Notes under the pieces: generated by a model | The model's database searches: none | The model's input: only the letters and a program-made list of their open reading frames with translations | Told to the model about the DNA's origin: nothing | Part shown: in pieces, positions 1-28,844 of the stretch | Position numbering within the stretch: the stretch's first letter is position 1 | Layout: each line of letters begins with the position of its first letter | Made by a program: the position numbers and the translations under genes | Source: a virus | DNA: 28,844 nt | Strand: one strand, 5' to 3' | Virus record (IMG/VR): IMGVR_UViG_3300042504_002086 | Location: 1 to 28,844 of that record

Positions 1-227
1 ACGCCACGCCCACGCTTCCCGCCGCGCACTTGGAACAGCCCCGTGCCCGGCCAGAAATCAGCCACGCGCTCGCCCACGCTGACGATCAGGTGCGCGCCGT
101 CGTTGCGAGTCTCGAACGCGATGCCTTCGCCGCGGAGAAATCCGGCGCTCATTGCGCGATTGCTCGCGCGCTTGACCTGCGCGGCCTTCTTCACTTCGCG
201 CCACATGTCTGCTGCGTCGCTAGCCAC
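1..227 (-). CDS. Hypothetical phage protein, 3' end cut by the window start
   Basis: An open frame read leftward from a GTG at 227 runs off the window at position 1 without a stop, giving about 75 residues. It begins VASDAADMWREVKKAAQ and continues through a stretch containing HLIVSVGERVADFWPGTG. The HLIV...DFWPGTG...RGRG pattern recalls a short protein found in many phage early regions whose function is not known to me. The start is supported by AGGAGG six bases upstream and by an 8-base overlap with the gene before it. An ATG at codon 8 is a possible alternative start. It is the last visible gene of the second leftward run. No function is proposed. Confidence 0.72.
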   Translation of the reverse strand, partial: MASDAADMWREVKKAAQVKRASNRAMSAGFLRGEGIAFETRNDGAHLIVSVGERVADFWPGTGLFQVRGGKRGRG

Positions 228-480
228 GGCTCGCCTCCTGCCGTTGGTTCCACGCCTTCGCCACAGCACGCCCAGCGGCCGCCACGTCCAAGTAATGCGG
301 CACGCAATCGAACATGGCCCCGCCGTACGCGCGATTCGCCACGCCGAAGTAGAACGATCGCGTACGCACTCCGCACGCAACGCACTCGACCGCTTGGTAT
401 CCGTGCTGGTCGTCGCCTCGTCCAGTCAGCCTTCCAGCGCCGGAGCAGAACGGGCACGGCTTCAAGGTGATGTCACCCAC
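220..480 (-). CDS. Lar-like zinc-ribbon protein
   Basis: This is an 86-residue protein starting VGDITLKPCPFCSGAG. It carries two Cys pairs, CPFC near residues 8-11 and CVAC near residue 36, the arrangement expected for one zinc ribbon. It also has the AWNQR ending typical of the restriction-alleviation protein Lar family. Lar proteins modulate host type I restriction-modification; whether this copy does so is inference from the fold only. The GTG at 480 was preferred to a start 17 codons further upstream because it overlaps the stop of the preceding gene (GTGGGTGA) and has GGAGG six bases before it. The protein ends EASRG, a tail shared with the next gene upstream because the next ribosome binding site is embedded there. 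Confidence 0.72.
   Translation of the reverse strand: MGDITLKPCPFCSGAGRLTGRGDDQHGYQAVECVACGVRTRSFYFGVANRAYGGAMFDCVPHYLDVAAAGRAVAKAWNQRQEASRG
224..239 (-). repeat. Start-associated repeat, family A copy 1
   Basis: On the minus strand AGGAGGCGAGCCGTGG holds the ribosome binding site and GTG start of the gene cut by the window start. Related copies lie at 477-491 and 796-811. Confidence 0.75.
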
Positions 481-799
481 GGCTCGCCTCCATCGCGGCG
501 CGGGCGGCCAGCTTCCATTCGTCACGGTCAACTCGAATCGCCGCGTTCTCGCGCTCCAATGCCGCGACGGTCAGCTCAAGCTCGCGCGTGTTCCAGGCGT
601 GCATGAGCGCGTAGGCGTCCTCCTCGAAGTCTTGGTCGTGGACGATGTAGACGCCGCTCGTGACTTCCTGTTTGCGCAACGAGCGTTGGCCGTCCGCGTG
701 CAAGTCGAACGTGACGGTCGCGTCGTAGCGTCGCCCATCGCGCTCGAACGGCGCGCTCACGGTGATGGTGCCGATGATGTTGTTTGAGGTGTCAGCCAC
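473..799 (-). CDS. Small hypothetical early protein with C-terminal helix
   Basis: A 108-residue protein starting VADTSNNIIG from a GTG at 799, with AGGAGG six bases upstream and overlapping the preceding stop in GTGGCTGA. The first half looks beta-rich (alternating hydrophobic residues in GTITVSAPFERDG and ATVTFDLHADG). The second half, from AYALMHAWNTRELE onward, is a probable amphipathic helix or short coiled coil rich in Ala, Glu and Arg. The ALMHAWNTR segment resembles the C-terminal part of Lar-like proteins, but the Cys pairs are absent. I do not recognise the family. A TTG five codons upstream would add MRRRD but lacks a ribosome binding site. Confidence 0.68.
   Translation of the reverse strand: MADTSNNIIGTITVSAPFERDGRRYDATVTFDLHADGQRSLRKQEVTSGVYIVHDQDFEEDAYALMHAWNTRELELTVAALERENAAIRVDRDEWKLAARAAMEASRG
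477..491 (-). repeat. Start-associated repeat, family A copy 2
   Basis: On the minus strand GGAGGCGAGCCGTGG, identical over 15 bases to copy 1, holds the ribosome binding site and GTG start (480) of the Lar-like gene. Confidence 0.75.
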
Positions 800-1166
800 G
801 TCTCGCCTCCTCAAGCGCGCGTAGGGCGGCGGAAATCCGTGAACGCCAAAGGTATTCGCTTCTCAGCATCCGAGCGTCACGATCCGCGTGGGCGCACGCC
901 TCGGCCAGCGCCTCCATCGCCGCGAGCACTTCCGCGCTCGGGATCGGCAAGATCGAGCGCGCTGCACCGTGCGACGCCGCGTAGCTCCAAAGCATCTGCC
1001 GCTCGTCTGGCCCAAAGCTGACGACGCCGTTCCTGTCGATCTGGAACTCCATCGGGCCGCTACCGTTGACCACGTACCAGCCGGGCGTGCTGGGAAGGTC
1101 GCTCGTGTACACCTTCGGGTCGTATCCCGCCCCCTCGCGCGGCGGCTCGCTCGTCCACGCGGTCAT
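792..1166 (-). CDS. Hypothetical early protein
   Basis: A 124-residue protein from an ATG at 1166 that overlaps the stop of the gene before it (ATGA) and has GAGGTG upstream. The N-terminal half contains PGWYVVNGSGPMEF and NGVVSFGPDERQ, a small beta domain of a type often seen in phage accessory genes. The C-terminal half (from SAEVLAAMEALAEACAHA) is strongly helical and may form a coiled coil. It ends EEARRG, again because the next gene's GGAGG lies in its last codons. No function can be assigned. It belongs to the same leftward run of small proteins. Confidence 0.68.
   Translation of the reverse strand: MTAWTSEPPREGAGYDPKVYTSDLPSTPGWYVVNGSGPMEFQIDRNGVVSFGPDERQMLWSYAASHGAARSILPIPSAEVLAAMEALAEACAHADRDARMLRSEYLWRSRISAALRALEEARRG
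796..811 (-). repeat. Start-associated repeat, family A copy 3
   Basis: On the minus strand AGGAGGCGAGACGTGG, one base different from copy 1, holds the ribosome binding site and GTG start (799) of the next gene upstream. Confidence 0.72.
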
Positions 1167-1519
1167 TGGTGCACCTCGCCGATAATGCTCAGGATGGTCC
1201 TAAGCGAGTCTTGGATCGCCCGCAGATCGCTCAAGCTGTTGCAAGACTTAACGAGCCCCTCCGCTGATCGAAGTCCGCGCCCACACGTACGTTGAAGGCT
1301 CAGGACTTCGACGCGCTCGACATCAGACTCATTCGTGGCGCGAATTCGCTGCACGCCCCATAGGCGGTCCGTGCTTCCCCACGCGCATCCGTTGCGCGCA
1401 AGCCACTCACCGCCCTTGTCGTCAACGACCTTGCGGCCAGCGACGCGCACGATCTTGCGGACCTCTTGCGGCTCGCTGTCAAGCCACACGGTGACCTTGT
1501 CACCCACGTTGAAGCTCAC
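1163..1519 (-). CDS. Hypothetical protein with KOW/SH3-like N terminus
   Basis: A 118-residue protein starting (GTG) SFNVGDKVTVWLDSEPQEV. The opening VGDKVTVW, followed by IVRVAGRKVVDDKGGEWL, has the spacing of a small SH3-like or KOW-like beta barrel, a fold used for protein or nucleic-acid contacts. The C-terminal part (SCNSLSDLRAIQDSLRTIL) looks helical. The start overlaps the preceding stop as GTGA. The ribosome binding site is weak (GGAG about eight bases upstream), so translation may depend on coupling to the gene before it. The function is unknown and the fold assignment is a guess from pattern. Confidence 0.65.
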   Translation of the reverse strand: MSFNVGDKVTVWLDSEPQEVRKIVRVAGRKVVDDKGGEWLARNGCAWGSTDRLWGVQRIRATNESDVERVEVLSLQRTCGRGLRSAEGLVKSCNSLSDLRAIQDSLRTILSIIGEVHQ

Positions 1520-2520
1520 GCCCCGCGCTCCACGGTCTCGATGACCGGCAGGGCGACCTTGTGGGCGCGGACAATGCCGATGCCACTATGGCTAAGAGCG
1601 TCGTTCTCGCTCGCGTACCCGTAGACGTACGAGCGGTCGTCGTACTCGCGCACCCAGCACTCCAGCACGCGCGCGGTCGGCTGCGAGGACACGGGCGCGG
1701 GGATGACGTGAGGCAGGTTGACAGACCCCGGCGGCGGCTTGGGCGCGCTCGGCTCGCCGCGTTGGCGGGCGGCGTAGAGCGCTTTCCACGTGTCGGCGAT
1801 CGTGCGAAACTCGTCGGCGTCAACCCGCATGTCATGCAGCCCCTCCGCGTACGCCACCGCAGCGCGCGTGTACTCGTCGGGCTGGAGCGGCGCGGCGAGC
1901 TTGGCCTCCAGCGCAGCAATCTTGCGGTACAGCTCGCCGTTCTCGGCTGCGATGTGCTTGCGCTGAGAGATTGCCTCGTCCCGCTCCTTGACCGCCGCGT
2001 TCAGCTCGTTCGCGTTGCGAGTCGCAAGGTCGCGCATCGCTTCCGCCTCGCGCTTGGCCTCGTCGCGGGCCTTCTCGGCGGCGGCGAGCGTGATGCCCTG
2101 CGCCTTGAGTAGCTCGGTCGTCTGGTCAAGCTGACGCCGCGTGCTGTCCAGCGTGACGCGCAAGAGTTCCACGTCGCCCCCCTCCACCGGCGCGCTTTCG
2201 AGGAGGTCGGCGAGGGCTTTGCGGAACGCGATGTACCACGGCGACATCGCAAAGGCGTGCTCGTGACGCCACTCGGCAAGATCTTGGCCGCGCGGGCTCT
2301 TCGGTAGCGCATTCCACGCATCCCGCACGCGCCGCAGCGCCTCGGGCTCGACCACGGCGGGGGAGGACGGCTCGCTGCGCAGGAAGTCCGCGAGCGCTTC
2401 GTGGAAGCGAGCCCGCGTGTTGCTGCCGCGATCTTCTCCGCTACGGCCAACGCACGCGGCCCACTCGTCAAGCGGCAACGCAGCGGCGCGCTCCCGCAGT
2501 TTCTTCTCAGCTTCGTTCAT
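1516..2520 (-). CDS. Coiled-coil hypothetical protein
   Basis: A 334-residue protein whose ATG at 2520 has AAGGAG six bases upstream. The first 100 or so residues hold two related segments around short Trp-containing helices (PLDEWAACVG... and VRDAWNALPKSP...), each followed by a FHEALADFL or FRKALADLL motif, which suggests an internal duplication. Residues of about 115-225 form a long heptad-rich coiled coil (for example RDEAKREAEAMRDLA and ALEAKLAAPLQ). The C-terminal 100 residues include a proline-rich linker and a small domain ending in YVYGYASENDALSHSG. I do not recognise a family. It is the first well-supported gene after the promoter-like sequence at 2608-2654, so it probably leads the second leftward operon. 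Confidence 0.75.
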   Translation of the reverse strand: MNEAEKKLRERAAALPLDEWAACVGRSGEDRGSNTRARFHEALADFLRSEPSSPAVVEPEALRRVRDAWNALPKSPRGQDLAEWRHEHAFAMSPWYIAFRKALADLLESAPVEGGDVELLRVTLDSTRRQLDQTTELLKAQGITLAAAEKARDEAKREAEAMRDLATRNANELNAAVKERDEAISQRKHIAAENGELYRKIAALEAKLAAPLQPDEYTRAAVAYAEGLHDMRVDADEFRTIADTWKALYAARQRGEPSAPKPPPGSVNLPHVIPAPVSSQPTARVLECWVREYDDRSYVYGYASENDALSHSGIGIVRAHKVALPVIETVERGA

Positions 2521-2621
2521 CGCGTTCTCCTTGTGAATGCCCAGTAGCTCACCCCAGCCGCGGCGCTCACCAGCGAGCACCACGCGAGGTAGATCAAAGC
2601 TGCGTCCAGAATGTACGCCAT
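2517..2621 (-). CDS. Possible 34-residue membrane peptide
   Basis: A short frame from an ATG at 2621 encodes 34 residues beginning MAYILDAALIYLAWCSLV, one clear hydrophobic segment followed by a positively charged TRRTR tail, and ends in a TGA that overlaps the next ATG. Composition and the coupled stop-start favour a real gene. Against it, no ribosome binding site precedes the ATG, and the ATG sits in the spacer of the promoter-like sequence, so a transcript from that promoter would begin downstream of it. It would then be read only by polymerase passing the terminator at 2649-2721. Confidence 0.3.
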   Translation of the reverse strand: MAYILDAALIYLAWCSLVSAAAGVSYWAFTRRTR

Positions 2622-2654
2622 GTCGCTACCCGTCAACGCTAATCCGTAGAAAAG
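2608..2654 (-). promoter_or_regulatory. Candidate promoter of the second leftward operon
   Basis: On the minus strand the sequence reads TTTTCTACGGATTAGCG, then TTGACG (-35, plus coordinates 2631-2636), 17 bases, then CATTCT (-10, 2608-2613). Twenty of 22 bases covering the upstream part and most of the -35 match the sequence at 7890-7911 upstream of the first leftward operon, with the same spacing to a -10-like hexamer. The -10 alone is poor. Confidence comes from the repeat and from its position directly after a terminator. Confidence 0.5.
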
Positions 2655-2721
2655 AAAAGGCCCCGCCGAACAGCGCGCCGTACTGATCCAGCGCGCCCCT
2701 CTCCATGTGTTCGACGGGGCC
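2649..2721 (-). terminator. Intrinsic terminator after the ATPase gene
   Basis: On the minus strand, GGCCCCGTCGAACA (2721-2708) pairs with TGTTCGGCGGGGCC (2672-2659) over 14 positions, one of them G-U, and is followed at once by TTTTCTTTTC. The loop contains two GCGCGC blocks that can pair into an inner stem. It begins six bases after the ATPase stop codon, as expected for the end of the recombination operon. Confidence 0.8.
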
Positions 2722-2726
2722 AGTCA

Positions 2727-4151
2727 CTAGAGAACCTCGGCGCGCACGTCGCCGGAGTCAGCCTCGGCCGTCAAGATCACGCACTCGCGCTTGCGGGCGT
2801 GCTCGGCGATGTCCACGCGGTTCGCGGGATCGAGGCCCTCCCACGCCTCCTGAGCGATCACAACGAGCTTCACGCGCCCTTCGACCGCGGGCATGGCGTC
2901 GAGCGCGATGTCGATGGCGAGCTTCCAGCGTTCGCCGTGGCTCAGCTTGCCGAACCGCTCGACCTTCGCGCCGCGCTGGTAGACGAGCCGGCCCTCGGCG
3001 ATCGTGAGGCCCGCCGGCATCGCGCGCGCGAGCATCGACTGGAGCACCTCGTCGCACTTCTCGGCCGCGTCGCGCAGTCGCTTCGCTTCGAGCGTGGCGG
3101 CATCCTTCGCGGCGGCGTGCTTGTCGGCCTTCTTGCGCGCGGCGACTCGCTGCGTGAGAGCCTGTGCGCCTTCCAGCGTCGCGCGTGCGGCGTCCACGGC
3201 GAGGGCGGCTTCGCGCACCTGATCCGGCGTCACGGTTTCGGCGGGCAGCATGATGGCGGCCCGCAGCGTGGCGATGGTGCGCTCGTGGTCCAGGGCGCGG
3301 ACGTGCGCGGCCTTCGCGGTCGCAAGCTCGGCGCGGGCCTCGGCCAACTGCGCCTCGAGGTCGGCCACGGCGCGCTCGACCAGCCGCAACGCCGCCTCGG
3401 CCTGCGCTGCCGGCGGGCCGCTGTGCTCCGCTTCGGCCTTCTCGAGCGCCTGGCGTGCCTGCTCGGCCCGGCTCGCAGCCAGCGCCTCGCCCTTCGCACG
3501 TTCGACCAGCCGGGCGTGCTCGACCGTCGCGGACGCAAGCGCCGACTGCGCGGCCCCCACGTCGGCCACGTCCTCCGGCCCGGCCCCTCCAGACAGCGCC
3601 AGAGCCGCGCTGAGCGCGCCGCCCTCGGCCTCGGCCTTCGTCTCGAACTCGCGCGCCGCCGCCTGCAGGTCGCGGCGCAGGCCCGCGGCGAGGTCGGGCA
3701 GCGTCGAGGCGCTCACGGTCTTTGCGCTGGCGGCCCGATGGTCGACGCCAACGGCGGCGGCGAAGGTCGGCAGGTCGCTCGCGGCCCCCACCATGCGACA
3801 GAGGGCCACGATGCGGGCGGAATCGGCGCGCTCGGGGTCGGCGAGGCCGGGGTCAACGAACGTCTCGACGTGCGCGCCCTCGATCATCGTGGCGACGAGC
3901 TCGCCCCCGCGTTGGGTGCGCCGGGCCGTGACGGTCAGCTTCGCGCCGAGGCCCTCGACGGTACCGCGGTCCAAGGGGCGGCGCGGCTCGAGCGCGGCAT
4001 CTTCGCCGGCCAGCGCGCGCACCGATTCGAGCGCCGTGCTCTTGCCTGCGCCGTTGGCCCCGCGCAGCACGACGACGCCCCCGCCGGCGGGGATGGGGAT
4101 GGAAAGCGCCGCAAGGGCGCCGACGTTGTTGATGGTGAGGGATTCGCTCAT
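2727..4151 (-). CDS. SMC/Rad50-like AAA ATPase of the recombination cassette
   Basis: A 474-residue protein with an N-terminal ATPase lobe carrying Walker A GANGAGKST (residues 31-39). A long Ala/Glu-rich coiled coil follows (about 190-375), and a C-terminal lobe has the ABC/SMC-type signature LSHGER near residue 403. The Walker B segment reads KLVVIAQEAWEG (about 428-439): the usual Asp before the catalytic Glu is Gln, while the Glu is kept. The layout is that of a small SbcC/RecF/SMC-like protein without a zinc hook. It starts 7 bases after recT with GAGG before the ATG, in one operon with YqaJ nuclease and RecT, so a role in DNA end processing or recombination is the natural inference. The operon ends just after it. 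The exact biochemical activity cannot be told. Confidence 0.82.
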   Translation of the reverse strand: MSESLTINNVGALAALSIPIPAGGGVVVLRGANGAGKSTALESVRALAGEDAALEPRRPLDRGTVEGLGAKLTVTARRTQRGGELVATMIEGAHVETFVDPGLADPERADSARIVALCRMVGAASDLPTFAAAVGVDHRAASAKTVSASTLPDLAAGLRRDLQAAAREFETKAEAEGGALSAALALSGGAGPEDVADVGAAQSALASATVEHARLVERAKGEALAASRAEQARQALEKAEAEHSGPPAAQAEAALRLVERAVADLEAQLAEARAELATAKAAHVRALDHERTIATLRAAIMLPAETVTPDQVREAALAVDAARATLEGAQALTQRVAARKKADKHAAAKDAATLEAKRLRDAAEKCDEVLQSMLARAMPAGLTIAEGRLVYQRGAKVERFGKLSHGERWKLAIDIALDAMPAVEGRVKLVVIAQEAWEGLDPANRVDIAEHARKRECVILTAEADSGDVRAEVL

Positions 4152-4158
4152 GGTGGCC

Positions 4159-5079
4159 TCAGAACTTGGCGGACGGGAGGGGGTTGCCGTTCTCGTCGAG
4201 CTCGACGTTCGCGGCGGGAGTTGCGGGCGCGGCCTTCGCGGCCTTCGCGGCCATGCGGTCGGCGACGGGGGTGGTCTGCTCTTCGGCCTCGGTCTGCTCG
4301 GGCAGGCGCGCGACGGCGGCCGACGTGTCGATCTCCAGCGTCTTCATGTCGATCGGCAGCACGGGCGCGTCGTCGATGGACTCGGCAAGCGAGAACTCGG
4401 CCGAGCTCGGCAGCGTCTTCATGAGGCGGCGCACGGCGGTCTTGGCGGCCATTTCGGGATACCAGTCGTGCCACGGCCCGCGCCCCTGCGCGCCCTCCTT
4501 GCTCGACATGCGAGCGCGTTCGATGTCGCGCGCCCACAAGACCTTCTCGACCTGCGTCCCGTCGCGCATCGTGGCCACGGCGTAGGCCGCGCGCACCTTG
4601 CCCGGGTCCATCGCCTCGGTCGGCTTGTGCACGAGCTTCGTCGTGAGGCCCGTTTCGTAGCTGAACTCGTCGCGCTCGTAGACGACCTCGGCGCGAATCG
4701 TGGCCACTTCGCCGGTGCGGCGCGCGAGGTCGATGTAGCCCCGGTAGCCGATGATCACTTGGCACTCGGGAACCCATTGGCCCGTGTTGCGGTCCTTCTT
4801 GTTGAACGGCACGAGGTGCGCCTGTCCGCGCGGGTCGTCGGGCTCGAGCCCAAGCTGCGCGAGCGTGAGCACCGACGAGAAGAAGGACTCTGGCGTGCAC
4901 TGGAGCAGCTTCGGCGTCTTGCGCACGCTCGTCAGAATCGTGCGCAGCATTCGGTCGGGCCGGATGTGACGCGGGAGCGCCATTCCGAGCTGCTGCTTGA
5001 AATCGTCGGTCGTCAGCAGCGCCTTGATGCTGCGCTGCGGCGGCGCTTGGGCCTGCACTGCTTGCGTGTGTTCGCTCAC
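4159..5079 (-). CDS. recT: RecT-family single-strand annealing protein
   Basis: A 306-residue protein starting (GTG) SEHTQAVQAQAPPQ. The core begins with LTTDDFKQQLGMALPRH and runs through LLQCTPESFFSSVLTLAQLG, LEPDDPRGQAHLVPF and CQVIIGYRGYIDLARRTGEV, the characteristic order of conserved blocks in RecT/RedB-type annealases. A WARDIERARMSS block and MAAKTAVRRLMKTLP follow. RecT binds single-stranded DNA made by its partner exonuclease and anneals it to homologous DNA during phage replication and repair. The C-terminal 70 residues (after about 235) are Ala/Glu-rich and probably disordered. The GTG overlaps the exonuclease stop as GTGA and has AAGGAG eight bases upstream, giving tight coupling to its nuclease partner. 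Confidence 0.95.
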   Translation of the reverse strand: MSEHTQAVQAQAPPQRSIKALLTTDDFKQQLGMALPRHIRPDRMLRTILTSVRKTPKLLQCTPESFFSSVLTLAQLGLEPDDPRGQAHLVPFNKKDRNTGQWVPECQVIIGYRGYIDLARRTGEVATIRAEVVYERDEFSYETGLTTKLVHKPTEAMDPGKVRAAYAVATMRDGTQVEKVLWARDIERARMSSKEGAQGRGPWHDWYPEMAAKTAVRRLMKTLPSSAEFSLAESIDDAPVLPIDMKTLEIDTSAAVARLPEQTEAEEQTTPVADRMAAKAAKAAPATPAANVELDENGNPLPSAKF

Positions 5080-6101
5080 TTGCCGTTCTCCTTGAATGTC
5101 AGTTGGGGGTAGGTTGTCGGTCCCACCGTGTAGCCAGCGCGGCTCACGGTCTTTCTCACGTACTCGCCCGATCCATCGGGCAAGCTGCCGTAGGTCGCGC
5201 CGTCGAGAAGCGCCTCGATGCGCGTCGCGGCCTGTTCTTCGAGCGTCTCCAAGTCCTTGACGCGCTTCTTCAGCTTGAGTCGCTCGGTGCGCCACGCCTG
5301 CAACTCCACGTGAATCGTCATCACGTCGGCGGGCAGGATGATCGTGCGCCCACTGTCGTCGGGGTGCAGCGCCGATCGCACCTTGCGCGCGTCGCCGGCC
5401 GCAGCCGAGTCCCAGTCGGGCTCGACACCTTCGCGCAGGCATCGCGCGAACGAGCCTTCGAGCGCGACAATCGAGTGAATGGGGATGCTCGGCGCGTGGG
5501 CGCTCTCGATCACCATGCGCAAGGCGTCCATGCCGATGACCGCGCCGAGGCACGCGCTCTCAACGCCAGTGACGGCGAGCGAGTGAAGCACCTGGAAGCG
5601 GTAGATGGTGGGGGCCATGCCGCTTTCGTCGCCGCCCCAGTCGCGCGCCGCGTTCATCCCCACGGTCTTGATCTCGACCACTTCGAGCGTGCCGTCGGGC
5701 CTTTCGGCGAGACCGTCCAACGTCGCCGTCATCCACGGCCACTTCGTTGAACGCACGAACGGTTGCCAGCGGCCGCGCTCGTGGACCCAGCCCTCGACCT
5801 TGCACGCGCCGAGAGCCTCCAGCCGTTGCTCGAACGCCGCGCGATCCTCGGGCGTCGCCGTGGGCAGCAAGCGGTAGCCGGTGGCGTAGGCGTACTCTTC
5901 GAGCCCGAACGCTTCGAGGGCCAGACCGCGGCGCGTGGCGAACGTGGAGACGTGCTCGCGCTCCTGCTTGCCGCTCTTTTCGGCCCACAGTCGCAGCGCC
6001 GAGCAGTATTTCGACTCGCCGCACGCTGCCGCCGCTTCACTCGCGCCGATCGAGCCGGTGCGCAGTGCGAGCCATTGCTCGCGGTTCAACTCAGCGCGCA
6101 C
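5076..6101 (-). CDS. YqaJ-family viral recombinase (exonuclease)
   Basis: A 341-residue protein of the lambda-exonuclease-like PD-(D/E)XK superfamily, YqaJ branch. Visible motifs are RTGSIGASEAAAACGESK (about residues 14-31), RRGLALEAF (58-65, with the conserved Glu), ATLDG with the metal-binding Asp near 129, and VEIK (Glu143-Ile-Lys145), followed by a Gln/His helix (YRFQVLHSLAVTG). It is expected to resect double-stranded ends to give RecT its substrate. A C-terminal coiled coil (LKKRVKDLETLEEQ) and a glycine-rich end follow. The GTG at 6101 was chosen over upstream starts because AAAGGCGG lies six bases before it. This makes an 11-base overlap with the HTH gene. Confidence 0.92.
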   Translation of the reverse strand: MRAELNREQWLALRTGSIGASEAAAACGESKYCSALRLWAEKSGKQEREHVSTFATRRGLALEAFGLEEYAYATGYRLLPTATPEDRAAFEQRLEALGACKVEGWVHERGRWQPFVRSTKWPWMTATLDGLAERPDGTLEVVEIKTVGMNAARDWGGDESGMAPTIYRFQVLHSLAVTGVESACLGAVIGMDALRMVIESAHAPSIPIHSIVALEGSFARCLREGVEPDWDSAAAGDARKVRSALHPDDSGRTIILPADVMTIHVELQAWRTERLKLKKRVKDLETLEEQAATRIEALLDGATYGSLPDGSGEYVRKTVSRAGYTVGPTTYPQLTFKENGK

Positions 6102-6363
6102 GGGCAGCCGCCTTTCGCCGTTGGTCGAGCGCGAGGCTCCACACGCGACGGTCAACGGTCGTGCCGAACAGTCGGTCGAGCTTGTCGCACACGAGCTCGC
6201 CGGGGATCTTGCCGCGGTAGTCGGAGAGCAAGTTGTTGAGCGACGCGATGCCGATGCCGGCGCGCACGCACGCCTCCTCGCGGCGCAGCTTGAGGCGTTT
6301 CAACTCGTCGGCGACGTGGCGGGCCAGTGCGGACCTGGGGCGTTTCGTGGTCTTGCGTTTCAT
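6091..6363 (-). CDS. Small helix-turn-helix DNA-binding protein
   Basis: A 90-residue basic protein (MKRKTTKRPRSALARHV...). The region LKRLKLRREEACVRAGIG followed by ASLNNLLSDYRGKIPG has the helix spacing of a Cro/CI-type HTH, and PGELVCDKLDRLFGT fits the following helix. The N terminus is strongly basic. Placed directly before the exonuclease and overlapping the preceding microprotein gene as ATGA, it is a plausible regulator of this operon. It is one of two HTH proteins in the window; the other is at 8016. The target sites are unknown. Confidence 0.68.
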   Translation of the reverse strand: MKRKTTKRPRSALARHVADELKRLKLRREEACVRAGIGIASLNNLLSDYRGKIPGELVCDKLDRLFGTTVDRRVWSLALDQRRKAAARAR

Positions 6364-6488
6364 AGGTGCTTGAGCGCCAAAGGGAGCGCGTAGAAGAGAA
6401 GAATGCCGAGCGCGAGGAAGATCCCGACGCCCTTCCAGAAGTCCGCGAGGCTTTCGCCTTCGCAGTCGTAGTCGTCGCGGTTGGTCAT
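6360..6488 (-). CDS. 42-residue single-pass membrane protein
   Basis: An ATG at 6488 opens a 42-residue frame beginning MTNRDDYDCEGESLADFW. An acidic N terminus is followed by one hydrophobic segment (GVGIFLALGILLFYALPLAL) and the end KHL. It overlaps both neighbours by four bases: its ATG lies over the TGA of the preceding gene, and its TGA lies over the ATG of the HTH gene. Without it there would be an unexplained gap in an otherwise gapless operon. One membrane span with an acidic end facing the cytoplasm is likely. The function is unknown; small phage membrane proteins can act in exclusion or host takeover, but nothing here shows that. Confidence 0.7.
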   Translation of the reverse strand: MTNRDDYDCEGESLADFWKGVGIFLALGILLFYALPLALKHL

Positions 6489-6754
6489 TGGCGCACCACC
6501 CGGCGCGCGCGGGCCACGTTGAAGCGGTAGCCGCCGTGAAGGCGCACGATGCCGTCGACCTCGCGCGGCTCCTGCGGCGGAGTCTCCGAGTAGCCCAAGG
6601 ACAGTGCCGACACCGTGAACCGCGGGTCGTGCGTCAGGCCGCGAGCGCGCAGATCCGCGACGATGCGGGCCTTCTGCTCGCGCAGTGCAGCGCGGTCTTG
6701 CTCGCGGCGCATCTTGTTGGAGCGGCGAGCCTTTGAGCGTTGGCGCTTGTTCAC
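6485..6754 (-). CDS. Basic hypothetical protein
   Basis: An 89-residue protein from a GTG at 6754 (VNKRQRSKARRSNKMRR...). The first 40 residues are extremely rich in Arg and Lys and helical, which suggests nucleic-acid binding. The C-terminal half contains VSALSLGYSETPPQEPREV and a short beta segment (IVRLHGGYRFNVARARRVV). The GTG overlaps the preceding stop and GCGAGG lies seven bases upstream. No family recognised. Confidence 0.6.
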   Translation of the reverse strand: MNKRQRSKARRSNKMRREQDRAALREQKARIVADLRARGLTHDPRFTVSALSLGYSETPPQEPREVDGIVRLHGGYRFNVARARRVVRQ

Positions 6755-7056
6755 GGGCGAACCTCGCCGCGTGCGCGCTCTAGTGCAGCGCGAGCTAGGT
6801 CGATGCCCATGATGCCGCACGACTCGCCGGGACAAGTCGCGTCGTGAGATTCCACGATCATGCGCAGCGCCGAGTACAGCGCGGGCGCAGCCGCGATCAA
6901 CGCACCGTTAGCGCGATACTCCGCGCGCTTTTCGGCTGTGACTCCAGGGCCGCAGAGTTCTGCGATGATGACGCGATCCCGTGCATTGGCATCGTCCGTG
7001 TAGATCGAAAGATCGTCGTACCGCCACGGCCCCGGCGTGAACTTCGGCGCGCTCAC
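6751..7056 (-). CDS. Phage early protein of the TPGPW...LIAAAP type
   Basis: A 101-residue protein starting (GTG) SAPKFTPGPWRYDD and containing RANGALIAAAPALYSALR. The combination of TPGPW near the N terminus and A.LIAAAP.L..AL in the second half marks a widespread small phage family of unknown function. Two Cys in CPGESCGIMGIDLA lie near the end. The GTG start lies in a GTGA overlap and follows the sequence GGCGGTGCAGCCGTGAGC, which is repeated exactly at the start of the preceding gene. Confidence 0.75.
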   Translation of the reverse strand: MSAPKFTPGPWRYDDLSIYTDDANARDRVIIAELCGPGVTAEKRAEYRANGALIAAAPALYSALRMIVESHDATCPGESCGIMGIDLARAALERARGEVRP

Positions 7057-7068
7057 GGCTGCACCGCC
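7051..7068 (-). repeat. Start-associated repeat, family B copy 1
   Basis: On the minus strand the 18 bases GGCGGTGCAGCCGTGAGC contain a weak ribosome binding site, the last codons of one gene and the GTG start of the next. The same 18 bases occur exactly at 7272-7289. Confidence 0.8.
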
Positions 7069-7277
7069 GGGGCGCGCGCCACTTCGCTTAGCTCCGCTCG
7101 CAGACGATTTTCGCTGTAGTCGCTCGGCTCAATGTGGAGACATCGCAGGCCATCCAATTCGTATCCGTCGGCCAGCGACACCCAAAGTCCGTCGGAGTCC
7201 TCAAACCAAGACCGCACAAGCTCGGATGTGTTGAGCAGTCGGGCGGCGCGGGGGCCAACAATGCCGCGCGTGCTCAC
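7053..7277 (-). CDS. Small hypothetical protein
   Basis: A 74-residue protein from a GTG at 7277 (VSTRGIVGPRAARLL...) that overlaps the preceding stop as GTGA. It includes SELVRSWFEDSDGLWVSL and ELDGLRCLHIEPSDYSEN, a mixed alpha/beta pattern with no motif I recognise. A frame extending eight codons upstream exists, but the AAAGGCGG sequence and the overlap favour this start. It ends in AVQP, as does the preceding gene, because the shared start-associated sequence lies in the last codons. Confidence 0.62.
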   Translation of the reverse strand: MSTRGIVGPRAARLLNTSELVRSWFEDSDGLWVSLADGYELDGLRCLHIEPSDYSENRLRAELSEVARAPAVQP

Positions 7278-7289
7278 GGCTGCACCGCC
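7272..7289 (-). repeat. Start-associated repeat, family B copy 2
   Basis: Exact second copy of the 18-base sequence at 7051-7068, again covering a gene junction and a GTG start (GTG at 7277). Confidence 0.8.
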
Positions 7290-7798
7290 TTTGCGGCGCA
7301 CACATTCGCCAGCGCCTTCATGCGTCCCGAGTACGACTTGAGACCGCGAGCGTGCGAGATCGCGGCTCTATCCGACTCCATCGCCCAATAGCTGTCAGAG
7401 TCAACCCAAGAGCCGCTAGCCCTAAGCTCAATCGCGCGGCCGTGTTGGAGCTTGTAGCGCGCGCGCGCGAACTCAAGAGCAGACCGAAAGGCTTCGCCGC
7501 GAGCAACATCGCAAGCCGAGACCGTTGGGATGCCTTGCCCGTTGCGCAGCACTTCGCGGACCGCGCCCGTGCCGTGGTTTGCGCCACCGCACGAGCAATT
7601 GCAGGACGGCCCCCCCGCCCCAGTGCAACGCGAGTCGCAGGCGGCGTGTTGCTCCACGTTCCAAACCATGAAGCGTCGGACCTCGCCCATTAGTTCCATC
7701 GTGCCGCCGCACGAACCGCGCAGATCCACGGGTGCGCGCTCGGCCTCGATCGCAGCAACCGAGCAGCAGTCCGAGCAGCGATAGTAGAAGCGCTTCAT
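7274..7798 (-). CDS. Cys-rich zinc-binding-type early protein, first gene of the leftward operon
   Basis: A 174-residue protein. The first 33 residues look like a zinc ribbon (YYRCSDCCSV with Cys8, Cys11, Cys12, and a later SCGG). Residues 51-76 (Cys54, Cys58, Cys66, Cys68, Cys70, His75) form the cluster DSRCTGAGGPSCNCSCGG plus ANHG, seen in many phage and prophage proteins of unknown role. The C-terminal half is helical with Trp and Tyr residues. The ATG at 7798 has GAGGG seven bases upstream, and a TTG two codons earlier is less likely. It lies about 60 bases downstream of the predicted transcription start of the promoter at 7866-7911. Confidence 0.75.
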   Translation of the reverse strand: MKRFYYRCSDCCSVAAIEAERAPVDLRGSCGGTMELMGEVRRFMVWNVEQHAACDSRCTGAGGPSCNCSCGGANHGTGAVREVLRNGQGIPTVSACDVARGEAFRSALEFARARYKLQHGRAIELRASGSWVDSDSYWAMESDRAAISHARGLKSYSGRMKALANVCAAKAVQP

Positions 7799-7827
7799 AG
7801 TCAAACCCTCGTGTGTCGCGCCGTCCG

Positions 7828-7848
7828 GCCCCGGTCACTCGTCGGGGC
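7828..7848 (-). other. Hairpin in the leader of the leftward operon
   Basis: GCCCCG and CGGGGC form a perfect 6-base-pair stem with a 9-base loop. CGCC and GGCG outside a 5 x 5 internal loop can extend it. It lies between the predicted start of the leftward transcript (about 7859) and the ATG at 7798, so it would be in the 5' untranslated leader. It has no U-tract, so it is not a simple terminator; a role in RNA stability or regulation is a guess. Confidence 0.4.
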
Positions 7849-7865
7849 GTCGCGGCGATGGAGGT

Positions 7866-7911
7866 ACTATCGACGCTCTAGCGCTGGCGGTCAACGCTAA
7901 ACGGTAGAAAA
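7866..7911 (-). promoter_or_regulatory. Candidate early leftward promoter
   Basis: On the minus strand TTTTCTACCGTTTAGCG is followed by TTGACC (-35, plus 7889-7894), 17 bases and GATAGT (-10, 7866-7871). The predicted start is near 7859, ahead of the leader hairpin and the ATG at 7798. The -35 and the upstream 17 bases recur at 2632-2653. The shared upstream block may also be an operator for one of the HTH proteins. Confidence 0.6.
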
Positions 7912-7979
7912 TGGATGGGGTGGCGTAAGTCTCGTCGGGCTGCAGTGTTAGGCCGGTGCGCTCGAAACTAGGTCGGCTG

Positions 7980-8008
7980 TTGCATCTATCTGGGTGGCGG
8001 GCTACCAT
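7980..8008 (+). promoter_or_regulatory. Candidate rightward promoter giving a leaderless mRNA
   Basis: TTGCAT (7980-7985), 17 bases, TACCAT (8003-8008). With usual spacing the transcript would start at about 8015, at the ATG of the HTH regulator (8016), which has no ribosome binding site. The hexamers are imperfect, so this rests mainly on spacing and on the missing Shine-Dalgarno sequence. Confidence 0.45.
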
Positions 8009-8015
8009 CCGCGCC

Positions 8016-8276
8016 ATGACCGAGAAGATCCGCAAGATTCGCATGGGGCCTGCGATCCGGCCTCGCCCACCGATTAACTGCGAGGCGTTGCGTGCGGCCC
8101 GCGTGGACGCCGACTTGTCGCTGTGGGATCTGGTGGCCCGGCTGCGCGACGAAGCTGGGTTTGCCGTCTCACACTCGGCGCTGCAGCGCTACGAGCGAGG
8201 GATCGCGCCCCCGCCCCGCGAGCTCGTCGAGGCGCTCGAGCAGGTGCTTCGCGTGCGCCTGGCGGTGCGGCCATGA
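8016..8276 (+). CDS. Cro/CI-type helix-turn-helix regulator
   Basis: An 86-residue basic protein (MTEKIRKIRMGPAIRPRP...). The core from CEALRAARVDADLSLWDLVA through HSALQRYERGIAPPPRELVE is an HTH_XRE-type domain; the segment SALQRYERG matches the usual recognition helix and the turn after it. It has no oligomerisation or RecA-cleavage domain, so it is more like Cro than full-length CI. It is the first gene of the rightward early operon and faces the leftward operon across a 217-base control region, the classic place for a phage switch protein. No ribosome binding site precedes the ATG, which suggests a leaderless mRNA. A GTG at 7956 is an in-frame alternative but would lie upstream of the predicted transcript start. 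Confidence 0.78.
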   Translation: MTEKIRKIRMGPAIRPRPPINCEALRAARVDADLSLWDLVARLRDEAGFAVSHSALQRYERGIAPPPRELVEALEQVLRVRLAVRP

Positions 8277-8533
8277 GGCCCACGCGGACGGTGGTGGGGT
8301 GGGCGGTGACCTACCGGCCCATGTCGCGCTGCTCGTGGGAGTGGCTTTCCATCACGGTGGACGTTGGCGCGCACGCCGCGGTCACCCGCACGCAGGCGGT
8401 GCACGTGGCTTCGAGCCGGCTGCTTGCCTTGGTTGCGGAGCAGTTTCGGGATGCGCTCCTTGACGGTCCGTCCGACTGGGAGCTGGTGAGCGTGCGGAAG
8501 CTGTTCAAGTTCGAAGGGGAGACGGTCCAGTGA
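8273..8533 (+). CDS. Small hypothetical protein
   Basis: An 86-residue protein starting MRPTRTVVGWAVTYRPMS from an ATG that overlaps the regulator's stop (ATGA). It contains WEWLSITVDVGAHAAVTRT and a helix HVASSRLLALVAEQFRDAL, followed by SDWELVSVRKLFKFEG. No known motif is visible. Its position between the regulator and the replication gene suggests an early accessory role. Only the open frame, tight coupling and GC-rich codon use support it. Confidence 0.62.
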   Translation: MRPTRTVVGWAVTYRPMSRCSWEWLSITVDVGAHAAVTRTQAVHVASSRLLALVAEQFRDALLDGPSDWELVSVRKLFKFEGETVQ

Positions 8534-9381
8534 ACGACCCTCGGCCCGCGTTCCTGTTCTACTCCCGCGACTTCTGGTCAGCGGAGGCCGTGGAGCTGAT
8601 GACTGCGGCTGACGTCGGCGTGTACCTGTTCCTGCTGTGCCGCCAGTGGGAGACCGGCAGCTTGCCGCCCGATGCCGCGGCAGTGCGGCGGCTCTGCCAG
8701 CGCATTGCCGGCGCAGATGCCGCAGACCTTGAGCGCGTGCTCGGACAGTTCCCGGTGGACCCCGATGGGAGGCGTCGCAATCCCCGCCTGGAGTTCGAGC
8801 GCAAGCTCGCCGACGAGCAGTCGCAGCGCCAATCGGCCCGGGCAACAACCCGCTGGACCCGCTGGCGGGCCGAAAAACAGGGGTCCGATGCCAACGCTAT
8901 GCCGCGGCACTCCCACGGCACTGCCGCGGCTATGCCTTCTGAAGGGATTGGGATTGGGATGGAGAAGGGAAGGGAAGTACAAACCCCCCTTACCCCCCTT
9001 CCAGGGGGTGACCCCGCCCCCCAACCTGCGAAGCGCGCTCCACGCCGCAAGCCCGACGAGGGCTGGGAGTCCGTGCTCGCCCGCCCCGAGTACGCCCGTA
9101 TGTCCACGCACCCGACCTTCGCGCGAGCCTGGGCGGTCTGGATCGAGCACACGGGCACGGCTGGAGCTAAAGCCCGCCCGCCGTCAGCGCTTGCCGCCGC
9201 CGCGATCCTCAACCGCGCACTGCGCGAAGGCCCCGACCGATTCGCCGCTGCCGTCGAGGCCTCGATCGCCGGCAACTGGCAGGGCATCCACTACCCCGAC
9301 GAGCGCCGCACTTCGCAGGCTGCGGGCTCGGCAGAGCAAAGCCTGCGCATCCTCCGACAGTCAGCCCTGGACCTCCCATGA
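8530..9381 (+). CDS. DUF1376-type phage replication protein (O-like)
   Basis: A 283-residue protein starting (GTG) NDPRPAFLFYSRDFWSAEA. The first 95 residues, with PAFLFYSRDFW, AADVGVYLFLLCRQWETG and GSLPPDAAAVRRLCQ, match the DUF1376 domain, a winged-helix-like module found at the start of many phage replication-initiation proteins. A low-complexity linker (about 115-185) follows, and then a C-terminal helical part with WESVLARPEYARM. The linker DNA has striking G-tracts and C-tracts (8941-9020). The next gene looks like a helicase loader or inhibitor, so the pair may act as lambda O and P do: one binding the origin, one bringing the host or phage helicase. GGGGAG eight bases before the GTG supports the start, which overlaps the preceding stop. 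Confidence 0.82.
   Translation: MNDPRPAFLFYSRDFWSAEAVELMTAADVGVYLFLLCRQWETGSLPPDAAAVRRLCQRIAGADAADLERVLGQFPVDPDGRRRNPRLEFERKLADEQSQRQSARATTRWTRWRAEKQGSDANAMPRHSHGTAAAMPSEGIGIGMEKGREVQTPLTPLPGGDPAPQPAKRAPRRKPDEGWESVLARPEYARMSTHPTFARAWAVWIEHTGTAGAKARPPSALAAAAILNRALREGPDRFAAAVEASIAGNWQGIHYPDERRTSQAAGSAEQSLRILRQSALDLP
8941..9020 (+). other. Candidate replication origin inside the replication gene
   Basis: Five GGG runs and one GG run fall in 8944-8974 (GGGATTGGGATTGGGATGG then AGAAGGGAAGGG). They are followed by two CCCCCCTT direct repeats (8984-8991, 8993-9000) and a CCCCC/GGGGG inverted repeat (8994-8998 with 9004-9008). The encoded peptide here is a low-complexity linker, so the DNA, not the protein, may be what is kept. 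Lambdoid phages carry their origin in the same place, inside gene O. Not proven. Confidence 0.4.
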
Positions 9382-9740
9382 GCAACCTCGCATCGCCCCT
9401 CGAAGCCGCCGCTGTGCGCGCACTCGCCAAGCTGGCCCTCGCGTACCCCGACCGCTTCCACGTCGCCCCTGCGACCCTGCCGCTGTGGCTCGAAATGCTG
9501 CACGACGTTGAGGCCGCCGAGCTCGAAACCGCCGTCGCGCAGTGGATTGCGAGCGAGAAGTGGCCCCCGACGATTGCCGACATTCGTGGCCGAGTTCCGC
9601 GTCTGTGCCGCTGTGGGAAGTGCTCCGCTTGCCATCGCCGCGCCGTTCAGCGCGCCATGCGGTCCGGTCCCGGCGCGAACCTCGACACGCCGATCGAGCC
9701 CGCGTTCAACCCGCGATCCGACCAGCGCAAGCTGCGATGA
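9378..9740 (+). CDS. Helicase loader/inhibitor-like protein with Cys cluster
   Basis: A 120-residue protein. The N-terminal 70 residues (LAKLALAYPDRFHVAPATLP, then LWLEMLHDVEAAELETAVAQ and KWPPTIADIR) resemble the N-terminal domain of phage G39P-type helicase loaders/inhibitors: short helices bearing WLEML and a KWPPTIAD motif. Residues 77-85 (CRCGKCSAC) place four Cys at 77, 79, 82 and 85, a likely metal site. The gene overlaps the end of the DUF1376 replication gene as ATGA, which fits an initiator-loader pair. No separate ribosome binding site is visible, so translation is probably coupled. The family assignment is by pattern and could be wrong. Confidence 0.6.
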   Translation: MSNLASPLEAAAVRALAKLALAYPDRFHVAPATLPLWLEMLHDVEAAELETAVAQWIASEKWPPTIADIRGRVPRLCRCGKCSACHRRAVQRAMRSGPGANLDTPIEPAFNPRSDQRKLR

Positions 9741-10051
9741 GCTTCCAGCCCTTCCTGTCGCGCGATCGCCGGCTCGAGATCATCGCACGGGTGAGCGCGA
9801 AAATGGCCGCAGAGCGCCGCGCCCGTGGCGACGAAACGGCTGCCGTTCGCGTCGAGGAGTTCTACGCGATCACGGCGGCAATCGTGCGCGGAGACACCGC
9901 GGCGAATGGGCGTGGCACCGCAGCGCCCAACCGCACGCTGGGCTGGGTCAGCGTGGGGCTGGAAAAGCCCGCGCCGAGCGCTCCGATGGCTACGGAACGG
10001 CCCGAAGTGCGGGACTTCCACGAGCCCCGCGGCGGCGAGCTGTGGGACTGA
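9737..10051 (+). CDS. Hypothetical protein at the end of the early block
   Basis: A 104-residue protein starting MSFQPFLSRDRRLEIIARVS, coupled to the gene before it by an ATGA overlap. The first 60 residues are helical (IIARVSAKMAAERRARGDE, then VRVEEFYAITAAIVRGDT); the remainder is Pro/Gly-rich and likely disordered. No recognised motif. It is the last gene before the 119-base gap that separates early and late rightward genes. Confidence 0.6.
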   Translation: MSFQPFLSRDRRLEIIARVSAKMAAERRARGDETAAVRVEEFYAITAAIVRGDTAANGRGTAAPNRTLGWVSVGLEKPAPSAPMATERPEVRDFHEPRGGELWD

Positions 10052-10134
10052 GCCTCCCAGGATCGCTCAGGCTCGCGCCGGGCGTCCGGTAGCCCGCCGG
10101 GTCAAGCTGGCGCGCGATCGTGCAGGGGCGGGGC

Positions 10135-10163
10135 TTGCAGCGCGACGCGCGGGGGGATAGACC
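10135..10163 (+). promoter_or_regulatory. Weak candidate late promoter
   Basis: TTGCAG, 17 bases, then TAGACC, ending seven bases before the GTG at 10171: the same -35 core, spacer and distance to the start codon as the candidate at 7980-8008. The -10 is poor, and chance matches are possible in this sequence. It lies in the 119-base gap 10052-10170, which also holds a CGGGC/GCCCG inverted repeat (10079-10096 region) and nothing else I can identify. Confidence 0.25.
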
Positions 10164-10170
10164 AGGGGGC

Positions 10171-10620
10171 GTGAGCGAAGCGCCCGAGCAAGATCACGAG
10201 CAGGAGGCCGAGCAGCAGGACCCCTACGCCGAGTCAAAGGCGAGGACGGCTCCGTATCGCTTCAAGAAGGGGCAATCGGGCAATCCAGCGGGGTATTCCG
10301 CGAAAGCCCGCCTGCGTGCAGCGTTCGAGCGCGCGTTCGACGACAAGACATCGGCCGAAGTGGCGCAGGCTGTGGCTGGCGTTGCTGCGAACCCGGCGCA
10401 CCAGCACTGGGCGCACGCCATCACGCACACGTCGCGCATCCTCGGCCTGGTCGAGCCCGAGAAGCCGCAGCAAGTCGTGGTCACGACCGAGATCGAGGTC
10501 TGCGATCGCCCCGATGGCTCGCGCCCGAAGATTGAAGTGCGCAGCGTGAGCACGTCCACGGGCGGCGGGGCGTCGGTCAGCTCGAGCAGCGGCGACGACG
10601 CAATCGAGGTCGAGCTGTGA
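10171..10620 (+). CDS. DUF5681-like protein, candidate small terminase subunit
   Basis: A 149-residue protein starting (GTG) SEAPEQDHEQEAEQQD. After an acidic start comes YRFKKGQSGNPAGYSAKARL. The KKGQSGNPAG motif is the hallmark of DUF5681, a domain common in proteins encoded near phage packaging genes. A helical stretch (RAAFERAFDDKTSAEVAQAV) and a beta-rich, Ser-rich C terminus follow. It opens the late block. No other gene here looks like a small terminase, so DNA recognition for packaging is a possible role, though the large subunit is more than 5 kb downstream. AGGGGG lies unusually close (one base) to the GTG. An in-frame start upstream would add 17 residues with a less typical composition. 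Confidence 0.68.
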   Translation: MSEAPEQDHEQEAEQQDPYAESKARTAPYRFKKGQSGNPAGYSAKARLRAAFERAFDDKTSAEVAQAVAGVAANPAHQHWAHAITHTSRILGLVEPEKPQQVVVTTEIEVCDRPDGSRPKIEVRSVSTSTGGGASVSSSSGDDAIEVEL

Positions 10621-10877
10621 GCGAAGACCCGCAGGCTGCGATGATCGACCCGCCCGAGGCCGCCCCCGCTCCCGAGCCGGCAGGGTGCCAGCATCGCATG
10701 AGCTGGTGGCAGTGGCGCACGATGGCGCTGCCCACGGGCTCCGGCCCGCTCGCGCTTCAGCGCTGGTTCTCGGGCTGCCTCAAGTGCCGATCGAAGTTCG
10801 TCATGGACGGCGAAGAAACGCGCCCGCCCGGACTGTGGAACCTCTGGCTGCCCATTCGATTTTCGAGGCCCAAATGA
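10617..10877 (+). CDS. Small zinc-binding-type hypothetical protein
   Basis: An 86-residue protein from a GTG that overlaps the preceding stop (GTGA). After a Pro/Ala-rich N terminus it has Cys24-x-His26 and Cys54-x2-Cys57, a spacing compatible with one zinc site, and several Trp residues (MSWWQWRTM and LWNLWLP). No family recognised. The position in the late block suggests a virion-assembly accessory, but nothing in the sequence shows it. Confidence 0.55.
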   Translation: MSEDPQAAMIDPPEAAPAPEPAGCQHRMSWWQWRTMALPTGSGPLALQRWFSGCLKCRSKFVMDGEETRPPGLWNLWLPIRFSRPK

Positions 10878-11116
10878 GCCAAACCGTACTCCGCAGCGGG
10901 CTCAAGACCGCGGCTGCGATCAGCGCATCGGCGAGCCCGCTTGCGATCGTGCCTGATGCCGTGCTGGTCAACGCGACCGCGACGTTCACGTGCAAGTTCG
11001 CCGGCGGCTCGGACGTGACGATCACGAGCGTCGCGCCTGGCGTGCTGCCGATCAGTCCATCGCACGTCACGGTCATCTCCTCCGGCACCTTGACCGCGCT
11101 GTACTTCGAGCGATGA
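10874..11116 (+). CDS. Small structural-type beta protein
   Basis: An 80-residue Ala/Val/Thr-rich protein starting MSQTVLRSGLKTAAAISA. Alternating hydrophobic and Thr/Ser residues (VNATATFTCKFAG, DVTITSVAPGVL, HVTVISSGTLTALYF) suggest a small beta-sandwich. Its last third resembles half of an Ig-like or tail-accessory domain. ATGA overlaps occur at both ends. It probably encodes a minor virion component working with the baseplate-like protein that follows. Confidence 0.58.
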   Translation: MSQTVLRSGLKTAAAISASASPLAIVPDAVLVNATATFTCKFAGGSDVTITSVAPGVLPISPSHVTVISSGTLTALYFER

Positions 11117-11508
11117 GCCCCATCGTCCCGTACGCGCACGAGTGGACGCGGCGCAAGCGTCGGGCGATTCTCCAGGGCTCTGACTTCGTTGATGTGGTGA
11201 CGTTCCCGGTCACGGGCGGCATCGCGATCAACTGGACGGGCTTCCTCGTTCGCGCGCAGTTGCGCAACGACTTCGCCGACGCGACGAACGGATTCCTCGC
11301 CGAGATCAACTGCACGATCATCGACCCGGTGGCGCGCACGGTTCGCTTCCGCATCCCGGCCGCGGTGACGCGCACGCTTCCGGCTCAGTGCTGCGCCGGG
11401 CGATGGGACGCGGAGCTCTACCGCTTCGACACCGAGGGCACCGAGACCGACACCGCGCGCTTCGTTCAGGGCCGCTGGGAACTTTCGCAAGAGGTCACAC
11501 GAGCATGA
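11113..11508 (+). CDS. Baseplate/tail accessory protein (BppU N-terminal-like)
   Basis: A 131-residue protein starting MSPIVPYAHEWTRRKRRA. The order of elements (LQGSDFVDVVTFPV, then INWTGFLVRAQLRNDFAD, then a second beta strand set ending WDAELYRFDTEG) matches the pattern of the small domain that heads phage upper-baseplate proteins, in which a W-T-G-(F/Y)-x-x-(R)-x-Q-(I/L)-R strand is typical. Such proteins anchor receptor-binding proteins to the tail. It sits directly upstream of a 652-residue protein that could be the attached fibre. The assignment is by pattern, without sequence comparison. Confidence 0.5.
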   Translation: MSPIVPYAHEWTRRKRRAILQGSDFVDVVTFPVTGGIAINWTGFLVRAQLRNDFADATNGFLAEINCTIIDPVARTVRFRIPAAVTRTLPAQCCAGRWDAELYRFDTEGTETDTARFVQGRWELSQEVTRA

Positions 11509-13463
11509 GCGGTCCCGTTTCGCAGTCCGAGGTCTACGGCGGCACGAGCACGAGCGAGCAGGAGGCGTTGCTCGCGTCCGCGAACCGCGTGAACATGAGC
11601 GTCCCCGACGTGAACGACCCGCGCCCGGTGGTGCTCGCGTCGGGCACAGCGAACGTGGTGTTCTTCGGGGGCAACACGCGCCTCGCGCCCTTCAACGGGA
11701 CTGCGGACACGGTCACGCGCGGGAGCACGACGTACGCGGGCAGCGGCGGGCCGGTGGGCTTGCGGCTGGGCAACACGAACGCCGATGACGTTGGGCCTGC
11801 ATACCAGGGGTTCATCACGGCGTACAACCTCAGCGGATCGCACACGGGCAATCGGCAGATGCGCGTTTCGCTGCGCGGATCTGGCGGCAGCGGAACCGCG
11901 GCGGAGATTAACGCCACGCGCCAGCGCATCACGCTTGCCGAAGACGTGGAGTACCGCGTGATCGTGTGGCCGCACACGCAGGCGATCGCGTCGGGCGGGA
12001 AGGCGTTGCCTGCGCCCGAGGATTTGGCCGGGTGCTTCATCTACCGCGTGAACGCGACGGACACGACGCACGCCGAGATCAACTACTACGGCGGTCGAAA
12101 CGCGGCGGGTACGGCGAACGACGTGAACAACGAGTCGCCGTTCATCCCGCTCGACCTTGTCTCGTCGCCCACGCTCGCGGGGTACTCGACGTTCGTTGAG
12201 ACGCCTGCGGCTGGCGACCTCGTGTTCATCGTGGACTACGCCGACGGCGTGTACATGCTCACGGACCAGCGCGGCGACGCGCACGAGCTGACGTACACGG
12301 GCACGCGCGGGGCCGCTGGCTCACGAGGCATCTGGTGGCCGTACGTGAGCCTCCAGAGCGCGGGCGGGCTGTGCAACGCGCCGCAGCTCGTGTCGATCGA
12401 CGCGCCGTTCCCGAGCGCGCGCAGCAACACGGAGCAGAACTGGTACCTGACGCCCTCGGTCACGATCCCGCCGGGCACGTGGACGAACGGGCAAACCGTG
12501 ACGTTCCGCGAGACGGGGAACCTCTCGTGGGGCGCGGCAACGCTCGGCATCGAGCTGCTGATGTTCTTCTGCAACGCCGAGAAGAACGGCTGGGATCCCT
12601 GGGCGCACGAGTCTGCAGGCTGGAACGCGAGCGTTGCGCACTGGTTCGAGAAAGGCCCGTACCAAGCGTTCACGGGCGCGACCTACACCGAGAGCACCAA
12701 GACGCTCACGAAGGCGGGCAGCGGGCTCGGCGACTTGGGCGCGGCGTGTTTGTGGGTGACGGGAGGCACTGGCGCAACCATCACGCCGGTGCTGATCGAC
12801 TTGGACAACAGCAGCGGCGACGACCTCGTGCTGCTCACGTCGATCGGCGCTGGGGCGAACGGACAGACGAACATCTCGGGCTTCGTGGGCGGCATCGCCA
12901 CCACGGTCAAGGACGAGACGTGGATCAGCGGCAAGCTCAACAACGACGGCGCGGTCGGCCCCGTGCTGATCCTGCAATCCGATCCAGTGTCGGGCGCGGG
13001 CGCGGTCAACTTCTCGCTCGAGGTCAAGATCACGCACATCTCGCAACCGCTGGGCGACGGCGCGACGGGCACGCACACGTTCAACGTCGAGGCGACCTTC
13101 ACCATCGGCGGCGGTGGCGCGACGCACACGGGCACCGCGGGCTCGGCCTACGTGAACCGCACGTTCCGCTCGTGCTCGCACAGTGTTGCGCGCGACATCG
13201 TGAACCTGTTCACGGAGCACCTGGGCATTACGGTTCTGATGCGCGCGGTCGAAGGCTCGTCGGGCACGGGCGACATCAACATTCCCGGCGTCCACGGCTG
13301 GTATCCGCGCTCGCCCTACAACCCCAAGAACGGCATGGGCTGGCCGCTGCGCTTCAACTCGTCGAACGTGTACCAGACGATCGCGACGGCGAGCACTGAG
13401 AACGCCGTGCTGCTTCGCCCGCGCGAGTGGGAGTTCATCTACAACGGGTCGCAGAACAAGTAA
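11505..13463 (+). CDS. Large structural protein, candidate tail fibre or spike
   Basis: A 652-residue protein starting MSGPVSQSEVYGGTSTSE. AGAGGT-like sequence (AAGAGGT) lies about ten bases before the ATG, which overlaps the preceding stop. The composition is typical of phage fibre and adhesin proteins: rich in Gly, Thr, Ser, Ala and Asn, poor in Lys and Cys, with repeated short beta strands throughout. The C-terminal 150 residues (from KITHISQPLGDGATGTHTF) include a THTG-rich beta region and then GDINIPGVHGWYPRSPYN. No catalytic motif was recognised, and I cannot name a family. With the baseplate-like gene before and a hydrolase after, a receptor-binding or surface-contact role is the best inference. 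Confidence 0.6.
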   Translation: MSGPVSQSEVYGGTSTSEQEALLASANRVNMSVPDVNDPRPVVLASGTANVVFFGGNTRLAPFNGTADTVTRGSTTYAGSGGPVGLRLGNTNADDVGPAYQGFITAYNLSGSHTGNRQMRVSLRGSGGSGTAAEINATRQRITLAEDVEYRVIVWPHTQAIASGGKALPAPEDLAGCFIYRVNATDTTHAEINYYGGRNAAGTANDVNNESPFIPLDLVSSPTLAGYSTFVETPAAGDLVFIVDYADGVYMLTDQRGDAHELTYTGTRGAAGSRGIWWPYVSLQSAGGLCNAPQLVSIDAPFPSARSNTEQNWYLTPSVTIPPGTWTNGQTVTFRETGNLSWGAATLGIELLMFFCNAEKNGWDPWAHESAGWNASVAHWFEKGPYQAFTGATYTESTKTLTKAGSGLGDLGAACLWVTGGTGATITPVLIDLDNSSGDDLVLLTSIGAGANGQTNISGFVGGIATTVKDETWISGKLNNDGAVGPVLILQSDPVSGAGAVNFSLEVKITHISQPLGDGATGTHTFNVEATFTIGGGGATHTGTAGSAYVNRTFRSCSHSVARDIVNLFTEHLGITVLMRAVEGSSGTGDINIPGVHGWYPRSPYNPKNGMGWPLRFNSSNVYQTIATASTENAVLLRPREWEFIYNGSQNK

Positions 13464-14689
13464 TGGTCTACACACCTGGCCCCCCGGCGTTCACCTTCAC
13501 GCGCGCAACGAGCGACGCGCCCGGCGCAATCACGGCGACTGGGCCGAATCGCCGCGTGTTCTGGTCTGGCGGCATGGCGGGCCAGTGCTCGATCGCGTGT
13601 TGGCGTCCAAGCGCGAGCTTCACTGGCGCGGGCTGGGTGCTGCACGTGCGCGGCGGGCTGGGCTTCAATCCCGGCGAGCGCGGCGCGTACGACGCGAGCG
13701 CGTTCGACGACTTCCTCGAACACTTCATCGCGCGCGGCTACGTCGTGTTCTCGATCGACTACCCGGGCAACGCGAGCAACCTCTCGGGCACCGCGCCCAT
13801 GAACGACCTGCGCCCGCTGGCCATGTGGCCGGATGCGGTGTTCTGGGTGGGGCGCTGCATCCAGGAGATCAAGGACAACGCGGACTCGACGACTACGCTG
13901 GGCGCGACGCTGCTCGGCGCGGGCAACTCGATTAACCCGAACTTCGGCGTGTACCTGGGCAACTCGTGGGGCGGCACGATCGGGCTGATGCTCGCGTGCA
14001 TGCCCGACTCGCTGATGGCGCGCTTCGCCTCGCCGTACGTCGGGCGCGCAGGCAACGTCCCGCGCAGCTCGCACCGCATGAAGGTCGTGGCGACGAACGA
14101 GGCGCAGACCGACTTGGAGCAGTTCGACATTGAGCCGCTCACGCCATCGCAGAAGCCGGGCTATTTGCTCGGCGAGATCTACATGAGCGATCGCGCACAG
14201 TGGTTGCACCGCGTTGACTCGCGCGACAAGTGGAGCACGACGCCGAGCGCCGAGAAGCGCATGAACCCGTGGCGGATGCTCAAGCGCAACTATCCCGAGA
14301 CGGCCGACGTGTTGTTCATGTGTCGCTGGCCTGCAGGTCTCGTGAACTCAGGCAACAGCACGACGCCGCCCAACCAAGTGATCCCCGAGGAAGCGAACAT
14401 CACGCCCGACGACTTCGTTCCGGGCCGCTTGCCGACTGCGGCGCTGCGCACTGCGGGCAAGGCGTGGCGCGATCCGCACAACCCGTTCCAAGCGCGTGCG
14501 TGGCGCGATGCGCTGCTGTCCTACGGGTCGAGTGCGGGCGCGTTGATCCGCAAGAGCGAAGTGCGCTGGGGCGTCAACTCGAGCTCTGGCGCGTTTGCCA
14601 ATCCTGGCGGCGCTCGCCCGCTCATGAAGCCGTGGGCCGAGCAAGTGTTCAACGCGGCGGTCGCACACGCGGGGTATCCGAATGGCTGA
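13463..14689 (+). CDS. Alpha/beta hydrolase (esterase-like) encoded among tail genes
   Basis: A 408-residue protein. Residues of about 58-100 (GWVLHVRGGLGFNPG, then FDDFLEHFIARGYVVFSIDY) follow the order strand, oxyanion-loop glycines, helix, strand seen in esterase and dienelactone-hydrolase-like alpha/beta hydrolases. Residues 165-170 form the nucleophile elbow YLGNSWGG with Ser168. Asp337 in WRDPHNPFQARAWRDAL sits in the position and context of the usual acid residue, and His402 near the C terminus could complete a triad (inference). No signal peptide is seen. The ATG overlaps the stop of the putative fibre gene by one base (TAATG), so it is translated with the fibre. It may remove ester or acyl groups from a host surface polysaccharide. 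A lipase or deacetylase role is equally open. Confidence 0.72.
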   Translation: MVYTPGPPAFTFTRATSDAPGAITATGPNRRVFWSGGMAGQCSIACWRPSASFTGAGWVLHVRGGLGFNPGERGAYDASAFDDFLEHFIARGYVVFSIDYPGNASNLSGTAPMNDLRPLAMWPDAVFWVGRCIQEIKDNADSTTTLGATLLGAGNSINPNFGVYLGNSWGGTIGLMLACMPDSLMARFASPYVGRAGNVPRSSHRMKVVATNEAQTDLEQFDIEPLTPSQKPGYLLGEIYMSDRAQWLHRVDSRDKWSTTPSAEKRMNPWRMLKRNYPETADVLFMCRWPAGLVNSGNSTTPPNQVIPEEANITPDDFVPGRLPTAALRTAGKAWRDPHNPFQARAWRDALLSYGSSAGALIRKSEVRWGVNSSSGAFANPGGARPLMKPWAEQVFNAAVAHAGYPNG

Positions 14690-15161
14690 GCTGACCGACT
14701 GCACGACGTACTACTGGCGCGAGATGTTCTTGCGCATGCTGTTCTTCAACGAGCGCCCGCCGTGGGAGGAGTCCGGCTACCAGTGGACGCCGACGGAGTT
14801 CCGGCTCAACTTGCACAAGACGGCGGACCCGGGCGAAGGCGGATCGTTCAGCACGAATCAGGCGGACTTTGCGGGCTACGCTGGCCCCGTCGCCGTCCCG
14901 CGCAACACTGCTTCGTGGACGCTGGCCGGTGGCGGAACGGCCAACGCGCGAGTGAGCAACGCCGTGGTGGTCGGCTTCGGAACGGCGACGGCGGTGCAGA
15001 CGATCCACGCGCTATCGATCGCGATTCGTGAGGGCACGACAAACCACGGCATCCTGCGCGACGCATTCAGCGGAACGCCGCCCGCGTCTCCGACGTTCGA
15101 CACGGCGGCGGGCAGCTTCGATTCACTTCAGGTTGGCGCTTTCGAGTTCAGGTTCCGCTGA
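14682..15161 (+). CDS. Small tail-module structural protein
   Basis: A 159-residue protein starting MAELTDCTTYYWREMFLRML. The first third is rich in aromatic residues (YYWREMFLRMLFFNERPPW). The rest is beta-rich with small residues (WTLAGGGTANARVSNAVVVG) and ends FDSLQVGAFEFRFR. The ending, with strands after a Pro/Ser-rich turn and a final RF-R, resembles that of the next gene (AQNLRFRAL), so the two may share a C-terminal fold. The start overlaps the hydrolase stop by eight bases. Function unknown; a virion role is inferred from context. Confidence 0.6.
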   Translation: MAELTDCTTYYWREMFLRMLFFNERPPWEESGYQWTPTEFRLNLHKTADPGEGGSFSTNQADFAGYAGPVAVPRNTASWTLAGGGTANARVSNAVVVGFGTATAVQTIHALSIAIREGTTNHGILRDAFSGTPPASPTFDTAAGSFDSLQVGAFEFRFR

Positions 15162-15742
15162 TGGCAACTTTCGCGGCTGCGTTCAGTTCGTTCGAGGAGT
15201 CGCTCTGCAGGTACCTCGCGTATGGCGGAACGAGCGGGTACACGTCGGGCCTGCCGGGCATGGTGACCGCGCCGAACATCGAGGCGAGTAAGGCGTACAT
15301 CCGCCTGCTCAAGTCGGACGTGCGCTCCACGATTCCCGCCTACCCCACGCCGTTCACCACCGATGCCTTCGGTGTGCGCGGAGTGGGCGAGCCGACAATT
15401 GCCGAGTGGGGCACTGGCACCTACAGCGTTGGCGCTACGGCGCGCCGGCTGGTCAGCGCGTCGCTTGGACAACTCGAAGCGGCCGACATCGGTAGCGGCA
15501 ACTGGTGCGTGCGGACAAAAACCGGCGTGACGCTGACGTTCGCCGCCCCCGGAGGCTCGGACGCGGGGTGCACCATCACGCACGCGGTTCTCTGCCTGCC
15601 CCGCTTCAACACGGCCACGAGTCTCGTTGAGCTCTACGCGCTCGCCATTGCGGCCTTCGACTCAAGCCTCGACGCGCAGCCTTCGGGGACGGACATCACG
15701 GTGCCAGCGACCGCGCAGAATCTGCGCTTCCGAGCCCTCTAG
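15161..15742 (+). CDS. Small tail-module structural protein
   Basis: A 193-residue protein starting MATFAAAFSSFEESLCRYLA from an ATG that overlaps the preceding stop by one base (TGATG). It contains LPGMVTAPNIEASKAYIRLL, then FTTDAFGVRGVG and a beta-rich second half ending TAQNLRFRAL. The FTTDAFGV segment is close to FTSDAFGV at the start of the next gene, which hints at shared module origin. No known domain. Its place between the hydrolase and the terminase suggests a minor virion protein. Confidence 0.6.
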   Translation: MATFAAAFSSFEESLCRYLAYGGTSGYTSGLPGMVTAPNIEASKAYIRLLKSDVRSTIPAYPTPFTTDAFGVRGVGEPTIAEWGTGTYSVGATARRLVSASLGQLEAADIGSGNWCVRTKTGVTLTFAAPGGSDAGCTITHAVLCLPRFNTATSLVELYALAIAAFDSSLDAQPSGTDITVPATAQNLRFRAL

Positions 15743-16035
15743 TGCCGACATTCACCTCAGACGCCTTCGGTGTTTGCCAGTTCGTTGTGGCGTCCCGCTT
15801 CGTGCAGGCGACGCCCGCGAGCACGACAAGCAACGCGTTTGGCGCGTGCCAGTTCGAGGTTTCATCGACGTTCACGCAGACCGTCGCGCCAGTCGCCCCG
15901 CCCCCCAGCGGCGGCGGCACGACTCCCCCCGTGGACCCCGGCGCAGGCGTCATCCCGACTGTGCAGGCCGGCATCCCTGACGGCCCGTTCCGCGGTCGAG
16001 GCGCGAAACCGAGGGTGACCGGGAGAGGCGGCTGA
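15742..16035 (+). CDS. Repeat-containing structural protein with Pro/Gly-rich tail
   Basis: A 97-residue protein from a GTG overlapping the preceding TAG by one base. Residues 5-20 (TSDAFGVCQFVVASRF) and about 28-45 (TSNAFGACQFEVSSTF) form two tandem copies of a motif S-(D/N)-A-F-G-x-C-Q-F-x-V-x-S-x-F. A Pro/Gly-rich linker (VAPVAPPPSGGGTTPPVDPG) and a basic end (RGRGAKPRVTGRGG) follow. A short beta-hairpin repeat attached to a flexible linker fits a minor tail or head-surface protein. It ends one base into the terminase start (TGATG). Confidence 0.6.
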   Translation: MPTFTSDAFGVCQFVVASRFVQATPASTTSNAFGACQFEVSSTFTQTVAPVAPPPSGGGTTPPVDPGAGVIPTVQAGIPDGPFRGRGAKPRVTGRGG

Positions 16036-17819
16036 TGGTCGCCATCGAGCAGCGCCGCAAGCTGCGGCTCGTTGGCACTGGGAAGCTCCTGCTGCGCTGC
16101 ACGTGCACGCGCGGGCCATCGGGCACGGTCTACGACGGCGAGCGCGACCCGCAGTGCCTGTGGGGCTTCCAGGAAGTCCTGTACGAAGGCGCGGCGGGCA
16201 CGGGCAAGACGTTCGCCGACAGCGTGCGCGTGCATGCGATCGGCACGAAGTACCCGCAGGCGCGCATGCTGATCCTGCGCGAGACCCGCGAGTCGCTGCG
16301 CGAGTCGTTCCAGCCGTTGTTCGAGTCGTTCGTCATCGGGCTCGACAGCGAGATCCTTCAGCGCGGCGGCTCGCGCGATCACCGCACGACCTACGACTAC
16401 CTGAACGGCCCGGTCAGCGCGAACGGCGAGCGCACGAACGGCGCGCACATCAAGCTCGGCGGCGTCGACCGCATCGAGCTCTACCTGTCGACCGACTGGG
16501 ATCTGGTGCTGTTCCTTGAGGCGACGAACGAGCGCATCGCCGAGCACCACTGGAACACGATCAAGACCCGCATGCGTGGGCGCGGCATCCCTCACCCGCA
16601 CTGTCAGTATCCCGACGGCATCGTCACGGACGGCGAGCACGCGGGGAAGACCGTGAGCGAAGTGCTCACGATGACGGAGCGGTTCAGCGAGCGCGACGTG
16701 CGCCGCAACGGGGTCGTGCTGCACGTCCACGACGGCGAGGACGACTACGGGACGCCTCTGTTCTGGCGTCAGATGGTCGCCGAGTGCAATCCGTCCATCG
16801 TGCACGGCGAGAACCATTGGCTCGTGCGCCGCTTTGAGCAGAGCCGCGGGCAGATGGTGCGCGTGACCGCGACGCACCGCGACAACCCCGCCATCGACCA
16901 CGAGTACCTCGAGGGCCTGCGCTCGCTGCCTGAGCCCTACCGCTCGGTGTACTACGAGGGCAAGTGGATGAGCGTGCAGGGCCGGTGCTGGAAGGCATAC
17001 GACCCGAAGCGCCACATCGTGCGCGGGTTGTTCGAGCGCGACTCGGCGACGGGCGGCGCGACGCTGGTCATCGACAGTTGGCGCACGCCGAGCGGGCAAC
17101 CGCAGCGCCTCGGTGTGAAGTCCGTCGTCGCGGGCTTCGACTGGGCCATCGGCCACGCGGGCTCGCTGCAAGTCGGTGCGGTGTCAGCGTGCGGCAAGCT
17201 GTTCCGCATCGCCGAGGTCCACTTCCACGACCGCGGGATCGACTGGTGGGCCGAGAAGGTCAAGGAACTGGTCGACCTGTACCGCATCGAGGCGATCCTG
17301 TGCGACCCGAGCGCGCGGGCGATCTGGGAGCTGTTCAACGAGCGGCTGGGCCATCGCGCGCAGGGCCGCAAGGTCGGGCAAATCTGCCAAGCGGCCGACA
17401 ACACGCGCCAGACGAAGGACTGGGTTCAGGGTGGCATCGACCTCGTGAACACGATGTTCGCGCAAGATCGGCTGTTCCTGTTCGGCGACGTGCACTACGG
17501 CCCGACCGACGAGGCGCTGCGGCACAAGCGCGCACCGATCGGCCTGCACGAGGAGATCCTCACCTACCAGTTCGCGCCCGACCCGAATCGGCCCGAGGGC
17601 TTCCTGCCAGTCCCCGACAAGAAGCGCGGCTTCGACGACGGCTGCGACGCGCTACGCTACCTGTGCATGGACGTGTTCAAGATCGACCGCGACATGCGGC
17701 CGGCGCAGAACCTGATCCGCTCGGTGTCGCCGCACATCGCAATGAGCGGGGCGGATGAGGAGCGGCTGAGGGCCATCATGGACCAGGGCCAGGGAACGCA
17801 ACGCGCGAGGTACTACTAG
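16035..17819 (+). CDS. terL: Terminase large subunit
   Basis: A 594-residue packaging motor protein. The N-terminal ATPase has Walker A GAAGTGKT (residues 52-59). A Walker B-like strand LVLFLEATNE (157-166) keeps the catalytic-type Glu162 but has Leu where Asp is usual. The C-terminal RNase-H-like nuclease has AGFDWAIG (Asp near 370), ILCDPSA (Asp near 423) and FDDGCDALRY (about 532-541), the three acidic clusters expected. An unusual Cys-containing stretch (RCTCTRGPSG...DPQCLWG, 21-44) precedes Walker A. TerL drives ATP-powered DNA packaging through the portal and cuts the concatemer. The gene overlaps the preceding stop by one base and is followed two bases later by a small gene and then the portal. 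Confidence 0.93.
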   Translation: MVAIEQRRKLRLVGTGKLLLRCTCTRGPSGTVYDGERDPQCLWGFQEVLYEGAAGTGKTFADSVRVHAIGTKYPQARMLILRETRESLRESFQPLFESFVIGLDSEILQRGGSRDHRTTYDYLNGPVSANGERTNGAHIKLGGVDRIELYLSTDWDLVLFLEATNERIAEHHWNTIKTRMRGRGIPHPHCQYPDGIVTDGEHAGKTVSEVLTMTERFSERDVRRNGVVLHVHDGEDDYGTPLFWRQMVAECNPSIVHGENHWLVRRFEQSRGQMVRVTATHRDNPAIDHEYLEGLRSLPEPYRSVYYEGKWMSVQGRCWKAYDPKRHIVRGLFERDSATGGATLVIDSWRTPSGQPQRLGVKSVVAGFDWAIGHAGSLQVGAVSACGKLFRIAEVHFHDRGIDWWAEKVKELVDLYRIEAILCDPSARAIWELFNERLGHRAQGRKVGQICQAADNTRQTKDWVQGGIDLVNTMFAQDRLFLFGDVHYGPTDEALRHKRAPIGLHEEILTYQFAPDPNRPEGFLPVPDKKRGFDDGCDALRYLCMDVFKIDRDMRPAQNLIRSVSPHIAMSGADEERLRAIMDQGQGTQRARYY

Positions 17820-17821
17820 GC

Positions 17822-18217
17822 ATGGCGCACATCGAGACGACCTACTACGTGGGCCAAGGTCCGCTGACGCAGTTCACCCCGCGCGACGAGAACGGCGTGG
17901 CGCTGGTCGAGGGCAACTTCGAGAAGGTCGACGTGGTGGCCGAGCGCCGCAAGATCACGTTCGACGACGATGCGCCGCTGTGGGTCGACCACGGGCTGAC
18001 GGGCGTGTTCCGCGACCCGCCGAGCGCCTGGGACTTGGACGCCGCGGGCTACAACTTCGAGCACCGCATCGCGTGGGGCGCGACCGACGAGCGCGGGGTG
18101 GCCTTCGAGCCGCCCGCCGGCTGCGTCGTGGACGTGTACTACTTCCTCCACCGCGCGGGGAAGAATCCCGTGGTGGTGCATCACGCGGTCTCGATCGCGC
18201 ACGCGCCCGTCCCTTGA
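17822..18217 (+). CDS. Hypothetical protein between terminase and portal
   Basis: A 131-residue protein starting MAHIETTYYVGQGPLTQFTP. It has a mostly beta-strand pattern (KVDVVAERRKITFDDD and CVVDVYYFLHRAGKNPVVVH) and an acidic N-terminal half, suggestive of a small beta-barrel or sandwich. The start lies two bases after the terminase stop. No motif ties it to a known family. A packaging or head accessory role is possible by position only. Confidence 0.65.
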   Translation: MAHIETTYYVGQGPLTQFTPRDENGVALVEGNFEKVDVVAERRKITFDDDAPLWVDHGLTGVFRDPPSAWDLDAAGYNFEHRIAWGATDERGVAFEPPAGCVVDVYYFLHRAGKNPVVVHHAVSIAHAPVP

Positions 18218-18281
18218 CGCGCCCCTCCGTGGGTGCTTGACTTGAACGCACACGAGCGCGGGCTGATCCCCTGCCGCAAGT

Positions 18282-18333
18282 GGCTGGCACGGACCTGAGG
18301 GGCCGCCAGCCTCCTTCGTGTCTCGTGCCGGCC
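18282..18333 (+). other. Structured leader before the portal gene
   Basis: GGCTGGCACG (18282-18291) pairs with CGTGCCGGCC (18324-18333) over ten positions, one G-U, around a 32-base loop in which GAGG and CCTC can pair. It fills much of the 133-base gap 18218-18350. It has no U-tract, so it is not an obvious terminator. A GTG at 18318 would lie inside the loop. Confidence 0.45.
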
Positions 18334-18350
18334 AGCTCGGTTTCCACCGA

Positions 18351-20165
18351 ATGGCCGAAACGCTCCAGCAGCCCGATCGCCGCGACTACGGCGAGCTTCA
18401 GGACGAGATCGTCCAAGCTCGCTCGCAGCTTCAGCCGCACAGCGCTGCACTGGAGTACGAGTACCGGCGTGCGTGCGGCAAGTCGTACGGCGGCAACGCG
18501 GACATCCCCGAGGTCAAGGACGACCCCGAGAACTGGCGGCACACGTGGCTGCGCTCGTTTTTGGCCGAGGTCGGCTACCTGCCGCAGTGGATCATCGAGG
18601 CCGGCGGGCTGGAGTGGCCCCCGGAGCGCGCCAACCTCATCGAGCTGGCTGCGAACGCGCAGGCTCGCCGGCTGAACCTGCGGGCGCTGGCCGAGCGCTG
18701 CGCCATCGACTACGGCTTCCGGTCTGCACGCCTGGTGTGCGGCATCCGCAGCCGCTACGGGCAGCTCGAGCCGTTCGCCGAGCGCCTAGCCTTCGACGAG
18801 TTCCTGACCGATCCGGGCCAGCATGACCGCTCGCGCGCTCAGTGGTGGGCGCATCGCGTGTCGCGTCCGATCGACGAGGTGATCGCCGAGGCCGAGGCTC
18901 AGCCGGGGCTGGGCTGGGACGTGGCGTCGCTCAAGCAGGTGGCGCAGGGACTCTCCCGCGACCCCAAGCGCGCGCAGGAAGTCCCTTCCGGCGTCACGCG
19001 ACACGAACTCGTCTACTGGCCGATGTGGTTCCCCACGGACCAGTTGGACGACGAGCACGGCCCCGACCAGGGCTTTCACGGCGTTGTTCGCTACGTTCTC
19101 GATCCCACCATCGGGCCTCCGACCCGCGGCGTGAACGTGCGCAAGCCGGAGCCCTGGTTTGGGTCTCCCTGCGGCCCCTATGCCTTCGTGGCGGGCTTCA
19201 AGATCGGCGAGCTGCCGGTCGAGCTCGCGCCGCTGGTGGCCTCGTCGTCGCAGGGCGGGTTCGTCAACGACATCGCCCGGGCGATCCGCGACGCGATCGA
19301 GACCTACAAGCAGCTCGCGGTCACGCAGGACAACGTCACGGCGGCCTCGATCCGCAACGCCCCGAATGGCGCGGTCATCACGCTTCCGCAGGGCCGCGCG
19401 CTGGGCGAGATGTTCGGGCAGCTTGAGAGCGGCGGGATGCAGCCGCAGCACATGGCGGCGTTCCAGTGGGCGTTCGAGCAGATGCAGCGCTCGAGCGGCA
19501 TCCACTCGCGCCTCGGCGACGTGGACTCGCAAGCGACGGCGACGGCTGTGCAGAACGCGCAGCTCGGCTACTCGTCGACGATGGGGCTCTACGTCAACGG
19601 CTACAACGACCTGTGGCGGCAGGTGGGCGCGAAGTTCGCCTACTGGTACGACGTGCATCCCGAGGTCTCCACGCGCATCGGGCCGCTGCCGCCTGAGCTT
19701 CAGGAGGTCTACGGCGCGGCGATGGTCGAGACGCGTGGGACGCCGCAGGGTGCGAAATCGCACCGCGAGCTGGCCCTGGCCGTCGACACCATGAGCGGCC
19801 GCCCGAAGAACGACATCACGCTGAAGCAGGAGCTTCTGGCGACACAGGGGCTCATCCAGTGGCTCGTGGGGCTTGGGCCTCACGCGGTTGCGGTCGACAT
19901 CGACACGATCGTCCGCCAGCACGCGCGGGCCTACGGGTCGCAGTGGGCCTTGAAGCTGGTCGACGCGCAGATGTTCCGCACGATCGCGGCGCTGCAGCTT
20001 GGTCAGCAGGGCCAGCCCCAGCGCCCGCAGTCGACCTCGAGGCCGGGCGCGCAGCTCGCGTTCGATCCTGGCATGGGCGTCAAGACCGCGCCGTCGGGCG
20101 GGCCGAAGCCCCAGCAAATCGAAGCGCCGCCGCCCAAGTCGAAAGCCAAGGTGCAGAAGCTGTGA
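18351..20165 (+). CDS. Portal protein
   Basis: A 604-residue protein starting MAETLQQPDRRDYGELQDE. It sits between terminase and the scaffold/capsid genes, the invariant portal position, and has the expected size. A helical N terminus is followed by a mixed region (HELVYWPMWFPTDQLDDE and FVAGFKIGELPVELAPLV). A long helical stretch (FVNDIARAIRDAIETYKQL, then MQRSSGIHSRLGDVDSQATA) fits the stem and crown helices. The C-terminal 60 residues are Gln/Pro-rich and disordered. Portals form the dodecameric ring through which DNA enters. The ATG was chosen; an in-frame GTG at 18318 adds 11 residues. Neither has a good ribosome binding site, and the hairpin at 18282-18333 covers the earlier start. Confidence 0.78.
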   Translation: MAETLQQPDRRDYGELQDEIVQARSQLQPHSAALEYEYRRACGKSYGGNADIPEVKDDPENWRHTWLRSFLAEVGYLPQWIIEAGGLEWPPERANLIELAANAQARRLNLRALAERCAIDYGFRSARLVCGIRSRYGQLEPFAERLAFDEFLTDPGQHDRSRAQWWAHRVSRPIDEVIAEAEAQPGLGWDVASLKQVAQGLSRDPKRAQEVPSGVTRHELVYWPMWFPTDQLDDEHGPDQGFHGVVRYVLDPTIGPPTRGVNVRKPEPWFGSPCGPYAFVAGFKIGELPVELAPLVASSSQGGFVNDIARAIRDAIETYKQLAVTQDNVTAASIRNAPNGAVITLPQGRALGEMFGQLESGGMQPQHMAAFQWAFEQMQRSSGIHSRLGDVDSQATATAVQNAQLGYSSTMGLYVNGYNDLWRQVGAKFAYWYDVHPEVSTRIGPLPPELQEVYGAAMVETRGTPQGAKSHRELALAVDTMSGRPKNDITLKQELLATQGLIQWLVGLGPHAVAVDIDTIVRQHARAYGSQWALKLVDAQMFRTIAALQLGQQGQPQRPQSTSRPGAQLAFDPGMGVKTAPSGGPKPQQIEAPPPKSKAKVQKL

Positions 20166-20479
20166 GCGTGTACGTCTACGAGTCGCCGAACGGCGACGTG
20201 ATCGAGCGGGAGTACCGGATGGGCCGGGCTCCGCAAACCATCGTGGTCGACGGGAAGCGCTGCAAGCGGGTCATCGCGGCCCCGCGCATCTCGATCGCTC
20301 GGGACGTTGGGCACATCGCCACCAACTTCCCCGACAGCCACGTCAAGTACCACAAGGGCGACACGGTGATCCGAGATGGCCGCAAAGTTCCCCTCATCCG
20401 AAACGCTCAGCAAATCCGCCGCATCGAGCACGCCGCAGCCGCAGACGGAAACCCCCTCCACTACGCCCACCGCGAGTGA
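20162..20479 (+). CDS. Small protein overlapping the scaffold gene
   Basis: A 105-residue protein from a GTG overlapping the portal stop (GTGA), starting (V)SVYVYESPNGDVIEREY. The opening resembles FmdB-type regulatory zinc ribbons in its V-Y-x-Y-E-S-P-x-G-x-x-x-E pattern, but the Cys pairs are missing. The middle includes ATNFPDSHVKYHKGDTVI. The last 35 codons overlap the first codons of the next gene in another frame, and both frames have G or C at most third positions. No function is known. Confidence 0.66.
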   Translation: MSVYVYESPNGDVIEREYRMGRAPQTIVVDGKRCKRVIAAPRISIARDVGHIATNFPDSHVKYHKGDTVIRDGRKVPLIRNAQQIRRIEHAAAADGNPLHYAHRE

Positions 20480-21449
20480 GGCCGCGCCGCCGCTGCCGTT
20501 CAAGGGCGAGCGGCCGGCTGGGATGATGACGGCGCAGGAGGCGTTCGTGGCCCGCATGACGGGCGCGAAGGCTGAGCCCGAGCCGGCGGCCAAGAGTGCG
20601 CCCGCTGAGGCCCCCGCGCCCACACAAGAGCAAGCCCCGGCGCTGCCGGAGCAGAGCAACCCCGATCCGCTGGACACCCGCTACGAGCGCGCTCGCCGGG
20701 CATTCCTTCGGATCGGTTGGACGGAAGGCGAGTTCCTGGAGAAGGTCGGGCAAGACAAGGAAGGCATCCTTCGGCGGGGTGTCAAGCTTGCCCGTGGCCA
20801 GGACCGCCAGGCTGCGGATTACGCAGCCGCGAAGAGAGGCGACGCAGGGAAAGTCCAGAGCTCACCTTCCGCAGCCGCGGCGAGCACGTCGAGCAACGTG
20901 CAAGCCCCCGCAGCGCCGAACGGTCTGGCCGAACTCCTTGCGCGTCCCGAAATCGCGGCGAATCCGAAAGTCAAAGCGGCGATCGAGGCTGCCCTGTCCC
21001 CCGTCCTGGCCGAGCAAGAGCGCCTGCGCGCCGAGCTCGACCAGAGGAGCCAAGGCTCTGACGTGACTCAGGTGCAGCGAGTGCTCGACGTCCGCGCCGA
21101 GTTGACCAAATCCGTTGAGGAACTCGGCGACAACGACAATTGGCAGGACACGTTGATGGTGGTGGACAAGATCGGCGACCTGCCGAAGTACGTGGGCTGG
21201 GACACCGACAAGGCTGTCCTCCGCACGCTGCTCTTGGACGCTGCCACGATTGCCCTCGATGTCGGAGAGCGCGCTCAGACCGCCCCGGTTGCGCCGCATG
21301 GTGCTGCGCAGCGCGGGATGGTCGACATGTCGGGCCGCAATCCTGCGCGCCCTGCGGCCCCAACCAACCCGCACGCTGCCGCTCGTGAGCAGTTCGTGGC
21401 GCGGATGATGGAGTCGCAGCGCAACGGCTTCGCGGCCTCGCACAACTAG
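20376..21449 (+). CDS. Capsid scaffolding protein
   Basis: A 357-residue hydrophilic protein starting MAAKFPSSETLSKSAASS. It lies between the portal and the major capsid genes and has the composition of scaffolds: Ala/Pro/Ser/Glu-rich, with no strong hydrophobic core and a long helical region (about 200-300: AEQERLRAELDQRSQGSD, then VLDVRAELTKSVEELGD). FVARM occurs twice, at residues 57-61 and 340-344. Such proteins direct procapsid assembly and then leave or are cleaved. The first 104 bases overlap the preceding gene in a different frame. There is no clear ribosome binding site before the ATG, and starts near 20521 would avoid the overlap, so the true N terminus is uncertain. Confidence 0.72.
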   Translation: MAAKFPSSETLSKSAASSTPQPQTETPSTTPTASEAAPPLPFKGERPAGMMTAQEAFVARMTGAKAEPEPAAKSAPAEAPAPTQEQAPALPEQSNPDPLDTRYERARRAFLRIGWTEGEFLEKVGQDKEGILRRGVKLARGQDRQAADYAAAKRGDAGKVQSSPSAAAASTSSNVQAPAAPNGLAELLARPEIAANPKVKAAIEAALSPVLAEQERLRAELDQRSQGSDVTQVQRVLDVRAELTKSVEELGDNDNWQDTLMVVDKIGDLPKYVGWDTDKAVLRTLLLDAATIALDVGERAQTAPVAPHGAAQRGMVDMSGRNPARPAAPTNPHAAAREQFVARMMESQRNGFAASHN

Positions 21450-21456
21450 GAGGTGA
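21448..21456 (+). promoter_or_regulatory. Very strong ribosome binding site of the capsid gene
   Basis: AGGAGGTGA, a near-complete complement of the 16S rRNA 3' end, begins in the stop codon of the scaffold gene. Six bases separate GGAGG from the ATG at 21460. It is the best match in the window, as expected for the most abundant virion protein. Confidence 0.85.
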
Positions 21457-21459
21457 GCG

Positions 21460-22749
21460 ATGGCCGTCGATGGCCTGATCCAGTCTGCACTGCTGAACTT
21501 CAACGCCGTAACTGGCACTACCCACATCGTCAAGGGCGACCAGCCCCTGCCGATGCAGGGCCTCAACAAGTACGTTTTCACGGACGCTGCCGCGTACCGA
21601 CTCGGGATGGTGGGGGGCGACAAGTTCGACTTCCAGTTCAACCCGAAGGAGGGGAACGACCTCAAGGTCATCAACCCCGGCGGCCTGCGCTCGCTGTCGC
21701 GCACCGACAACATCCGCATCGGCTCGCAACGCATCATCCTGATGTATCAGGACATGGCGTGGGTCGACGCCGAGATCGAGAAGAACGAGGGCCTGACGTC
21801 GCTGGCGGAAGCCGGTCGCTGGGACCTCTTCTACGATCGCCTCTCCAGCACGAAGAAGAACAAGGAAGCCGAACGCGCCGTCACTCTCGCCAACAAGCTG
21901 GAGAAGATGACGTCGGCGGTCCCGAACTTCACCACGATGGAGGACCGCACGCAGTCGAAGCCGACGCAAGTCACGTCGCTGATGGCGCTCGTGAACGAGT
22001 GGTTCAATGCGTGCTTCGGCATCACCACCGCGACGGGTCTGACCGCTGGCTCGGCCGGCACGGACTACAACACCGCGGGCATCGTGAACGGCCGCTGGAC
22101 GACCAAGTTCGGCCTGAACGTGAACGACGCGGGCCTCGTGGCTCCGAACGGTCGCAACGTGCTCGTGCCTCGCCAAGTGAGCTACAGCACGATCGACAAC
22201 ACCGGCACCGGCTTCTTCAACGCGATGCTGCGTGCGCTGCGCGAGACGTCGTTCCAAGTGCCGACGTCGATCCCGAACACGATGCTCTCGGGCTTCGAGT
22301 ACAAGGGCAACACGGCGGACAGCGTGTGGTACGCGTCGGGCAAGCTGCTCGACCTGATCCAGGCCGTCGTGAACACCCAGCACATCTGGGTCGCTCCCGA
22401 CCGCCGCGATCCGAACGTCACGAATCCCATCGTGGGCGGCGTGCCGGTCGAGTGGTGGCCTGAGATGGACACGTACGCTGGCTATGCCGGCGCGACGAAC
22501 ACCACTCTCGTCACCGAAGGCCAAGGCGACGCCAAGGGTCCGCGCGCGATCCTGCACCGCCGCGACTCGCTGTTCCCGGTTGCGCACAAGCTCAACTGGT
22601 TCCGCGAGCGCAAGATCACTCCCGCGTGGAACACCCCGGACGTGTACGGGTCGTACCTCGACGTGGAGTGGAACTGGGCTGCGACCGACCTGCGTCGTCA
22701 AGCCATCGTGTTCCCGTCCGCCACCCCCTCCGGCATTAGCGCCTACTGA
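21460..22749 (+). CDS. Major capsid protein
   Basis: A 429-residue protein starting MAVDGLIQSALLNFNAVTGT. Identity rests on its place directly after portal and scaffold, its length, and the exceptional ribosome binding site. The body has a long helix (SLMALVNEWFNACFGITTAT), mixed beta regions (FEYKGNTADSVWYASGKLLD) and an aromatic C-terminal part (YGSYLDVEWNWAATDLRRQA) consistent with an HK97-fold subunit, although I cannot identify individual fold landmarks with certainty. It would form the icosahedral shell. A further head protein follows 11 bases downstream and a terminator after that, which sets the head operon's 3' end. Confidence 0.8.
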   Translation: MAVDGLIQSALLNFNAVTGTTHIVKGDQPLPMQGLNKYVFTDAAAYRLGMVGGDKFDFQFNPKEGNDLKVINPGGLRSLSRTDNIRIGSQRIILMYQDMAWVDAEIEKNEGLTSLAEAGRWDLFYDRLSSTKKNKEAERAVTLANKLEKMTSAVPNFTTMEDRTQSKPTQVTSLMALVNEWFNACFGITTATGLTAGSAGTDYNTAGIVNGRWTTKFGLNVNDAGLVAPNGRNVLVPRQVSYSTIDNTGTGFFNAMLRALRETSFQVPTSIPNTMLSGFEYKGNTADSVWYASGKLLDLIQAVVNTQHIWVAPDRRDPNVTNPIVGGVPVEWWPEMDTYAGYAGATNTTLVTEGQGDAKGPRAILHRRDSLFPVAHKLNWFRERKITPAWNTPDVYGSYLDVEWNWAATDLRRQAIVFPSATPSGISAY

Positions 22750-22760
22750 GAGGCTGACCC

Positions 22761-23327
22761 ATGATTCTGATTCCCTACTACACCGCGTTCCCTGGTCAGC
22801 TCCCCGTGATGGCGGAACTGTCCGTCACCGACGTCACGTTCTCGGAGGTTGCGACCGCCAAGAAGGTGATGTGCTTCGACATGGCCCTGGCTGTGGCGAC
22901 GAGCTACAACCCGCTGTCTCCCCCGACCGCCTCCGGTCAGGGCACTTCGGCGTGGGCCTACGTGCGCGACTACGACGTCGACACGGTGTCCCTGCATCAC
23001 TCCGAGGTGGACATCTACTGCGTCGCGGACGCGGCTGTCGCGGCCGGCGCGAAGGGCAGCGTGACCGTCTGTGGCTACGTCACCGGCATGACCAAGCTCA
23101 GCGCCACCGGCGCGACGGGCCAGGGTTACACGCCGTCGATGAGCGCGGTCGGTTCGCTGGCCCACCAGCGCACCACGCCGACCACGCTGGTCGCCGGGGC
23201 TCGCAACCGCAAGGTGATCTTCAAGCAGGTGGGCGCGGACGTGTCGGCCACGCGCGCCAATGGCCACTTCAACGGCCTCGGCTGGGGCTGGTCGTTCTGC
23301 AACTACGCGGTCGACGCTGACAGCTGA
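22761..23327 (+). CDS. Minor capsid or decoration protein
   Basis: A 188-residue protein starting MILIPYYTAFPGQLPVMAEL, with GAGAGG upstream of the ATG. It is beta-rich and Ala/Gly/Val/Thr-rich (KKVMCFDMALAVATSYNP, KGSVTVCGYVTGMTKLSA) with few charged residues. Genes in this place, after the capsid gene and before a terminator, often encode head decoration or head-completion proteins. Two Cys-containing strands and a Trp-rich end (GLGWGWSFCNY) are seen. Exact role not determinable. Confidence 0.66.
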   Translation: MILIPYYTAFPGQLPVMAELSVTDVTFSEVATAKKVMCFDMALAVATSYNPLSPPTASGQGTSAWAYVRDYDVDTVSLHHSEVDIYCVADAAVAAGAKGSVTVCGYVTGMTKLSATGATGQGYTPSMSAVGSLAHQRTTPTTLVAGARNRKVIFKQVGADVSATRANGHFNGLGWGWSFCNYAVDADS

Positions 23328-23333
23328 TCTGAC

Positions 23334-23379
23334 GCCGGGCGGTCTGCACAGCACGCAGACCGCCCGGCCCTTCCTTTCC
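23334..23379 (+). terminator. Intrinsic terminator after the capsid operon
   Basis: GCCGGGCGGTCTGC (23334-23347) and GCAGACCGCCCGGC (23355-23368) form a perfect 14-base-pair stem with a 7-base loop, followed by CCTTCCTTTCCCC. The T-tract is poor, so partial read-through into the neck and tail genes is likely, which would give capsid transcripts in excess. Confidence 0.78.
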
Positions 23380-23393
23380 CCGCAGGAGTCGTC

Positions 23394-24143
23394 ATGGTCC
23401 TCACCCTCAAGCGCTGCTACGAAGCGATCAATCACAAGCTGGGCGTGGACGACGACGAGCCGCTCGATCGGCTGAGCATCGTGGACGCGGCGGGGACGAT
23501 CCTCTACGCGCACCCGTGGCGCTGGCTCGAAGCGCGGCGCTGGGCGCTGACGATCCCGGCGAACACCGACAAGCTCTGCCTGCCGGCCGACATGGCGCAA
23601 CTGAACGACGTTGCGGCCGCGGATGCGAGCGGGCTGCGCGTGGTCTACTCGCGCGACTACGGCGACGTCGTGCGCACCCGGGCGCAGTACGGCAGCACGA
23701 GCGACGGCTACTCGATCGTCCTCGCGCCGTACACCGACCTCACGGATGCGGGTGAAGTGCGGCCGCACCTTGCCTTCTGGCCCACCCACACCGCGCCGCG
23801 AGCGAACGCACTGCTCGCCTTCGGGTCGATGAAGTGGGTCAACATGGTTGACCGCGAGTGCAACCCGACCACGAACGTCCCGCTCCCCACGCACCTGCCG
23901 CTGCTGGAGACGCTGTTCCTCGAGCTCGTGCGCGCCTACGCGGCCGGCTGGTCTAACGACGGGCGCACCGACGTGCAGGCCGAGATCGACCGCATCCAGG
24001 CTGGCCCGGTGTGGCAGATGGCCGTCAACGCCGACATGCGCGCCTTCCAGTACATGGAGCGGCCTCGCAATACGAGCGTGCAAATGGCGCGCGGGATCAT
24101 GAACGACTACTACGGCGGCGACCCCGTGGTGACGCTCCAGTGA
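23394..24143 (+). CDS. Head-tail connector (neck/adaptor) protein
   Basis: A 249-residue protein starting MVLTLKRCYEAINHKLGVDD with AGGAG five bases before the ATG. The pattern of an N-terminal helical part followed by a mixed domain (WRWLEARRWALTIPANTDKL, then RVVYSRDYGDVVRTRAQYGS) and a helical C terminus with ETLFLELVRAYAAGWSNDG fits adaptor or tail-tube A proteins, which extend the portal ring. It overlaps the next gene (tail hub) by four bases. The assignment is by position, size and composition. Confidence 0.68.
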   Translation: MVLTLKRCYEAINHKLGVDDDEPLDRLSIVDAAGTILYAHPWRWLEARRWALTIPANTDKLCLPADMAQLNDVAAADASGLRVVYSRDYGDVVRTRAQYGSTSDGYSIVLAPYTDLTDAGEVRPHLAFWPTHTAPRANALLAFGSMKWVNMVDRECNPTTNVPLPTHLPLLETLFLELVRAYAAGWSNDGRTDVQAEIDRIQAGPVWQMAVNADMRAFQYMERPRNTSVQMARGIMNDYYGGDPVVTLQ

Positions 24144-27100
24144 ACATCCGCCTTGACTGGCCCTCGGGCGGGCGTGACGACTCGATGCCGGGGCCGGACC
24201 AGGCGCGAGGCACGACCCCCGAGTCCCTCAACGTCCTCACGCGCAACCCGCGCACGGGGCGCTACGGGGGCGGCTCGCGCGAGGGCCTGAGCGCGTTCTG
24301 CTCTGCGGCGCTCGGGGCGACCGGCGTGCGCGCGATGGCCGACTGCGTGGTGGACACGCGCACGAGCAACTACGACGAACTGGCGACGCCGGTGGAGTTG
24401 TGGCAAGGCGGCGCGCGCGAGACGCGTGCGGTGCGCGTGGACGCGGACGGGAACAGCTACGCGCTCGAAGGCGGGACGCACGTGGTCGTGCGCAACTCGC
24501 AAGGCGTGGAGATCGACACGATCGTGCTCCCGGTGCAGTCGAGCGGGCAGAAGTGCTACGCGCTCGCCATCGACCCTTTGGTGCGCGCGTTCTACGTGGG
24601 CACGAGCGAAGGCGGCAGCGCGGGACGGTCGCGTCTGTGGGCCTACCAGAAGGACACGTTCTCGGGCTGGCGCATTGTGTGGGAGATCGAGCCCGGCGCG
24701 TTCGTGGCGAAGCTCGCGGTCCACGCGGGGCTCTTGTACGCGGGCCTCGACGACACGGTGCGCGGGCGGTCGTACGTCGTGCGTTACGAGAACATCAGCA
24801 CGCTCGCGCGCGAACTGTCGCGGTCGCAGGTGCCTTCGCCGGTGAGCGGGCTGTCGGTCAACGCGAGCGGGCGCGTGGCGGTGTGCTCGACGCTCAACTC
24901 CAAGCGCGGGTTCGATCCTCGCTTCCCCAACGCGGGCCAGCGCCTCGACGACTCGTTCCGCTCGTGGTGGCTCAACAACTTGGGCTCGTGGGACACGCGC
25001 AAGTGGTGCGTGTTCGACCCCGCGGAGCTTGACCTCGACACGGGCGACCAAGTGTTCGAGTTCTTCGACAGCGAGGGGTCCGAGCGCCGTCTGGTGACGA
25101 CGGGCGAGAGCGTCACGGTGATTGAGCGCCAGGGTCGATTCAGCGGCCAGCCGAGCAACAACGACACGCTGGTGATCGCGCGCCGCGATGGGGGCGCGAG
25201 CGAGACGTGGACGTTCAAGTCAAGCGCGACGGCGGCGTACGAGGTGGCCATTGGCGCGAGCGCGACGCTCACGATCGCCAACCTGCGCGCGATCATCAAC
25301 AACGGCATCTTGAACGTCTCGGCGGGTAGCGCGCTCGTGTTCATGGACGACACGGATCGCGTGCGCGCGCTCATCGGGTCGCCGACTGAGCCGCAGCCCG
25401 AGCTGACCATCACGATCACGTCGGCCACGTTCCGCTTCACGCCTCAGGGCACGAGCAGTCCTGCGACCACGGGGATGCTGCGCGCGGGCCGCGTGGTCAC
25501 CACGACCGCGCCCAAGTTCCGCGCGGAGGGCATGAGCGGTCGCCCCGTCATGGTGTTTGACGGCAAGAGCACGCTGCTCGCATCGCCCGCGAACCCGACG
25601 ATCGACGCGAACGCCAGCGAGATCATGACCGCGCTGATCCCCGGCTTCGGTGCTGCGGGCGCGCTGGCGAGTAGTGCGCGCTGGGCCGTGTTCGTGGCGT
25701 GCCGTCCTGAGCCCGCTGCGGCTGGCAGCACGCTGCTCTCTCAGCGCTTCGTGGACGCATCGAACAACCAGTTCACGCGCGCGATCTGCTCGAACATGAG
25801 CACGGCGGGCGCGTTCTCTGCGGACACGCTGGCCGTTGTGGACCGCGACACCACGACCACGCGCTACCACGTTGCGACGCCGAGCGGGTCCAAGTGGTCG
25901 CTGATCTCGTGGGTGTCGAATCCGCAGACCACAGGAAGCGCGTACGAGATCTACTTCAACGGCGAGCCCATGCTCAACGGAGCGGGGTCACCAGTTCACA
26001 CGGGCACCGCCGCCGCGAGCGATTCGCCGTTCCCCACGCGCATCGGGCAAACCTCGTTCTTCCCCGCGTCCAACTTCTCGCCCTTCGACAGCTTTTGGAG
26101 CGGCGAGGTCGGCTTGATCGTGGCGATCCAGCGCTCGGGCACGGACGTAATCACGACCGCCGAGCGTCAACTCGTGGAGGGCGCAATCGCGTGGTACTAC
26201 GGCGAGCAAGCGAAGCTTCCCACGTCGCACCCGTACTACTCCACGCCGCCCCCGCCTGCGGACGGCACGGTCGCGGACTTCCACCGATCGCGGCAAGCGC
26301 TGAGCCCGTTCGGCAACGTGACGGTGCTTGACGGCGACACGCAGGACATCGCGTACATCGTCGCCAGCCCCGAGACGGGCGTGGGCACGACCAGCGCGCT
26401 CGGCGGCGGGATCGCGTGGCGCACGGACGGCAACCTTGTGAGCCTGGGGCCGATCGCCAGCGCGACTGGCACGTTCGAGAGCGTGCGCCTGATCTTCGAC
26501 CGGGGCGACGACTTCTCGCTCACGGGCGCGTGGACGTACAGCATCGGGGGCGCGTCCCCGGTGGCGAACGATGCGTTCTCGTTCGCGGGCCTTGAGATGG
26601 CCGTGGACGAGTTCGACAACGCCTACGTTCCGTGGCACGCCGAGCGCGCGACGATCGCCAACGCGCCGCCGCAGTACGTGGTTCTCGACAAGGACGGGGT
26701 GGTCTTGCTCCAGCCGACCGCGCCGCGTGCGCAGGCGTGCTACTCGATCGCGCTCCAGCAACCTCGGCCCGCGTACGGTGACGAGACGATCACGCGCGCG
26801 GAGTCGATCGTGCTCGGCCTGCGCCGCGAGAACACGGTCACGCTCACCATGCTGTCGATCCCGTCAGCGGGCACGACGGTCACGTTCAACGGTACGGTGG
26901 GAACGACGGCGACGCTGGAGACCTACACGTTCGTCGCCACGCCCACGAATCCGCGTGAGGTGGACATCGGCACGACGGTCGATGCGTGCCTCACGAACCT
27001 CAAGGCCGCGATCAACTTGGAGACGGGCTCGGGCACGCTGTACGCGGCGAGCACCACGCGCTCCGAGCTTGTGTCTGCGGTCGGGCTCACGACGAGCACG

Positions 27101-28522
27101 CTCACGATCGTCGCGCGCAACCAGAACGCGACCACGGCGTCCTCGGGTGCGGCGTCGATCACGTTCAGCTCCAGCGACTTCAAGGTCGGCACGGGCGGGA
27201 TCGCGCGCTCTCAACTCGTGGCGCTCGTGGCCGAGACGGGCGAGGGGCGCTTGCGTCAGCGCGTGGCGGTCGTCGATCGCAACATCGTGGTGTTCGGCAC
27301 GGACTACCAGCAAGTGACCTCGGGCGGCTCGCAGGTGACCGCGGCGGCGGCGCGCTACTGGCACTCGCAGGCGTTGGGGCGCTTCGTGTTCACCACGGAC
27401 GGCGTGCGCTCGTTCAAGACCGACATCCGCACGCGCGAGACCAGCTTGTTCACGGCGACCACGGCGGGCGAGGTGCCGGTCGCGGCCCCCATCTTTGAGG
27501 CGTATCGCGCTCGCCTCGTGGCGCTTGCCGGCTCGCGCGCGTTCTACTCGGCCACGGGCAACCCGTTCGACTGGGACTACGCGCCCGAGGTCGTCTCGCC
27601 CGCGCAGGCGTGGAACTCAGGGCTCCCGCCGAGCTTCGACGTCGACGACGTGCTCAACGGGTTCGCGCCGATCACGGACGACTTCGCCATCGTGTTCGGC
27701 GATCACTCGATCTGGCGGCTCACGGGCGATCCCGGTCCCGGTGGGAACGGCGTGTACGACGTGCTGACGCGCTCAATGGGCGGGGCGTTCGGGCGCGCAT
27801 GGTGCGTGGGTCCGAGCGGCGAGCTGTACTTCTGGACGAACGAGGGCGAGCTTGCCGTCGTGCGCGGCGGGCAACAGATCGAGGTCTTGAGCGGCGCGCG
27901 GATGCGTGAGGTGTTCCGCTCCGTGGACCTGTCGAAGAACTTCATCCGCATGGCGTGGAACTACCGCGCCGACCGGCTCGACATCTTCGCGTGTCCGTAC
28001 GGCACCGAGGCGGGCTCAAGCCGCTGGTTCTCGTGGGAGCGCAGTGTCGACGCGCTGCAGGAGCACGAGTTTGCGGGGCGCATAGTGACCGACGCGATCA
28101 CGGTGGACGGCGACAAGCCTTCGGATGCGGCGGTTGTGATCGGATTCGGCGACGGCCAAGTGCGCAAGCTGGACGCCGCGGCGACGAAGGACGTTGACGT
28201 GCCGATCTACTCGAAGTGCCGATTCGGACCGCTCACGTGGGACGATGCGCGGCTCGACATGATGCTGACCGAGCTTCAAGTGGCCTTGGACGCGCGCGGC
28301 GATGGGTGCATCGTCGAGGTCTACTCCAGCGACACGGCGCGCGACTTCGGCAAGGCTCGCCGCCAGTTCAAGATTGCCCCAGGCGTCTCCGGTGCGAAGC
28401 TGCCTCGCGTGCGGGGGAACTACGTGTGGCTCGTGCTGCGCGGCGTGGGCGGCTGGGGCTTTGAATTCATGCTCGCGGTGATCGAGGCGGGCGGCCAGCG
28501 ACGCGCTGGGAGGCTTGCGTGA
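24140..28522 (+). CDS. 1,460-residue tail tube/hub-like protein with inserted ConA-like domain
   Basis: A very long frame from a GTG overlapping the adaptor stop (GTGA). The N-terminal ~300 residues (RLDWPSGGRDDSMPGPDQ, then LNVLTRNPRTGRYGG) and C-terminal ~440 (APITDDFAIVFGDHSIWRL through YFWTNEGELAVVRGGQQIE and KNFIRMAWNYRADRLDIF) look like a podovirus tail-tube B or P22 gp10-type hub made of beta-propeller-like repeats. Between them lie two similar beta modules (about 340-435 and 897-1019, each with an ANLRAIIN or TNLKAAIN helix) and a concanavalin-A/LamG-like domain (about 510-700) ending in TTAERQLVEGAIAWYYGEQA and LPTSHPY. The hub would gate DNA; the insert probably binds carbohydrate. 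No protease or lyase motif was recognised. Confidence 0.75.
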   Translation: MNIRLDWPSGGRDDSMPGPDQARGTTPESLNVLTRNPRTGRYGGGSREGLSAFCSAALGATGVRAMADCVVDTRTSNYDELATPVELWQGGARETRAVRVDADGNSYALEGGTHVVVRNSQGVEIDTIVLPVQSSGQKCYALAIDPLVRAFYVGTSEGGSAGRSRLWAYQKDTFSGWRIVWEIEPGAFVAKLAVHAGLLYAGLDDTVRGRSYVVRYENISTLARELSRSQVPSPVSGLSVNASGRVAVCSTLNSKRGFDPRFPNAGQRLDDSFRSWWLNNLGSWDTRKWCVFDPAELDLDTGDQVFEFFDSEGSERRLVTTGESVTVIERQGRFSGQPSNNDTLVIARRDGGASETWTFKSSATAAYEVAIGASATLTIANLRAIINNGILNVSAGSALVFMDDTDRVRALIGSPTEPQPELTITITSATFRFTPQGTSSPATTGMLRAGRVVTTTAPKFRAEGMSGRPVMVFDGKSTLLASPANPTIDANASEIMTALIPGFGAAGALASSARWAVFVACRPEPAAAGSTLLSQRFVDASNNQFTRAICSNMSTAGAFSADTLAVVDRDTTTTRYHVATPSGSKWSLISWVSNPQTTGSAYEIYFNGEPMLNGAGSPVHTGTAAASDSPFPTRIGQTSFFPASNFSPFDSFWSGEVGLIVAIQRSGTDVITTAERQLVEGAIAWYYGEQAKLPTSHPYYSTPPPPADGTVADFHRSRQALSPFGNVTVLDGDTQDIAYIVASPETGVGTTSALGGGIAWRTDGNLVSLGPIASATGTFESVRLIFDRGDDFSLTGAWTYSIGGASPVANDAFSFAGLEMAVDEFDNAYVPWHAERATIANAPPQYVVLDKDGVVLLQPTAPRAQACYSIALQQPRPAYGDETITRAESIVLGLRRENTVTLTMLSIPSAGTTVTFNGTVGTTATLETYTFVATPTNPREVDIGTTVDACLTNLKAAINLETGSGTLYAASTTRSELVSAVGLTTSTLTIVARNQNATTASSGAASITFSSSDFKVGTGGIARSQLVALVAETGEGRLRQRVAVVDRNIVVFGTDYQQVTSGGSQVTAAAARYWHSQALGRFVFTTDGVRSFKTDIRTRETSLFTATTAGEVPVAAPIFEAYRARLVALAGSRAFYSATGNPFDWDYAPEVVSPAQAWNSGLPPSFDVDDVLNGFAPITDDFAIVFGDHSIWRLTGDPGPGGNGVYDVLTRSMGGAFGRAWCVGPSGELYFWTNEGELAVVRGGQQIEVLSGARMREVFRSVDLSKNFIRMAWNYRADRLDIFACPYGTEAGSSRWFSWERSVDALQEHEFAGRIVTDAITVDGDKPSDAAVVIGFGDGQVRKLDAAATKDVDVPIYSKCRFGPLTWDDARLDMMLTELQVALDARGDGCIVEVYSSDTARDFGKARRQFKIAPGVSGAKLPRVRGNYVWLVLRGVGGWGFEFMLAVIEAGGQRRAGRLA

Positions 28523-28844
28523 CCGATCCGCGCGAGACCAGGCGCAAGTCGAAAGGCGCGCTGTACCAGCAAGGGCGCGTGTCGCCGTCGCTGGGCGCAA
28601 ACGACCCGCGCACACGGCGCTCGGCTCAGGCGCGCTTGACTTCGGAACTCACGGGCGCGTACGTGCGTCTCGACGAGCAGGGGCGCGTCACGGTCGACTA
28701 CGACGCGCTGCGCGATCAGCTCCAGCGCGACCTGAACCTGTCGAGCGACGCGGCGGTCACGGCTGCGCAACTCGCGGGCGCGTACCTCGTGGTGAGCCAG
28801 GATGGCGCGCTCGACGTGGACTACGACGCGCTGCTGTCCGAGCT
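28519..28844 (+). CDS. Structural protein with internal repeat, cut by the window end
   Basis: A frame from a GTG overlapping the hub gene's stop (GTGA), with GGGAGG five bases upstream, runs off the window after 108 codons without a stop. After a basic N terminus (VTDPRETRRKSKGALYQQ) two related segments appear: ELTGAYVRLDEQGRVTVDYD and QLAGAYLVVSQDGALDVDYD, each followed by AL. The A-Y-(V/L)-x-x-x-x-x-G-x-(V/L)-x-V-D-Y-D-A-L repeat is probably a tandem module of a tail or fibre protein. Its C terminus and full length are unknown. Confidence 0.72.
   Translation, partial: MTDPRETRRKSKGALYQQGRVSPSLGANDPRTRRSAQARLTSELTGAYVRLDEQGRVTVDYDALRDQLQRDLNLSSDAAVTAAQLAGAYLVVSQDGALDVDYDALLSE

Follow-up and report, generated by a model that had tools for sequence, protein, structure and literature searches.

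A fibre-like gene and an overlapping gene for a predicted alpha/beta hydrolase are exchanged as one unit between phages

Gene organization and genomic context

The window analysed here is a whole IMG/VR virus record of 28,844 bases, in which a gene for a predicted hydrolase directly follows a fibre-like gene (Table 1). The open frame of the hydrolase and its Ser168 were present as described in a first-pass annotation of this DNA. Its designation as full-length held in that the ORF is complete, but the C-terminal half was without a match to any known family. The same annotation had the hydrolase translated one base after the fibre candidate; the two genes are indeed adjacent and linked, but the junction is a one-base overlap (TAATG) rather than a one-base gap. 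The likeliest start of the fibre-like ORF, the ATG at 11505, overlaps the stop of the small gene before it, and, as read from the sequence, the small gene, fibre, hydrolase, and next gene constitute one tightly packed operon. The start-stop overlap between fibre and hydrolase was kept in every relative examined, as TAATG in L012, L010, and L028 and as an ATGA-type overlap in L013 and L014. The hydrolase has neither a signal peptide nor a long hydrophobic stretch.

Table 1. Features of the window; positions are those of the 28,844-base record.
Feature	Position	Strand	Description
Recombination module	2727-6155	-	YqaJ/RecE-like exonuclease, RecT-like annealing protein, SMC/AAA-like protein
Small gene before fibre	11113-11508	+	phrog_1084 (E=3e-12)
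Fibre-like ORF	11505-13463	+	652 aa; co-exchanged with hydrolase; no known family
Exchange unit	11533-14700	+	86-89% DNA identity to L012; background elsewhere in the aligned region
TAATG junction	13461-13465	+	fibre TAA 13461-13463, hydrolase ATG 13463-13465, one base in common
Hydrolase ORF	13463-14689	+	408 aa; Ser168 in GNSWGG
Gene after hydrolase	14682-15161	+	overlaps hydrolase end by 8 bases
Small ORF	15742-16035		before terminase; two similar segments, SDAFGVCQFVVAS.F / SNAFGACQFEVSS.F
1460-aa protein	24140-28522		no family match in the window

Because no family match was found for the fibre-like protein, it was labelled as a fibre by its gene context alone. The small gene before it showed weak similarity to "L-shaped tail fiber protein assembly" families, and its counterpart in L028 resembles LtfC (PF23926). 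In relatives, the gene directly after the hydrolase is Gp80-like (PF23140, E=1.7e-14), which recalls fibre I of podophage GP4, whereas neither the hydrolase nor the fibre of the window had a match in the phage record collection. The window gene at the same place shares only a short local similarity with the Gp80-like gene of L028. A weak T7 gp14-like protein in the record of L013 weakly indicates a short-tailed phage.

Several observations were made elsewhere in these records. The counterpart of the 1460-aa protein in the L013 record contains a Laminin_G_3 lectin-like domain (E=6.9e-8), and the window protein may be a second structural protein with a surface-binding function. At the far end of the L013 record (L054, 13595-16579, minus strand), a 994-aa protein had a DarB-like antirestriction match that was too weak to name it (E=0.0037). 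A longer contig identical to the window (L052) encodes, at 7396-7830 on the minus strand, an ORF with a lipobox-like start (LVSGC), and this ORF may encode a spanin or other lipoprotein, which hints at a two-membrane host. No lysis gene was recognized beside the hydrolase or in the further parts of the longer contigs.

Relatives and exchange of the fibre–hydrolase pair

All relatives are virus records derived from metagenomes. Two further records were identical to the window, and relatives of the hydrolase were present at 88-89% identity in L010, L011, and L012, at about 60% in L013 and L014, and at 32-35% in L028, a record reached via the backbone terminase; L026 carries a partial copy of the L013/L014 type. 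No convincing relative was found in the phage, plasmid, and bacterial genome collections, the plasmid collection yielding a single stretch at E=0.4, in an Acinetobacter alpha/beta hydrolase. Between the window and L012, dN/dS was about 0.19 for both the hydrolase (0.077/0.396) and the fibre (0.084/0.438), indicating that both genes are maintained under purifying selection.

The fibre and hydrolase genes form one exchange unit between phages. Outside the high-identity block shared by the window and L012, aligned DNA to the right is at background (about 0.40-0.51), identity to the left drops to background through the small gene, and the terminases and portals of the two phages share only about 25% protein identity. 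L012 and L013, for their part, are 97.8% identical over 10 kb from near the last 13 hydrolase codons onward, and L028 shares 96-97% identity with each of them across more than 7 kb, starting at the next gene. Despite these near-identical right-hand backbones, hydrolase and fibre proteins share 63 and 51% identity, respectively, between L012 and L013, and 39 and 23% between L012 and L028. One backbone carries three cassette types and one cassette type occurs on two backbones, with exchange boundaries that coincide with gene edges. The link to a fibre-type gene proposed in the first-pass annotation is upheld, and is stronger than could be seen then, because both genes recombine between phages as a unit. 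As in receptor-binding cassettes, divergent alleles lie on near-identical backbones and the same allele lies on unrelated ones; this pattern is that of a host-recognition cassette and suggests that the pair helps to decide to which bacterial surface the phage can attach.

The DNA left of the fibre is likewise variable among the relatives, and the fibre–hydrolase pair is therefore not the sole variable part. The left early region (about 2.6-7.6 kb in L012, L013, and L014; 1-2.3 kb in L028) is built as a mosaic in which short conserved blocks are interspersed with replaced DNA, although these phages otherwise have near-identical structural genes. The recombination module on the minus strand of the window could contribute to the cassette swaps.

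Fold of the hydrolase

The window protein alone gave only sub-threshold family matches. Its N-terminal half matched Abhydrolase_6 at 0.0056 and scored 14.4 bits against BD-FAE (PF20434); the N-terminal half of the L013 protein reached 23.2 bits (E=5.6e-5) and the L028 protein 25.7 bits (E=9.8e-6), the top score of any member and below the curated cut-off of 26.8. The L028 relative also matched the phrog_3341 esterase (E=1.4e-4). The family profile aligned to the Acinetobacter hydrolase over residues 42-171, with GNSWGG placed on GTSFGG.

AlphaFold2 models were of low confidence, with a pLDDT of 30 for the window protein with three distinct relatives and of 34 in a second run with L028 first, because too few sequences were available. 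No meaningful match came from a fold search with the model of the window protein. The PDB matches listed for the L028 model are alpha/beta hydrolases and for the most part esterases (best E=5e-6, probability 1.00), including a CE7 acetyl xylan esterase, brefeldin A esterase, Est2, and a ferulic acid esterase; these alignments covered about half of the model at low TM-scores. Against the viral fold library, the L028-first model gave weak matches only. The structure prediction that the first-pass annotation had proposed as a check therefore failed to return the fold from the window model but found esterases with the N-terminal half of the L028 model. In the low-confidence models the Ser168 elbow (G-x-S-x-G) comes after a predicted strand at 163-166, the N-terminal order of alpha/beta hydrolases. 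On the basis of the profile matches and the L028 model, we regard an alpha/beta-hydrolase fold as established for the N-terminal half, and the first-pass fold assignment stands for that part of the protein. It does not extend to the C-terminal half, which matched no known family and which an alignment to Escherichia coli YjfP and Aes did not place. The protein thus resembles BD-FAE, CE7 acetyl xylan esterase, and HSL-type esterases in the N-terminal order of strands and helices and in its nucleophile elbow, but differs from BD-FAE and other alpha/beta-hydrolase esterases in that its family lies below the Pfam cut-off, lacks a His in the usual slot, and has an unrecognized C-terminal half.

Sequence inspection spoke against assignment to the SGNH hydrolases: Ser168 has a mid-protein position rather than one in an N-terminal GDS(L) block, D-P-H corresponds to D-x-H and not D-x-x-H, and no SGNH family was matched.

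Active site

Ser168 is invariant across lineages, including the relatives at 32-35% identity. The only invariant His residues are His204 and His339, the latter within an invariant D-P-H and the only conserved His of the C-terminal half. Asp317 and Asp337 are both invariant, and either may be the acid after strand 7; by our reading, the stretch from D337 (DPHNPFQARAWRDAL) resembles an esterase acid loop and the helix that follows it. In the triad originally named (Ser168, Asp337, and His402), the Ser is confirmed as invariant and Asp337 is invariant and plausible, but His402 is not conserved. It lies within the predicted last helix (389-403), and a role as catalytic base is not supported by the most divergent homologue, that of L028, which has no His after its D-P-H and none near its C-terminus. 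Between the predicted last strand (364-371) and the last helix, none of the proteins has a His, so that the catalytic His expected after the last core strand of an alpha/beta hydrolase is missing from every lineage, given a strand placed by a weak model. The oxyanion-type motif varies, with HGG in L028, RGG in the window, and KGG in L013. As judged from the alignment and the models, the triad is unusual or incomplete: either His339 would be the base, with Asp317 or Asp337 as the acid, or the protein has lost the ability to cut. That both Ser168 and D-P-H are invariant favours catalytic activity.

Proposed role and alternative explanations

We propose, with a probability of roughly 0.6, that the hydrolase is a stand-alone protein of alpha/beta-hydrolase fold, most likely an active serine esterase, that it is translated from one message together with the fibre-like protein, and that both act in host adsorption. 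Fibre and hydrolase would be translated in a coupled manner, as the overlap seen in the sequence suggests, and the hydrolase would become part of the fibre or adsorption complex or be attached to it, which is consistent with the absence of a signal peptide or long hydrophobic stretch and with co-inheritance. Ser168 would then attack an ester, probably an acyl group on a host surface polysaccharide, with the help of an unusual base for which His339 is the best candidate by its invariance and with Asp337 or Asp317 as the acid. By analogy with SGNH esterase tailspikes such as G7C gp63.1, removal of the acyl group may lead to specific and then firm attachment. The observed swapping of fibre and enzyme together between phages may be explained by receptors that differ between hosts. 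Virion location, esterase activity, an ester or acylated-polysaccharide substrate, and a role in host range are all properties that we infer for the hydrolase.

An unlikely but not negligible alternative is that the protein is a pseudo-enzyme, a scaffold without a base that serves in receptor binding or fibre capping and binds acylated sugars without cutting them, while still being swapped with the fibre as a specificity module. The missing His between the last strand and last helix, the variable HGG motif, and the long C-terminal half without a family match would all fit; however, a dead site should drift, and Ser168 in G-x-S-W-G and the D-P-H remain invariant down to 32-35% identity. It is improbable that the protein is a lysis enzyme comparable to mycobacteriophage lysin B, a host-envelope esterase acting at the end of infection. 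Lysin B is a phage-encoded alpha/beta-hydrolase esterase (PMC7022511), the fold class predicted here as well, and mycobacteriophages encode relatives of this phage's RecT at 42% identity, although the scores of E. coli phages are slightly higher. Against this, searches of the PDB with the protein and with profiles, at E values of up to 10, matched no lysin B chain and gave only weak matches to other proteins, no lysis gene was recognized next to the hydrolase, the hydrolase shares an overlapping operon with the fibre and is exchanged with it, and the lipoprotein-like ORF in the longer contig that is identical to the window gives a hint of a host with two membranes.

Bacteria commonly carry alpha/beta hydrolases as accessory genes, and the gene might be cargo for host metabolism, lysogenic conversion, or superinfection exclusion that came to lie beside the fibre by chance. 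We consider this hardly probable, as each cassette type that was recovered contains the hydrolase, which in all cases overlaps the fibre and moves with it, with no separate promoter gap in front. Since every record derives from a metagenome, the exchange pattern could also reflect chimeric assembly. That is very improbable: the window-type cassette was found on the second backbone in three records (L010, L011, and L012) that differ from each other by 1.5-1.7%, the L013 type was seen again in L014 and L026, and the boundaries coincide with the edges of genes; that the cassettes recur in several records that are not identical makes a chimera unlikely. A separate virion-borne esterase that works with its fibre on the host surface is the reading that we consider most likely.

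Comparison with known phage surface enzymes and significance

Removal of O-acetyl groups during adsorption by SGNH esterase tailspikes has been described for Possum gp66 (PMC9569702) and, as cited in that article, for G7C gp63.1. Esterase activity was measured for the tailspikes of Moo19 and B2 (PMC11654681), and Klebsiella prophages encode active SGNH receptor-binding proteins (RBPs) as well as SGNH proteins adjacent to RBPs (PMC13123978). A structure screen that included alpha/beta-hydrolase folds returned only beta-helix, propeller, TIM-barrel, and toroid hits, with esterases under-represented because candidates had been pre-selected for polysaccharide-degrading activity (PMC11326577). The first-pass annotation set the hydrolase apart from the usual tail enzymes, which are of the beta-helix or SGNH kind, in agreement with published work (PMC11326577, PMC13123978, PMC11823257). 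The pair described here shares with the G7C gp63.1-type SGNH deacetylases of N4-like phages, and also with Possum gp66, the Moo19 and B2 tailspikes, and the Klebsiella prophage RBPs, an esterase-type protein at an exchangeable tail-fibre locus. It also shares an acylated surface polysaccharide as the expected target (PMC9569702, PMC11654681, PMC13123978). In those systems, however, the SGNH domains mostly reside inside the fibre or spike, whereas the window encodes a predicted alpha/beta-hydrolase fold in a separate, coupled gene. Unlike lysin B, to which it has no detectable sequence match, the window hydrolase is linked to and exchanged with a fibre gene. With respect to the open-access literature, the concept of a tail-associated esterase is known; new here are the other fold and the separate, co-exchanged gene. 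More tentatively, and with the odds leaning against it, the pair may represent a class of two-gene adsorption cassettes in which specificity is carried by a fibre together with a separate partner protein of alpha/beta-hydrolase fold that has either relocated its catalytic base to the acid loop (D-P-H) or lost it, the unit jumping as a whole between otherwise unrelated phages.

A natural experiment is provided by these phages, which combine nearly identical structural genes with three different versions of the fibre–hydrolase pair. If the base proves to be unusual or missing, the family would bear on the reuse of the alpha/beta-hydrolase fold for binding. Most of the phage surface enzymes known so far are beta-helix depolymerases or SGNH esterases, and a co-swapped pair of a fibre and an esterase-fold protein would add a class to be considered in host-range prediction.
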